A stretch of 54,707 nt of DNA from Candidatus Rokuibacteriota bacterium. GTDB lineage: Bacteria; Methylomirabilota; Methylomirabilia; Rokubacteriales; CSP1-6. A program made the position numbers and the translations under genes. This document shows positions 1 through 54,707 of the stretch, one piece after another. The DNA lies in the NCBI GenBank assembly GCA_003220225.1, contig QHRU01000062.1:1-54707 (forward strand). Direction: 5' to 3'. Every line of letters starts with the position of its first letter. Within the stretch, counting starts at the first letter, position 1. The notes under the pieces were generated by a model. That model worked only from the letters and a program-made list of their open reading frames with translations, did no database searches and was not told where the DNA came from.

Positions 1-30
1 CCTGAGACCCGCGCAGGCGCAGCTTCACGC

Positions 31-891
31 TCAGCGCCCCAGCGTTGCCAGAAACGTCTCCGCGTTTCGCCGCAGCACGCGGTCCAGCACCTCCTCGCCG
101 TAGCCCTCGGCCTTCCAGTCGCCGAGCAGGCGTTCGTAGCCGAGTAGGGGATAGTCGGCGCCGAACATCACGCGGTCCTGCAGCCGCCGGCCGATCTCCA
201 GCTTGAGGTCGGCGGCGAAGTAGCGCGGCGACCAGCCGTGCAGCTCGTACCAGACGCTGGTCTTGTGCAGCAGGATCGCGATCATCTCGGTCTGCCACGG
301 CCACGCCGGGCGCGAGGCGACGACGATCAGGTCCGGGTGGCGCGCGGCGACCTCGTCGAGGTGGCGCGGATGGCTGGCGTCGAGGCGCACGCCGCCGCCG
401 CCGGGCTGGCCGGCGCCGAGGCCCGTGGTGCCGACCATGATCAGGACCGGGGCGCGGGCCTCCGCGCACAGTCGGTAGAGCGGCTCGTAGCTGGGATCGT
501 CGGCGGGGACGTTGAATCCTGAGCCCGGCACGCCGAGGCCGACCACGCCGGGCGCAGTGCGCAGACAGCGGTCCAGCTCGTCGACGGCACCGCGGCCGTG
601 GCGCGGGTCGATGTGCAGCCAGTGGCCGAGGATGACGTCGGGGTGCGCGCGCTGGGTCTCGAACGCGTAGTCGTGCAGCGCGCGCGCCTCCTCGATGGGC
701 TGGGACATGCGCACGCCGAGGTCGAGCATGACGCGCACGCCGGTCTTGCGGAAGTGCTCGGCCATCTCGGCCTCGCTCACGTAGCGCGGCTTGGATTTGA
801 ATACGCGCTCCTGCTGGGCCAGCTCCTCGGGCGTCTGGAACGGGTAGCCGCGACGCGTGCCCCAGTGAGAGTGCATGTCGAAAATCGTCAT
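31..891 (-). CDS. Amidohydrolase family 2 protein
   Basis: A 286-residue metal-dependent hydrolase of the amidohydrolase-2 (TIM-barrel) family. A metal-binding HxH motif (HSH) lies at residues 7-9, and a late Asp (about residue 246, in GADYPLLG) fits the catalytic metal ligand. The C-terminal helix with NAETF is typical of the family. There is no signal peptide, so it should be cytoplasmic. I chose the ATG at 891, which forms a TGATG junction with the stop of the upstream acyl-CoA ligase; a GTG one codon earlier (894) is possible. The coupling suggests that the two proteins act in one catabolic step series, for example hydrolysis or decarboxylation of an acyl compound. The substrate cannot be read from sequence. 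Confidence 0.85.
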   Translation of the reverse strand: MTIFDMHSHWGTRRGYPFQTPEELAQQERVFKSKPRYVSEAEMAEHFRKTGVRVMLDLGVRMSQPIEEARALHDYAFETQRAHPDVILGHWLHIDPRHGRGAVDELDRCLRTAPGVVGLGVPGSGFNVPADDPSYEPLYRLCAEARAPVLIMVGTTGLGAGQPGGGGVRLDASHPRHLDEVAARHPDLIVVASRPAWPWQTEMIAILLHKTSVWYELHGWSPRYFAADLKLEIGRRLQDRVMFGADYPLLGYERLLGDWKAEGYGEEVLDRVLRRNAETFLATLGR

Positions 892-2438
892 CACGAAGAG
901 CGGCGCGCGAGCACCTGGCGCGTCAGCGCGTGGCGCTGGATCTTCCCTGTCGGCGTGAACGGGAACTCGTCGAAGATCTCCAGCTCCTCGGGCAGCTTGT
1001 AGGTCGCCACGCCGTCACGCAGGAACGCGACCATCTCCGTCAGGCTCACGGATGTGCCGGGTCGGGGGATGACGCACAGACAGTTGCGCTCGCCCAGCCG
1101 GGGATCGGGGACGCCGACGATGGCCGCGTGCAGCACGCTCGGATGGGTGTAGAGGATCTCCTCGATCTCGCGCGGGAAGAACTTCTTGCCGCCGCGGTTG
1201 ATCATCTCCTTGAGCCGCCCGACGATGCGGACGTTACCCGAGGGCTCCATCACGCCGAGGTCGCCGGTGCGGAACCAGCCGTCGGCGGTGAAGAGCTCGG
1301 CGTTCGCCGCCGGGTTCTTGTGATAGCCGAGGTGAACCGAGGGGCCCTTGGCCGCGATCTCGCCCTCCGCGCCGGGCCGCACGTCGTGGCCGTGCTCGTC
1401 GATGAGGCGCAGCGCCATTTGCGGCGCCGGGCGGCCGATGGTGCCGGCGACGGCCTCCGGGTCGTCCTCGAAGCGCGTGAACGTGTGAAAGCCGGTCTCG
1501 AGCATGCCGTAGAGCTCGATGAGGTGGCCCGGGATGCGGGCGCGGAAAGTTCTGATCGTCTCGACGGGGCAGGAGGCGCCGCCCGTGATGACGACGCGCA
1601 GCGAAGAAAGATCGAAGCGCGCGAGCTCGGGATCGTTCAGCATCGCGATGATGGACGCCGGCGCGCTCGGGATGAAGGTCACGCGCTCGCGCTCGATCAG
1701 CTCCAGCGCCGCGCGCCCGCTGAAGCGGTCCAGCAGCACCGCGCGCGCGCCGGCCATGATGGATTGCAGCAGCGTGAGGTAGCCCCAGTTGAGGCCGAGC
1801 GGCAGATAGACGAGGAAGACCTCCTTGTCGGTGACGTTCATCGCGCCGTTGAGGATGTGGCCGGCGGGCAGCGTCGTGTCGAAGGAATGCGTGACGCCCT
1901 TGGGGTTGCCGGTGGTGCCGGAGGTGAACGCCATGCGCATGACCGCGTCGGGCGCCATGCGACAAGGCTTCAACGGTGGCGGTGGCGTCGGTCCGTAGAT
2001 CAGCTCGTCGAGCGAGACCGTGTCGGCGTCGCCGCCGCCGAGCACCAGCACGGCCTTGAGCGCGGTCAGCTTCGGGCGCAGCGATCGCACCATCTCCACG
2101 TAGTCGAAGCCCTTGAACGTGGCGGGACAGACGAACGCGCGGCTCTCCGAGAACCGCACGATGTACTCGACCTCGCGGCTGCGGAAGTCCGGCCCGATCT
2201 GGTTGGCGATCGCGCCGATCCGTTCGCAGGCGAAGAACACGTACGCGAACTCGACCCAGTTCGGCAGCTGGATGGTGACGACGTCGCCGGGGCCGAGGCC
2301 CAGGCTCTGCAGCGCGGCAGCGGTGCGGTCCACGCGCGCCGCCAGCTCGCCGTACGTGACGCGGTGGCGGTGATCCACGAGGGCCTCGCGGTCGGGATGC
2401 GCCTCCGCGCGGCGGGCGAGGAAGTCGTGGAAGGTCAC
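891..2438 (-). CDS. Acyl-CoA synthetase, AMP-dependent ligase family
   Basis: ANL-superfamily adenylating enzyme that would activate a carboxylic acid as its CoA thioester. The ATP-binding motif TSGTTGNPKG, the GWFRTGDLG motif, the hinge region GRLKEMINRGGKK and the C-terminal catalytic lysine in PTGKIQRH are all present, so the enzyme looks intact. The start is uncertain: the frame is open to a TTG at 2528, but family similarity begins at about the GTG at 2438 (VTFHDFLARR), giving 515 residues. Neither start has a good Shine-Dalgarno. The stop overlaps the amidohydrolase start. The fatty, aromatic or alicyclic acid specificity is unknown. Confidence 0.87.
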   Translation of the reverse strand: MTFHDFLARRAEAHPDREALVDHRHRVTYGELAARVDRTAAALQSLGLGPGDVVTIQLPNWVEFAYVFFACERIGAIANQIGPDFRSREVEYIVRFSESRAFVCPATFKGFDYVEMVRSLRPKLTALKAVLVLGGGDADTVSLDELIYGPTPPPPLKPCRMAPDAVMRMAFTSGTTGNPKGVTHSFDTTLPAGHILNGAMNVTDKEVFLVYLPLGLNWGYLTLLQSIMAGARAVLLDRFSGRAALELIERERVTFIPSAPASIIAMLNDPELARFDLSSLRVVITGGASCPVETIRTFRARIPGHLIELYGMLETGFHTFTRFEDDPEAVAGTIGRPAPQMALRLIDEHGHDVRPGAEGEIAAKGPSVHLGYHKNPAANAELFTADGWFRTGDLGVMEPSGNVRIVGRLKEMINRGGKKFFPREIEEILYTHPSVLHAAIVGVPDPRLGERNCLCVIPRPGTSVSLTEMVAFLRDGVATYKLPEELEIFDEFPFTPTGKIQRHALTRQVLARRSS

Positions 2439-2576
2439 GGGGCCGAGGATAGCGCTCTCTGCGCGATAGCCGCCCGATTTCGTGGGTTTCGGCGATCCAC
2501 CTGCGTGGACAGAGGGAGATCGTGACAAGGGTCACTGAAGTCCGCTATGGTGAGAGATGCCTTTTCAGAGCAAGCC

Positions 2577-2924
2577 ATGAGTGACGCCCCTCTCTGTGTG
2601 GTGTGCTCGAAACCGATCCTGCCGGGCGATCGGCGTCTGGACGGAGAGGATCTGCATGCGACATGCGACCGGCGGCGGCGCGTTCGTGAGCCCGTCAAAT
2701 GCATCGTCTGCAATGAGCCGATTCGATCTCGGGACGGGGTCGCCCGGCTCGGTGACGTGTTGGTTCACGGTAAGTGCTACGTACGCGCCCGCCAGCCTGA
2801 ACCCAAGCCGACTGATCCCGACGTGACCGCTCCCAGCGTGAATGGCTCAGCGCGGGACGACCGCTGGGCGAACAGGCTCCTGCGTCGGGTCTTCGGCTCG
2901 CGCACCGCGGCAGGGTCCTCCTAG
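2577..2924 (+). CDS. Small protein with two CxxC...HxxC zinc-knuckle repeats
   Basis: A 115-residue protein that I do not recognise by name. It holds two similar zinc-site repeats: CVVC...HATC, then CIVC...HGKC, each a CxxC followed 18-20 residues later by HxxC, resembling LIM-type or treble-clef knuckles. The C-terminal third is basic and probably disordered. An in-frame ATG at 2547 would add ten residues. I prefer 2577 because a plausible promoter (GTGACA at 2522-2527, TATGGT at 2546-2551) would place the RNA start after 2547. It lies between the divergent ligase and the ABC transporter operon. A regulatory or scaffold role is only a guess. Confidence 0.6.
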   Translation: MSDAPLCVVCSKPILPGDRRLDGEDLHATCDRRRRVREPVKCIVCNEPIRSRDGVARLGDVLVHGKCYVRARQPEPKPTDPDVTAPSVNGSARDDRWANRLLRRVFGSRTAAGSS

Positions 2925-2977
2925 AGCGCGCTCTACCGCTCGATCTCACGCCCCCTCGCTCCCGGCACCTCCGCGCC

Positions 2978-3003
2978 TATAATCGGCCCGCCATCAAGGA
3001 GGG
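2978..3003 (+). promoter_or_regulatory. Promoter -10 box and strong ribosome binding site of the ABC transporter operon
   Basis: A perfect TATAAT lies at 2978-2983, and AAGGAGGG at 2996-3003, six bases before the ATG at 3010. The -35 region around 2955-2960 is weak. This gives a short leader of about 20 nt. Confidence 0.5.
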
Positions 3004-3009
3004 CCGGTC

Positions 3010-4206
3010 ATGAGGAGACGAGACTTTCTCAAAGTCGCCGGCGGCGCCGCCGCCGGCGTGAGCGCCCCGATATATCTGAGGACCGCGTGGGCGCAGGGTC
3101 CGATCAAGATAGGGATGCCGGCCGCGCTGTCGGGCAGCAACGCCCAGTACGGCATCCAGGCCCGGCGCGCCGCCGAGCTGTTCGCCAGGGACATCAAGGC
3201 GAAAGGGATCCTCGGCCGGCCCGTCGAGTTCATCTACGAGGACACCGGCGGCGATCCCGCCACCGCCGTGCGGAAGGCCCAGAAGCTGGTCGAGAAGGAC
3301 GGCGTGAAGTTCCTCACCGGCGTCGTGCTCTCCTCCGAGGCCCTCGCCGTCTCCGCGAAATGCCCCGAGTGGAAGGTCGTCTTCATGTCGACGATCAACG
3401 GGGCGGGCGCGCTGACGGCGAAGGCGTTCCATCGGTATTTCTTCCGGGTGAACACGAGCGGCCCCATGGGCGCGCGCGCGGTCAGCCTCTATCTGGCCGA
3501 GTCGCCGATGAAGCGCTTCTTCGCGCTGGGCAGCGACTATGCCTGGGGCCGCGACAGCGTGGGCTCCTTCACGACGCAGATCACGGCGGCCAAGAAGGAG
3601 GTCGTCGGCACCGACTTCCCGCCCGTCGGCACCAAGGACTTCGCGAGCTACATCGCCAAGATCAGACAGTCGCGCGCCGACGGCGTCTACCTCGCCCTGC
3701 CCGGCCAGGACGCCACCATCTACCTGAAGCAGGCCCACCAGTTCGGCCTCAACCGCGAGGTGAAGCCGATCATGGAGATCCTCGAGCTGGAGAACATGAA
3801 AGCGGTGGGCGACGCGATGGTGGGGGCGATCGGCAGCTCGCGCTACCCGTTCACGGTCGACACGCCGAAGAACCGGGACTTCGTCAAGCGCTTCCACGAT
3901 CTGCACGGCATCTACCCCGACATGTTCGACGGCGAGACGTACGAGGGCCTCGAGTGGCTGGCCCAGGTGATCGGCAAGGCCGGCACCGACGACGTCGAGA
4001 AAGTCATCGACGCCTGGGAGGATTCCTCCTACGAGGGCCTCGAGGGCCCGTTCTTCATGCGCAAGTGCGATCACCAGGCCGTGCAGCCCGGCTTCGCGGT
4101 CGAGTGCGTGAAGGATCCGAAGTATCCGCATCCGATCCCCAGGATCCTCGCGACCTATCCCGGCGAGAAGGTGACGCCGAAGTGCCGGACGGAAGAATTC
4201 TCATAG
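3010..4206 (+). CDS. ABC transporter substrate-binding protein, Liv type, Tat-exported
   Basis: A 398-residue periplasmic binding protein of the LivJ/LivK family (Peripla_BP_6). The N-terminus has a twin-arginine signal (RRRDFLKVAGG, hydrophobic stretch, AWA|Q cleavage region), so it is probably exported folded. Mature sequence starts IKIGMPAALSG, the usual first strand of the family. It heads an operon with two permeases and two ATPases and has its own promoter and strong ribosome binding site. The ligand may be an amino acid, amide, or an aromatic or short acid; the nearby acyl-CoA ligase and amidohydrolase make an organic acid plausible, but that is inference. Confidence 0.92.
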   Translation: MRRRDFLKVAGGAAAGVSAPIYLRTAWAQGPIKIGMPAALSGSNAQYGIQARRAAELFARDIKAKGILGRPVEFIYEDTGGDPATAVRKAQKLVEKDGVKFLTGVVLSSEALAVSAKCPEWKVVFMSTINGAGALTAKAFHRYFFRVNTSGPMGARAVSLYLAESPMKRFFALGSDYAWGRDSVGSFTTQITAAKKEVVGTDFPPVGTKDFASYIAKIRQSRADGVYLALPGQDATIYLKQAHQFGLNREVKPIMEILELENMKAVGDAMVGAIGSSRYPFTVDTPKNRDFVKRFHDLHGIYPDMFDGETYEGLEWLAQVIGKAGTDDVEKVIDAWEDSSYEGLEGPFFMRKCDHQAVQPGFAVECVKDPKYPHPIPRILATYPGEKVTPKCRTEEFS

Positions 4207-4209
4207 CCC

Positions 4210-5070
4210 GTGGCCAACCTGCTCGAACAGCTGCTCAACGCGCTGGCGCTCGCGGGGCTCCTCTTCCTGGTGTCCGCCGGGCTCTCGCTCGTGTTCGGGA
4301 TCCTCCGCGTCGTCAACTTCGCGCACGGTGTCTTCTACATGCTGGGCGCCTACCTCGGCTTCACGACGGTCGCGCTGTCCGGCTGGTTCTGGCCGGCGCT
4401 CGTGGTGGTGCCGCCCGTCGTCGGCGTGCTCGGCGCGCTTCTCGAGTCGTCCACGCTGCGCTTCATCTACCGTCGTCCGCCGATCTATCAGCTCCTGCTG
4501 ACGTTCGGGCTCGCGCTGATCCTCGAGGAAAGCATACGCGTGCTCTATGGCCCGACCGCCAAGGGCGTGGAGCCCCCACCGCTGCTCCAGGGCGCGATCG
4601 ACCTGGGCGGCGTTCTCTATCCGCGCTATCGGCTCTTCCTGGTCGTGCTCGGCTGCACGGTCGGCGTCGCCGTGTGGCTGTTCCTCAGCCGGACGCGCGC
4701 CGGCCTGGTGATCCGCGCGGTCGCGCAGAACAGCGAGATGGCCGACTGTCTCGGCGCCGACGTCGCGCGCGTGCGCACCCTCGTGTTCGGCGCCGCCTGT
4801 GCGCTCGCCGGGCTGGGCGGCGTGGCGGCCGCTCCCATGACCACCGCGTACCTCGGGATGGGGATCAACGTGATCGTCGATGCGTTCGTCGTCGTCGTCA
4901 TCGGGGGCCTGGGCAGCATCGGCGGCTCGATGGCGGGCAGCCTGATCGTCGGCGCCGCCCAGACGTGGGGGGCCTTCTACCTGCCGGAGACGGCCATGGT
5001 CATCATGTACGCGGTGATGGGCGCGATCCTCGTCTTCCGGCCCTGGGGCCTCTTCGGCGAGGAGGAATGA
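4210..5070 (+). CDS. livH: Liv-type ABC transporter permease, LivH family
   Basis: A 286-residue inner-membrane permease of the branched-chain amino acid (HAAT) family, starting at the GTG at 4210, three bases after the binding-protein stop. It is hydrophobic throughout, with the LivH landmarks VNFAHGVFYMLGAYLG near the N-terminus and the cytoplasmic coupling segment RAVAQNSEMADCLG in the second half. It pairs with the LivM protein encoded next; the ATG of that gene overlaps this stop codon (ATGA), so the two are translationally coupled. Confidence 0.93.
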   Translation: MANLLEQLLNALALAGLLFLVSAGLSLVFGILRVVNFAHGVFYMLGAYLGFTTVALSGWFWPALVVVPPVVGVLGALLESSTLRFIYRRPPIYQLLLTFGLALILEESIRVLYGPTAKGVEPPPLLQGAIDLGGVLYPRYRLFLVVLGCTVGVAVWLFLSRTRAGLVIRAVAQNSEMADCLGADVARVRTLVFGAACALAGLGGVAAAPMTTAYLGMGINVIVDAFVVVVIGGLGSIGGSMAGSLIVGAAQTWGAFYLPETAMVIMYAVMGAILVFRPWGLFGEEE

Positions 5071-5999
5071 TCCCGTCGCGGTTGTCGGCGCTGGCGGCGC
5101 TGGTGGCGCTCGCGGTCGTGCCGTGGGTGCTCGCGCGCCACCAGCTCTCGCTCCTCACGGATCTGCTCATCGCCGGGCTCTTCGCGATGTCGCTCGACCT
5201 GATCATGGGCTACACGGGCATGGTCTCCTTCGGCCACGCCGCCTACTTCGGCCTCGGCGCCTACGCGAGCGCCCTCGTCCTGCTGCACTTCGCTCAGCCG
5301 GTGCCCGTCGCGCTCCTCGCGGGAGCGCTGCTGGCGGGGGCGGTGGCGGTGCCGGTCGGCTGGTTCTCGACCCGCGCCACCGGCATCTACTTCGCGATGC
5401 TGACGCTGGCCTTCGCCCAGTTCCTCTACACGGTGGCCTACAAGTGGCGTGATCTCACCGGGGGCTCCGACGGCATCGCAGGCGTGCCCAAGACGCCGCT
5501 GTTCTGGGGCGGGCCCAGCCTCGCCTCCTCGCGCGCGTTCTACTTCCTGGTGGCCGCCTGCGTCGTGCTCTCGCTCTTCGTCTGTCGGGCGGTCGTCCGA
5601 TCGCCGTTCGGCCGAGCGCTGCAGGCGATCCGCGAGAACGAGCGCCGGTTCACGAGCCTCGGGCGCGACCCGCGCCCGTTCAAGCTCGTCGTCTTCGTCA
5701 TCGCCGCGGTGTTCGCCGGCCTGGCCGGCGCGCTCTTCGCGCCCTTCCGCGGCTTCGCCTCGCCGGAGGTCATGTTCTGGGTCTTCTCCGGCCAGGGACT
5801 GATGATGGTCATCATGGGCGGGATCGGCACGCTCGTGGGGCCGGTGCTCGGGGCGATGCTCTTCATCCTGATCCAGGAGGTGCTCTCGAGCTACACGGAG
5901 CACTGGATGATCTTCACGGGCGTCGTGTTCGTCCTGATCGTGATCTTCCTGCCGGGCGGCCTGGTGGGCACCGCGCGGCGGCTCGGAGCGCGCGGGTGA
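5067..5999 (+). CDS. livM: Liv-type ABC transporter permease, LivM family
   Basis: A 310-residue inner-membrane permease that starts at the ATG at 5067 inside the stop of the preceding permease. The frame is open far upstream, but that part only runs out of frame through the binding-protein and LivH genes. Family landmarks are GYTGMVSFGHAAYFGLGAY and the coupling segment RAIRENERRFTSLG. It ends with a hydrophobic helix and a basic tail. It forms the transmembrane channel with LivH and overlaps the next ATPase start by four bases. Confidence 0.92.
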   Translation: MIPSRLSALAALVALAVVPWVLARHQLSLLTDLLIAGLFAMSLDLIMGYTGMVSFGHAAYFGLGAYASALVLLHFAQPVPVALLAGALLAGAVAVPVGWFSTRATGIYFAMLTLAFAQFLYTVAYKWRDLTGGSDGIAGVPKTPLFWGGPSLASSRAFYFLVAACVVLSLFVCRAVVRSPFGRALQAIRENERRFTSLGRDPRPFKLVVFVIAAVFAGLAGALFAPFRGFASPEVMFWVFSGQGLMMVIMGGIGTLVGPVLGAMLFILIQEVLSSYTEHWMIFTGVVFVLIVIFLPGGLVGTARRLGARG

Positions 6000-6775
6000 C
6001 GCCGCTGCTCGAAACGCGTGGACCGACGCCGCTGCTGGAAACACGCGGACTCGGCCGCGCGTTCGGCGCCCTGCAGGCCGTCGCCGGCGTCAGTCTCGCG
6101 GTGCAGCCCATGGAGCTGCGGGCCGTCATCGGACCGAACGGCGCCGGGAAGACCACGCTGTTCCACCTGATCTCGGGCCTCCTGGCGCCGACGGCGGGCC
6201 ACGTCCTCTTCCGTGGCGACGACGTCACCGCGCTCGCGGCGCCGGCGCGCTGCCGGCGTGGCATCTCGCGCACCTTCCAGATCACCAGCATCTTCCCGGA
6301 GCTCTCGGTGCTGGAGAACGTCCGGATCGCCGTTCAGCTCAAGATCGGCGACAATTTTCGCCTCCTCGGCGGCCGGGCGGTCCTCGAGGCGAGCGAGCAG
6401 CGTGCGCGCGACAGCCTCCGTCTGCTCGGCCTCGACGACCGGGCCGATGAGCTGGCCTCGACCCTGCCGCACGGCGACCAGCGTCTGCTCGAGATCGCGA
6501 TGGCCGCGGCCCAGGAACCGGCGCTGCTGCTGCTCGACGAGCCGACGCAGGGCTTGTCGCCGGAAGACACGGCGGCCACGGTCGCGGTCATCCGGCAGGT
6601 CGCGCGCGAGCGGAAGCTGACGATCATCCTCGTCGAGCACGACATGGACGTGGTCTTCGATCTCGCGGACCGGATCAGCGTGCTGCACTTCGGCCAGCTC
6701 ATCGCCGAGGGGACGGCGGCGGAGATCCGCGCGAACGCGGAGGTGCAGAAGGCGTATCTCGGAGGTCTCGACTAG
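5996..6775 (+). CDS. livG: Liv-type ABC transporter ATPase, LivG family
   Basis: A 259-residue ATP-binding subunit with Walker A GPNGAGKTT, an ABC signature in the form LPHGDQRLLEIAMA, Walker B ALLLLDEP and the switch histidine in LVEHDMD. The signature has HGDQ in place of the more usual SYGxQ, a family-tolerated variation. It starts with GTG at 5996, overlapping livM by four bases. The extreme N-terminus is a nine-residue tandem duplication (TPLLETRGP then TPLLETRGL), so the true start may lie within the second copy. It drives import together with the LivF protein. Confidence 0.93.
   Translation: MTPLLETRGPTPLLETRGLGRAFGALQAVAGVSLAVQPMELRAVIGPNGAGKTTLFHLISGLLAPTAGHVLFRGDDVTALAAPARCRRGISRTFQITSIFPELSVLENVRIAVQLKIGDNFRLLGGRAVLEASEQRARDSLRLLGLDDRADELASTLPHGDQRLLEIAMAAAQEPALLLLDEPTQGLSPEDTAATVAVIRQVARERKLTIILVEHDMDVVFDLADRISVLHFGQLIAEGTAAEIRANAEVQKAYLGGLD
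5999..6052 (+). repeat. 27-nt tandem duplication at the 5' end of livG
   Basis: Two adjacent 27-nt units (5999-6025 and 6026-6052) encode TPLLETRGP and TPLLETRGL. They differ at a few mostly third-codon positions, so the duplication is not brand new. The frame is kept. Confidence 0.85.
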
Positions 6776-6777
6776 GC

Positions 6778-7482
6778 GTGCTGCTCGCCGTCGACGCGCT
6801 CCACACCTTCTACGGCAAGAGCCACGTGCTGCGCGACGTCTCGTTCGCGGTGCCGGCGGGCCAGATCACGGTGCTGCTCGGGCGCAACGGGGCAGGCAAG
6901 ACGACGACGCTGCGCTCGATCATGGGCCTGACGCCGCCGCGCGGCGGCGCCGTGCGCTTCAAGGACCGAGACATCACCGGCGAGCCGCCGCATCGCGTCT
7001 TCCGGCTCGGAGTGGGGTACGTGCCCGAAGGGCGTCAGATCTTTCCGCACCTGGACGTCGGCGAGAACCTTCGTCTCGCGACGCGGCGCGTTGGCGAGAG
7101 CACGCGCTGGACGCTCGAGCGGATCTTCGAGTACTTTCCCGTGCTGCGTGAGCGCTGGAGCCAGCGCGGCCGGAGCCTTTCGGGCGGCGAGCAGCAGATG
7201 CTCGCCATCGCCCGCGCCCTGGCCGGCAACCCGGAGCTCGTGATGCTCGACGAGCCCTCGCAGGGCCTGGCGCCCCGCCTCGTGCGCGAGCTCGAGGCGC
7301 TGATGGTGCGCCTCAAAGGCGAGGGCGTCACCATCCTGCTCGTCGAGCAGAACGCGCGCATGGCGCTGGCGGTGAGCGATCAGGTGCTCGTCCTCAGCAA
7401 GGGCACGGTGGTGTTCGCCGGCCCCACCGCCGAGTTCCACCGGCGCGAAGCCGAGCTCAAGGGGCGCTACTTGTCGGTCTAG
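6778..7482 (+). CDS. livF: Liv-type ABC transporter ATPase, LivF family
   Basis: A 234-residue ATPase with Walker A GRNGAGKTT, signature LSGGEQQMLAIARAL, Walker B LVMLDEPSQGLAP and the LLVEQNAR switch region, all in the expected order. It starts with GTG at 6778, two bases after the LivG stop. It is the last gene of the importer operon and runs four bases into the stop of the convergent thioesterase gene, so there is no room for a separate terminator. Confidence 0.94.
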   Translation: MLLAVDALHTFYGKSHVLRDVSFAVPAGQITVLLGRNGAGKTTTLRSIMGLTPPRGGAVRFKDRDITGEPPHRVFRLGVGYVPEGRQIFPHLDVGENLRLATRRVGESTRWTLERIFEYFPVLRERWSQRGRSLSGGEQQMLAIARALAGNPELVMLDEPSQGLAPRLVRELEALMVRLKGEGVTILLVEQNARMALAVSDQVLVLSKGTVVFAGPTAEFHRREAELKGRYLSV

Positions 7483-7853
7483 AGGCTGCCGCGGCGTACG
7501 ATCGTGCGCCGCAGCGTGCCCTCGCCGATCAGCTCCCGCGCGTTGTGGGCCTCGACGCGAAACAGGAGCTTGCGGCCCTCAACCTCGAGGAGCTCGGACG
7601 CGACCCTGAACGATTCGCCGACCGGCGTCGCCCGCCGATGGCGCACACAGATCTCGTAGCCCACGGTGGTGTGGTCGTCGGGCAGGAATTTCTGCGTCGA
7701 GTCCTGGGCAGCCAGCTCCATCTCGAGGATCATCCAGGCGGCCATGAGGACGCCCGGCCCGCCGGCGTGGGTCGTCGCCATCGCCGGCGTCACCACCGCG
7801 CGCCGCTCGCCCCGCAGGCCGGGCACGATTCCCGCGAAGGGCCCGGCGCTCAC
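7479..7853 (-). CDS. Hotdog-fold acyl-CoA thioesterase, FlK-like
   Basis: A 124-residue single-hotdog protein resembling the fluoroacetyl-CoA thioesterase (FlK) group. The family pattern is visible: VVTPAMATTHAGGPGVL, then an active-site Glu region MILEMELAAQD, then the strand VGYEICVRHRRATPVG with the His. It should hydrolyse a short or unusual acyl-CoA in the cytoplasm. It starts at GTG 7853, eight bases after the copper-domain gene stop, and ends convergently within livF. A fragment nearly identical to its C-terminus reappears at 50573-50635. Confidence 0.78.
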   Translation of the reverse strand: MSAGPFAGIVPGLRGERRAVVTPAMATTHAGGPGVLMAAWMILEMELAAQDSTQKFLPDDHTTVGYEICVRHRRATPVGESFRVASELLEVEGRKLLFRVEAHNARELIGEGTLRRTIVRRGSL

Positions 7854-7860
7854 GGAACGC

Positions 7861-8271
7861 TCACCACTTCTTCACCGCCACCACCGCCGCGTCGTCCAGC
7901 ACCGTTCCCCGCAGCGCGAAGCGGATCGGCTCGCCCACGCGGACGGCGGTCCGCACCGTCGGTGATGTCGCCTGGAAACGGAAGCTGGTGGTACGCGCGG
8001 GCAGGAGGCCGCGGATCTCCTCGTGGGTGACGACGAGGAGCTGCGGGTAGACGGCGCGCACGACGCCGCGACCCTCCCATTGCTGCTCGCCGGCGCGGGC
8101 GCCGGCGGCGCAGGCCACGCGCTCGCGCTCGAGACGCTCCACCTGGGCGCGGGCGGCATCGACGTCGCGATCGAGAGCAGCGGCGCGGCGGCCCCACCCG
8201 GCGTAGCCCAGGCCGAGGCCGACGGCGAAGACGAGATTGAGGACCAGGGCCACTTGCCACACGGGCATCAT
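7861..8271 (-). CDS. Membrane-anchored CusF-like copper-binding domain protein
   Basis: A 136-residue protein with one N-terminal transmembrane helix (residues about 4-22), a short coiled linker (AALDRDVDAARAQVERLERE) and a C-terminal beta-barrel-like domain. Its pattern GVVRAVYPQLLVVTHEEI ... FRF ... VRVGEPIRFAL resembles the CusF/periplasmic copper-binding fold. The Met and Trp copper ligands of CusF are not clearly conserved, so metal binding is uncertain. I chose the first of two tandem ATGs (8271), preceded by GGAGGAG. It follows the CopD fusion by 23 bases on the same strand, supporting a role in copper handling. Confidence 0.6.
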   Translation of the reverse strand: MMPVWQVALVLNLVFAVGLGLGYAGWGRRAAALDRDVDAARAQVERLERERVACAAGARAGEQQWEGRGVVRAVYPQLLVVTHEEIRGLLPARTTSFRFQATSPTVRTAVRVGEPIRFALRGTVLDDAAVVAVKKW

Positions 8272-8294
8272 CGAGCTCCTCCGCGTTCCATCAT

Positions 8295-10211
8295 TCAATG
8301 CACGTGATCGTCGGGGAAGGGCGGCGGGCTCTTCTCCGCGTTGAGCTTCTCCACCTGCGCCTGGATCGCGTCGCTGCCGGCCGACCAGATCGCGCGAACG
8401 TAGCCCTGGCGGTCGATGAGCAGCTCCGCGTGCGGCCCGGGGGCGAGCATCCGGTAGGTCGTGACGACGTCGGCGGCGCCGTCGGTCACGACCGGAAATA
8501 GGATGGGCGGCGCGGCGCCGAGCTCGCCGATGGCATCGCGCGTGGCGTGCGCGGGCACGGCGACGACCTCGACGCCCGTGACCCACAGCACGTCGTACAT
8601 GCGTGCCAGCTCGCTCATGCGCGCGCGAGAGCTCGGCAGCGTATAGAGAACGAGCAGGACCATGCGCCGGCCCCGGTAGTCGCGAAGCGCGGTCGGCGCC
8701 AGGGGCCCGACCGCGACGGTGAAGTCGGGCGCGACGAGCCAGGCGCGGTCGGGCTCGACCTCCCCTCCGAATGTCTTGGCGCTCTCGGCGGCGCCGAGCG
8801 CCCGGATGTAATTAATGACGTCCCAGCGCTGCGTTTCGGCGAGACGGCCATCGAAGGGCGGCATGCCGCGGCGCGGGACACCGTGGGTGACCAGCCAGAA
8901 GAGCTCGCCCGCGTGACGGCGCGCGATGGCGGCCGAGCGCAGGTCGGGCAGCGGCGGCGCACCGACGCCCGTGCTGCCGTGACAGCCGGCGCAATGCTCG
9001 CGGTAGACCGCGGCGCCCGAGGCGATCGAGCCGGCGTGATAGGTGAGCAGCGGGCGCCGATACGAAGTCGGATAGGCGCTCACGATGATCGGCGGCAGGC
9101 CGATGCCGACGCCGAAGACGACGAGCGCGACGGCACCGGCCAGCACCTTCGCGCGGCGGCGGATGAGCATCGAGACGAGCAACGCGATGAAGCCGCCCAC
9201 GACGAGCTGGGTGCCGATCAGCACGCGCCACCGGATGGCCGGGACGTCGAGCACGACGTCCGGCGACAGCCGGAACGGCAACGGCCACGTGGGCGGCGCG
9301 TGGCGCGCGGGCGTGGTCAGCGTCATCGCGGCGGCCAGCACTAATAGGAATAGAGCCAGACCGGCCTCCACCGCGACGAACGCGGCGAGCCGTCGCATCA
9401 TGCGCGGGGCCGCCACCGCCGGCAGGATGCGTGTGCGATTGACCACGGCCAGGGCGAGGATCGGGACGAGCACGACGAGCTTGGCGAGCAGCAACCGGCC
9501 GTGCGTGGTGCCCATCAGCGCCGCGACGCTCTCGACCTGCGCGAGCGCGTTCAGCACGCCGGAGGCGACCAGCACGAGCATCGCGATCAGCGCCACGCGT
9601 GAGAAGCGGCGCGCAGCCAGCACCGCATAGGGCCGCGCGTCGGCGCCGGCGTCACGGCTCGCCAACCACAGCAGCAGGGCCAGCGGGAGGAGGCCGCCGA
9701 GCCAGAGGCCGGTCCCCAGCAGATGCGCCACGTCGCTGGCGACCGCCTGAGCCGTGCCCGGCGAGAGCGCGGCGGCGTGACTGGAGGCGCTGCCCAGCGC
9801 CAGCGCCAGCGAGGCCAGCAGCAGCCCCTCGCCGCGGACGGCGATCCAGTTGCGCCGCTCGGTGACGTCCGGGCCGACGGCCATGAACGCGCCGAGCACG
9901 ATCAGCAGCCCGTGACGCGCCAGCCACACGAGCCCGGGCCACGTGTCGAGCACGACATGCCACACCGCGCGGGCCTCGAGTGCCGCGTCAGGCCGGTTCT
10001 CGAACACCGCCGTCCGCGCGAGCAGCCAGACGACGCCGGAGAAGATCGCCGCCAGCACGAGGAGGCGGCACCAGGCCGCGATCCTCTCGTCCCAGCGGAA
10101 CGCGGTCGGTGTGCGCGGGCAGCCCGCGAGCAGCAGGAAGCAGCACGAACCCATGAGGAGCACGCAGGCGGCCAGGTGAGCCCAGAGCGCGGCCAGCAGC
10201 GTCGCGCTCAT
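8295..10211 (-). CDS. CopD-cytochrome c-thioredoxin-like three-domain fusion
   Basis: A 638-residue protein that starts at ATG 10211, overlapping the copC stop (ATGA). Residues 1-370 are a multi-helix membrane domain of the CopD copper-resistance type. Then comes a class I cytochrome c domain with CAGCH at 407-411 and an axial methionine in RRGMPPFDG. The last 150 residues or so look like a thioredoxin/AhpC-fold domain (DYRGRRMVLLVLYTLPSSR), but the position of the usual CxxC reads LPSS, so it has no redox cysteines. The C-terminus ends in DDHVH. It probably couples copper transfer to periplasmic electron transfer. The order of domains is unusual. Confidence 0.82.
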   Translation of the reverse strand: MSATLLAALWAHLAACVLLMGSCCFLLLAGCPRTPTAFRWDERIAAWCRLLVLAAIFSGVVWLLARTAVFENRPDAALEARAVWHVVLDTWPGLVWLARHGLLIVLGAFMAVGPDVTERRNWIAVRGEGLLLASLALALGSASSHAAALSPGTAQAVASDVAHLLGTGLWLGGLLPLALLLWLASRDAGADARPYAVLAARRFSRVALIAMLVLVASGVLNALAQVESVAALMGTTHGRLLLAKLVVLVPILALAVVNRTRILPAVAAPRMMRRLAAFVAVEAGLALFLLVLAAAMTLTTPARHAPPTWPLPFRLSPDVVLDVPAIRWRVLIGTQLVVGGFIALLVSMLIRRRAKVLAGAVALVVFGVGIGLPPIIVSAYPTSYRRPLLTYHAGSIASGAAVYREHCAGCHGSTGVGAPPLPDLRSAAIARRHAGELFWLVTHGVPRRGMPPFDGRLAETQRWDVINYIRALGAAESAKTFGGEVEPDRAWLVAPDFTVAVGPLAPTALRDYRGRRMVLLVLYTLPSSRARMSELARMYDVLWVTGVEVVAVPAHATRDAIGELGAAPPILFPVVTDGAADVVTTYRMLAPGPHAELLIDRQGYVRAIWSAGSDAIQAQVEKLNAEKSPPPFPDDHVH

Positions 10212-10582
10212 TCGATGCGGAACGTGAAGGTGCCCTCGGTCACGTCGCCGTCGATCGAGAGCACCCGCCATAAGACCTTGTACGTGCCCGGCGGCAGCGG
10301 CGGCAGCGTCGCGCGCAGCAGCGCGGGGTTCGCGCGGTCGACGCGGCTGTCGCGGCGGTCCACCTGCTCGCCGAGCTCATTCACGACGCGCAGGGAACTG
10401 TACGCGGGCTCGAGCCGCTCGGTGAAGTACAGCCTCGTCTCGTCCGGCGCGCGCTTGAGCCGGCTCTCGACGCGCGGCTCCGAGCGCTGCAGGACGGCAT
10501 GTCCGGCCGCGAAGCTCGCGGTCAGCCCGAGCGCGGCGAGCGCGAGGCCGACACGCCCCGCGCTCGCTCGCCCACGACCCAC
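10208..10582 (-). CDS. copC: CopC domain periplasmic copper-binding protein
   Basis: A 124-residue CopC-family protein starting at GTG 10582. After a signal peptide (cleavage before HAVLQRSEP) the mature protein would start with the copper-ligand histidine, as in classical CopC. The middle YFTERLEPAYSSLRVV and the final strand TEGTFTFRIE are typical. The conserved SxDGH motif reads SIDGD, so the second histidine of the Cu(II) site is replaced by Asp. It would pass copper to the CopD fusion encoded immediately downstream with a four-base overlap. Confidence 0.85.
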   Translation of the reverse strand: MGRGRASAGRVGLALAALGLTASFAAGHAVLQRSEPRVESRLKRAPDETRLYFTERLEPAYSSLRVVNELGEQVDRRDSRVDRANPALLRATLPPLPPGTYKVLWRVLSIDGDVTEGTFTFRIE

Positions 10583-10595
10583 CGCGGAGACTCGC

Positions 10596-11633
10596 CTAGG
10601 CGAGTGCCGCCTTCGTCTTGTAGTAAGCGACGATGTCGCTCGTCTTGAGCCAGAACAGATCGTAGGTCGAGCCGGTGCCGCCCGACGTCGAGACGGGCCC
10701 GGGCCCGCGGTCGTAGCCGGCCGACCAGATCATCTTGTCGCCGCCGGCCGTGAACATGGGACACGCGCCGTCGACGTTCACCTGGTTGAACGGCGCATCG
10801 ACGATCGGGCCCTTCCACTCCTTGGTCGCCGGGTCGTAGTGCACGAACACCATTCGGTGGAACTTGCCGAAGTCGTGAACGGATACCACACCGAGCACGA
10901 GCCCGTCGCGGGCCACGGCGTTGACCCGGCACTTGAAGCCGATCGAGTCGAGCAGCTTGCTCTCGTATCGCTTCGCGGGCTGCCACGCGCCGTTTTCCAT
11001 CCGGCTGGTGTAGACGTCGGACGCCGACGGCGTGCCGTTCTCGCGCGGCCGTAGCGAGATGAAGACCGAAGTGTTGTCCTCGCCCGGCAGACCGAGCGGC
11101 ATGAAGCAGTGATCGACGTGCTCGGAGTTGACGTTGGGGCCGACGTTCTGCGCCTGGGTCCACTGGCCGTTCGGCTGCTTCGTGCTCACCCAGATATCGG
11201 CGCCCCCGCGCCCGCCCGGACGGCGGCTCATGAAGTAGAGGGTCTTGCCGTCCGGCATGATCCGCGGCTCCTGATCCATCGAATCGCTGTTGACCGTGTC
11301 GGGCAGCCGCTCGGGCGGTGTCCAGTCTGCGCCGGTCCCGGGCCACTCGCCGCTCTGGCGGACGCGGTGCGTGACGAACAGGTCGGTCGTGGTGCTCAGT
11401 ACGCGCTTGTCGCCGCTCCCCGCAAAGCGCGCGAAGTAGATGGTGTTGCTATCCGGGGTGATCGACGGCTCATAGCTGCCGAACTCGTCGTTCGGCGGGA
11501 AGGGCAGCTTCTTGGGGATCAGCTCCTTGTCCGCGGCGCGCGCCCGGCGTGACGGCAGCACCGAGGGCGCCACTCCGGCGGCAACGACCGCTCCCGACGT
11601 TCGAAGGAATTGGCGGCGCGACAGCATGCTCAT
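10596..11633 (-). CDS. Tat-exported PD40/WD40-like beta-propeller protein
   Basis: A 345-residue periplasmic protein. The twin-arginine signal SRRQFLRTSGAVVAAG is followed by an ARA cleavage region. The body has repeated PD40/TolB-like blades, such as SITPDSNTIYFARF and RIMPDGKTLYFMSRR. The start is ATG 11633, with GGAGGG upstream and a possible TATAAC -10 box at 11661-11666 (minus strand). It has no partner gene in an obvious operon; 12 bases separate it from copC downstream. A scaffold or a ligand-binding role is possible, but nothing in the sequence decides it. Confidence 0.75.
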   Translation of the reverse strand: MSMLSRRQFLRTSGAVVAAGVAPSVLPSRRARAADKELIPKKLPFPPNDEFGSYEPSITPDSNTIYFARFAGSGDKRVLSTTTDLFVTHRVRQSGEWPGTGADWTPPERLPDTVNSDSMDQEPRIMPDGKTLYFMSRRPGGRGGADIWVSTKQPNGQWTQAQNVGPNVNSEHVDHCFMPLGLPGEDNTSVFISLRPRENGTPSASDVYTSRMENGAWQPAKRYESKLLDSIGFKCRVNAVARDGLVLGVVSVHDFGKFHRMVFVHYDPATKEWKGPIVDAPFNQVNVDGACPMFTAGGDKMIWSAGYDRGPGPVSTSGGTGSTYDLFWLKTSDIVAYYKTKAALA

Positions 11634-11701
11634 GGTGGACCCTCCTATCGGGGCGCCTAGGTTATACACCGATCGCCGCGCGAACGGGGGGTCGGCGTGG
11701 T

Positions 11702-13663
11702 TCAACCGCGCTCGAGGCGCACGAAGTTCTGGTTGTACGCCGTGCCGGTGCCCGCGGTGTAGCGCGGCTCCGTCAGCACGTTCAGCCCGCGCTCGTGCTT
11801 GGCCCACTCGCCCTTCGGTACGAAGATGCTGTCGACCCGCAGCCCGTCGTCGCACTCGAGCCTCACGCGTAGAGTCCCGCGCGGCGACACGAGGCTCGCG
11901 ACGTCGCCGTGGCCGAGGCCCCGGGCGTTCGCGACCGCCGAGTGGACGCGGGCGGTGAGGTAGGCCCCCTGCTGGCGCTCCTCGAGAATCTGCGAGTTGA
12001 TCGCCTTGTCCGAGGCCAGCGCGATGAGGTGCAGCGGAAACTCCGCCGACGGCAGCACGGGGTCGTCGTCGAACGTGGCCGGGAAGACGAAGCGGCGCGT
12101 CGGCGTCTTGAACGTGCCGCCGGCCCACGGCACGCGCGGCGTGCCCTCGGGCCAGAGCCGGCCGCCGGCGGCCTGCAGCGACGCGTGCGAGACGCCCTGG
12201 AACGTCGAGGTGAGCTGGTCGATCCAGTGAGCAGGACTGCCCGCCATGTCCGGCCCGAAGCCGAGGCGATCGGCGAGCGCCTGGAGGATCACGAGATCGC
12301 TACGTGACTCTCCCTGCGGCGCGACCACCGGCTGCATGAGCTGCATCCACAGGTGGCCGTAGCTCGGCAGGAAATCCTCCTCCTCGAGCATCGTCGTCGA
12401 CGGCAGGAAGACGTCGGCGCACTCCGCGGTGTCGGTGAGGAACTGGTCAACGCACACCCGGAAGTCCAGCTTCGCCAGCTCACGCTGCGTGCCCAGCGTG
12501 TCGGGCATCTGGTTGACGAGGTTGGTCCCCATGAACATCGCCAGCGTGATGGGCGGGTCGGTGGTCGTCTGCAGCGCCTCCGCCAGCTTGCTCACCGGGA
12601 CCGTGCGCACGGGCACCGTGCGGCGTTCCAGGGCGACGGGCTTGTGCATGATCGCCCACGGCCAGTTGCCGAAGTTCACGCCGCCGCCGGGGACGCCGAC
12701 GTTGCCCGTGAGGATGCCCAGCGCCGCGATGAGGCGATAGGTCTGCGCGCCGCGCGTGTACTGCTGCAGCCCGATGCCTTGCAGGATCGTAGCCGGACGC
12801 GTGTTGGCGTAGTCGAGCGCGAGCGTGGAGATGGCCTCGTGCGACAGATCAGTCCGCCGCACGATCTCGTCCATCGACATCGCGTTCACGATCGACAGGT
12901 AGTCGTCGAAGTGATCGCTGATGTCGGCGACGCGCGCGCGATCCACGCCGGAGCCGGCCAGGATCACCTTGGCCATGCCGATCGCGAGGTGACCGTCGCT
13001 GCCTGGCCGCGGCTGCACATGACCGTCGCAGTAGCGGACGGTCTTCGTCAGCGCGGGATCGATCACGATGGCACGCGCGCCGCGCGCCCGCGCCTCTTTG
13101 AGGACCGGCATCATGTGGATGTTGGTCACCGCGGGGTTGCGGCCCCAGATCAGGAAGAGGCGCGTGTGCTCGGCGAGATCGAGCGGGTCGTGGATCTCGC
13201 ACGCGCCGAACGACTGCGTCGTCCCGTAGTCGGCCTCGCCACCGCAGAACCGGCCGACCGCTTGCGTGACGCCTCCGTAGAGGTTGAAGAAGCGCTCGCC
13301 CATGATCTTCAGCCCGGCGAAGGAGCCGTTGCCCTTGTGGTAGAGCACCGACAGCGTGCCGTGGCGCGCCTTCGCACGGGTCAGCTTCTCCGCGATCAGG
13401 TCGAGGGCGTCGTCCCACGCCAGCCGCTGCCAGCGGCCGTTCACCTTGCGGAGCGGATGGAGCTGACGGTCGGGATGGTAGAAGCGATCGCGCAGGTAGT
13501 GGTTGACCTTGTTGCAGAGGGCGCCGCGCGTGATCGGATGCTCGGGGTCGCCGCCGATCCGCACGATGCGGCCGTCCGCGACCTCGGCCACGATGCCGCA
13601 GGCGTCGAAGCAATCGAGGGAGCACGCGGTGCGCCGGATCTCCGTCGTCGCCATCGCCGCCAT
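11702..13663 (-). CDS. Molybdopterin-dependent oxidoreductase, 4Fe-4S type
   Basis: A 653-residue DMSO-reductase-superfamily catalytic subunit. The N-terminal iron-sulfur motif is visible as CSLDCFDACG, with the fourth cysteine in GALCNKV. The molybdopterin-binding core (IWGRNPAVTNIHMM, ILQGIGLQQYTRG, GNVGVPGGGVNFG) and the C-terminal dinucleotide-binding domain (HPLRKV early, NARGLGHGDVASL late) are complete. There is no Tat signal, so it is cytoplasmic, unlike respiratory relatives. I chose ATG 13663; an ATG three codons later is possible. It has no obvious small subunit beside it. The substrate may be formate or another small oxyanion or sulfur compound, but this is open. Confidence 0.85.
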   Translation of the reverse strand: MAAMATTEIRRTACSLDCFDACGIVAEVADGRIVRIGGDPEHPITRGALCNKVNHYLRDRFYHPDRQLHPLRKVNGRWQRLAWDDALDLIAEKLTRAKARHGTLSVLYHKGNGSFAGLKIMGERFFNLYGGVTQAVGRFCGGEADYGTTQSFGACEIHDPLDLAEHTRLFLIWGRNPAVTNIHMMPVLKEARARGARAIVIDPALTKTVRYCDGHVQPRPGSDGHLAIGMAKVILAGSGVDRARVADISDHFDDYLSIVNAMSMDEIVRRTDLSHEAISTLALDYANTRPATILQGIGLQQYTRGAQTYRLIAALGILTGNVGVPGGGVNFGNWPWAIMHKPVALERRTVPVRTVPVSKLAEALQTTTDPPITLAMFMGTNLVNQMPDTLGTQRELAKLDFRVCVDQFLTDTAECADVFLPSTTMLEEEDFLPSYGHLWMQLMQPVVAPQGESRSDLVILQALADRLGFGPDMAGSPAHWIDQLTSTFQGVSHASLQAAGGRLWPEGTPRVPWAGGTFKTPTRRFVFPATFDDDPVLPSAEFPLHLIALASDKAINSQILEERQQGAYLTARVHSAVANARGLGHGDVASLVSPRGTLRVRLECDDGLRVDSIFVPKGEWAKHERGLNVLTEPRYTAGTGTAYNQNFVRLERG

Positions 13664-13714
13664 GCTGTCACGGACTCTGCGGCCGATCAAGGCGGCGACT
13701 TCCGGGCAGGTCGA

Positions 13715-14221
13715 TCAGCTCTTCACGCGATCGCGGTTCAGTCGCCGCATGATCCGGCTCACGTAATCACGCGTTTCCCGAGAGGGCGGCACCCCTCGAT
13801 TCTGGAGCACCGCTCGCTCGCCGGCGTTGTAGGCGGCAAGGGCGAGCGGAAGGTCATGGTTGAACCGGTCCATCAGCGAGCGTAGATGCCGGACGCCGCC
13901 GTCGATGTTGTCCCGCGGATCGAAGGGATCCCGGACACCCAGGGTCGCCGCTGTCGCGGGCATGAGCTGCATCAGGCCCTGCGCGCCGCGGCGGGAGACG
14001 GCGCGCGCGTTGAACCGGGACTCGGCTTCGATGACGGCGGCGATCACGTCCTCGGAAATGGCGTATCGGTTCGCCGCCTCCTTGATATGCGCGTCGAAAG
14101 GGGCGTTGGCGACGCGAACGTGAGACGCCATGTACCCGGGGACGAGCGTCAGGAGAAGAACGCCAAAGCCGAGCATGCGCCGAGCCACGAGTCGATTTCT
14201 CACGGGGAGATGGAATCGCAA
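13715..14221 (-). CDS. Lytic transglycosylase, SLT domain
   Basis: A small (up to 168 residues) peptidoglycan-cleaving enzyme. One N-terminal hydrophobic helix precedes an SLT domain with the catalytic Glu in EAESRFN, the conserved GAQGLMQLMPATA block, and the AYNAGE substrate-cleft motif. The start is uncertain: TTG 14221, GTG 14203 or ATG 14176 are all in frame, and none has a clear ribosome binding site; the ATG would start directly at the membrane helix. It lies 51 bases from the molybdopterin enzyme on the same strand but is probably unrelated in function. Confidence 0.87.
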   Translation of the reverse strand: MRFHLPVRNRLVARRMLGFGVLLLTLVPGYMASHVRVANAPFDAHIKEAANRYAISEDVIAAVIEAESRFNARAVSRRGAQGLMQLMPATAATLGVRDPFDPRDNIDGGVRHLRSLMDRFNHDLPLALAAYNAGERAVLQNRGVPPSRETRDYVSRIMRRLNRDRVKS

Positions 14222-14305
14222 ATCCGGTACCGAATTCAGAGGCCTGCAATCTCAACTACTTATACGCTCCGTGGTCAGGAACCGCCCGGCGAGTTTCTGA
14301 TCGCC

Positions 14306-15355
14306 TCAGGGCGACGACTGCACGGACTCCAGGAAGCTCAGGATCCGCACGATGTCCTCTTGCTTGAGGATCTCCTTCCACGGAGGCATGCCCTTGGCGC
14401 TCCGTCCCAGGGTGACCGCCTCGTAGAACACCGCCGTCATGCGCTCGCCGTAGCGGATGCGCAGGCGCCGCAGGTCGCGCGCCGGCTCGGGACTGTGAGC
14501 GTTCGGCGAGTGGCAGTGCGAGCAGTGCTGGTTGAACGCGCTCCGGCCGGCGGCGACGGCGTCGGTTGTCGACACCGGCGGCACCGCGGTGAGGTCGACG
14601 GCGGCGGCGAGCGGAAACCCATAGTGCTCGGCCCTACGCCGGATCTCGGGCGCGAGCTGGCCCAGCGCCTCGTCGATCCGCCGCCGGAGCGTCTCGTCAC
14701 CCTTGCGGACGCCGATGCCGATACGCCACTGCAAGCCCTCGCCCGCGACGGGCACGATGCGATACGCGCCGGCGAATTTCGTGACGTTGAGATAGCCGGC
14801 GATCGGCCCCCACACGAACGCCGCGTCGACCTCTTGCCGTCCAAGGGCCTCGACGGCTTCCTCGGCGGACCGGAACGTCGAGACGTTGAAGCCATCCTTC
14901 GAGGCGAGGAGTGACTGGGCCGGCGTCCTGAATTCCACGGCGAGGCGGCGCGGCTTCAGATCGTCGAGCCGGGCGAAGGCCAGCGACGGCGGCGCCACGA
15001 TCGCGTACCCGACGTCGAGGAATGGCCGAGAGACGGTGACACGCCGATCCATGTACCCCGCCTCGGCGGGCAGCCCAACGTAGGCGTCGCAGGTGTCGGC
15101 CAGGAGCGTGTTGCGCACCGCGCGGGCGCCGTAGAAGCTGCGCCACCACACCACGTCGGTCGTCATACCCAGACGGGCGGCCACGAGCGCGCCGACGTCG
15201 AGATAGAAGCCACGCTCGGGCCCCGTCGCGCTGCTGAACGGCAGGTTGTCGGGATCGGCGCACAGTCGCAGCGTGCCGGCGGGCGGGCCGGCCACCGAGA
15301 CGGATGCGGCGAGCGCCACCACGACGAGCAGCAGTCGAGGCAGATGACGGATCAT
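14306..15355 (-). CDS. XoxJ-like binding protein fused to cytochrome c
   Basis: A 349-residue periplasmic protein. After the signal peptide (LLLVVVALAASVSVAG), residues about 30-255 form an ABC-type solute-binding domain starting LRLCADPDNLPFSS, the pattern of the quinoprotein-dehydrogenase-associated XoxJ/MxaJ family. Residues about 265-349 form a cytochrome c domain with heme site CSHCH at 278-282 and a probable axial methionine in KGMPPWKEI. It sits directly downstream of PQQ dehydrogenase A, separated by a hairpin. XoxJ is thought to help mature or activate XoxF-type enzymes; the fused heme domain suggests that the same protein also takes the electrons. The start ATG 15355 begins a good signal peptide. 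Confidence 0.88.
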   Translation of the reverse strand: MIRHLPRLLLVVVALAASVSVAGPPAGTLRLCADPDNLPFSSATGPERGFYLDVGALVAARLGMTTDVVWWRSFYGARAVRNTLLADTCDAYVGLPAEAGYMDRRVTVSRPFLDVGYAIVAPPSLAFARLDDLKPRRLAVEFRTPAQSLLASKDGFNVSTFRSAEEAVEALGRQEVDAAFVWGPIAGYLNVTKFAGAYRIVPVAGEGLQWRIGIGVRKGDETLRRRIDEALGQLAPEIRRRAEHYGFPLAAAVDLTAVPPVSTTDAVAAGRSAFNQHCSHCHSPNAHSPEPARDLRRLRIRYGERMTAVFYEAVTLGRSAKGMPPWKEILKQEDIVRILSFLESVQSSP

Positions 15356-15369
15356 GACGCAGGAATCGA

Positions 15370-15397
15370 GGCGGGGGCCGGCACGCCGGCCCCCGCC
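15370..15397 (-). terminator. GC-rich hairpin between PQQ dehydrogenase A and its XoxJ-cytochrome gene
   Basis: A perfect 13-bp inverted repeat (15370-15382 with 15385-15397) lies just after the dehydrogenase stop codon. No T-run follows, so it may act as a partial terminator or as a 3' end protecting the dehydrogenase transcript. Confidence 0.6.
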
Positions 15398-15410
15398 CCG
15401 GCCACCCCGG

Positions 15411-17099
15411 CTACGGCGACGGAAGCTCGAACACGAAGAGCGCGCCGCCCTCGGGGCTCGCCGCCACCATCTGCTCGCCCATCTTTCCGAAGAACGGCGG
15501 GATGGCGAACGTGCGCCCCGAGACGACCGCGACGTACTGCTTGCCGTCGATGGCATACGTCATCGGCGCCGCGCTGATGCCGGAGCCGGCCATGAACTGC
15601 CACAGCGTCTGTCCGGTCTTCGCGTCGAGCGCCTTGAACCAGCCGTGGATGTCACCGTGGAAGAGGAGCCCGCTGGCCGTCGTCGTGATGCCGCCGATGT
15701 ACGGCAGGGTGTCCTTGTTGCCCCAGACCTTCTGCTGCTTGATCGGGTCCCAGGCGATGACTTCCCCGAGGTGGCCGCCCGGCCCCCACTTGCCGAGCTC
15801 GAACTCCACGCCGAGGTAGAAGGCGCCGCGCTTGTAGTCGACCGGCGCGGCGTTCATGTCCATGCAGATGTTCAGCGTCGGCATGTAGACGAGCCCGGTC
15901 TGCGGGCTGTAGCTCATCGGCATCCAGTTCTTGTTGCCGATGGCCGACGGGCAGACGTCCTTCGCGCGGAAGTTGACGCGCGGCCGCTTCTCGGGCACCT
16001 CGATCGGCCGGCCGGTGGTCATGTCCATCCCGCTCGTCCAGTTCGCGGTGGCGAACAGCTTGGCCGAGATGAGCTGGCCGGTCTTCCGGTTCAGGACGTA
16101 GAAGAACCCGTTGCGGTCCGCCTTGAAGAGCACGGGCGTCTTCTGGCCGTTGATCTCGACGTCGGCCAGGACGTTTTCGTTGACGCCGTCGTAGTCCCAG
16201 GCGTCGTGCGGCGTCGACTGGTAGAACCAGGCCAGCTTCCCCGTGTCCGCGTCGAGCGCCACGGTGCTCGACGAGAACAGGTTCGTGAACTGGCCGTAGT
16301 TCGAGCTGTCCGGGCCGCGCACGGCCGCGTTCCACGGCGCCGGATTGCTGGTGCCGTAGTAGATGAGGTTCAGGGCGGGGTCGTAGGACCCGATGGCCCA
16401 CGCGACGGCGCCGCCGTACTTCCAGGAGTCGCCCTTCCACGAATCGTTGCCGGGCTCGCCGGGGCCGGGCACCGTGTAGAAGCGCCACACCTCGCGCCCG
16501 TCCGCCTGGTCGTAGGCCGCGATGTACCCGCGCGCGCCATACTCGCCGCCGCCGAAGCCGGTGACCACGAGGTTCTTGGCGAGCGTGGGCGGCGAGGTGA
16601 TGACCGAGCCCTGCGTGTGATCGACGACCTGCGTCTTCCACACTTCCTTGCCGGTCGCCGCGTCGAGCGCGACCAGCGCGCCGTCGAGCCGTCCCACGAA
16701 GACGCGCCCGTTGGCGTAGGCGACCCCGCGGTTGTTGACGTCGCAGCAGGCGTACTGATCGATGCCGGCCGGGACCTCCGGCGAGTACCGCCAGCGCACG
16801 ACGCCGGTCTTGGCGTCCACGGCGAAGACGTTCTTCGGACCGTGCGACGACGTCACGTAGAGCGTGTCGCCGATGACGAGCGGCGTGGACTCCTGGGACC
16901 GGAGCGAGCCGAGCTGGAGCACCCACGCGACCTTGAGGTTCTTCACGTTGCCCGGGTTGATCTGGGTGAGGGTGCTGTAGCGCGTGTTGCCGGGGTCGCC
17001 GCCGTACACGGGCCAGCCGCCCGACTGCGCCTGGGCGGTGACGGCAAGGACCAGGACGACCGCGAACGCGATGACGGACGAAAGAGCGGGTCTGTTCAT
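15411..17099 (-). CDS. PQQ-dependent dehydrogenase A (XoxF-like, lanthanide-type)
   Basis: A 562-residue periplasmic quinoprotein with signal peptide (cleavage after AQA) and an eight-bladed propeller with tryptophan-docking repeats such as VALDAATGKEVW. The adjacent cysteine pair that lies over PQQ is at 118-119 (ACCDVNN). The metal-site Glu is in GGGEYGARG, Asn in TSNPAPWN, and the catalytic Asp302 is followed by Asp304 (WDYDGVNE); this second Asp is the mark of lanthanide-using enzymes rather than calcium MxaF. The ATG at 17099 has an AGGAGG site upstream. Promoter TTGACA-N18-TAGTCT lies about 100 bases upstream. It would oxidise methanol or another alcohol; the exact substrate is unknown. 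Confidence 0.92.
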   Translation of the reverse strand: MNRPALSSVIAFAVVLVLAVTAQAQSGGWPVYGGDPGNTRYSTLTQINPGNVKNLKVAWVLQLGSLRSQESTPLVIGDTLYVTSSHGPKNVFAVDAKTGVVRWRYSPEVPAGIDQYACCDVNNRGVAYANGRVFVGRLDGALVALDAATGKEVWKTQVVDHTQGSVITSPPTLAKNLVVTGFGGGEYGARGYIAAYDQADGREVWRFYTVPGPGEPGNDSWKGDSWKYGGAVAWAIGSYDPALNLIYYGTSNPAPWNAAVRGPDSSNYGQFTNLFSSSTVALDADTGKLAWFYQSTPHDAWDYDGVNENVLADVEINGQKTPVLFKADRNGFFYVLNRKTGQLISAKLFATANWTSGMDMTTGRPIEVPEKRPRVNFRAKDVCPSAIGNKNWMPMSYSPQTGLVYMPTLNICMDMNAAPVDYKRGAFYLGVEFELGKWGPGGHLGEVIAWDPIKQQKVWGNKDTLPYIGGITTTASGLLFHGDIHGWFKALDAKTGQTLWQFMAGSGISAAPMTYAIDGKQYVAVVSGRTFAIPPFFGKMGEQMVAASPEGGALFVFELPSP

Positions 17100-17197
17100 C
17101 GAAAGCCTCCTGGATGGCGGGGACTCCGGCACATCTCTTCCCTCGCTCTTCGGGGAGCTGCGAGGCCAATGCGTGATGCGGTCGAAAAGCAAGCGTG

Positions 17198-17227
17198 AGA
17201 CTAGGGCGGGGAGCCGGACGTTGTCAA
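17198..17227 (-). promoter_or_regulatory. Candidate promoter of PQQ dehydrogenase A
   Basis: On the minus strand, TTGACA (17227-17222), an 18-base spacer and TAGTCT (17203-17198). It predicts an RNA start near 17191 and a leader of about 90 nt before the ATG at 17099. Confidence 0.45.
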
Positions 17228-17252
17228 GCGCGGCCGGACCGCGGCCGGACCG

Positions 17253-18365
17253 CTAACGCTCCGCGAGCAGCGCGTCGGCCAGCCGCAGCAGGCGGCGGCC
17301 GTCGCGGAGCCGGCCGTCCAGCGTGGGCCAGAACGACTGCGCCCGCGTGTGCTCGAAGGTCTCGAGGATCACCGCGTCGGCGCGCCCGGCCGACGCCTCC
17401 GCCAGCCGCAGGCTCTCGGTGAACGGAATCGAGACGTCGCCGGCGCCGTGGGCGATCAGCAGGCGCCCGCTGAGCCGCGGGATCGCGGCGAGCGGGGAGA
17501 GTTGCTCGATCGCCGCGCGCGCTTCAGCGGGCAGCGCGGCCAGCAACGTGCCGACGGCGTCCTCGCGGCGGTTCAGCACGAGCGCGCGCACGGCGTGGCC
17601 TTCGCGACCCAGATCGGCCTCGAGCGCGCCGGTGTCGGCGCCCGGGTCGGCCAGCTTCAGCCCGGCGATCCTGTCCAGCAACCGCCGGTCCCGCGGGTCC
17701 TGCACGAAATCGACGAGCAACGCGAGGAGCTTCCAGCGGTTGTACTCTTCCGGCGCCTGCACGTAGCGGCGGCCGCGGAACTGGTGGATACCCGTGGTCA
17801 GATACAGGATGACGTCGCGCAGATCGGCGTAGCCGCCGAAGCTCGCGACGAGCGCGAGGTCGGGGACGTCGGCGGCCGCCAGCAGTGCCGGCCCGGCGCC
17901 GAAGCTCAGGCCCGCGACCCCGATCGACGGGCTCTGCGCGGCGAGCGCACGCAGCGCGGCCCGGACCTCGGCGACTTCGCGCCCGCTGAGCCTGTAGGCC
18001 GCCAGCCCCTCGAAGTGTGGCACGAGCACCAGCCGATGCTGGCGGGCGAGGAGTCTGGCGAGGCGCACGAGATCGGGATGGCGGCGACCCGCGCGCGAGA
18101 GACCGTGCACGAGCAGCAGCGCGCCGCGCGGCGCGCTCGGCCGGTAGAGATCCGCGACGAGGCGCCTGCCGCCGGCCTCGATGGACATTTCCTCGACGAG
18201 GACCTCGGCGTGGAGAGGCGCGAGCCAGGACTCGGCGCCGGGCAGCGCCAGGGTCAGCGCCAGGCTCAGCGCCGGGCCCATTCGGGCGAGGAGCGCACCG
18301 CCGAGCAGCGCCGCGGCAATCGCCACGCCGACCAGCCAGGCGCGCCATCTCGTCGAGGCGGTCAT
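17253..18365 (-). CDS. Alpha/beta hydrolase with N-terminal membrane anchor
   Basis: A 370-residue protein. An N-terminal hydrophobic region (residues about 10-45) anchors or exports it. The hydrolase core follows: oxyanion motif LLVHGLSRAG, nucleophile elbow GLSFG, acid in IAHGAGDVSIPF and a C-terminal His in FEHTRA. The elements are in the correct order, so it is probably active on an ester or a similar bond in the periplasm or at the membrane. It is divergent from dehydrogenase B, with 89 bases between them. No specific substrate can be named. Confidence 0.75.
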   Translation of the reverse strand: MTASTRWRAWLVGVAIAAALLGGALLARMGPALSLALTLALPGAESWLAPLHAEVLVEEMSIEAGGRRLVADLYRPSAPRGALLLVHGLSRAGRRHPDLVRLARLLARQHRLVLVPHFEGLAAYRLSGREVAEVRAALRALAAQSPSIGVAGLSFGAGPALLAAADVPDLALVASFGGYADLRDVILYLTTGIHQFRGRRYVQAPEEYNRWKLLALLVDFVQDPRDRRLLDRIAGLKLADPGADTGALEADLGREGHAVRALVLNRREDAVGTLLAALPAEARAAIEQLSPLAAIPRLSGRLLIAHGAGDVSIPFTESLRLAEASAGRADAVILETFEHTRAQSFWPTLDGRLRDGRRLLRLADALLAER

Positions 18366-18401
18366 GACGGAGCCAGCGACCGAATTCTAATCCAAGGGCG
18401 C

Positions 18402-18430
18402 TTGACAGTCCGGATCGCGCGGCGTATCTC
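18402..18430 (+). promoter_or_regulatory. Promoter of the quinoprotein-amicyanin gene
   Basis: TTGACA (18402-18407), 17-base spacer, TATCTC (18425-18430). A strong AAGGAGG ribosome site at 18443-18449 sits five bases before the ATG at 18455, leaving a leader of less than 20 nt. Confidence 0.6.
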
Positions 18431-18454
18431 TCCGGCCAACTCAAGGAGGCAGTT

Positions 18455-20524
18455 ATGCGGTCTGACCGTCAGCGATGGCTCCCGGCGGCGGCAACGGTCG
18501 GCTTCTTCCTCCTCCTGCTGGTCGTCCCCGCGCGGGCGGCCGATCCGGAGATCGACCGGCTGCTCCGGAGCCCGGCGGGCAAGGACTGGGTCACGAACGG
18601 CGGCAACCTCACCAACCAGCGGTATTCGACGCTGACTCAGATCAACACCACGAACGTCAAGCAGCTCAAGGGCGCCTGGATGACGCGCCTGAAGGGCTCG
18701 GGCGTCGGCGGCAAGTACTCGTTCGAGGCCTCGCCCCTCGTCAAGAACGGGATCATGTACGTGGTCACGGGCAACGACGACGTCTTCGCGCTGAACGCCA
18801 AGACGGGCGAGATCCTCTGGGAGTACTGGTCCGGGATCGACCAGAAGATCTCCACCGTGTGCTGCGGCTGGGTCAACCGCGGTCTCGCCATGGGCGAGGG
18901 GCTGCTCTACTTCGGTCAGCTCGACGCGAACGTCGTCGCGCTGGACATGAAGACCGGCAAGGTGAAGTGGAAGACGCCCATCGAGAAGTGGGAGAACGGC
19001 TACACCATCACGAGCGCGCCACTCTACTACGAGGGCCTCGTGTACAGCGGCATCTCGGGCGGCGAGTTCGGCGTGCGTGGGCGCGTCACCGCGCTGGACG
19101 CCAAGACCGGCGAGATCAAGTGGCGCTGGTACACGCTGCCCGGGCCGGGGGAGCGTGGCAGCGAGACCTGGCCGCCCGGCACCGACCATTCGATGCGCGG
19201 CGGCGCCACGGTCTGGAACACGCCCGCGCTCGATCCGCAGCTCGGCCTCCTCTACTTCGCGGCCGGCAACTGCGGGCCGGATTACGACGGCTCGATGCGC
19301 GAGGGCGACAACCTGTTCTGCACGTCGATGGTCGCGCTGAAGGCGAAGACCGGCGAGTACGTCTGGCACTTCCAGCAGGTCCACCACGACATCTGGGACT
19401 ACGACGCGGCCAGCCCGGTCGTGCTCTTCGATACCGTGATCGACGGCCAGCCGCGCAAGGGCATCGCCGAGGCCGGCCGGACCGGCTGGGTCTACATCCT
19501 GGATCGCACGAACGGCAAGCCGCTGATCGGCATCGAGGAGCGGCCGGTGCCGCAGGAGCCGCGGCAGAAGACGGCGAAGACGCAGCCGTACCCCAAGGGC
19601 GACGCGACCGTGCCGCAGTGTGCCGAGCCGATGCCGGCCTACGAGAAGGCCGGCTGCATCTTCGAGGTCTTCTGGGAAACCCCGGTGATCGTGCAGCCCT
19701 CGGGCCTGGGCGGAACGAACTGGTCGCCGGTGCCGTACAGCCCCGACACGGGCTACTTCTACGTCCCCGGGACCATCCGCACCGGCGCCTTCGCGCGCTA
19801 CGGCGACACGTTCCGTGTCGGCCAGCGCTACGTCGGCGGCACGCAGGCGGCGCCGATCGGCACCCAGATGAGCGGCACGTTCACCGCGATCGACGGCAAG
19901 ACGAACACGATCGCCTGGCAGCACAAGACGCCGTACCGCATCGGGGGTGGCGGCGGCTCGACGGTCACGGCCGGCGGCCTCGTGTTCCGTGGCGAGCCCG
20001 ACGGCAACTTCCTCGCGATCGACGCGAAGACGGGTCAGGAGCTCTGGCGCTTCCAGACCGGCTTCGGCGCCGATGCGCCGCCCGTCATCTACGAGGCGGA
20101 CGGCGAGCAGTTCGTCGTGATCGCCACGGGCGGCAATCAGCTGCAGGGCAGCGCCAACGGTGACGCGGTCTGGGCCTTCTCCTTGAAGGGACAGCTCGGG
20201 CCGCTGTGGCCGCCGCCTCCGCCGCCGACCGTCGCGGGGCCCGTCGGGCCGATCGCGACCGGCGTCGACACGATCAAGATGGGCGGCAACAACGTGGAGT
20301 ACAGCTTCGTGCCGGCCCGCGTCCGGATCAAGGCGGGCAGCACGCTGAACTTCACGAACGTCGGCGACCTGCCGCACGGGGCGACGGCGTGGCAAGAGGG
20401 CAACTGGGATACCGGCGTGCTTCCGAACGGCCAGGCGAAGTCCATCACCTTCGCGAAGCCGGGGAACTACTACTACATCTGCACACCGCATCCCTGGATG
20501 TACGGGCAGGTCATCGTGGAGTAG
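18455..20524 (+). CDS. PQQ-dependent dehydrogenase B fused to an amicyanin-like cupredoxin
   Basis: A 689-residue secreted quinoprotein (signal cleavage after ARA). Residues about 35-580 are the PQQ propeller with adjacent cysteines 136-137 (TVCCGW), Glu in SGGEFGVRG, Asn in AGNCGPDYD and the lanthanide-type pair Asp315/Asp317 (IWDYDAA). A proline-rich hinge (WPPPPPPTVAGP) leads to an 85-residue blue-copper domain with ligands His641, Cys676, His679 and Met682; the C-x2-H-x2-M spacing and CTPHPWM sequence match amicyanin, the electron acceptor of methylamine dehydrogenase. Known quinohemoprotein alcohol dehydrogenases have a cytochrome at this place instead. The fused copper domain should accept electrons from PQQ within the same chain. 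The substrate is unknown. Confidence 0.93.
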   Translation: MRSDRQRWLPAAATVGFFLLLLVVPARAADPEIDRLLRSPAGKDWVTNGGNLTNQRYSTLTQINTTNVKQLKGAWMTRLKGSGVGGKYSFEASPLVKNGIMYVVTGNDDVFALNAKTGEILWEYWSGIDQKISTVCCGWVNRGLAMGEGLLYFGQLDANVVALDMKTGKVKWKTPIEKWENGYTITSAPLYYEGLVYSGISGGEFGVRGRVTALDAKTGEIKWRWYTLPGPGERGSETWPPGTDHSMRGGATVWNTPALDPQLGLLYFAAGNCGPDYDGSMREGDNLFCTSMVALKAKTGEYVWHFQQVHHDIWDYDAASPVVLFDTVIDGQPRKGIAEAGRTGWVYILDRTNGKPLIGIEERPVPQEPRQKTAKTQPYPKGDATVPQCAEPMPAYEKAGCIFEVFWETPVIVQPSGLGGTNWSPVPYSPDTGYFYVPGTIRTGAFARYGDTFRVGQRYVGGTQAAPIGTQMSGTFTAIDGKTNTIAWQHKTPYRIGGGGGSTVTAGGLVFRGEPDGNFLAIDAKTGQELWRFQTGFGADAPPVIYEADGEQFVVIATGGNQLQGSANGDAVWAFSLKGQLGPLWPPPPPPTVAGPVGPIATGVDTIKMGGNNVEYSFVPARVRIKAGSTLNFTNVGDLPHGATAWQEGNWDTGVLPNGQAKSITFAKPGNYYYICTPHPWMYGQVIVE

Positions 20525-20528
20525 GCCG

Positions 20529-21467
20529 GTGCGCGTGACGGGGGGCGCGCGGGTGGTGCCCATCGCCCTCGTCCTCGCTGTGTGCGTTCTCCGTCACGCG
20601 TCGCCGGCGGCAGCGGGCGAGCTGTCGCCGACGGTGGCGGGGACGTTGCAGCCCATGATCACGACGTCCGAGCTGGTCGTGGGCCGCAACCGATTCGCCT
20701 TCGGGCTGCTCAAGGACGGAAGCCTCCTCGCCGCCGGCGACGTCGCGCTCCGGGTGTACGACATCCGTGAGCCGGAGGCCCAGCTCGTCGCCGTGACGCC
20801 GGCCGTCTACCACGCGCTCGAGGTGATCGAGCAGGGCCGTCACATCCACATCCACCCGGACGGCACGCGGCACGCGCACGACACGGCCACCGACGTGCGG
20901 GGAATCTACGTGGCGCAGCTGACGCTCGAGCGCCCAGGGCCCTGGGGCCTCGAGATCGTCGTCCGGCAGGCCAACGGCGCCGTCGAGGCGGCGCGCCTGA
21001 GCGTCGATGCGCTGCCGGTGCCGCGCAGCCCGATGCCGGGGACGCCGGCCCCACGCAGCCGCAATCTCATCGCCAGCGACGTGAGCGACCTGAGGCAGAT
21101 CGATTCGAGTGAGCCACCCGATGCGCGGCTGCATCAGACCCGGATCGCGGATGCGATCCGCGAGGGTCGACCGCAGGTCATCGTCTTCGCGACGCCGAAA
21201 TACTGCACCAGTCGGGTCTGTGGACCGGTCCTGGACGTCGTGCGCACGCTGATCCCCGCCTACGGTCGTCGCGTCGCCTTCGTTCATCAGGAGATCTGGC
21301 AGCCGGGGGGCATGGACAAGCTCGCCCCCACGGTCGAGGAGTGGAACCTCCGATCCGAGCCGTGGACGTTCGTCGTGGGCGGAGACGGCGTGATCCGCGC
21401 CAGATTCGAGGGGCTGACGACGCGGCGGGAGCTCGAGGCGGTCCTGAGGCAGATGCTCCGGCCGTGA
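20529..21467 (+). CDS. Secreted thioredoxin-fold protein with His-rich metal segment
   Basis: A 312-residue protein starting at GTG 20529, four bases after the stop of dehydrogenase B, so it is very likely coupled to it. After a signal peptide (cleavage after AAAG or SPAAA) comes a beta-rich domain with a His-rich loop (RHIHIHPDGTRHAHD, about residues 113-127). The second half resembles a thioredoxin/Sco fold (PQVIVFATPKYCTSRVCGP), but with a CxxxxC spacing rather than CxxC or CxxxC. A role as copper chaperone or assembly factor for the fused cupredoxin domain is a reasonable inference from position and ligands, not proven. Confidence 0.75.
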   Translation: MRVTGGARVVPIALVLAVCVLRHASPAAAGELSPTVAGTLQPMITTSELVVGRNRFAFGLLKDGSLLAAGDVALRVYDIREPEAQLVAVTPAVYHALEVIEQGRHIHIHPDGTRHAHDTATDVRGIYVAQLTLERPGPWGLEIVVRQANGAVEAARLSVDALPVPRSPMPGTPAPRSRNLIASDVSDLRQIDSSEPPDARLHQTRIADAIREGRPQVIVFATPKYCTSRVCGPVLDVVRTLIPAYGRRVAFVHQEIWQPGGMDKLAPTVEEWNLRSEPWTFVVGGDGVIRARFEGLTTRRELEAVLRQMLRP

Positions 21468-21472
21468 GCCCC

Positions 21473-22174
21473 TCAGCGGGCGTGCTCGCGCTTTCGCGCG
21501 ACGACCGCCTGATTGACCATCAGCCTCGCCGCCCGTCCTCGCGCGAGGTACGCCTCGACCATTCTCGCCGCACCGTTGAGGCCGAGCTGAAACGGCCACG
21601 GATGGAAGCCGAGATGGACGAGGACCTCCAGGCCGGCCGCCGCGCAGACGTGTTCCAGGTGAGGCCAGGCGACGAAGTTCTCCAGTCCACGGAACGGCCT
21701 CAGCCTGAGACGGCTTGCGGCTCGCACGACGCCCTGCCACGCGCGGTTGGGCGTGGTGAGCACCAGCAGGCCGTCCACTCTCAGGATGCGCGCGAGCTCT
21801 TCGACCGCGCGCACCGGGGCGTCGGTGTGCTCGAGCATCTCGCTGGAGATGACGACGTCGAAGCTTTCGTCGCGGAAGGCGAGGCGGCAGACGTCGGCCA
21901 CGACGCCGTGGCTGCCCGCGCGGGCGATCGTCCGCGTGACCAGTCGCTCCCCGATATCGACGCTGACCACGGCCGCCCCCAACCCTGCGGCGGCTGCCGA
22001 GAACGGGCCGTAGCCGCACCCGGCATCCAGCGTCCGCTTGCCGACGAGCCGCGTCTGCCCCAGGCACTCGTCGAACACGACGCTCAGGCGCCGGTGCAAG
22101 TCGTCGGGATGGTCGAGGTCCTCGAAGCGGTCAGCGATGGACTCATAGAAGTGCTGGGGCGACTCGCGCGTCAC
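21473..22174 (-). CDS. Class I SAM-dependent methyltransferase
   Basis: A 233-residue methyltransferase of the UbiG/type-11 group. Motif I is LDAGCGYGPFS, followed by an acidic SAM-ribose residue in VVSVDIGE, and by FDVVISSEMLEHTD and LLVLTTPNRAWQG. It starts with GTG 22174, overlapping the glycosyltransferase stop by four bases (GTGA). It is the last gene of a five-gene chain and may methylate a glycan or a lipid-linked intermediate. It ends five bases from the convergent thioredoxin-like gene. Confidence 0.85.
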   Translation of the reverse strand: MTRESPQHFYESIADRFEDLDHPDDLHRRLSVVFDECLGQTRLVGKRTLDAGCGYGPFSAAAAGLGAAVVSVDIGERLVTRTIARAGSHGVVADVCRLAFRDESFDVVISSEMLEHTDAPVRAVEELARILRVDGLLVLTTPNRAWQGVVRAASRLRLRPFRGLENFVAWPHLEHVCAAAGLEVLVHLGFHPWPFQLGLNGAARMVEAYLARGRAARLMVNQAVVARKREHAR

Positions 22175-23166
22175 GACTGGCTGTCGTCGCGGGGCCGCGG
22201 CGGCCGGTCCCCGGCGCTCCCGTGGACGGCCCGGACGAGGTAGACCGGGCGCCGCTTGACCTCTTGAAAAATGTAGCCGACGTAAATGCCGACCAACCCG
22301 ACGGCGATCATGAGGGCGCCGCCGACGATCAGCACCATGAACATGAGCGAGCTCCAGCCCGGCACCAGCAGGTGCTGTCGTCCGGTGAGCCAGAAGCTGG
22401 TCACCCAGAGCGCCTCGGCGGCGGCCAGAACCAGGAAGCCCAGCCCGACGACGAGCGCGATCCCGATCGGCACGAGCGAAAACGAGAACATGGCGTCCGA
22501 CGCCAGCCGCGCCATCCGGCTCAGCGAGTACTTCGCGTCTCCGCCGAGCCGCTCGCGCTCCGCGTACGGGAGCACGACCGTCTTGTATCCAGCCCAGGCG
22601 ACCATGCCGCGCAGGAAGCGATGGTACTCGCGCATCTCGCGCAGGGCCTCGAGGACGGGTCGGGCCACGAGCCGGTAGTCGGCCGAGCCCGCGTTGATCG
22701 GCGTGTCGGCGATCGCGCTCAGCAGCCGGTAGAAGATCGTCGAGGTCCACCGCTTGAAGCGCGGCTGATCCGCCGAGACGCGCTGGGTGAGAACCACCTC
22801 GTAGCCCGCCTGGTACAGGGCGACCATGTCGACGATCAGCTCGGGCGGATGCTGCCCGTCGCCGTCGAGCGTCACGACGGCGTCGCCCTCGGCTCGATCG
22901 AGCCCGGCGGTGAGGGCGGCCTGATGGCCGAAGTTGCGGCTCAGCTCGAGGACGGTGATGCCCGGGTCGTCGGCCGCCAGCTTCGCGAGCTCGTCAGCGG
23001 TGTGGTCCACGGAGCCGTCGTTGACGTAGTAGATCCTGACATCGTGCTCGCGTCGCAACGGCGTCAGCACGTCCACCAGGCGCCGATGGAACTCGGCCAC
23101 GACCTGTTCCTCGTTGTAGAGGGGGACGACGATGTCGATGGCGAGTCTGCGTTCCCCCGCTGTCAT
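22171..23166 (-). CDS. Glycosyltransferase family 2, polyprenol-phosphate sugar transferase (GtrB/DPM-like)
   Basis: A 331-residue membrane-bound GT2 enzyme. The catalytic domain shows IVVPLYNEEQVV, the nucleotide-binding YVNDGSVDHT, and DGDGQHPPELI (DxD). Two C-terminal transmembrane helices (about residues 225-300) are typical of enzymes that load a sugar onto undecaprenyl phosphate. The product would then serve as donor for the multi-helix protein encoded just upstream. It starts at ATG 23166, overlapping that gene by four bases. Confidence 0.9.
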   Translation of the reverse strand: MTAGERRLAIDIVVPLYNEEQVVAEFHRRLVDVLTPLRREHDVRIYYVNDGSVDHTADELAKLAADDPGITVLELSRNFGHQAALTAGLDRAEGDAVVTLDGDGQHPPELIVDMVALYQAGYEVVLTQRVSADQPRFKRWTSTIFYRLLSAIADTPINAGSADYRLVARPVLEALREMREYHRFLRGMVAWAGYKTVVLPYAERERLGGDAKYSLSRMARLASDAMFSFSLVPIGIALVVGLGFLVLAAAEALWVTSFWLTGRQHLLVPGWSSLMFMVLIVGGALMIAVGLVGIYVGYIFQEVKRRPVYLVRAVHGSAGDRPPRPRDDSQS

Positions 23167-24818
23167 GTCGGCCTCTCGACGCGGCCGGCCGCCGGCCGCG
23201 CGAGCCGGTGGACCTGCCACCCGTACGAGAACGTCTGGCGGTAGATCACCCCGCGATCGCTCGGGCAGTAGGTGGCGTCGATGCGCGGGCTCACCGGCAG
23301 ATGGCAGAGGAGTCGGTGGATCCCGAGCTCGAGGACCCGGGTGTGCCGCCCGGCCCGGTACACCAGGTCGCTGCGCCCGCTCAGGAGCGCGTTCATGGCG
23401 TTGTCGCCTCTCCCGTCCCGGTTGTGCGGGGCGATGCGCACGGTAGGCCGTGGTTGATCGGCCATTTCCGGCGTCGCCACGAACACGTCGGCCGATGACG
23501 GCGCGTCGGGTCCCGCGCGGGCGAGGGGTTCCACGACGACGTCGGGTCGTCGCTTGATCTCTGACAGGTGCATCGGCAGCTCGAAGAAATACTCGTTCAC
23601 AGGGGTGATGTTGAGGACGACGTGGCTGCGGCTCGGCAGGCTCGCCAGGAAATCGACCAGGTCCGCGTTCGCTCGGTCCACGGCAAGCTGGACCCGCGCG
23701 TCCGCCACCGCATTCACCCCCGCGGGAACCCAGAGCAGTCCGCTCGCCACGAGCACGGACCACGCCATGCGCCGTCTCGTGAGCGGCTGCTCGGGGCCGC
23801 GCGCATACCAGGAGGCGCCGACGACTGTGCCGGCGAGCACGGCGGCCCCGAACGCAAACGGGAGCAGGTAGTACGCGAACGTCGCCGGCCACGGCAGGTA
23901 GACGGCGAGCCAGCCGGCCATCCAGACGCACGCGTACAGGATCGGTCGACGCCAGGCCGGCCGGCCGCCGACCCGAGAGAGGAGGGCGACCGCCAGCAGC
24001 GGCAGAAGGAACGCGAAGTCCCGGACAATCCGGGCGGAGATCCGAAACACCGCGGCACCGACGACTCCGCTGTGGAGCGCGTACGCCCGCGTGTACGTTC
24101 CCTCCGCGAGCCCGAGCGGTGCGTAAGACCACCGCAGGGCGATGAACGTCGCCGCCGCGACCAGGTTGATCACGACGTAGGTGGTCGCGAAGCGCGCCCA
24201 GGTTTCCCGTTTCTCGGTCGACCGCCGCTCGATCGCGAGCCAGCCCACGGAGACCAGGACGAGGACGAGGCTCGTCTCCTTCGTCGCATGGGCGAGCAGC
24301 AACGTGACGGCGGCCAGCGTGAGCAGTCCCGCCCGTCTCACCGATCGCGCCGCGCTCGCGGCGGCCGCGGTCGCGAGGAGCGAGAGGCCGATCCACGTCA
24401 TCTGCAGCGGTTCGGCCTTCGAGAGGGTGTAGAAGCTCTCGACCGCCGGCCCGGAGAGCGCGAACAGCAGCGCCGCGACCGACGCCTGCAGGCGCGTCCC
24501 CCCGCTCGATCGCACCAGTCGAGCGAGCATCGCGAGGACGCCGGCGAACAGCAGGACATTGACCGTGAAGAAGGCGAGCGGCCGAACGCCGACGATGCCA
24601 AAGATGACCGAGTAGACGAGCCAGTAGGCCGGGAAGAACCGGCCCGTCTCGGGGATGAGGTGGAGCACGCTCGACCACCGGCCGATCACCTCACGTCCCG
24701 TCTGCAGCGTCAGGCCGTCGTCGAGGAGTCCGAACTGCGGTGAGGCCAGCCTGGGCAGCATGACGAGCACGGCCAGGGCCACGGGGCCGAGCATCCACAC
24801 GATTGACCGGTCCCTCAT
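23163..24818 (-). CDS. Multi-pass membrane glycosyltransferase-like protein (GT-C type)
   Basis: A 551-residue protein with about ten hydrophobic helices and a soluble C-terminal domain of roughly 180 residues. The first loop has an acidic pair (FGLLDDGLTL, residues about 29-38), where GT-C enzymes such as ArnT or protein mannosyltransferases carry the catalytic acid. Similarity to a named family is weak, so this is a fold-level call. Its place next to a polyprenol-phosphate sugar transferase supports the role of transferring a lipid-linked sugar on the outer face of the inner membrane. Start ATG 24818 overlaps the previous stop. Confidence 0.65.
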   Translation of the reverse strand: MRDRSIVWMLGPVALAVLVMLPRLASPQFGLLDDGLTLQTGREVIGRWSSVLHLIPETGRFFPAYWLVYSVIFGIVGVRPLAFFTVNVLLFAGVLAMLARLVRSSGGTRLQASVAALLFALSGPAVESFYTLSKAEPLQMTWIGLSLLATAAAASAARSVRRAGLLTLAAVTLLLAHATKETSLVLVLVSVGWLAIERRSTEKRETWARFATTYVVINLVAAATFIALRWSYAPLGLAEGTYTRAYALHSGVVGAAVFRISARIVRDFAFLLPLLAVALLSRVGGRPAWRRPILYACVWMAGWLAVYLPWPATFAYYLLPFAFGAAVLAGTVVGASWYARGPEQPLTRRRMAWSVLVASGLLWVPAGVNAVADARVQLAVDRANADLVDFLASLPSRSHVVLNITPVNEYFFELPMHLSEIKRRPDVVVEPLARAGPDAPSSADVFVATPEMADQPRPTVRIAPHNRDGRGDNAMNALLSGRSDLVYRAGRHTRVLELGIHRLLCHLPVSPRIDATYCPSDRGVIYRQTFSYGWQVHRLARPAAGRVERPT

Positions 24819-26830
24819 CGGCTCATGATCCAGTCCCAGTGCTGGTCGGCTCGCTCGAGCACTCTCGGGACATCTTCGCGGAGCAGCAAGCCCGCCGCCA
24901 CGAGTGACTCGGCCGCTCGAGCCGCCGTCGCACGGTACTCGCGCTTGTCCGCATAGCGGCGCTCGAGGCTCAGCCGGCTGTCGCTCCAGCGCTGGCGCTC
25001 GGTGTCGGTCCGCGGCAGCGGGACGTAGGTGCCGAGGAAGTCGACCAGCTCCGCGGCGTCGCTTCCGTGGCCCCCGCGGAGCTGCCAGGGCGTGTAGGTG
25101 GCCAGCGGCGCCAGGAGCTCGACGCCTCGCACCCCGGCCACCTCGTTGCCGTCGGCGTCGACCTGCGAGACCAGCGCGGGGAACGGCGCCCCGATCCCGG
25201 GCGGCTCCCGCGTGATGATGCCGGCGGCCCAGCGCGGACCGTAGTCGACGCGGTGGGCCTGGTGGATCACGCTCGGGGCTCTCACATCGGGGATCCGCGG
25301 GAACTTGAGCGCGTCGATGGAGACGAGCGTCCCCGCCGCGAGGGTGGGATAGACGCTCGCCGGAGGCGTGCGGCCGTCCACCACCCACTCGACGAGACGC
25401 GCCAGAAGCGCGCGCAGCGTCACCTGAAAGTCGAGCGGGTTGCCGCGATACGCGCGGCCGGCGCGCTCCGATGTCGTCGGCGGGAAGCCGCCGATGAAGT
25501 GCTGGCCGCCGGCGAGATGGTAGATGCGCTCGTTGGGCAGTGGCGTCACGTCGACCCGCCCGTCGGGTGAGGTATGAATCAGCGAGGCGGCCCGTCCCCA
25601 GTACTCGTACCCGGTGTTCGTGACGACGATCTTCGGCCACTGATCCGGGCGGTCCGCCGATCGCGCGAGGAGCCCGTCCGCGATGCCCGTCTCGGGATCG
25701 GTCTGCGTCCGGCTCGTGAACGGGAAGAGGTCCGTGGGATAGAAGAACGCCGAGAAGCGGTGGGCGTCACGCGAGGGCTGCGCGAAGCGATGGTTGAAGC
25801 TCCCGCGCCCCGCGCCGGCGGTGTGAACGAGCAGCCCGTCGAAGACTTTCCGGCCGGCCTCGTCGGTGTTGAACCCCTGGTACAGGAAGTGGCGCAGGAA
25901 ACGCCCGCTCTGCGAGATGCCGGCGCCGATGGCCGCCGTGACCCGAAATTCCGACCGGGAATCGTAGCGGGCCCATGAGATGACGTCGCGCACGGCGGCC
26001 AAGCCGATCCCGACGACGACCGGATCCCGCGCCCGATAGACGAGCTCGTAAATCTTGCCGCGCTGGAAGCCGCCGGCGAGATGGATGTGCGTCGGGTCGT
26101 CCACGAGCCGACCGTCGTCCAGCCGGGCGAAGCGCCACCGGTCGCGCGGGACGATCTCTCTGGGTCCGAGCCGGGCGGAGCGTACCGTCAGCACGTTGTC
26201 CGCATGCCGGGGGTCGGCCACCGGATAGGCCACGTGGTCGCGATGGGCGAGCGGTAATGTCGTGGTCGGTCGCTCGACCGTCCAATCGCTGCGCACGAGC
26301 CCCTCGATCGGACCGTCGGCGTCGCGCGCGATCGGCGCGCGGAGCCGCAGCAACCCCGGCTGGCGGGGCACGTCGAACTGCCAGCCGACCCAGATGAGCG
26401 TGAGATGCAGGCGCATCAGGAGTCGATCGCCGAAGTCCTCGGCCGTCGAGGGGTCGAGGCTCCAGGTCGCGCGATTGAAGTAGGGGAGCAAGGCCTTGCC
26501 GCCACGGTTGCTCACTTCGAGCAGCGCCGTCGATCCTCGCGCAGGCGGACGGCGGGGCCGCAACACCATGAAGTCCGCCGAGGCCTCCACGCGGCCGCGC
26601 GCGTTGCGGGGCGCGCGGTCGAGATCCACGATGGCCGCATTGGCCGGATGCGCCGGGTCCAGCTCCAGCTCGACGGTCCCGCCGAGCTTTTCGTAGTCGC
26701 CGCCCAGGACCTCCTCACGCGTGCTCACGACGAGCCGCCGGACCTCGGCGTTCGCGGTGCCGGCCGCCGCGAGGATGACAACGACGACGGCGAGCGCGAG
26801 TCCCGAGCTCCGCGACGGCCTGAGGGTCAT
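24815..26830 (-). CDS. Secreted large alpha/beta hydrolase-domain protein
   Basis: A 671-residue exported protein (signal cleavage after ANA) of the alpha/beta-hydrolase-domain family often annotated simply by that name (Abhydrolase_10 type). The candidate nucleophile is the serine in GAGISQSGRFLRHFLYQG; a late His lies in QHFIGGFPP or GGHGSDAAE. The length and the N-terminal beta-rich half fit the family. It overlaps both neighbours by four bases. The family has no well-defined substrate; an ester of a sugar or a lipid would fit the glycan-related neighbours. Confidence 0.75.
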   Translation of the reverse strand: MTLRPSRSSGLALAVVVVILAAAGTANAEVRRLVVSTREEVLGGDYEKLGGTVELELDPAHPANAAIVDLDRAPRNARGRVEASADFMVLRPRRPPARGSTALLEVSNRGGKALLPYFNRATWSLDPSTAEDFGDRLLMRLHLTLIWVGWQFDVPRQPGLLRLRAPIARDADGPIEGLVRSDWTVERPTTTLPLAHRDHVAYPVADPRHADNVLTVRSARLGPREIVPRDRWRFARLDDGRLVDDPTHIHLAGGFQRGKIYELVYRARDPVVVGIGLAAVRDVISWARYDSRSEFRVTAAIGAGISQSGRFLRHFLYQGFNTDEAGRKVFDGLLVHTAGAGRGSFNHRFAQPSRDAHRFSAFFYPTDLFPFTSRTQTDPETGIADGLLARSADRPDQWPKIVVTNTGYEYWGRAASLIHTSPDGRVDVTPLPNERIYHLAGGQHFIGGFPPTTSERAGRAYRGNPLDFQVTLRALLARLVEWVVDGRTPPASVYPTLAAGTLVSIDALKFPRIPDVRAPSVIHQAHRVDYGPRWAAGIITREPPGIGAPFPALVSQVDADGNEVAGVRGVELLAPLATYTPWQLRGGHGSDAAELVDFLGTYVPLPRTDTERQRWSDSRLSLERRYADKREYRATAARAAESLVAAGLLLREDVPRVLERADQHWDWIMSR

Positions 26831-28035
26831 CGGGGCGCGTAGCTCACGCGGTGGATACGGTCCGCGTGATCGTCGGAGACGTAGAGGCTGCCGTCACGCC
26901 CGAGCACCAGGTCCACCGGCCGGCCGAGCACGCGGTCGCGGTGGCGCCAGCCGGTCGAGAAGTCCTCGACCCCGGCGGCGTGTCCGTGGCGGAAGCGGAC
27001 CCGGGCGATCTTGTACCCGGAGGGCGGCAGCCCGGCCCTCGAGCCGTGGAGGGCGACGAAGAGATCGCCGGAGTACGCCGACGGGAACTGCCCGCCGGTG
27101 TAGAACACGAGACCGAGCGGTGCGGCGTGCGGCGGCAGCTCCAGACTGGGCAGCGTCATCGTTCGACAGCCCCCCGCGCCCGCGAAGGTCGGATCGCGCA
27201 AGAACGTGCGGCGCTCCGCGAAGCACTGCGGCCAGCCGTACACCGCGCCGTGGCGGACCTCCGTCACGTAGTCGGGCGGCGCCCCACCGTCGGGCCAGTC
27301 GCGCTCGTTCACCGTGGTCCACAGGGCGGCCGTGGTCGGGTGAAACGCCAGGCCCACCGGGTTGCGCAGCCCGGTGGCGAAGAGCTGTTCGCCGGAGCCG
27401 TCGGCGTTGTAGCGAACGATCGCGGCGCGGCGTGGGTCGCGCTCCTGGCAGATATCGCACGACGAGCCGATCCCGACGTAGAGCTTGTCGTCGGGGCCGA
27501 AGGTGATGGACCGCGTCCAGTGATGCGCGCCGTGTGGCAGGCCGCGGACCACGACGGTCGGCTCGACCGCCGTGTGCGTCCCGGCGTGATACCGGTATCG
27601 CACGATGCGGCCGGTCTCCGCGACGTACAGGTAGCCGCGTCTGAAGGCCAACCCGTGCGGGCGATCGAGGTCCTTGAGAATCGTGACCACCTCCGTCGGG
27701 CGGCCGGCGCCGCGGCCGGCAGGCAGCGCCAGGACCCGCCCCCGGGACGAGATCGACACGACCAGCACGCCTTCGGAATCGACGGCGAGGGCCCGGGCGC
27801 CACCGACGTTCTCGGCGAAGACGTCGATGCGAAAGCCGGCGGGCACGGTGATCTCGCCCGCGTCGGCCACGCCGACGCTCAGCAACGCGAGCACCGCGCA
27901 GACTCGCCACGTCGTGATGGTCTGTACCGTAGCGCCGAACCACCGCCGAGGGCAACCGTCGCGAGTCCGTTGCCCACGAGCGCCGGCCCGCTTACGATCG
28001 TCCGGACTTCCGATGCGTCGCCTGGTGCTCGTCAT
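26827..28035 (-). CDS. PQQ-dependent sugar dehydrogenase (sorbosone/glucose dehydrogenase type)
   Basis: A secreted six-bladed propeller (soluble glucose/sorbosone dehydrogenase family). Landmarks are the start VPAGFRIDVFAENVGGARAL, the blade with catalytic-site His in LDRPHGLAFR, HHWTRSITFGPDDKLYVGIG, ATGLRNPVGLAFHP and GRPVDLVLGRDGSLYVSDDH. The only ATG in frame before the signal-like helix (residues 43-59) is at 28035, which overlaps the divergent receptor gene by 23 bases; the long basic N-terminus before the helix makes this start doubtful. It heads the five-gene chain, so its product may be oxidised sugar used, or made, by the others. Confidence 0.82.
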   Translation of the reverse strand: MTSTRRRIGSPDDRKRAGARGQRTRDGCPRRWFGATVQTITTWRVCAVLALLSVGVADAGEITVPAGFRIDVFAENVGGARALAVDSEGVLVVSISSRGRVLALPAGRGAGRPTEVVTILKDLDRPHGLAFRRGYLYVAETGRIVRYRYHAGTHTAVEPTVVVRGLPHGAHHWTRSITFGPDDKLYVGIGSSCDICQERDPRRAAIVRYNADGSGEQLFATGLRNPVGLAFHPTTAALWTTVNERDWPDGGAPPDYVTEVRHGAVYGWPQCFAERRTFLRDPTFAGAGGCRTMTLPSLELPPHAAPLGLVFYTGGQFPSAYSGDLFVALHGSRAGLPPSGYKIARVRFRHGHAAGVEDFSTGWRHRDRVLGRPVDLVLGRDGSLYVSDDHADRIHRVSYAPR

Positions 28036-30139
28036 TCAGCTCATCACCCTGTCCACGGCCTCAGCGGCCGCCGCCCAGGAGCCTGACGAGCCTCTCGCTC
28101 GCCTTCCCCCGGTCCGCGTGACAGCGCCGGCGCCCGTCGACGTGCTGGCGCGCCCCACGACGCCGAGCCGCATCGACACCGTCGCCCCGGGCGACATCAC
28201 GGCGCCGAAGGCCTCGGTGCTGCCGGATGTGCTCGAGCGCCTTCCCGGGGTCACCCTGCAGAACGAGCAGGGCAATCGCTTCCAGCCGAGCCTGACGCTT
28301 CGAGGGTTCACGGCGTCCCCGGTGACCGGGCTGCCCCAGGGCTTGAGCGTCTTCCTCGACGGGGTCCGCCTCAACGAGCCGACCGTCGACGAGGTGAATT
28401 TCGACCTGATTCCACTCGACGACGTCGAGCGCATCGAGGTGATCCGCGGCCCCTCGGCCCTGTTCGGGCGCAACACGCTCGGCGGCGCCATCAATCTCGT
28501 CACGCGCCGGGGTGGCGACGCTCGTGAGATCGTTCCGACGATCGCGGTGGGCAGCTTCGGCCGGCAGGAGTACCGTCTCCGGGCCAGCGGCTCCGCGCGG
28601 CCGTTCGACTACACCGCGTCGCTGACCCAGCTGCTGGACGACGGATACCGCGACGCGAGCCCGGCCCGCGTCTCGCGCGCCTTCGGCAAGCTCGGCCTCG
28701 GCCTGTCCGGAACCGACGCCACGCTCTCGTACCAGTACAGCAACGATCGCCTCAAGCAGGCCGGCTCGCTGCCGGAGAGCGAGGCCCGTCGTCATCCCCG
28801 CCGGAACTTCACCGCGGGCGACTTCTTCAACCCCGAGCTCCATCAGGCGATCGTCAACGCCGAGCAAGCGATCGACGAGAAGATGTCGGTCCGGCTCAAC
28901 GCCTTCGTCAGGGCGCTGACCAGCGAGCAGTTCAACGTCAACCTGATCGGGCCAAACAGTCGCCTCCACACGGACACGCGCTCGACGGGCGGGACCGCGC
29001 AGGCGACCTATCGAGCCGACGCCTTCGGGCGTCCCAACGTGCTCCTGGCCGGCGTCGACTACGTGCGCAGCGACGTGACGACGCGGACGCTCCTGGAGGC
29101 GGGCGATCAACCGGGCGTCGTCGACTCCAGTCTCGCCGACACCCAGGACGCGATCGGCGTCTACGCGCAGGATGCGCTGACCATTCTCCGCGACCTGCCG
29201 ATCCGCGGATCGAGCGTGGTCGTCACCGTCGCCGGACGCTGGGACCGGGTCCGCCACTCGATCGAGGACCGTCTCGGAGGACCGAGCGGCGGAGTCCACG
29301 CGTTTCAGCGGCTGAACCCGCGGGCGGGCGTCAACCTGAACGTGAGCGATCGGCTCGCGCTGTACGCCAGCTACTCCGAAGGCTTTCGCGCGCCCGCCTT
29401 CCTGGAGCTGACCTGTGCCGGGCCCGGGGCCGTGTGTCCGGGGTTGCAGGCCGGCGTCGCCGCCGATCCGCCGCTGCATGCCGTGACGGCCAGGAGCTAC
29501 GAGGTCGGTGTGAGCGCCCGCCCATTCGCGTGGCTGGAAGTCGACGGCTCGGCGTTTCGCACGGACCTGAGCGACGACATCTTCTCGGTGGCACCGACCG
29601 GGACGACCGGCGTCTTCTTCCAGAACGTCGGCCGCACCCGGCGGGAGGGGATCGAGCTCGCGCTCCGGGCTCGCGCGACGTCGAGCCTCAACGGATACCT
29701 GAACTACACCTTCACGCGGGCCACCTTCCAGGATTCCGCCGAGCTCGCCACGCCGCTGCCACCGGGGGTCGAAACGGTGCGCCCCGGCGACTCGCTCGCC
29801 CTCGTGCCGCGCCACCGGATCAACGCGGGCGCCGCGTATCACCCCTGGCCGTGGGCGACGCTCTCGCTCGACGTGCGCTACGTGAGCTCGCAGTTCCTGC
29901 GCGGCGACGAGGTCAACCGGCAGCGGCCGTTGGCGGACTATGTGGTCGTCGCCGCCGGAGCCTCGGCGCGGATTCGGCAGGTCGAGATCTTCGCGCGCGT
30001 CAACAACCTGCTCGACGCCCGCTACGAGACGTTCGGGACGTTCGCGGTGAACGGACGCGAGCCCGGCAACCCGGTCCAGCGATTCCTGACACCGGCGCCG
30101 CCGATCAATTTCCTCGTCGGCGCCGAGTGCATCTTCTAG
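28013..30139 (+). CDS. TonB-dependent outer-membrane receptor
   Basis: A 708-residue receptor. The signal peptide ends at AAAA|QEPDE, and the plug domain shows LPDVLERLPGVTLQNE, LTLRGFTAS and IEVIRGPSALFGRNTLGGAINLVT. A 22-strand-type barrel follows and the chain ends in a terminal phenylalanine (GAECIF), as needed for insertion. Start ATG 28013 begins a good signal peptide. It stands among PQQ and lanthanide-type dehydrogenases, so uptake of a metal chelate (lanthanide or copper) or of PQQ is plausible, but the receptor sequence alone does not reveal the ligand. Confidence 0.9.
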   Translation: MRRLVLVIQLITLSTASAAAAQEPDEPLARLPPVRVTAPAPVDVLARPTTPSRIDTVAPGDITAPKASVLPDVLERLPGVTLQNEQGNRFQPSLTLRGFTASPVTGLPQGLSVFLDGVRLNEPTVDEVNFDLIPLDDVERIEVIRGPSALFGRNTLGGAINLVTRRGGDAREIVPTIAVGSFGRQEYRLRASGSARPFDYTASLTQLLDDGYRDASPARVSRAFGKLGLGLSGTDATLSYQYSNDRLKQAGSLPESEARRHPRRNFTAGDFFNPELHQAIVNAEQAIDEKMSVRLNAFVRALTSEQFNVNLIGPNSRLHTDTRSTGGTAQATYRADAFGRPNVLLAGVDYVRSDVTTRTLLEAGDQPGVVDSSLADTQDAIGVYAQDALTILRDLPIRGSSVVVTVAGRWDRVRHSIEDRLGGPSGGVHAFQRLNPRAGVNLNVSDRLALYASYSEGFRAPAFLELTCAGPGAVCPGLQAGVAADPPLHAVTARSYEVGVSARPFAWLEVDGSAFRTDLSDDIFSVAPTGTTGVFFQNVGRTRREGIELALRARATSSLNGYLNYTFTRATFQDSAELATPLPPGVETVRPGDSLALVPRHRINAGAAYHPWPWATLSLDVRYVSSQFLRGDEVNRQRPLADYVVVAAGASARIRQVEIFARVNNLLDARYETFGTFAVNGREPGNPVQRFLTPAPPINFLVGAECIF

Positions 30140-30197
30140 GATGGGGGGATCGAGGCGCGCCACGGCTTCGCCGGGGCGCGACGAGCGGTTGGGGGGT

Positions 30198-30224
30198 ATG
30201 GGGGGCCATTTCGGGGCCCCCCAT
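30198..30224. terminator. Bidirectional hairpin terminator between convergent genes
   Basis: A perfect 10-bp stem (ATGGGGGGCC at 30198-30207 with its complement at 30215-30224) and a 7-base loop sit between the receptor stop and the convergent XoxJ-cytochrome stop. It can serve both directions. Confidence 0.75.
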
Positions 30225-30227
30225 TTA

Positions 30228-31247
30228 CTACTGGCGCGCGGAGTCCGTCGCGAGCTGCTTGACGTAGCGCGCGATGGCGCGGATGTCTTCCTCGCTGATC
30301 AGGCCCTTCCACGGTGTCATGCCGGTGCCGGGCCGCCCGGTCTGGACGACTCGAACGAAGTCCGCCTCGCTGCCCTTGAACGCCTGGAGATTCGAGGCGG
30401 CCGGGGTTCCCTTGGCGTCGGTGCCATGGCATTGCGAGCACTGCGTGAGGAACGTCGACCGCGCGGCGCGAAGCTCCGGGCTCAGGGTCGTCCCCGGCGG
30501 TCGAGCCTGGGCCAGCGTGATCCCGTAGCGTGCGAGGATGGCCGGGAGCGTCGTGGCCGCCAGCTGCTGGATGGCGCGGTCCACCGACGCCTTGAGGTCC
30601 AGATCCGCTTTGCGGACGGCGGCGCCGATCTGGAGATCGCGACCGGGATCGCCGATCTCGGTCGCGACGAAGCCGGCGTTCCGCGTGACGAACCAGCCCG
30701 CGAGCGGCGATTCCATGACCACCGCATCCACCTCGCCCCTGAGAAGCGCATCGAACGTCTCGTCGGGCGTCACGTAGACTTTGCGGTTGTATCCGCGCCC
30801 GTAGACCAGCTGATCGCTGAGCGTCATCGCCTGGACGCCGACGACCCTGGATTTGAGATCCTCGAGCGAACGGACGCCGCCGACACTCGAGGCGACCACG
30901 ACCTGGCGCATGACATAGTACGGCGCGGACAGGCTCAGCCGGGGCTTGTCGTCCATGAAGCCCGCGGTGATGGGAAAGCCCATGACGAGGTCGCACCGAC
31001 GCTCGTAGAGCTGCCGGAGCACGATGATCTCCCGCGCGGTGGGAACCCAGTGGACCGTCAGCTCCGCCTCGAGCGCCGCCGCGATGGCGCGGGCGATCTC
31101 GACCTCGAAGCCCGGCTCCCCGGCGTCCCGACTGGAGAACGGCAGGTTCGACGGATCCGCGCACAGCCGGAGCCGCCGAACCTCGCCGGCGCTGCTCGTG
31201 GTCGCGATCAGGACGATCGCGACCACGAGCCACCACAGTATTCTCAC
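30228..31247 (-). CDS. XoxJ-like binding protein fused to cytochrome c (second copy)
   Basis: A 339-residue periplasmic protein built like the one at 14306-15355: signal peptide, solute-binding domain beginning LRLCADPSNLPFSS, and a C-terminal cytochrome c with CSQCH at 270-274 and a probable axial methionine in GTGMTPWKGL. It is clearly diverged from the first copy outside the motifs. The start ATG 31247 overlaps the stop of PQQ dehydrogenase C by four bases, so the two are translationally coupled with no hairpin between. It likely assists that enzyme and may accept its electrons. Confidence 0.9.
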   Translation of the reverse strand: MRILWWLVVAIVLIATTSSAGEVRRLRLCADPSNLPFSSRDAGEPGFEVEIARAIAAALEAELTVHWVPTAREIIVLRQLYERRCDLVMGFPITAGFMDDKPRLSLSAPYYVMRQVVVASSVGGVRSLEDLKSRVVGVQAMTLSDQLVYGRGYNRKVYVTPDETFDALLRGEVDAVVMESPLAGWFVTRNAGFVATEIGDPGRDLQIGAAVRKADLDLKASVDRAIQQLAATTLPAILARYGITLAQARPPGTTLSPELRAARSTFLTQCSQCHGTDAKGTPAASNLQAFKGSEADFVRVVQTGRPGTGMTPWKGLISEEDIRAIARYVKQLATDSARQ

Positions 31248-32962
31248 TCGCTCAGTCCGAAGACGACGACGACGTCACTGAAGTTCAGCCTGGTGGCGTG
31301 AGTCCACTTGGGCTCCTTGCCGAACCACACCTGGGACCGGACGGTCCCGCCCGCCGCCACCGCGATGTACTGCTTGCCGTCGACCGCATAGCTGATGATC
31401 CCACCCGACTGCGGGGTGCCGAGGCTGAAGGACCACAGCTCCTGCCCGCTCTTGGCGTCGAGGGCGACGACCCTGCCCTCGGCGGTGCCCTGGAACACGA
31501 GGTCGCCGGCGGTGGCCAGGGTGTGGCTGATGAGCGGCGTCCGGTTGTTCCATTCCCAGAGCACCTTGTTCTGGTTCACGTCGAAGGCCCGCAACACCCC
31601 GGCTTGCTCCGTCTTGCTGAAGTGCTCCGTGGTGTTGCCGGTGAAGAGCTGGCCCTTCTTGTAGGTCAGATCCGGCACGTAGCCGTATTTCATGCAGAAC
31701 TCGTTCGACGGGATGTAGAGCAACCCGGTCCTGGGGTTGTAGACCTTGGGCTGCCACCCGGTTCCTCCGAGCAGCGACGGACACACTTCGACCGGAGGCC
31801 CACCCATCGTCGGCCGGAGCCCGGGCGTCTCCACGCCCTTGCCCGTCACCGGATCCGGCGCGCCCCAGTTCAGTGACTTGACGAACGGGACCGCGGAGAG
31901 GAACTTCCCCGTGATCCGGTCGAGCGTGTACACGTACCCGAGCTTGTTCGCCGTGACGACGGCCTTCTGGGTCTGTCCGTTCCGCACGACGTCGATGACG
32001 TGGTGCTCCGCCACCGTGTCGTAGTCCCAGGGCTCGTTGGCCAAGTACTGGTGGAACCACTTCATCTTGCCGGTGTCGACGTCGAGCGCCACCGCGGACA
32101 TGGTGTAGAGGTTGTCGCCCTTGCGCATGTCGGCGATCCAGGGAGCCGGGTTGCCGGTGCCGACGTAGAGGAGGTTGGTGGCGGGATCGTAGGTGCCGGT
32201 GTGCCAGACGGCGCCGCCGCCGATCTTCCACGTGTCCGCGGCCCACGTCTCGCTGCCACGCTCGCCGGCGGCGGGGATCGAGTACCAGCGCCACTGGCTC
32301 TTCCCGGTGTCGGCGTCGAAGGCCTCGACGAAGCCGCGCGGGCCCATCTCACCGGGCCCGGCGATGCCGACGACGACCTTGCCCTTGATGACCAGGGGCG
32401 CCTGGGAGACGAAGTATCCGTCGGAGTAGTCGACGATCTTCGTCTCCCACGCCGGCTTGCCGGTCTTGGCGTCGAGGGCGACGAGATGGGCATCCAGCGT
32501 GCCGAAGATGACCTTGTCCTTGTAGAGCGCGACGCCGCGATTGTGCGGGATCAGGCGAACGAGCGCGCCGACGTCCTCGGCCGTCCGACGATCGTACTTC
32601 CACAGGAGCTCCCCGGTCGCCGCGTTCACGGCATGCACCCGGTTGAACGCGAGCGACGTCGAGGTCGTGAACATCACCCCATCGTTGACGACGGGCGTCA
32701 TCTGCTGATCGCCGACGGTGCCGCCGGCGAAGATCCACTTCGGCACCAGCTTCTTGATGTTGGCGGCGCTGATCTGGTCGAGCGGGCTGAAGCGCCAGCC
32801 CGCGTACGTGCGGTTGTACATGAGCCAGTTGCCGGCGTCGCGCTCCGCGTTCAGCAGGCGCGCGTCGCTGACGTCCGCGCCGCGGCCGGGCGAGGGCAAC
32901 GCGAGGAGGAGCGACGAGAGAACCAGGAGAGCTACGAGGGAGAGGCTCGCTGTTCTGACCAT
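31244..32962 (-). CDS. PQQ-dependent dehydrogenase C (lanthanide-type, no vicinal cysteines)
   Basis: A 572-residue periplasmic quinoprotein (signal cleavage after GRGA). It has the propeller repeats (VALDAKTGKPAW, VALDAKSGQELW), metal-site Glu in GPGEMGPRG, Asn in GTGNPAPW and the lanthanide-type Asp313/Asp315 pair (PWDYDTV). The position of the vicinal disulfide that stacks on PQQ in methanol dehydrogenases reads ALVRLIPHNRG, so both cysteines are missing. It starts at ATG 32962 after GGAGG. It follows the pqq operon and permease by 81 bases on the same strand and overlaps its XoxJ-cytochrome partner. Confidence 0.92.
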   Translation of the reverse strand: MVRTASLSLVALLVLSSLLLALPSPGRGADVSDARLLNAERDAGNWLMYNRTYAGWRFSPLDQISAANIKKLVPKWIFAGGTVGDQQMTPVVNDGVMFTTSTSLAFNRVHAVNAATGELLWKYDRRTAEDVGALVRLIPHNRGVALYKDKVIFGTLDAHLVALDAKTGKPAWETKIVDYSDGYFVSQAPLVIKGKVVVGIAGPGEMGPRGFVEAFDADTGKSQWRWYSIPAAGERGSETWAADTWKIGGGAVWHTGTYDPATNLLYVGTGNPAPWIADMRKGDNLYTMSAVALDVDTGKMKWFHQYLANEPWDYDTVAEHHVIDVVRNGQTQKAVVTANKLGYVYTLDRITGKFLSAVPFVKSLNWGAPDPVTGKGVETPGLRPTMGGPPVEVCPSLLGGTGWQPKVYNPRTGLLYIPSNEFCMKYGYVPDLTYKKGQLFTGNTTEHFSKTEQAGVLRAFDVNQNKVLWEWNNRTPLISHTLATAGDLVFQGTAEGRVVALDAKSGQELWSFSLGTPQSGGIISYAVDGKQYIAVAAGGTVRSQVWFGKEPKWTHATRLNFSDVVVVFGLSE

Positions 32963-33043
32963 CTGACTTGCCTCCGTTCACCTGCGACGTTACGGCGGCG
33001 GTCGTGACGCAAGAGCCTGGCGATTCCTCTCACCTCCTCCGGA

Positions 33044-33550
33044 TCATCCCCATCGCTTGAACAGTCCGAACAGCCACTGGCCGAGCAGGCCCATGACCGG
33101 CGGCAGCAGCACGCCGGGCACGAAGCGCGCGAGGGTGAGGGGCCAGCCGAGCAGCGGCGCCTCGTAGGTCAGCGTGCGGATGGGACTCACGAGCGTTTTG
33201 GCGGTCAGGAGCGTGATGAGCGGCGCCGGCGCGGCCCCATGGCGGAAGAGGTCGGCCGCGATCGGGAACAGCACGTAGGGCCCCCCCGGCATGACCAGAC
33301 CGGCGGCCCAGCCGATGAGGATCCCGTGGCCGACGCGCTCGGGGCCGAGCCAGCGCGACAGCACGGGCTGCGGGAGGAGAACCTCGATCAGCCCCGCGAG
33401 GACGAAGCCGAGCGCCAGCTCGATCCACACGCTGCGCACGAGCCGCGCGCTGGCGGCGAGGCCGCGCAGCGGCAGAGCGATATCGCGCGCGAAGGCGACG
33501 GCGACCGCGGCTCCGACCAGCGCCAGGAGGATCCAGAAGCTCGCGTCCAT
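33044..33550 (-). CDS. Small permease-like membrane protein in the pqq operon
   Basis: A 168-residue protein with about four or five transmembrane helices. The central motif GLVMPGGPYVLFPIAADL and the following LTAKTLVSPIRTLTYEAPLLG resemble half-size members of the DUF318/YraQ (ArsP_1) permease group. I chose ATG 33550; a GTG at 33568 would overlap the pqqE stop by four bases (GTGA), and would add six mostly basic residues. As the gene directly behind pqqE, it could move PQQ or a metal across the membrane, but this is inference from position only. Confidence 0.65.
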   Translation of the reverse strand: MDASFWILLALVGAAVAVAFARDIALPLRGLAASARLVRSVWIELALGFVLAGLIEVLLPQPVLSRWLGPERVGHGILIGWAAGLVMPGGPYVLFPIAADLFRHGAAPAPLITLLTAKTLVSPIRTLTYEAPLLGWPLTLARFVPGVLLPPVMGLLGQWLFGLFKRWG

Positions 33551-33564
33551 GCGACGACGCCGCT

Positions 33565-34659
33565 TCACGCGCGCTCGGCCACGCGGGCCGTTCGATACGT
33601 GAGGCTGGCCGCCGGCTCCAGCGCCTGGGCCCGAGCCGCCTCGACGAGGGCGTGGGCCGGCGCCAGCGAGCACGCGGGGTCGGTGGCGGCCGCGTCACCG
33701 GTGAGGTGGTACGCCTGGCAGCGACACCCGCCGAAGTCGACCGCGCGGCGATCGCAGCTGCGGCAGGGCTCCGGCATCCACGCCTCGCCACGGAAGGCGC
33801 CGAAGGCGGTGGAGTGCCGCCAGATCTCGGCGAGCGGCCGCGCGCGCGCGTTGTCGAACGTGAGGCCCGGGAGGGTGTGGGCGGCGTGGCACGGCAACAC
33901 CAATCCATCGGGCGCCACGACCAGGAAGCGGCGTCCCCACCCGTCCATGCACGCCTTCGGGAACTCCGCGTAGTAGTCGGGCGTGACGAACAGGACCTCC
34001 ATGCGTCCCTGCAGACGGCGCCGCGCCGCGCGCGCGACGTCGCGCGCGGCGTCGAGCTGCTCGCGCGTGGGCAAGAGGGTCCGCCGGTTCACGAGGGCCC
34101 AGCCGAGGTATTGCGTGTTGGCGAGCTCGAGTCGATCGGCGGCGAGCGATTCGGCGAGCGCGATGACGGCGGCGACGCGATCGAGGTTGTCGCGGTGCAG
34201 GACCACGTTGAGCGTGAGCGGGAATCCGAGCTCCTTCACCCAGCGGGCGACCTCGAGCTTCCGATCGAACGTGCGCGCGCCCGCGATGCGATCCGACTCC
34301 GCGGCGGTGACGTCCTGGATCGACACCTGCACGTTGTCGAGGCCGAGCGCCTTGAGTCGCGCCAGCCGCTCGCGCGCGAGGGGGATCCCGCTGGTGATCA
34401 GGTTGGTGTAGAGATCGAGCCGCCGCGCGCCCTCCACGAGCTGCTCGAGGTCGTCGCGCAGCAGCGGCTCGCCGCCGGTGAGATTGAGCTGCACGACTCC
34501 GAGCGCCTCCGCCTCGCGGAAGACGCGGAGCCAGTCGTCGGTGGTGAGCGCGTCGGCGTGCCGGTTCCAGTCGGTCGGATTCGAGCAGTACACGCAGCGC
34601 AGCGGGCAGCGGTAGGTCAGCTCGGCGACGAGCGTGTAGGGTCGCGGCTCCTCACTCAT
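33565..34659 (-). CDS. pqqE: PqqE, radical SAM PqqA peptide cyclase
   Basis: A 364-residue radical SAM enzyme that joins the Glu and Tyr side chains of PqqA, the first step of PQQ synthesis. The SAM-cluster cysteines are Cys18, Cys22 and Cys25 (CPLRCVYC). The C-terminal SPASM region supplies further cluster cysteines (ACMDGWGRR, LPCHAAH, PEPCRSCDRR, GCRCQAY). It needs PqqD as peptide chaperone; pqqD lies immediately upstream and overlaps by eight bases. All essential motifs are present. Confidence 0.97.
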   Translation of the reverse strand: MSEEPRPYTLVAELTYRCPLRCVYCSNPTDWNRHADALTTDDWLRVFREAEALGVVQLNLTGGEPLLRDDLEQLVEGARRLDLYTNLITSGIPLARERLARLKALGLDNVQVSIQDVTAAESDRIAGARTFDRKLEVARWVKELGFPLTLNVVLHRDNLDRVAAVIALAESLAADRLELANTQYLGWALVNRRTLLPTREQLDAARDVARAARRRLQGRMEVLFVTPDYYAEFPKACMDGWGRRFLVVAPDGLVLPCHAAHTLPGLTFDNARARPLAEIWRHSTAFGAFRGEAWMPEPCRSCDRRAVDFGGCRCQAYHLTGDAAATDPACSLAPAHALVEAARAQALEPAASLTYRTARVAERA

Positions 34660-34942
34660 CGCCGCTCCGGATGAGCCCGCGCTCCGCCATCCGACCCAGA
34701 AACGCGAGGATCTCGCGCTGGACGTCCTCGCGCGGCTGGGGCGCGTACTTGGCGGCGAGGCGGTCGACGATGGCGCCGACGGTGTGCTCGCCCGTGCACA
34801 GCTGCACCACGTCGGCGGCGGTGGGATTGAGCACGAGCCCGCGCTCCGGATAGAGCAGCAGGTAGCGCGACGTCTGCCGGTCCCAGCGGAGCCGCGCCTT
34901 GGCCGCCAGCGTCGGGCGGCTCTCCGCCGTGATCGCGCTCAC
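34652..34942 (-). CDS. pqqD: PqqD, PqqA-binding chaperone
   Basis: A 96-residue PqqD protein that presents PqqA to PqqE. The family pattern is visible: RLRWDRQTSRYLLLYPERGLVLNPTAADVV, here split as two parts around YPERG, then DRLAAKYA and a C-terminal helix. It starts with GTG 34942, overlapping the pqqC stop (GTGA), and its stop lies inside the pqqE start region. The longer upstream frame runs through pqqC and is not part of the protein. Confidence 0.93.
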   Translation of the reverse strand: MSAITAESRPTLAAKARLRWDRQTSRYLLLYPERGLVLNPTAADVVQLCTGEHTVGAIVDRLAAKYAPQPREDVQREILAFLGRMAERGLIRSGDE

Positions 34943-35676
34943 GCGCGGGCGCCGCCGGGGCCCCAGCCCGGCTCGACGTACGCCGTGTACAGGGAGTCGA
35001 GCAGGTGCCACAGGATCTCGGTCTTGCGGATCAGCGCCGCCACGCACCGCTCCTGCAGCTCATAGGTCGTCGCGCGTGCGGTCACGAAGTCGATCGCTTC
35101 GAGCGAGTCCTGGCGCGCGCGCGGCGGGCGCGTGCGGAAGTAGTCGAGCGTGTCCTTGTCGATCCACGGGTAGTGGCGCTCCCAGGCGAGCACCCGGCGT
35201 GTCATGAGATCCGGCGAGAAGAACTCGGTGAGCGACGAGGCCACCGCCTCCAGCAGGCTTCGCTCGCGGATGAGATGCACGTAGCCGTCGCACGCGAAGC
35301 GCACGCCGGGCAGCACCGAGCGGCAGGACGCGACCTCCTCCCGATCGAGGCCGACGCCCTCGGCGAGTCGCAGCCACAGCTCCAGTCCACCCTCGCCGGC
35401 CGCGTCGCCGTCGTGATCGCGAATCCGACGGATCCACATGCGCCGGAAGGCGGGATCCTCCGACTTCGCCAGGATCAGGGCGTCCTTGATCGGCACCCGC
35501 GTCTGGTAGTAGTAGCGGTTGAGCACCCACTGCTGCAGCTGCAGACGCGTCAGCTTGCCGTCGTGCATCAGGTGGTGATAGCGGTGATGATCGTGGTAGC
35601 GGCTCTCGCCCTCGCGACGCACCCAGTCGATGAACTCCTCGCGCGTCAGCGGCGGGCGCGTCGATGGGTCGCTCAT
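34939..35676 (-). CDS. pqqC: PqqC, pyrroloquinoline-quinone synthase
   Basis: A 245-residue cofactorless oxidase that performs the final ring closure and oxidation to PQQ. The sequence runs as the family does: YHDHHRYHHLMHDGKL (active-site histidines), WVLNRYYYQTRVPIKDA, FACDGYVHLIRERSL and ERHYPWIDKDTLDYF. It starts at ATG 35676, overlapping the pqqB stop (ATGA), rather than at the upstream in-frame codon at 35700. Length is normal for the family. Confidence 0.97.
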   Translation of the reverse strand: MSDPSTRPPLTREEFIDWVRREGESRYHDHHRYHHLMHDGKLTRLQLQQWVLNRYYYQTRVPIKDALILAKSEDPAFRRMWIRRIRDHDGDAAGEGGLELWLRLAEGVGLDREEVASCRSVLPGVRFACDGYVHLIRERSLLEAVASSLTEFFSPDLMTRRVLAWERHYPWIDKDTLDYFRTRPPRARQDSLEAIDFVTARATTYELQERCVAALIRKTEILWHLLDSLYTAYVEPGWGPGGARA

Positions 35677-36596
35677 AGCCGCACCTCCATCCCGTCCCAC
35701 GCGACCTCCCAGCCGGCGGCGGCGACGGCGGCGCGCTCGCGTGAGTCTTCTCGCAGCATCGGGTTCGAGTTGTTGACGTGGATGTAGATCCGCCTCCCCG
35801 CTCGCACACCCGCGAGCTGCGCCAGGCTGCCGGTGGGCCCCCCGACGGGCAGGTGCGCCATCTCTTCCGCGCGCTTGGTCCCGAGCCCTGACGCCGACAG
35901 CTCGTCGCTGGACCAGAACGTTCCGTCGAAGAAGACGGCGTCCGCGTGGGCGATCGCCTGGCGCACGGCCTCGGTCACCGACGCCACCCCGCTCAGATAG
36001 GCGAGGACGCGACCGGTTCGCGCCTCTCGGATGCGGAACCCGACGCTGTCCCCGGGATCGGCCGGACTCCGGCCCTCGAGGTGCACGGGCGCCTTGCCCG
36101 GCACCGCGACCGCTTCGGCCGTCAGGCCGGTCGTGCGCCCGTCGACGTCGACGATGTCGTCCTCATGGCCGACCTTGAGGAGCCGCCACGTCACCTGTCC
36201 AGGGAAGCGCTCGAGCGTGCGATAGAGGACGTTGCCGCGCGTGAAGCCGCGCTCGACCGCGTCGGTCGCATACACGATCAAGCGGTGCGACTCGCGGAGC
36301 GACAGCAGCCCGAGGCAGTGATCGAGATCTCCGTTGGTCAGGAGGATCGCGGCGATCGGCGAGTGACGCGGCGCACGCGGATGCAGCGCGGGCGCGCTCT
36401 CGATCTGGCCGCGGACCTCGGGCGAGCAGTTCAGCAGCACGCAGCCGTCGGATCCGTCGGCGCTCACCGCCACGCACTCCTGTGTGCGCGCGCTCGCCCG
36501 GATCGTGCCCTCGCGAACACCGCGGCAGTTGGGACATCCGCAGTTCCACTGGGGGAACCCGCCTCCCGCCGCCGAGCCGAGCACACGGATCAGCAT
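35673..36596 (-). CDS. pqqB: PqqB, metallo-beta-lactamase-fold PQQ biosynthesis protein
   Basis: A 307-residue protein starting MLIRVLGSAAGGGFPQWNC, the invariant PqqB N-terminus; this fixes the start at ATG 36596 rather than the GTG at 36608. NGDLDHCLGLLSLRESH holds the metallo-hydrolase core motif. PqqB acts between PqqE and PqqC, hydroxylating or oxidising the cross-linked dipeptide. The zinc-site CGCPNC is near the N-terminus. It is separated from pqqA by an 87-base gap with a strong hairpin. Confidence 0.96.
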   Translation of the reverse strand: MLIRVLGSAAGGGFPQWNCGCPNCRGVREGTIRASARTQECVAVSADGSDGCVLLNCSPEVRGQIESAPALHPRAPRHSPIAAILLTNGDLDHCLGLLSLRESHRLIVYATDAVERGFTRGNVLYRTLERFPGQVTWRLLKVGHEDDIVDVDGRTTGLTAEAVAVPGKAPVHLEGRSPADPGDSVGFRIREARTGRVLAYLSGVASVTEAVRQAIAHADAVFFDGTFWSSDELSASGLGTKRAEEMAHLPVGGPTGSLAQLAGVRAGRRIYIHVNNSNPMLREDSRERAAVAAAGWEVAWDGMEVRL

Positions 36597-36616
36597 CGTC
36601 GTTCCCACAAAGACGA

Positions 36617-36655
36617 CAGCCCTTCCGCCGACCGTTTGGCCGGCGCGAAGGGCTG
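36617..36655 (-). terminator. Attenuator-like hairpin between pqqA and pqqB
   Basis: CAGCCCTTCCGCCG (36617-36630) pairs with CGGCG and GAAGGGCTG (36641-36655) with one bulged base, giving 14 pairs around a ten-base loop. It would stop part of the transcription and leave more pqqA than pqqBCDE mRNA. Confidence 0.65.
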
Positions 36656-36683
36656 CCGGTGACCCGCGTGAGTCAGCCGGGTG

Positions 36684-36782
36684 TTAGAAGCGGTCGTCCT
36701 GCTCGGGGCCGAAATCATCCTGGTAGGAGTTGATCTCGGCGTCCATCCTGACTTCCACGAACTGGGGGGCTTCCCACGTCAT
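36684..36782 (-). CDS. pqqA: PqqA, precursor peptide of PQQ
   Basis: A 32-residue peptide starting MTWEAPQFVEVRMDAE. Glu and Tyr in the EINSY segment have the ExxxY spacing of PqqA; these two side chains become the PQQ skeleton. TGGAGG lies upstream of the ATG at 36782, and promoter TTGACG-N17-TAGCAT lies 60-90 bases before it. The peptide is long for a PqqA (often 22-29 residues), with an acidic tail. No dedicated PqqF/G protease is encoded in this window. Confidence 0.95.
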   Translation of the reverse strand: MTWEAPQFVEVRMDAEINSYQDDFGPEQDDRF

Positions 36783-36840
36783 GGCGCACCTCCAACCGTC
36801 GGTCTCGAGGCACCACACACAGAACCCGTTGGTGGCGGAG

Positions 36841-36869
36841 ATGCTAGAGGACCGGCCCCGAGTCGTCAA
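36841..36869 (-). promoter_or_regulatory. pqqA: Promoter of the pqq operon
   Basis: On the minus strand: TTGACG (36869-36864), 17-base spacer, TAGCAT (36846-36841). Predicted RNA start near 36834 leaves a leader of about 50 nt. The same two hexamers with the same spacing occur before the doxX-like gene. Confidence 0.55.
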
Positions 36870-36911
36870 GTCCTTTCTCGACGCGCCGCGGCGCAATCGC
36901 CTCGAGCGACC

Positions 36912-36940
36912 TTGACATCGTCCGGCGCCGGGACGATTCT
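36912..36940 (+). promoter_or_regulatory. Promoter of the Rieske-dehydrogenase D operon
   Basis: TTGACA (36912-36917), 17-base spacer, GATTCT (36935-36940), predicted RNA start near 36947. The soxC-like gene has the same GATTCT at the same distance from TTGACC. Confidence 0.5.
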
Positions 36941-36963
36941 TCCGCCACGCAAGGGGAACGGAG

Positions 36964-37566
36964 ATGCGCGACTCACCAGGAGGGCCCGCGCCGGTCGCCT
37001 GGCCCGGCCGTCGTACCGTTCTGACGCTGGCACTCGGTGTGGGCGTCGGGCTGCCGTTGGCGCGCCTCGGCGGGGCGCAAGACAGCAGCGCGCGCGGAGC
37101 CCGTCCTCAGCCGAACGATCGCTTCGTGCTCGCCGCCGGGGAGCGCAAGGGCCGGCTCATCACCCTCGCCGACCTGCCGTCCGGCGGGGCGCCGCTCACC
37201 GCCTATCCGAAGGACGCGACCAGCGGGGTGGTCCGCGACGACAGTCGCCTGAACCAGATCCTGCTCGTCCGCCTCGATCCGCGGGCGCTCGATCGGGACA
37301 CCAGCGCGCGGGCGGTGGACGGCATCGTCGCGTACTCCGCCGTCTGCACGCACACCGGTTGTGACGCGTGGGACTGGCAGCCCGCGTCGAGCACCGTCAA
37401 ATGCCCGTGCCACTTCTCGGAGTTCGACCTCAAGGCGAGTGCCCGAGTCCTGAACGGCCCGGCGTCGCGCCGCCTGCCGGCGCTGCCGGTGAAGGTCGCG
37501 GACGGTCTCCCGGTCGTCGCCGGCGCGTTCATCGGACGGCCGGGCTTCGAATCCGGAGGGGGGTGA
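36964..37566 (+). CDS. Tat-exported Rieske 2Fe-2S protein
   Basis: A 200-residue periplasmic iron-sulfur protein. The N-terminus is a Tat-like signal (PGRRTVLTLALGVGVG). Cluster ligands Cys128 and His130 (CTHTGC) and Cys147 and His150 (CPCHFSEFD) are present, with Cys133 and Cys149 for the usual disulfide. It has no cytochrome b partner beside it. Instead, the next gene, 58 bases downstream on the same strand, is PQQ dehydrogenase D. That suggests that it is an electron carrier for this dehydrogenase rather than part of a bc1 complex. Confidence 0.9.
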   Translation: MRDSPGGPAPVAWPGRRTVLTLALGVGVGLPLARLGGAQDSSARGARPQPNDRFVLAAGERKGRLITLADLPSGGAPLTAYPKDATSGVVRDDSRLNQILLVRLDPRALDRDTSARAVDGIVAYSAVCTHTGCDAWDWQPASSTVKCPCHFSEFDLKASARVLNGPASRRLPALPVKVADGLPVVAGAFIGRPGFESGGG

Positions 37567-37624
37567 GGCACGAAGGCGGCATCGCACGATCTTTCGATCA
37601 CGCCACACGAGGGAGGCAAAAACG

Positions 37625-39346
37625 ATGTCGCTGAGAACGCTGGCTATCGTCGGTGCCGCCGTGCTCGCCCTGCTCGGGCCGGCGATGCTCGCGGCGCAGA
37701 GCGTCGGGAGCTACAACGCGGTGACCGAGCAACGGCTCCTCAACCCGGAGCCGCAGAACTGGTTGATGTACCGCGGCAACTACAGCGGGTGGGGATACAG
37801 CCCGCTCGACCGGATCACGCCCGGCAACGTCAAGAAGCTGGCGCCGGTGTGGAGCTTCTCCACCGGCGTCACCGAGGGCCATCAGGCGCCGCCGATCGTC
37901 AACGACGGCGTGATGTTCATCACGACCCCCCAGCAGCAGGTCATCGCGCTCAAGGCGAAGAGCGGCGACCTCATCTGGCGCTACAAGAAGGAGCTGCCCG
38001 AAGACCTGTTGCAGCTCCACCCGACCAACCGCGGTGTGGCGCTCTGGGAGGACCGCGTGTACGTCGCGACGGTCGATGCGCACCTCATCGCCCTCGACGC
38101 CAAGACGGGCGCGGTCGTGTGGGACACCACCGTCGACAATTACAAGAACGGCTACTACTTCACGCTGGCCCCGCTCGTCGCCAAGGGCAAGGTCATGGTC
38201 GGCACCTCGGGCGGCGAGCTCGGGATCCGCGGCTACGTCGCCGCCTTTGACGCGCGCGACGGCAAGCCGGTGTGGAAGACCCATACGATCCCGGGACCGG
38301 GCGAGCCGGGTCACGAGAGCTGGCAGGGCGAAGCGTGGAAGACGGGCGGCGTCTCGGTGTGGCTCACGGCGCACTACGATCCGCAGCTCAACCTGACGTT
38401 CTGGGGGACGGGCAACGCGGCGCCGTGGCCCGGTGACATGCATCCCGGCGACAACCTCTACTCGTCGTCGGTCATCGCCCTCGATGCCGATACCGGCCGG
38501 ATCCGCGGTCACCATCAGTACCACTGGAACGATTCCTGGGACTGGGACGAAGTCTCGACGCCGCTGCTCATCGATTTCAAAAAGGACGGACGCCTCGTCA
38601 AGGGCCTCGTGCACCCTGGCCGCAACGGCTATCTGTGGCGGCTCGAGCGCCGTGCCGACGGCATCCGGTTCGTGGACGCGAAGCCGTTCGTCACCCAGGA
38701 GGTGTTCACCAAGATCGATCCGGTGAGCGGCCGCCCGAGCTACGACCCGGAGCGCAAGCCGCGCAGCGGCGCCGCCGTCACGTTCTGTCCCGGGCTCTGG
38801 GGCGGCAAGGACTGGACGCCGGCGGGCTACAACCCGAAGACGAACTACCTCTACATCCCCGCCAACGAGAACCTGTGCAGCACGCTCGTCGGCCAGGCGG
38901 GACCCTACGAGCCCGGCAAGCTCTTCCTCGGCATCGATCGGCCGAAGACGACGATGAGCTGGCGGCAGGGCGCCTCGCACATCGGCGAGCTGCAGGCGTG
39001 GGACATGGCCACCGGCCAGCGGGTGTGGACCCACAAGTTCCCGTATCAGAACTGGGGACCGATCCTCACCACCGGCGGCGGGCTGGTCTTCCTCGGTGGC
39101 ACCAACGATCGCAACTTCCGCGCGTTCGACGCCAAGACGGGGACGCCGCTCTGGGAGTACAAGACGAACTCCGGGATCACCGGCGTCCCGAGCTCGTTCG
39201 CAGTCGACGGAGTGCAGTACGTGGCCGTGCAATCCGGCTGGGGCGTCGACGCCCAGCGGATGCAGGCACGGCTCGACACCTTCCTGGGCACCAAGACCGA
39301 CGTGCCCCAGGGCGGCGTGGTGTGGGTGTTCGCGCTGAGGGATTGA
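37625..39346 (+). CDS. PQQ-dependent dehydrogenase D (lanthanide-type, no vicinal cysteines)
   Basis: A 573-residue periplasmic quinoprotein (signal cleavage after LAAQ or MLAA). It has propeller repeats (IALDAKTGAVVW, RAFDAKTGTPLW), metal-site Glu in SGGELGIRG, Asn in GTGNAAPWP and the lanthanide-type Asp306/Asp308 pair, here as DWD (SWDWDEV). The vicinal-cysteine position reads LLQLHPTNRG, so the ring disulfide is missing, as in dehydrogenases C and E. A GGGAGG site precedes ATG 37625. It lies between the Rieske gene and a Tat amidohydrolase, 11 bases from the latter. Confidence 0.92.
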   Translation: MSLRTLAIVGAAVLALLGPAMLAAQSVGSYNAVTEQRLLNPEPQNWLMYRGNYSGWGYSPLDRITPGNVKKLAPVWSFSTGVTEGHQAPPIVNDGVMFITTPQQQVIALKAKSGDLIWRYKKELPEDLLQLHPTNRGVALWEDRVYVATVDAHLIALDAKTGAVVWDTTVDNYKNGYYFTLAPLVAKGKVMVGTSGGELGIRGYVAAFDARDGKPVWKTHTIPGPGEPGHESWQGEAWKTGGVSVWLTAHYDPQLNLTFWGTGNAAPWPGDMHPGDNLYSSSVIALDADTGRIRGHHQYHWNDSWDWDEVSTPLLIDFKKDGRLVKGLVHPGRNGYLWRLERRADGIRFVDAKPFVTQEVFTKIDPVSGRPSYDPERKPRSGAAVTFCPGLWGGKDWTPAGYNPKTNYLYIPANENLCSTLVGQAGPYEPGKLFLGIDRPKTTMSWRQGASHIGELQAWDMATGQRVWTHKFPYQNWGPILTTGGGLVFLGGTNDRNFRAFDAKTGTPLWEYKTNSGITGVPSSFAVDGVQYVAVQSGWGVDAQRMQARLDTFLGTKTDVPQGGVVWVFALRD

Positions 39347-39357
39347 GGAGGACGCAC

Positions 39358-40680
39358 ATGGAATTCAACGTGTTCGAACACTTCAAGGGTTTCGAGCGCA
39401 CGTCGGAGGGCCCGCGGACGCCCGAGGAGCAGGGCACACGGTTCTTCCTCGGCGGACATCTGGGCCCGCGCATCAGCGAGCATCTCGACGCCAGCGCGAC
39501 CAAGGCGGGGCTGTCGCGGCGAACCTTCCTCGCCTCGGCCTCGGCCCTGCCGGCGGCCATGCTCGCCGTCAACAACATCACCGGCATGCGCTTCTTCGAC
39601 GTCACGCCGGCCGAGGCGTACGAACCGGCGGCGGCCAAGGAGATCAAGGTCAGCCGCAAGCCGGGGAGCGACTTCATCGTCGATGCCCACACGCACATCT
39701 GCACGCGCAAGGATGGCTACATCCCCGGCATCAACACCACCGAGCGCGGGATGTGGTTCGTCCAGCTCCTGGACGATCTCGGCAAGGCGATGGGCCTGCC
39801 GAACGGCACCAAGGACATGACCGTCGAGAACTTCGGCAAGCTCATCCTCGAAGGCAGCGACACCAGCGTCGCCGTCTTCAACCCGTTCGGCTTCCGCGAG
39901 GATTACGGCGGCAAGGACATGATCCCGATCGAGGAGCAGGCGGAGGTCAAACGGCGCTGGCCGACCCGGACGGTCATGCTCGGCGGCGGGCTCACGCCGA
40001 ACCAGGGGCTGTCGGAGACGCTGGAGCGGATGACGATGTTCGTGGAGAAGTACCAGATCTCCGGCCTCAAGCTCTACACGTTCGACTCCACCAAGAAGCG
40101 CGGCTGGTGGTTCGACGATCAGAAGCAGGCGTATCCGATGTGGGAGAAGGCACGCAAGCTGGGCCTCAAGAACATCGGGTGCCACAAGGGAATCCCGTTC
40201 GGACAGTTCATGGCCCGCTACGCACATCCGGAGGATCTCGACGCGGTGTGCGACGACTTCCCGGATCTCAACTTCATCGCCTACCACTCGGCGTGGCCCT
40301 ACCAGCACGAGCTGGCCGCACTGAAAGGCTTCAAGCCGCAGCGCAAGAATCTCTATGCCGAGGTCGGCTCCACCTTCGCCGCGACGGTGACGAACCGACC
40401 GCTCGAATGCGCGCACGTGCTCGGCACGCTGCTCCGCGACCTCGGCCCCGATTACGTGATGTGGGGCACCGACTCGGCGCTGTGGGGGAACCCGCAGTGG
40501 CAGATCGACGCCTTCCGGAAGTTCCGGATTCCCGATCAGCTCGTCGAGGGGCATGGCTATCCGCCGCTCACCGACGAGCTCAAGGCCAAGGTCTTCGGTC
40601 TCAACGCGGCACGCATCTGGAACCTCAAGACCACGACCAGCGCCGCACCGATGGAGCCGCGGCGCGCCGTCGCCGTCTGA
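39358..40680 (+). CDS. Amidohydrolase-family protein with internal Tat motif
   Basis: A 440-residue protein of the amidohydrolase-2 family: HxH in FIVDAHTHIC, metal or catalytic histidines in GCHKGIPFG and IAYHSAWPYQH, and a late Asp in MWGTDSALWG. An SRRTFL twin-arginine motif and a following hydrophobic stretch begin only at residue 53, after a hydrophilic, well-conserved-looking leader. The ATG at 39358 has a GAGGA site. It shares an operon with dehydrogenase D. It may process the aldehyde or acid produced in the periplasm. The long pre-Tat leader is odd, but such extended leaders exist in some Tat substrates. Confidence 0.83.
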   Translation: MEFNVFEHFKGFERTSEGPRTPEEQGTRFFLGGHLGPRISEHLDASATKAGLSRRTFLASASALPAAMLAVNNITGMRFFDVTPAEAYEPAAAKEIKVSRKPGSDFIVDAHTHICTRKDGYIPGINTTERGMWFVQLLDDLGKAMGLPNGTKDMTVENFGKLILEGSDTSVAVFNPFGFREDYGGKDMIPIEEQAEVKRRWPTRTVMLGGGLTPNQGLSETLERMTMFVEKYQISGLKLYTFDSTKKRGWWFDDQKQAYPMWEKARKLGLKNIGCHKGIPFGQFMARYAHPEDLDAVCDDFPDLNFIAYHSAWPYQHELAALKGFKPQRKNLYAEVGSTFAATVTNRPLECAHVLGTLLRDLGPDYVMWGTDSALWGNPQWQIDAFRKFRIPDQLVEGHGYPPLTDELKAKVFGLNAARIWNLKTTTSAAPMEPRRAVAV

Positions 40681-40686
40681 TAGTGC

Positions 40687-40717
40687 CGGGCGGCCGGCGT
40701 CGTTTGCCGGCCGCCCG
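40687..40717 (+). terminator. Hairpin after the Tat amidohydrolase gene
   Basis: A perfect 12-bp stem (40687-40698 with 40706-40717) and a seven-base loop lie six bases after the stop codon. There is no T-run, so termination may be partial before the FmdB-like gene. Confidence 0.65.
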
Positions 40718-40738
40718 CGCCCGCTCGCGGAGGACGTG

Positions 40739-41026
40739 ATGCCGACCTACGAATACGAGTGTGAGCCGTGCCGGGTCGTCTACGAGACTCGGCACGGCGT
40801 GACGGATCCGCCGCTCGAAGCCTGTCCGCGCTGCCGCGCACGAGTGAGGCGCCGGATCTCGGCGCCGAACCTGAACCGCGGCAACTACGCGAGCCCGACG
40901 GAGGCGAAGTACGCAAGGATGAGCGCGAAGGAGGAGATCGCGCGCGAGAGCGTTCTCCAGAAGGACTACGAGCGCATCTGGCTCCCCCCGCCGGTGAAGC
41001 ACAGTCCCTGGGACGAAAGCCCGTGA
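40739..41026 (+). CDS. FmdB-type zinc-ribbon protein
   Basis: A 95-residue protein. The N-terminal half is a zinc ribbon of the FmdB regulatory-protein family: MPTYEYECEPC...ACPRC, with two CxxC pairs. The rest is hydrophilic, includes a helix rich in Glu and Lys, and ends in HSPWDESP. GGAGG precedes ATG 40739. FmdB proteins are associated with amidase, formamidase or methyl-metabolism operons; the actual molecular function is not established. Confidence 0.83.
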   Translation: MPTYEYECEPCRVVYETRHGVTDPPLEACPRCRARVRRRISAPNLNRGNYASPTEAKYARMSAKEEIARESVLQKDYERIWLPPPVKHSPWDESP

Positions 41027-41050
41027 TCTGACCGAGTAGAATCGGCGGAG

Positions 41051-41833
41051 ATGCACCCGCGCCGCCCTCCCCTGCGCCTCCTCGTGGTGGCCACGGCCCT
41101 CGCGCTGTCCGCCACCCAGGCTCGCCCGGCGCTTCCGCGCGTGCTCATGGTGACCTATTCGGCCGGATACCAGCACGAGGTCGTGCGGCGTCCGGCCGCC
41201 GGCGAGTTGTCGACGGCCGAGCGCGTGGTCGCGGGCCTGGGACATCGCTCCGGAGGCTTCGAGGTCAGTCACGTCTCGACGCGTGAGGATCTGAACAGGC
41301 TCACGGTGACGTCGGTGCGGGCCTATCGAGCCATCCTGTTCTTCACGACTGGCGAGCTGCCGATCACGCCCAAGCTCCGAGAGGCGATCGTGCAGTCGGT
41401 CCGTGACGGCACAGGGTTCATCGGCGTGCACAGCGCGACCGATACGTGGTACGGGGTGCCCGAGTATCGAGAGCTGCTGGGCGGATCCTTCGACGGCCAC
41501 CCCTGGCACCAGCGCGTCCGGCTCATCGTGGAGGATCGGACGCACCCCGCCACGCGGCACCTGGGCGAAGCGGTCGAGATCGCCGACGAGATCTACCAGT
41601 TCCAGGACTGGTCACGCTCTCAGGTTCACGTCCTGCTGCGCCTCGATCCGCGTTCCGTCGACGTCGGTCGCGGCAAGCGTCCCGATGGCGATTACGCGCT
41701 GGCGTGGACGAAGAGCTACGGTCGCGGTCGGGTGATCTATACCGCCCTCGGCCACGAGTCGAACGTCTGGGCGGACGATCGTTTCCAGGCACATCTCCTG
41801 GGTGCCATCCAGTGGGCTCTCGGGCGCTCGTGA
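41051..41833 (+). CDS. Secreted ThuA-like domain protein
   Basis: A 260-residue protein with a signal peptide (cleavage after TQA or ARPA) and a ThuA-like glutamine-amidotransferase-fold domain. Landmarks are VLMVTYSAGYQHEVV, RAILFFTTGELP, GTGFIGVHSATDTWYG and YTALGHESNVW. ThuA proteins are linked to sugar (trehalose and keto-sugar) use, often near sugar dehydrogenases. It is the last plus-strand gene of the dehydrogenase D group and ends 14 bases before the convergent XoxJ gene. Confidence 0.85.
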   Translation: MHPRRPPLRLLVVATALALSATQARPALPRVLMVTYSAGYQHEVVRRPAAGELSTAERVVAGLGHRSGGFEVSHVSTREDLNRLTVTSVRAYRAILFFTTGELPITPKLREAIVQSVRDGTGFIGVHSATDTWYGVPEYRELLGGSFDGHPWHQRVRLIVEDRTHPATRHLGEAVEIADEIYQFQDWSRSQVHVLLRLDPRSVDVGRGKRPDGDYALAWTKSYGRGRVIYTALGHESNVWADDRFQAHLLGAIQWALGRS

Positions 41834-41847
41834 GCGGCAGTCGCGGG

Positions 41848-42630
41848 CTACGGCGCGAACGGCGGGCGATAGCTGATGCCGTAGCGCGCGAAGATCTTCT
41901 GGATCGTCTGGTCGGCGATCAGCGCGTCGAGCGCGTGATTGACCGCCTCGACGAGCGGGGCGTCGGCGTTGCGCAGGGCGACGGCGACGTTCCACCGGAA
42001 GTCTCGCTCCGGCACATAGGTGTCGGAGATCTTCACGGTGCCTGGGTGGAGCTTGAGATACCAGCCGACATAGGCGTCGGACACCAGGCCCGCGGGCACC
42101 TCGCCCTTCGCGACGGCGTCGAGGATCTCGACGGGGCCCCCGAAGGAGGACAGGGGCAGCTTGCGAGTGTCGAGGACGTAGTGTGGCCACGACGAATGCT
42201 CGACGGCGATTTTCCCCCTGACGTCTTCCAGGCGCTCGATGGGTCTCGACGTGACGGGAATCACGAGGACATAGCCGCTGGCGACGTAGGCCTTGGTGAG
42301 GCGCGGGCCGCGGCGAGGGGCTCCGTCCGTGTCGGCCTTGACGATCGAGCCGATGGTGGCGTCGCAGTCGACGCGGCGCGCATGGCGCGTGAACACGATC
42401 CACTCCACGCGGAGCCGTACGCCGAGCTGGCTGGCGATCGCCTCGGCGATCTCGAGCTGAAATCCCGGCAGGGTCCGATCCTGGCTCGAATACGGAAGCG
42501 CGTCCGGGTGGGCACAGACCCCGAACGTCCCGCGCTCGCGCACCGTGGCGAGCGAGGCGGCGTCGGCCGACACCGCGCCTGCCGCGAGCACCGCGGCCAT
42601 GGCGACGACGAACGCCCGCTCACGCCGCAT
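41848..42630 (-). CDS. XoxJ-like periplasmic binding protein
   Basis: A 260-residue exported protein (signal cleavage after ADA) with a solute-binding fold. FGVCAHPDALPYSSQD matches the quinoprotein-associated XoxJ/MxaJ family, here without a heme domain. The ATG at 42630 lies two bases after the cytochrome stop; an in-frame TTG at 42636 is less likely. Two cysteines are present (FGVCAHP and VDCDATI). It belongs to dehydrogenase E and its cytochrome, the classical three-gene xoxF-G-J arrangement in order F, G, J. Confidence 0.88.
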   Translation of the reverse strand: MRRERAFVVAMAAVLAAGAVSADAASLATVRERGTFGVCAHPDALPYSSQDRTLPGFQLEIAEAIASQLGVRLRVEWIVFTRHARRVDCDATIGSIVKADTDGAPRRGPRLTKAYVASGYVLVIPVTSRPIERLEDVRGKIAVEHSSWPHYVLDTRKLPLSSFGGPVEILDAVAKGEVPAGLVSDAYVGWYLKLHPGTVKISDTYVPERDFRWNVAVALRNADAPLVEAVNHALDALIADQTIQKIFARYGISYRPPFAP

Positions 42631-42632
42631 CG

Positions 42633-43028
42633 TCAATCGTCCTTCGCGTTGGACAGCGACATGATGTAGGCCACGATCTTCCAGATCTCCTCGGGCTGCA
42701 GCATCGTCTGGAACGCCGGCATGGGGAGCCCGCTCTGTCCCACGAGCAGCCCGTTCGAGATCCTGGCGTAGAGGAAGTTGGGATCGTAGACCTTGCCGCG
42801 CAGCTTCGGCGCCCGCGACACACGCCCCTCACGACCGTGACAGTAACCCGTACACGATGCCGAGAATCGCTTGGCGCCTTCCGCAATCGCCTCGGGGTTG
42901 TCGAGCGGGAACGGCGGCTTGCTGACGGCAGCGGACGGCTGCCGCATGCCCTGGGCCCGCACCACGCCCTTGACGGGAAGACCCACGACGGCGGTCGCCA
43001 CCAGCGCCAGGACGACGACGACTCGCAT
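42633..43028 (-). CDS. Cytochrome c with CX3CH heme site, XoxG-like
   Basis: A 131-residue periplasmic cytochrome (signal peptide to about residue 25, ending VRAQ). The heme site reads Cys59-Thr-Gly-Tyr-Cys63-His64, with three residues between cysteines rather than two. The codons are unambiguous. An axial methionine is available in GLPMPAFQTM. The chain otherwise follows a class I cytochrome and ends with a normal helix IWKIVAYIMSL. Placed between PQQ dehydrogenase E and XoxJ, it takes the XoxG position and is the probable electron acceptor of E. Confidence 0.87.
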   Translation of the reverse strand: MRVVVVLALVATAVVGLPVKGVVRAQGMRQPSAAVSKPPFPLDNPEAIAEGAKRFSASCTGYCHGREGRVSRAPKLRGKVYDPNFLYARISNGLLVGQSGLPMPAFQTMLQPEEIWKIVAYIMSLSNAKDD

Positions 43029-43056
43029 GCTTCTCCAGGCGGCGCTATGCGTGAGA

Positions 43057-43087
43057 CGGAGGGGAGGACGCCGCGTCCTCCCCTCCG
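43057..43087 (-). terminator. 14-bp perfect hairpin between dehydrogenase E and its cytochrome gene
   Basis: 43057-43070 is exactly complementary to 43074-43087, with a three-base loop. It starts seven bases after the dehydrogenase stop codon on the minus strand. No T-run. A partial terminator or 3'-end stabiliser is likely. Confidence 0.65.
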
Positions 43088-43094
43088 CGAGAGA

Positions 43095-44783
43095 CTACTT
43101 CAGCGTGAAGACGAATATCGCGGCCCCGGCCGGGAAATCCTCTACTTCCGGCCACAGCGCGGGGTAGAGGCCCAGCACGAGCGAGCCGAGACCGCTCGGC
43201 ACCGCGATGTATTGCTTGCCGTTGACGGAGTAGCTGATGGGACCTCCACGATGGCCGGAGCCCGTGCGGAAGTGCCAGAGCTGCTCGCCCGTGTCGGCGT
43301 CGTACGCGTGCACGGTGCCCTCGAGGTCTCCGTGGATCACGAGGCCGCCGCCCGTCGAGAGCACGCTCCCGATCGGCGGATACTTGAAGTTGATGCTCCA
43401 CTTGCGCTCGCCGGTGACGGGATCACGCGCGTCGAGGTGACCGTAGGCCTCGCCCCCGGGCGGGTGCTTGGCGACCTGGTCACCGCCGAAGAAGAGTCCG
43501 GCCGCCGGCTCGGTCTGCGGCGTCTGCTTTTCGACCGTGACCTCCTCGCAGACCTCCATCGCCGTGTTGTACCAGAGCTTGGTCTTCGGGTTGTACGAGC
43601 CCGAGTTCCAGCTGCGGCCGCCGGCGATCCACGGGCAAATGAACTTCGGCTTGCCCACCTCGCGCGGCGGGTTGCGGCCGATGAGCTCGCCGGTCTTGGG
43701 GTCGATCGTCTTCACGAAGTTGTAGGTGTGGATCATCGGCCACACGTTGTGGATCTTGCCGTTGGTGCGGTCGTACACGAACACGAAGCCGCTCTTGTTC
43801 TGGTGGACGAGCAGCTTCTTGCCGTCGCGATCGAGGACCAGGCTTTCGCCGAGACCCGCGTCGTAGTCCCAGTCGTCGTGCGGGATCTCCTGGAAGTACC
43901 ACTTGAGCTGGCCATTGTCGGCGTCGAGCGCGAGCATCGATGAGGTGTAGAGGTTGTCGCCCGGGCGTGCGCCGCCCCAGTCGTAGTCCGGCGCGGGGTT
44001 GGCGGTGCCCCAGTAGACCAGGTTCAACGCGGGATCATAGGAGCCGGTCATCCAGCCGCCGCCGCCACCGAACTTGCCGGAGTCGCCGCCCCAGCTCTTC
44101 GGATCGTTTTTGATCGTGTTGAACTCCCACGCCTTCTCTCCGTTGGCGGCCATGAGGGCGAAGATCTTGCCCTGGATCGGCAACTCGCCGGCGGTCTGGC
44201 CGATAATGACCTTGTCCTTCACGACGAGCGGCGCGCCGGTGAAGTTGCAGCTGCACTTCTTCGTCTCGAGGATTTGCTTCTCCCAGGCCACCTTCCCGGT
44301 CTTCTGGTCGAGCGCGAACACGCGCCCGTCCAGGCTGCCGAAGTACACGCGGCCGTTCCCGATGCCCAGTCCCCGGTTGTACGGCTGGAAGAACAGCGTA
44401 TTCACGACCGGATCGAGCTTCGGGTAGAAGTGCCAGAGCTCCTTGCCGGTCGCCGCGTCCAGGGCGAAGACGCGGTTGTAAGAGGCGATGTAGTACATCA
44501 CGCCGTCGACGACGAGGGGCGTGGCCTCCAGACCCTGCACGATCGCGCCCGGCTGATGCACCCAGGCCACGGTGAGATTCTTGACGGTGTCCTTGTTGAT
44601 CTGAGAGAGCGGGCTGAAGCGGAACGAGTCGTAGCTGCGGTGGTACATGGGCCAGTTGTTGGGGTCCTCGTTCTGCAGCCGATTCAAACCCGCCGTCTGG
44701 CCCGAAGCGAGCGGGGGCGCTACGAAGAGCAACACCAGGACGAACAGAAGCGCGGCGCGACCGACGGACAGCCACTTCCTCAT
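43095..44783 (-). CDS. PQQ-dependent dehydrogenase E (lanthanide-type, no vicinal cysteines)
   Basis: A 562-residue periplasmic quinoprotein (signal cleavage after ASG). It has propeller repeats (FALDAATGKELW, FALDQKTGKVAW), metal-site Glu in TAGELPIQG, Asn in TANPAPDYD and the lanthanide-type Asp306/Asp308 pair (DDWDYDAG). The vicinal-cysteine position reads NTLFFQPYNRG. An extra CSC (ETKKCSCNF) lies some 30 residues later and could be an alternative disulfide. The ATG at 44783 has an AGGAG site. Downstream are its CX3CH cytochrome and XoxJ. Confidence 0.92.
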   Translation of the reverse strand: MRKWLSVGRAALLFVLVLLFVAPPLASGQTAGLNRLQNEDPNNWPMYHRSYDSFRFSPLSQINKDTVKNLTVAWVHQPGAIVQGLEATPLVVDGVMYYIASYNRVFALDAATGKELWHFYPKLDPVVNTLFFQPYNRGLGIGNGRVYFGSLDGRVFALDQKTGKVAWEKQILETKKCSCNFTGAPLVVKDKVIIGQTAGELPIQGKIFALMAANGEKAWEFNTIKNDPKSWGGDSGKFGGGGGWMTGSYDPALNLVYWGTANPAPDYDWGGARPGDNLYTSSMLALDADNGQLKWYFQEIPHDDWDYDAGLGESLVLDRDGKKLLVHQNKSGFVFVYDRTNGKIHNVWPMIHTYNFVKTIDPKTGELIGRNPPREVGKPKFICPWIAGGRSWNSGSYNPKTKLWYNTAMEVCEEVTVEKQTPQTEPAAGLFFGGDQVAKHPPGGEAYGHLDARDPVTGERKWSINFKYPPIGSVLSTGGGLVIHGDLEGTVHAYDADTGEQLWHFRTGSGHRGGPISYSVNGKQYIAVPSGLGSLVLGLYPALWPEVEDFPAGAAIFVFTLK

Positions 44784-44847
44784 AGGTGCACTCCTCTCGG
44801 CTCTGACCCTGGACACGGCGCTCATCCTCACACGCGCAGCGGCATAT

Positions 44848-44876
44848 CTAATCGCCCCGCAACTCGCCGCTGTCAA
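44848..44876 (-). promoter_or_regulatory. Candidate promoter of dehydrogenase E
   Basis: On the minus strand: TTGACA (44876-44871), 17-base spacer, GATTAG (44853-44848). It lies in the 145-base gap between the YVTN propeller and the dehydrogenase and would give a leader of about 60 nt. Confidence 0.45.
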
Positions 44877-44928
44877 GTCGAACTGCCGCGGTGCGACAGC
44901 GGACGTCGACGTTACGGCGGGCGCCCGC

Positions 44929-45885
44929 TCACGGCACCTCGACGACCGCGATGCCCCACGGCAGCTTGCCGGCGGGGATGCGAGCGACGACCTTGCCGGC
45001 GGCCGTGTCGATCACCGCGATGTCGCCGGCCCGGCCGACCGTCACGTACAGGCGGCTGCCGTCGGGGGTCAATGCGGTCCACCAGGCCCGCGGTCCAACG
45101 GGAATCGTCGCGAGCACGTCGAGGGTCGAGGTGTCCAGGACCCGGACGTCCCCGGACTCGCCGTGCGACACCCACGCCCGCTTTCCATCCCGGCTCAACG
45201 CGATGTCCACGGGGCGGCTGCCCCCGGTCGGCGCCGACTTCTCGACGCTCAGCGTCTCCATGCTCACGATGGAGACGACGTGCGCCTGCTCGCTGGCGAC
45301 GAACAGCCGACGCGAATCGGCGGTGAACCGCATGCCGCGGGGGTTTTTCGGCACCGGAATCTTCTTCACGACGGCCTGGGCCGCGGTGTCGATCACGTGG
45401 ATGTCGTTCGAGGTCTCGTTGCTCACGGCGACCCAGCGACCGTCGGGCGAGGCCACCGCCGTCTCCGGCTCGGTGCCCACCTCGATCTTCTTCACGATCC
45501 GTGAGGACGCGACGTCGATGACGGTCACCGCGGAGTCGTTCTCGTTCACGACGTAGAGGAGCGTCCCGTCGCGGTTGAACGTCAATCCCTCCGGGTCGCG
45601 CCCGGCCGGAAGCGTCGCGATCACTACGAGGCCGGCCGCGTCGATGACGCTGAGGGAATCGCTGTTGGAGTTCGCGACATAGACGCGCTTGCCGTCCGCG
45701 CTCGCCGTTACACCGCGAGGCCGCTTCCCCACCGCAAGCGTCTTCAGCACCGTCCCGCTTTCGGCGTCGACCACCGTGACGTCGTCCGATTTCTCGTTCG
45801 TCACGAAGACGCGGAGCCCGGCGCGTGCCTCCGAGACGACCGCGCCCAGGAGGCTGGCCGCGAGCAGGAGTGCCGCGAGCCTCAT
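44929..45885 (-). CDS. YVTN beta-propeller protein of the PQQ-catabolism-associated type
   Basis: A 318-residue periplasmic propeller (signal cleavage after ARA) made of seven YVTN-type repeats, such as VTASADGKRVYVANSNSDSL. It matches the architecture of the PQQ-dependent catabolism-associated beta-propeller family, which in other bacteria lies in alcohol-oxidation gene clusters together with PQQ dehydrogenases. Start ATG 45885 overlaps the DoxX-like stop by four bases. Its function is unknown; a role in assembly or electron-partner docking is possible. Confidence 0.87.
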   Translation of the reverse strand: MRLAALLLAASLLGAVVSEARAGLRVFVTNEKSDDVTVVDAESGTVLKTLAVGKRPRGVTASADGKRVYVANSNSDSLSVIDAAGLVVIATLPAGRDPEGLTFNRDGTLLYVVNENDSAVTVIDVASSRIVKKIEVGTEPETAVASPDGRWVAVSNETSNDIHVIDTAAQAVVKKIPVPKNPRGMRFTADSRRLFVASEQAHVVSIVSMETLSVEKSAPTGGSRPVDIALSRDGKRAWVSHGESGDVRVLDTSTLDVLATIPVGPRAWWTALTPDGSRLYVTVGRAGDIAVIDTAAGKVVARIPAGKLPWGIAVVEVP

Positions 45886-46385
45886 GCGAGCAGCCACTGC
45901 CAGCGCCTGGTTCTCGGAATGAGCCATCGATCGAGACCCCACACGCGACCGGCGCCGGTGGCGAGGAAGATCATCATCGACACGGTCAGCAGCAGATGGA
46001 AGCCCTGTTGCCCGAAGCTCATCCACTGGGTGGCGAGGCCGTAGTTCAATGCGAGGAAGAGACCGACGGCTGCCGTCACGCGCGTCACGATCCCGAACAC
46101 GAGCCCGAGGCCGACGGCAATCTCGCCAAACGTCTGGAGCGTTGCGAACAGTGGGGCGTGTGGCAGCACCGTCGTCTCCAGGAAGTCTCTGTACCATGCG
46201 ATCGGGTTCCCGGCGGCGAACTCCGCCACGCGCCGTGGATGGAAGGCGATGAAGCGCGGCGAGACCATCGGGTATGGAACCACGCCGGCCACGACGCCAA
46301 AGGTGACCTTCGTCCAGACCGCCTTGAGAAACCACACACCCACGACGACCCGGAGCAGCGCGAGCGCGCGGTCAGCGTGGTTCAT
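45882..46385 (-). CDS. DoxX-family membrane protein
   Basis: A 167-residue inner-membrane protein with four hydrophobic helices. LRVVVGVWFLKAVWTKVTFG and FGEIAVGLGLVFGIVTRVTA are typical of DoxX/DoxD-like proteins, a family that includes thiosulfate:quinone oxidoreductase subunits. It starts at ATG 46385 and is preceded by a promoter of the pqqA type. It is coupled to the YVTN propeller and dehydrogenase E. It might pass electrons to the quinone pool, but no redox residues can be assigned. Confidence 0.8.
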   Translation of the reverse strand: MNHADRALALLRVVVGVWFLKAVWTKVTFGVVAGVVPYPMVSPRFIAFHPRRVAEFAAGNPIAWYRDFLETTVLPHAPLFATLQTFGEIAVGLGLVFGIVTRVTAAVGLFLALNYGLATQWMSFGQQGFHLLLTVSMMIFLATGAGRVWGLDRWLIPRTRRWQWLLA

Positions 46386-46397
46386 GGCGCGGTGGGG

Positions 46398-46426
46398 ATG
46401 CTAGGTGAGCCCGCGAGGATCGTCAA
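46398..46426 (-). promoter_or_regulatory. Promoter of the DoxX-propeller-dehydrogenase E cluster
   Basis: On the minus strand: TTGACG (46426-46421), 17-base spacer, TAGCAT (46403-46398). Both hexamers and spacing are identical to those before pqqA. The -35 box is one arm of the palindrome GTCAAGGCCCTTGAC at 46422-46436. Confidence 0.55.
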
Positions 46427-46431
46427 GGCCC

Positions 46432-46460
46432 TTGACCTGGGTTGTCCTTCGACGGATTCT
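46432..46460 (+). promoter_or_regulatory. Promoter of the soxCD-type genes
   Basis: TTGACC (46432-46437), 17-base spacer, GATTCT (46455-46460). The -35 box is the other arm of the palindrome shared with the divergent promoter. GGAGGG lies before the ATG at 46490. Confidence 0.5.
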
Positions 46461-46489
46461 CGGGCGGATCGGTGACCAGGAGGGCGACG

Positions 46490-47731
46490 ATGGACCCGTC
46501 CAAGCGGAGATTCCTCAAGCGGAGCGTCGTGCTGCTCGGCGCGAGTGGCCTGGTGACGAGCGGGAGCAAGGAGGTGGGGGCGTTCGAGCCGCCCGACGTC
46601 CCGCCGTGGATGAAGTCTCCGGGCGCCGGGTTCAACGAGTACGGCGTCCCGTCCAAGCACGAGAGCAAGGTGACGCGCACCTTGATCCGATCGCAGCCGG
46701 GGACGACCGGCAGCGGCGCCGCCCGCACGCCGCTGGAAGCGCTCGACGGGACGCTCACGCCGAGCGGCCTGCATTTCGAGCGAAGCCACAGCGGCGTGCC
46801 GGACATCGACCCCGACAAGCATCGCCTGCTCATCCACGGCATGGTCAAGCGTCCGCTGATCTTCACGATCGACGCGCTCTTGCGATACCCGATGGTCTCG
46901 CGGATCCACTTCTTGGAATGCTCCGGCAACAGCCAATTCCTCTACCAGCCGACGCCGCCGAGCCTGACCGCCGGCCAGACGCACGGCCTCGTCTCGTGCA
47001 GCGAGTGGACCGGCGTGCCCCTGCGCCTGCTGCTGGAGGAGGCGGGCGTCGATCCTGGCGCGCCATGGATCCTGGCCGAGGGTGCCGACGCCGCCGCCAT
47101 GAGCCGCAGCGTCCCCATGGCCAAGGCGATGGACGATGCGATGCTCGCGCTGTTCCAGAACGGCGAGCGCCTGCGGCCGGAGAACGGCTATCCGGTGCGC
47201 CTGTTCCTTCCCGGGTGGGAGGGCAACATGAGCGTGAAGTGGCTGCGGCGCCTCAAGGTGGTCCCGGCGCCGATCATGACCAAGGACGAGACCTCCCGCT
47301 ATACCGACCTTCAGGCCGACGGCAGGTCGCTCATGTTCACGTACCCGATGGAGGTGAAGTCGGTCATCACGCGCCCGTCGCACGGCATGACTCTCAAGGG
47401 CGCCGGGCTCTACCAGATTTCCGGGATCGCCTGGTCCGGCGGCGGCACGATCAGCAGGGTCGAGGTCACCAGCGACGGCGGGCGGACGTGGACCGCGGCG
47501 CCGCTGAGCCCGCTCGTGCTGCCTCGCGCGCTCACGCGCTTCCGGTTGCCCTGGCGCTGGGACGGCAGCGCGAGCGTGCTGAAGTCGCGCGCCACCGACG
47601 ACACGGGGGCCGTGCAGCCCGAACGCGACAGGTTCATCGCCGACCACGGCAACAACGCCATCTTCCACTGCAACGCGATCCAGGCCTGGGGCGTGGCCGC
47701 CAACGGCGAGGTGAAGCATGTCTACGCGTGA
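46490..47731 (+). CDS. soxC: Sulfite dehydrogenase, SoxC-type molybdoenzyme
   Basis: A 413-residue exported molybdopterin enzyme of the sulfite-oxidase family. The Tat motif is SKRRFLKRSVVLLG. The molybdenum-ligand cysteine is in HFLECSGNSQ, and the substrate-site arginine region in MVSRIHFLE. A C-terminal Ig-like dimerisation domain (SRVEVTSDGGRTW) is complete. Start ATG 46490 is chosen for its GGAGGG site rather than the earlier in-frame ATG at 46442, which lies in the promoter region. It overlaps the cytochrome gene by 14 bases. It oxidises sulfite or a sulfane-sulfur intermediate. Confidence 0.92.
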   Translation: MDPSKRRFLKRSVVLLGASGLVTSGSKEVGAFEPPDVPPWMKSPGAGFNEYGVPSKHESKVTRTLIRSQPGTTGSGAARTPLEALDGTLTPSGLHFERSHSGVPDIDPDKHRLLIHGMVKRPLIFTIDALLRYPMVSRIHFLECSGNSQFLYQPTPPSLTAGQTHGLVSCSEWTGVPLRLLLEEAGVDPGAPWILAEGADAAAMSRSVPMAKAMDDAMLALFQNGERLRPENGYPVRLFLPGWEGNMSVKWLRRLKVVPAPIMTKDETSRYTDLQADGRSLMFTYPMEVKSVITRPSHGMTLKGAGLYQISGIAWSGGGTISRVEVTSDGGRTWTAAPLSPLVLPRALTRFRLPWRWDGSASVLKSRATDDTGAVQPERDRFIADHGNNAIFHCNAIQAWGVAANGEVKHVYA

Positions 47732-48254
47732 TCTCGCGTGGGCCGTGATCGCGGTCGTCGCCGCGGGATGCGCGCGGGCGACCGTCGTGGAGACGCCGAA
47801 CCTCGGCCGGCCGGCGACGGCGGCCCAGATCGCCGGCTGGGACATCAGCGTCGGCCCCGACGGCGTCGGGCTCCCGCCGGGAAGCGGGACGGCGGCGAAG
47901 GGCGCCGTGGTCTACGAGCAGAAGTGCCAGGCCTGCCACGGCGCCAAGGGCGCGGGCCAGCCCAACGATCGCCTCGTCGGCGGCCAGGGGACGCTGGCGA
48001 GCAAGACGCCGGTGCGCACGATCGGCAGCTACTGGCCCCATGCGACGACCATCTTCGACTACACGCGCCGCGCGATGCCCTACGTTCAGCCGCAATCGCT
48101 CACCGACGACGAGGTCTACGCCGTCACCGCGTACCTGCTCCATCTCAACGGCATCATCGGTGACAGCGACGAGATCAACGCGCGGACGTTGCCGACGGTG
48201 AAGATGCCGAACCGCGACAATTTCATCATCATGTACCCCGCCCGGCCGCGCTGA
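47718..48254 (+). CDS. soxD: Cytochrome c subunit, SoxD-type
   Basis: A 178-residue mono-heme cytochrome with CQACH at residues 70-74 and a probable axial methionine in RRAMPYVQPQ. The N-terminus (VIAVVAAGC) may be a lipoprotein signal with Cys18 as anchor. The family pattern DISVGPDGVGLPPGSGTA matches the cytochrome subunits of sulfite dehydrogenases. Overlap with soxC shows that it is its electron-accepting partner. Its last 26 bases overlap the convergent transporter gene. Confidence 0.9.
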   Translation: MSTRDLAWAVIAVVAAGCARATVVETPNLGRPATAAQIAGWDISVGPDGVGLPPGSGTAAKGAVVYEQKCQACHGAKGAGQPNDRLVGGQGTLASKTPVRTIGSYWPHATTIFDYTRRAMPYVQPQSLTDDEVYAVTAYLLHLNGIIGDSDEINARTLPTVKMPNRDNFIIMYPARPR

Positions 48255-49518
48255 CGAACGTCACCGCGCTCACCCCCGGCCTCCTTGCGCGCCAGAACGC
48301 CACCGACCCCGCGGCGGCCAGCGCCGCGAGCAGCGAGAAGCCGGGGACGTACGAACCCGTCCGATCCGCCAGCACGCCGGCGACCAGCGGGCCCAGGATC
48401 ATGCCGAACATGACGATCATCGACGACACGCCGGTGATGGTCCCGAAGGACGCGCTGCCGAAGTAGTCGGCGCGGATCGCCGCCATCAAGGGCCCGCGCA
48501 TGCCCCACGAGAGCCCGTGCAGCACGGCGAAGAGCAGCACCATCCAGTAGGCGCTGGCGAGCGCCAGCACCATGAGCGCCGTCGCGTGGCCCAGCATGCA
48601 CCCGGCGCAGATGCGGCGCTTGCTGACGCGGTCGCCGAGCCAGCCGCCGCTGAACTGGCCGGTGGCCTGCATGACGGTGAGCAGGGCGACGACCACGCCG
48701 GCCTGGTGCAGGGAATAGCCGAGCCGCTCCGTGACGTGAATGACCATGTGCACCATGACCGCGGACACGACGAGCAGCGCGGCGCCGTGGCCGAGCGAGA
48801 TGAACCAGAACGCGCGGGTGGCCAGGGCCTGGCGCGCGGTGAAGCTGCGCGCCTCGACCAGTCGCGTGGTCGCCGCCCCGGCGAAATCGCCATCCGGCCG
48901 CAGTCCATATGCCTCGGGCCGATGCCGCACGATCTGCGCGAGCGGCACGCCGATGGCGAGCACCAGGAGGCCCGAGGCGACGGCCGTCCAGCGCCAGCCG
49001 AAGCGGGTGAGCGACAGCGCGACGAGCGGCGCGAGCAGGCCGCCCGTGGACATGCCCATGCCGCTGATGCTCAGCGCCAGCGCGCGGCGCCGGCGAAACC
49101 AGGTGACGATGGCCACGCTGACGGGCAGGTAGCCGCCCAGGCTGGAGCCCAGCGCCATCATGAAGAACGTCAGGAAGAACACGACGGGCCCGTCGATGCG
49201 GGAAAAGAGCAGGAAGCCCACGCCGAAGACGCCCATGCCGACACGGATGAGCGCGCGGGGGCCGAAGCGGTCGGTGAGCCAGCCCTGCACGGGGCCGAGG
49301 ATGCCGCTCTCCGCGCGCGACATGGCGAAGGCCGCCGACAGGATCGTCTTGCTCCAGCCGAACTCCTCGCGCAGCAGCACCGCGTAGGCGCCGTAGGCGT
49401 GGAACATGAGCGCGCCGATCAGGAACTCGATGCCGAAGCCGGCGGCGACGATCCACCAGCCGTAGAAGAGCGGGCCGCGGGGCACGCGCGATTCTAGCGC
49501 GAGTCGGCAGCCGGACAT
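48229..49518 (-). CDS. MFS transporter
   Basis: A 429-residue major facilitator with twelve predicted helices. The loop motif between helices 2 and 3 is GWLTDRFGPRALI, its repeat in the second half is GWLGDRVSKRRI. It resembles monocarboxylate or oxalate/formate-type MFS carriers in overall pattern. Start ATG 49518 is preferred over further upstream in-frame codons; the N-terminus then leads straight into helix 1 (FYGWWIVAAGFGIEF). The substrate is not visible, and the neighbours do not suggest one. Confidence 0.88.
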   Translation of the reverse strand: MSGCRLALESRVPRGPLFYGWWIVAAGFGIEFLIGALMFHAYGAYAVLLREEFGWSKTILSAAFAMSRAESGILGPVQGWLTDRFGPRALIRVGMGVFGVGFLLFSRIDGPVVFFLTFFMMALGSSLGGYLPVSVAIVTWFRRRRALALSISGMGMSTGGLLAPLVALSLTRFGWRWTAVASGLLVLAIGVPLAQIVRHRPEAYGLRPDGDFAGAATTRLVEARSFTARQALATRAFWFISLGHGAALLVVSAVMVHMVIHVTERLGYSLHQAGVVVALLTVMQATGQFSGGWLGDRVSKRRICAGCMLGHATALMVLALASAYWMVLLFAVLHGLSWGMRGPLMAAIRADYFGSASFGTITGVSSMIVMFGMILGPLVAGVLADRTGSYVPGFSLLAALAAAGSVAFWRARRPGVSAVTFVSAAGRGT

Positions 49519-49692
49519 GTGTCTGTCCCGTGCCGTCGGCTCCTCGACACCCGGCGGCCCGCGCCGGTCTCGAACCCGCCAGACGAAGGTGATAGAGTTG
49601 CCGTGCGAATCGACATGAGCGTTGCTCGTCGCGGAGGCACCGAACCGCCGGTTACCACAACGAGGCAGCTTTCCATGCACGGGGCAGGAAGC

Positions 49693-50199
49693 ATGCCGAA
49701 CCAGACAGAGCCGCCCGTCCGTTACCTGTTCATCGTCGCCCGCGATCGCCCCGACATTCTCGATCAGGTCAAGGAGCGCCTCCGCGGCGACGCCAGAATC
49801 GAGGTCATCGCCGACCGACGCTACGGCCAACGCCGGAGATCGGTGGTGGCCCGAGAGCCTGAGCGTCGCGGTGCCGACCGGCGCCGTCCCACGAAGTCCC
49901 GGGATGATCTTGCCGTGTACCCGACGCTGGTCGTTCAGAAGCGCGTCGAGTCGTACGCGGAGTTGCAGCAGAAAGTGGTCGCCTATGCCGATGAATCCCG
50001 GGCGCTGCGCGAGGAGAACGGCCGCCTTCGCGCCGAGGTCTCGAGCCTGGAGACTCGGCTGGAGGCGCTGGTGTCGGCGGACGCCGCATTCAAAGCCGAC
50101 GCCATCGCGCAGCTGACTCAGGCCGAGGAAGCAGTCGTTGCGCTCATGGCGAGACTCCGCGCTCTCACCTGTGATCGCGGCAACGACGAGCCTCGCTAG
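49693..50199 (+). CDS. Unrecognised protein with C-terminal coiled coil
   Basis: A 168-residue hydrophilic protein that I do not recognise. Residues about 9-40 (RYLFIVARDRPDILDQVKER) look like a small alpha/beta unit, similar to short proteins that follow this pattern in other soil bacteria. A very basic middle (RRYGQRRRSVV, ERRGADRRR) is followed by a heptad-rich coiled coil at about residues 95-160. Upstream in-frame starts exist (ATG 49675), but ATG 49693 begins the recognisable unit. There is no signal peptide. A DNA- or RNA-binding role would fit the charge but is a guess. Confidence 0.6.
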   Translation: MPNQTEPPVRYLFIVARDRPDILDQVKERLRGDARIEVIADRRYGQRRRSVVAREPERRGADRRRPTKSRDDLAVYPTLVVQKRVESYAELQQKVVAYADESRALREENGRLRAEVSSLETRLEALVSADAAFKADAIAQLTQAEEAVVALMARLRALTCDRGNDEPR

Positions 50200-50215
50200 C
50201 CCGCCGAATCACTGA

Positions 50216-50566
50216 TTGGACACGTTTCCCCGGCTGCACCAGCTGCGCCACGCCAGCGGTGGGACGCTGTCGGGTGGCGAGCTGCAGCTGCTGGCCATCG
50301 GCCGCGCGCTCATGGGCAACGTGGAGCTGCTGCTCCTCGACGAGCCCTTCGAGGGGCTCGCGCCGACGATCGTCGAGACGGTGTGGAACGTCCTGCACGC
50401 CCTCGAGGGGGAGACGACGCTGCTGCTGGTCGAGCAGAACGCGGACCTGGGGCTGGCCCTGGCCGAACGCGCCTACGTCATCAACAACGGCGCGATCGCG
50501 TGGAGCGGCGATGCGGCGATGCTGCGCGGGCAGGACGACCTGCGCCGGCGCCTGTTGGGCGTGTGA
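50216..50566 (+). pseudogene. 5'-truncated LivF-type ABC ATPase
   Basis: About 116 codons match the C-terminal half of a LivF ATPase: signature LSGGELQLLAIGRAL, Walker B LLLLDEPFEGLAP, switch LLVEQNADLG, and a normal C-terminus. The N-terminal half with Walker A is missing. Upstream sequence belongs to the coiled-coil gene; the break lies at about 50216. No proper start codon or ribosome site exists. It is not a recent copy of the intact livF in this window, since the two differ at many positions. Confidence 0.85.
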
Positions 50567-50572
50567 CGGGAC

Positions 50573-50635
50573 AACATCGGCGAGGCCACGCTGCGGCGCA
50601 CGATCGTTCGACGCGGCAGCCTGGGCGCCATATAA
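50573..50635 (+). pseudogene. C-terminal fragment of an FlK-like thioesterase
   Basis: Translation of 50576-50623 gives IGEATLRRTIVRRGSL, nearly identical to the C-terminus of the thioesterase at 7479-7853 (IGEGTLRRTIVRRGSL). Nothing else of the gene remains. The frame ends at TAA 50633-50635. It follows the LivF fragment in the same orientation, whereas in the intact locus the thioesterase is convergent with livF. Confidence 0.8.
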
Positions 50636-50648
50636 TCGAGACCGGAGG
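50631..50648 (+). promoter_or_regulatory. -10 box and ribosome site of the small exported protein
   Basis: TATAAT at 50631-50636 overlaps the end of the thioesterase remnant; GGAGG at 50644-50648 precedes ATG 50657. The -35 region is weak. Confidence 0.4.
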
Positions 50649-50656
50649 TTGACACC

Positions 50657-50980
50657 ATGCACAAGATCCTGGGATGTGCGCTGGGTCTTTTGCTGTTCGT
50701 ATCGACGATCCTCCTCCCCACTCACGCCGACGCGGCGCAGTCCGCCTCGCAGGACGTCGCATACGGGGCCGGAAGCGTGTTCACCACGCTGCTGTACGCG
50801 CCGTTCAAGACGGGTTTCTGCGTCGTGGGCGCCGTCACGAGCGCGTTGACGCTGCCGTTCGGCGGAACCCAGACAGCCGGCAAGGTCGCGACGGCGGCCT
50901 GCGGCGGCACGTGGACGATCACGCCCGACGCGCTCAGAGGCAAGGAACCGGTCCGGTTCGTGGGCGACTCGAAGCGTTAG
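50657..50980 (+). CDS. Small exported hydrophobic protein
   Basis: A 107-residue protein that I do not recognise. It has a signal peptide (LGLLLFVSTILLPTHADA|A), then a segment with a glycine-rich amphipathic or weakly hydrophobic stretch (VFTTLLYAPFKTGFCVVGAV), two cysteines (FCVV and AACGG, which could form a disulfide) and a hydrophilic tail. Its last 47 bases overlap the convergent HupE-like gene. A good ribosome site and a TATAAT box support expression. Confidence 0.65.
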   Translation: MHKILGCALGLLLFVSTILLPTHADAAQSASQDVAYGAGSVFTTLLYAPFKTGFCVVGAVTSALTLPFGGTQTAGKVATAACGGTWTITPDALRGKEPVRFVGDSKR

Positions 50981-52307
50981 GGTCCTCTCGGGCGTCGAAC
51001 CGTTCCGGCAGGAACCACGCGACGCCTCCGACGAGGAGTCCCAGCAGAACCCACCAGGCGACGACGGCCACCGACGCGGTCGAGACGATGGCACTGGCCG
51101 CATGCTCGAGGCGATGAGCGCTGTCCAGCATCCAGTGCCACGCCGCATGGCCGAGGACGACGGAGAGGACCAGCACGCCGAGTCGCGTGCCGGTGACGTA
51201 CGTGAAGAGCATGCCCAGCGCCACGAACGCGAGCACGAGGGCCACGAGCTCGCCCAGCGCGACGCCGAGGTTGAACGAGACGGCCGAGACGACGGCATGC
51301 GCGCCGGCAAACTGCCACTCGTCGGCCAACACATGCCCGACGTCGAAGCCGCTGAGCACGCCCACCACGCTGGCGATGAGCCAGCGACGGCGCAGGCTGG
51401 GCGCCACGACGTTCTCGATGGCCAGAAGCACGACGACGGCGGCCACACACGTCTCGTAGAGCGGCGTCAGCAATCGCGTGTCAGGCGTCGCTCCCAGGGC
51501 GCTGGCGGTCAGGCTTGCGCCTTGGAGGAGGGTCAGGGCCATGACGACGGCCAGGAGACGCCAGAACTGTCGGAACGGCGCAGCGAGACAGACCAGGAAC
51601 ACCAGCCGGTCGAGCGCGAACGGAACGACGAAGCCGCTCCGCGCGAACGTCCAGGCCGCTTCGTACCAGCGCGGGTCGAGCGGCATTCGCCACGAGCGGC
51701 CTGGCAGGTCGTAGACTCGGGGCGGTCGGCCGATGGGCAGGAATTCCAGATGGAGCTTGACTCGCTGGCCCAGCTCGGGCGCCACGTTCACGCGCACGGA
51801 AAAATCGGCCCGCGGCGAGGTGATCGGGTATTCCAGCTCGACGTCGAGGAACCCCTGGTTCCAGTAGAGGTCGGTGTCCAGCGGCAACTTCGGTTCCTGG
51901 AGATGGGCGCGGGCAGTCGCATAACTCTGGAAGGAGCGGTTGGATAGCAGGGCGACCCGCGCGTCGCCTCGCATCGGCGCGAGCCGCTCGCCGGTCTCGA
52001 ACAGCTCGATCTGGCGGGCGGTGGCGACGGTAGCCTCCCGCAGACGGTCGTCGATACGCGTCAGGTCCAGATAGCCCGGACCGCGCTTGGGGAAACCGAA
52101 ATTCCCCAGGAGAACGAGGGGGACCCTGACGAGAAGCTCGAGACGGCCCTCCTCCGGTTTGAGGAATGCCTGCATGAGGACCTGGGGTGGGAGATCGCCG
52201 CCGTTGGCGCCGGCGAATCGGGCCACGAGCGTCAACGCCACGACGAGCGCGGTCGCTGAAAGGGCGAGCGACAACGCGCGCCGCTGGACCGCGCCGTCGC
52301 CGACCAT
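50934..52307 (-). CDS. HupE/UreJ-like membrane protein
   Basis: A 457-residue protein. After an N-terminal signal helix there is a periplasmic beta-rich domain of about 200 residues, then a C-terminal block of six or seven helices with the HupE/UreJ-type pattern GVLSGFDVGHVLADEW and FNLGVALGELVAL. This family may move nickel or another metal. I chose ATG 52307; a TTG at 52343 would extend it. A TTGACA box (52343-52338) would, with N17-AACAAT, put the RNA start almost at the ATG, so translation could be leaderless. Confidence 0.8.
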   Translation of the reverse strand: MVGDGAVQRRALSLALSATALVVALTLVARFAGANGGDLPPQVLMQAFLKPEEGRLELLVRVPLVLLGNFGFPKRGPGYLDLTRIDDRLREATVATARQIELFETGERLAPMRGDARVALLSNRSFQSYATARAHLQEPKLPLDTDLYWNQGFLDVELEYPITSPRADFSVRVNVAPELGQRVKLHLEFLPIGRPPRVYDLPGRSWRMPLDPRWYEAAWTFARSGFVVPFALDRLVFLVCLAAPFRQFWRLLAVVMALTLLQGASLTASALGATPDTRLLTPLYETCVAAVVVLLAIENVVAPSLRRRWLIASVVGVLSGFDVGHVLADEWQFAGAHAVVSAVSFNLGVALGELVALVLAFVALGMLFTYVTGTRLGVLVLSVVLGHAAWHWMLDSAHRLEHAASAIVSTASVAVVAWWVLLGLLVGGVAWFLPERFDAREDPNASSRPRTGPVPCL

Positions 52308-52368
52308 CGCCGTGATTGTTTTCTCCCGCGATCGCCTTGTCAATCGCCGCCGATCGTCGACATAGGTG

Positions 52369-52397
52369 TTGACACGATCGCGCGCCTCTCGTATCGT
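52369..52397 (+). promoter_or_regulatory. Promoter of the NHL propeller gene
   Basis: TTGACA (52369-52374), 17-base spacer, TATCGT (52392-52397). It predicts an RNA start near 52404 and a leader of about 158 nt, long enough to hold control elements, though I see no clear riboswitch structure in it. Confidence 0.5.
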
Positions 52398-52561
52398 CAG
52401 CGCGTTCCGCAGATCTCAACCGTCGGGCGGCCGTCGCCGTGCGGAAGGTTCGGTGGCAATGTTCACGCTCCTCGCCGATCGTAGCCCTCCGTGGACTGGT
52501 CCCGGCCGACGATTCGTCCGTACGAGTTTGCCGCGAACACCGGCCGAACAAGGAGAGCATC

Positions 52562-53848
52562 GTGAAGGGCGGACGCTATCTCTACATCGCCGTGGTGGTG
52601 GCAGCACTGGCGATCTCCTGGAGCCTGTGGCCACCGGTCACGGCGAAAGCTGATCGCTCCGGATCCGACATCCCCAGATTCGTGGTCGACCCGTTCTTTC
52701 CCAGGCCGCTGCCCGACAACTGGGTGACGGGCGAGGTCGGAGGCACCTGCATCGATTCCCGCGACCACCTCTTCATCGTGACCCGCGGCTTTCAGACCGG
52801 AGGCCTGGCGTCGCCCGAGGGAGTCGGCGGCGCGCCCAGGTCGGTCGCCTCTCCCCCCGTTATCGAGTTCGATCAGGATGGCAGCGTGGCCAACGCCTGG
52901 GGCGACCCGTCGCTCGTGGCGAGCGGTCCGAACGCGGGTCGCAACGCCGTCTTGCCGAACGGCATCCACGGCTGCTTCGTCGACTACGAGGGCAATGTGT
53001 GGATCGGCGGCAACAGCAACGATGGCGTCGTCCAGAAGTACTCGCACGACGGCAAGACGCTGCTGCTCCAGATCGGAACCAAGTTTCTGTGCGACCGACC
53101 CGACCTCCCGGGCGGGGCCGGGCCGTGCGCCAACGTCAGCCAGACGGGCAGCAGTCATACTCTGCTGAACCTTCCGGCGGACATCGCCGTCGACCCCAAC
53201 CCGGATCCCGTCACCGGTGAGCGAGGGAGCGTCTACATCGCGGACGGCTACGGCAACCATCGCGTCGTCGTCTTCGACAGAAAAGGGAACTTCCTGCGCC
53301 AGATGGGCAGCGTGGGCACCGGCCCCGGCCAATTCACGGCGGGTGGTGGCGGCCACCCCCACTGCGTCGTCCTCGGCGGTGACGGGCTCGTGTACGCGTG
53401 CGACCGCGGTCAGGACCGTGTCAACGTCTACAAGCGGGATGGCACCTTCGTGCAGGCCATTCCCGTCGTCCCAGGAACCGCCGCAATCGGCACCGCCGGC
53501 TCCGCGTGGGACGTGGATTTCTCACCGGACAAGCGCCAGAAATTCATGTACGTGTCGGATGGCGGCAACGAGATCATGTGGATCTTCGACCACGCGATCA
53601 GCACGCTCCTCGCCGGCTTCGGCCGTCCCGGGCACATGGCCGGTGAATTCACGTTCCTGCACATGATGGCCATCGACTCGAAGGGCAATCTCTACGTGGG
53701 AGAGACGATCGGCGGCCGGCGCGTCCAGAAGTTCGTGCGTGTCGGTGACGTGCCGGACGACAAGCTTCAGGTCGTCACTCCAGCCGGCAACCCCAGCCTT
53801 CGCCTGCTCCACTACGACCCGGTCAGGAACAAGGACACGGACGACTAG
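52562..53848 (+). CDS. Exported NHL-repeat beta-propeller protein
   Basis: A 428-residue protein starting at GTG 52562 with AAGGAG upstream. The N-terminal helix (YLYIAVVVAALAISWSLW) is a signal or anchor. The rest is a six-bladed NHL propeller, such as VYIADGYGNHRVVVFDRKGNF and LVYACDRGQDRVNVYKRDG, similar to peptidyl-alpha-hydroxyglycine lyase-like and streptogramin-lyase-like folds. Four cysteines (TCID, HGCFVD, FLCDRP, GPCANV) suggest disulfides. Function is not known; it is followed by a strong terminator. Confidence 0.82.
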   Translation: MKGGRYLYIAVVVAALAISWSLWPPVTAKADRSGSDIPRFVVDPFFPRPLPDNWVTGEVGGTCIDSRDHLFIVTRGFQTGGLASPEGVGGAPRSVASPPVIEFDQDGSVANAWGDPSLVASGPNAGRNAVLPNGIHGCFVDYEGNVWIGGNSNDGVVQKYSHDGKTLLLQIGTKFLCDRPDLPGGAGPCANVSQTGSSHTLLNLPADIAVDPNPDPVTGERGSVYIADGYGNHRVVVFDRKGNFLRQMGSVGTGPGQFTAGGGGHPHCVVLGGDGLVYACDRGQDRVNVYKRDGTFVQAIPVVPGTAAIGTAGSAWDVDFSPDKRQKFMYVSDGGNEIMWIFDHAISTLLAGFGRPGHMAGEFTFLHMMAIDSKGNLYVGETIGGRRVQKFVRVGDVPDDKLQVVTPAGNPSLRLLHYDPVRNKDTDD

Positions 53849-53862
53849 GCTCGATCATCGGC

Positions 53863-53890
53863 CGGCCGGAAGCGAAACCGCTTCCGGCCG
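53863..53890 (+). terminator. Hairpin terminator after the NHL propeller gene
   Basis: A perfect 12-bp stem (CGGCCGGAAGCG at 53863-53874 with its complement at 53879-53890) and AAAC loop lie 14 bases after the stop codon. Confidence 0.75.
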
Positions 53891-53965
53891 TCACCGCGAT
53901 CGGCAACCCGTTGTCGATGTCTCGTGAGGGTTCGAGCAGTGCCTCGTCACCGTGAAGGAGTTCTC

Positions 53966-54707
53966 ATGCAGTCTCGCGCCATCTTCCTCATGGTTCTCGT
54001 TGCCCTCTTCGTCTCGATGGCCTTCGTGCCGGCGCCCGCCTTCGCGGCCACGCCGTGCGAGAGTCTCGCCGCCGCGCTGCCGCCGGGCACCACCGCCATC
54101 ACGACGCAATCCGTCCCCGCCGGCAGCTTCACCCCACCCGGCTCGGGCACGCTCGACAACCTGCCCGCGTTCTGTCGCGTCGCCGCGACGCTCGCGCCGA
54201 CGAGCGCCTCGGCGATCGGCGTCGAGGTCTGGATGCCGGCGACGACGTGGAACGGCAACTTCCGAGGCGAGGGCTCGGGCGGCTCCGCCGGGGCCTTCAG
54301 CTTCGGCGCGATGGCCACCGCGCTGCGTCTGGGCTACGCCACGATGTCCACGGACAACGGCCACAAGGGTAGCCTGTGGACGTTCGCGGCCCAGCTGGAG
54401 AAGGTCAACGACTTCGGCTATCGCGCCTTCCACGAGAGCACGCTGGCGGCCAAGTCGCTGATCAAGGCCTTCTACGGCGACGCGCAGAAGTATTCCTACT
54501 TCGTCGGGTGCTCGCAGGGCGGCCATCACGGCCTGATGGAGGCCCAGCGCTTCCCGGAAGACTTCGACGGCATCATTGCCGGCGACCCGGGGCACGACTG
54601 GACGCACCTCATGATCGCCGAGCTGTGGACCGGCGCCGTGTCCCACATCAAGGGCGCGGAGACCAACCTGCCGCAGGCGAAGCTGAACATGGTGACCCAG
54701 AAGGTGC
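53966..54707 (+). CDS. Tannase/feruloyl-esterase family protein, cut by window end
   Basis: The first 247 residues of a secreted esterase. A signal peptide (FLMVLVALFVSMAFVPAPAFA) precedes a tannase-type domain. The nucleophile serine is in YFVGCSQGGHHGLMEAQ, with the family's adjacent Cys, which forms the CS-D-HC active site together with a later Cys outside the window. GIIAGDPGHDW is a typical following segment. ATG 53966 has AAGGAG upstream. It would cleave aromatic esters such as gallate or ferulate esters from plant material in the periplasm or outside the cell. Confidence 0.88.
   Translation, partial: MQSRAIFLMVLVALFVSMAFVPAPAFAATPCESLAAALPPGTTAITTQSVPAGSFTPPGSGTLDNLPAFCRVAATLAPTSASAIGVEVWMPATTWNGNFRGEGSGGSAGAFSFGAMATALRLGYATMSTDNGHKGSLWTFAAQLEKVNDFGYRAFHESTLAAKSLIKAFYGDAQKYSYFVGCSQGGHHGLMEAQRFPEDFDGIIAGDPGHDWTHLMIAELWTGAVSHIKGAETNLPQAKLNMVTQKV

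Follow-up and report, generated by a model that had tools for sequence, protein, structure and literature searches.

The open reading frame at positions 18455–20524 (+) of the window, that is, of the whole 54,707-nucleotide stretch analysed here (contig 99 of a 6.0 Mb host genome in 167 contigs), encodes a single chain that begins with an apparent signal peptide and continues with a PQQ propeller, then a proline-rich linker and finally a type 1 copper domain. Close relatives place the host genome among the Rokubacteria. The product is likely to be a PQQ alcohol/aldehyde dehydrogenase of the periplasm, probably dependent on a lanthanide, whose electron carrier is a tethered C-terminal blue copper domain; we infer the identity of the metal, the internal transfer, the acceptor and the substrate. 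The computed support for this reading comes from the presence of both domains with all their ligands, the alternation of haem and copper among relatives, selection on both domains and the gene neighbours, and the pqq synthesis genes found in the same window provide supporting context. Among the points against it are the existence of ligand-less cupredoxin relatives and that of two rokubacterial paralogues which have Asn at position 315 despite their copper site.

The fusion gene starts with ATG and codes for 689 amino acids; its GC content by codon position (0.61/0.50/0.95) shows the strong bias typical of a real gene. A putative Sec-type signal peptide at residues 1–28 (18455..18538, +; MRSDRQRWLPAAATVGFFLLLLVVPARA, preceding ADPEI) predicts secretion of the protein to the periplasm. 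The PQQ dehydrogenase beta-propeller spans residues 45–560 (18587..20134, +), the proline-rich linker residues 579–605 (20189..20269, +; PLWPPPPPPTVAGPVGPIATG; alignment A1) and the copper domain residues 607–689 (20273..20521, +). Both domains are matched by Pfam in the single chain, PQQ at residues 45–554 (PF01011, 1.6e-98) and Copper-bind at residues 607–689 (PF00127, 1.6e-10, over the curated cut-off). A proline-rich linker leading to a complete type 1 copper domain was the layout given in the preliminary description, and its residue numbers (Asp315/Asp317, His641, Cys676, His679 and Met682) proved exact when checked by position. Modelled with AlphaFold2, the full chain reaches a mean pLDDT of 89.1 and a pTM of 0.89, and its top PDB match in Foldseek is PedH. 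Purifying selection acts on both domains (dN/dS of 0.09–0.16 for the propeller and 0.18–0.39 for the cupredoxin), the cupredoxin evolving about twice as fast as the propeller. A chimeric assembly is untenable because of this selection and because the fusion recurs across several phyla (29 distinct fusion proteins, including those of named Bradyrhizobium genomes), and a chance occurrence of the ligand motif is ruled out by the Pfam, profile and structure matches. No promoter or terminator was found by a scan around the fusion gene, and no tRNA within the window.

The PQQ–metal site of the propeller is complete by residue. It comprises the vicinal Cys136-Cys137 at the disulfide position (18860..18865, +), aligned with the CC of PedH, XoxF and quinohaemoprotein ADH; Glu204 (GGEFG; 19064..19066, +) and Asn272 (GNCGP; 19268..19270, +), which align with metal ligand positions; Asp315; and Arg342. 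Asn422-Trp423 was likewise confirmed by position. In the alignment, Asp315-Tyr-Asp317 (19397..19405, +) supplies the catalytic Asp and the extra, lanthanide-marking Asp: the pair matches HDEWDYD of XoxF and HDGWDFD of PedH, whereas the type II quinohaemoproteins 1kv9 and 1yiq read DSWDFT/DAWDYT, with Thr in place of Asp317. The lanthanide-type Asp pair noticed beforehand is thus borne out. Position 342 is Arg, as in XoxF and PedH, and Lys in haem-bearing relatives. The fusion enzyme probably uses a lanthanide, to judge by the D-x-D motif, which is an indication of lanthanide and not proof of it. PedH (6zcw) and XoxF (6dam), the best PDB matches of the propeller, have in common with the fusion the Asp pair, the Glu, Asn and Arg, the vicinal cysteines and the fold; unlike the fusion they have no tethered carrier and pass electrons to separate cytochromes. 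Because the propeller scores 465.9 bits against TIGR03075 (PQQ methanol/ethanol-type dehydrogenase), slightly below the NCBIfam cut-off of 480 bits, sequence comparison makes it a member of the PQQ propeller superfamily that lies on the border of that subfamily.

On profile and model evidence, the C-terminal domain is a type 1 copper (cupredoxin) domain. Its predicted ligand set (His-Cys-His and an axial Met) is complete, as had been claimed: His641 (20375..20377, +) is followed by Cys676, His679 and Met682 in the C-T-P-H-P-W-M loop (20480..20500, +), and the domain is predicted to be loaded with copper. The first His, the Cys and the second His are invariant in 26 of 26 aligned copper domains. 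Of the 29 distinct fusions, 23 have Met as the axial ligand and 6 have Gln, and the Gln forms are all from Rokubacteria; Gln is the axial ligand of the stellacyanin type and lowers the potential. Modelled alone with AlphaFold2, the domain gave a pLDDT of 92.8 and a pTM of 0.85, and Foldseek aligned it with the C-terminal cupredoxins of NirK-type proteins, plastocyanin and amicyanin (TM 0.72–0.83). A domain search of the C-terminal 90 residues had been proposed as a check, and Pfam, AlphaFold2 and Foldseek all returned a cupredoxin fold.

The likeness to amicyanin put forward in the preliminary description held for the C-x2-H-x2-M spacing and did not hold for membership of the family. Amicyanins (1aac, 1id2) share this loop, the CTPHP motif and the cupredoxin fold with the fusion domain, but the curated model TIGR02657 gives 51.3 bits versus a cut-off of 110 bits, which rules out a true amicyanin, and the NirK-type C-terminal cupredoxins are equally close. 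Moreover, amicyanin is a free protein that serves methylamine dehydrogenase, whereas the fusion domain is tethered; the methylamine dehydrogenase light chain (PF02975) had no match in the host genome, and control genomes likewise gave none. The best structural matches of the copper domain are Thermus scotoductus NirK (6hbe), one of the redox-partner-linked copper nitrite reductases, and a Nitrosopumilus multicopper oxidase (9cck), in which a cupredoxin is likewise fused to a redox enzyme; their catalytic part is a copper enzyme, whereas that of the fusion is a quinoprotein. The T. scotoductus enzyme is reported to have Gln-coordinated type 1 copper sites (PMC6400189), which resemble those predicted for six fusion relatives.

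Haem c and copper are alternative carriers at one position of the HDIWDYD propeller. The nearest cupredoxin-free propellers (44–55% identical) have this same motif, and with it the Asp pair, and most of them terminate in a haem c domain with CxxCH. These quinohaemoproteins (Gammaproteobacteria, Bacillota and others; the haem-bearing loci among L052–L113) are the nearest propellers outside the fusion family, and their haem c domain stands where the fusion has its cupredoxin. In a propeller-only tree (mixture model), the copper fusions (18 rows, including the ligand-less Actinomycetota type; 91/99) are sister to the haem c clade (19 rows, 100/97); the tree is unrooted and does not give the order of haem and copper. 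The suggestion that the copper domain sits at a place normally held by cytochrome c agrees with the haem c found there in the sister clade, and iron seems to have been swapped for copper as the built-in electron outlet. Since two Chloroflexota fusions fall outside the copper clade, beside carrier-less enzymes, more than one gain or loss of the cupredoxin is probable.

Type II alcohol dehydrogenases carry a C-terminal cytochrome c. Like the fusion, the structures 1kv9, 1yiq and 1kb0 combine a PQQ propeller with a linker-tethered C-terminal one-electron carrier; theirs is haem c whereas that of the fusion is a type 1 copper domain, and their propellers are only about 31–32% identical to the fusion propeller. 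The CxxCH motif of a type II quinohaemoprotein is absent from the fusion chain. Relatives from Streptomyces, Amycolatopsis, Actinomadura and Sphingobium keep a cupredoxin-like domain that lacks the copper ligands (the Cys and the second His are absent). In this group (L110–L112 and L114–L119; Actinomycetota, Sphingobium), Glu204 is replaced by Thr and the vicinal CC pair is absent as well, so these proteins may be neither copper nor PQQ enzymes. Since the ligand-less relatives retain the domain, a cupredoxin in this position would be capable of a role other than electron transfer.

The survey of fusion frequency called for in the preliminary description revealed a family and not a single curiosity. 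The 29 distinct fusion proteins come from Rokubacteria, Alphaproteobacteria (Bradyrhizobium and Acetobacteraceae) and Chloroflexota, so at least three bacterial phyla contain the fusion and uniqueness to the lineage of the window is ruled out. Full-length homologues are 71–88% identical in Rokubacteria and in the two alphaproteobacterial groups, and the Chloroflexota fusions are more distant (about 46–50% identity), with several copies in one Chloroflexi MAG. Within the phylum of the window the fusion, full or partial, occurs in 12 of 95 genomes, all of the window's own family (in G002 it is in pieces). The fusion is scarce elsewhere. Counted with strict thresholds, it occurs in 3 of 196 genomes of Bradyrhizobium, 2 of 200 of Acetobacteraceae and 4 of 301 of Chloroflexota; all counts, that for the phylum of the window too, include the seed genomes. 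Plasmid records contained no close copy of the fusion, all matches being below 60% identity.

The genes around the fusion were also analysed. Adjoining it is a gene for a thioredoxin-like protein with C-x4-C and an HxH...HxH cluster (20529..21467, +), in which H107, H109, H115, H117, H202, C226, C231 and H253 are invariant in 11 homologues. This gene lies downstream of the fusion in 11 of 11 intact rokubacterial loci and is missing from both loci of the Asn315 paralogue. This neighbour may plausibly deliver copper; because homology to SCO1 was not supported when its profile was compared with that of the Bradyrhizobium protein, we call it a candidate only. In Bradyrhizobium, an SCO1-type copper chaperone adjoins the fusion in all three loci: in strain dw_411 the fusion gene overlaps at its end with an SCO1/SenC gene (PF02630, 5e-49), and the other two have a homologue directly downstream.

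The fusion lies in a dense PQQ island (15411–44876) which packs into 30 kb five PQQ dehydrogenases (the fusion and four more), pqqBCDE, a Rieske protein and a TonB receptor, with XoxJ-type proteins and cytochrome c genes as further members. A second, XoxF-like PQQ dehydrogenase (15411..17192, −) reaches 645 bits with TIGR03075, and the PQQ synthesis genes pqqE, pqqD, pqqC and pqqB occupy 33565..36608 (−). Two XoxJ/MoxJ-type periplasmic proteins with a C-terminal cytochrome c (14306–15556, −, and 30228–31247, −) are apparent XoxJ–XoxG fusions. A soxC-type sulfite dehydrogenase and its cytochrome c partner are encoded at 46442–48254 (+), 26 kb from the fusion, and Bradyrhizobium, the proteobacterial MAG L045 and one Rokubacterium likewise have such a pair adjacent or close to the fusion (L044, 5694–7491; L045, 6135–7926; L042, 13058–14852). 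This proximity hints at a sulfur-linked substrate or at a transfer unit in common. An Abhydrolase_10 protein (24815–26830, −), also found near the fusion in other Rokubacteria (61–62%) and in one Acetobacteraceae genome (36%), might serve to free an alcohol substrate by ester cleavage.

In the reading that we prefer, the substrate would be oxidised at the PQQ–metal site of the propeller, and PQQH2 would reduce the type 1 copper of the linked domain in two single-electron steps. This domain would swing on the proline-rich linker or dock over the propeller, and its copper would pass the electrons on to an oxidase or a soluble cytochrome c. The copper would be loaded, probably, by the neighbouring SCO1-type or thioredoxin-like protein, and the fusion would work as a copper counterpart of the type II quinohaemoprotein ADHs with their tethered cytochrome c. 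A path from a quinohaemoprotein-like enzyme to a cupredoxin has precedent, since azurin has been reported as the natural acceptor of a type II quinohaemoprotein ADH (PMC8348568). Exchange between haem and cupredoxin is made plausible by nitrite reductases, for which tethered carriers of both kinds, haem domain and cupredoxin, are reported (PMC6038957, PMC6400189, PMC9358711).

The copper domain might instead be a docking or recruiting module that positions a partner or stabilises the enzyme, PQQH2 reducing an external XoxG-like cytochrome c directly. XoxJ and cytochrome c genes, including the XoxJ–cytochrome fusions, are at hand in the same island, the ligand-less Actinomycetota relatives keep their cupredoxin without a copper site, and the domain evolves faster than the propeller; but the invariance of the copper ligands across phyla, the haem c at the same position in the sister clade and the copper-chaperone gene adjoining the fusion in Bradyrhizobium make this unlikely. 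That the propeller is calcium-dependent or non-enzymatic, its Asp pair being inherited and unused for lanthanide, appears very unlikely, since all PQQ and metal residues are present in the window protein and PedH, a lanthanide enzyme, is its closest structural match, even though lanthanide use is read from the D-x-D motif, the score with TIGR03075 is slightly below the cut-off and catalytic residues are lost in some relatives. We consider it likewise very unlikely that the copper domain is a site of electron entry or sensing, supplied for example by another periplasmic donor like the SoxC-type sulfite dehydrogenase pair, and not the outlet for PQQ: soxC and cytochrome c genes do lie next to or near the fusion in several of the loci listed above, but the pair was not seen near the fusion in Acetobacteraceae, and an intact PQQ site needs an outlet, of which the chain has no other.

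We lean, if only slightly, towards regarding quinocupredoxin dehydrogenases as an undescribed class, in which lanthanide–PQQ would feed a tethered blue copper, haem c and cupredoxin would have been exchanged at one position of a common lanthanide-type propeller, partner genes of its own would load the copper, and Met or Gln would tune the potential. As the preliminary description had supposed, no account of a PQQ–cupredoxin fusion was found in the open-access full-text literature searched; most subscription journals lie outside it, and an earlier mention there is possible. Huang et al. (2019, ISME J) have reportedly treated the diversity of rare-earth ADH. Methanol dehydrogenases of the lanthanide type are well documented in Rokubacteria by two studies, neither of which mentions a cupredoxin (PMC5103831, PMC6784897), and every PQQ multi-cofactor enzyme listed in a review carries a cytochrome (PMC6472588).

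If the preferred reading is true, lanthanide and copper would be found in one chain, where the step from PQQ to carrier could be observed directly by the 600-nm band; haem c and cupredoxin would be interchangeable modules on one catalyst; and lanthanide- and copper-dependent carbon turnover would be linked in soil Rokubacteria. The natural Met/Gln axial variants on nearly identical enzymes offer a ready test of potential versus rate, and the copper version is potentially useful for mediator-free alcohol electrodes.

Some rokubacterial genes depart from the pattern described above. A second paralogue (L014/L129 and L144) keeps the copper ligands and reads WNYD for WDYD, with Asn for the catalytic Asp315; in L014, Arg342 is replaced by His. 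This paralogue is without the thioredoxin-like neighbour, and genome G078 carries both types, the intact fusion and the Asn315 form. One further fusion gene (L046/L126) has an internal TAG at residue 190 and represents either a pseudogene or an assembly error.
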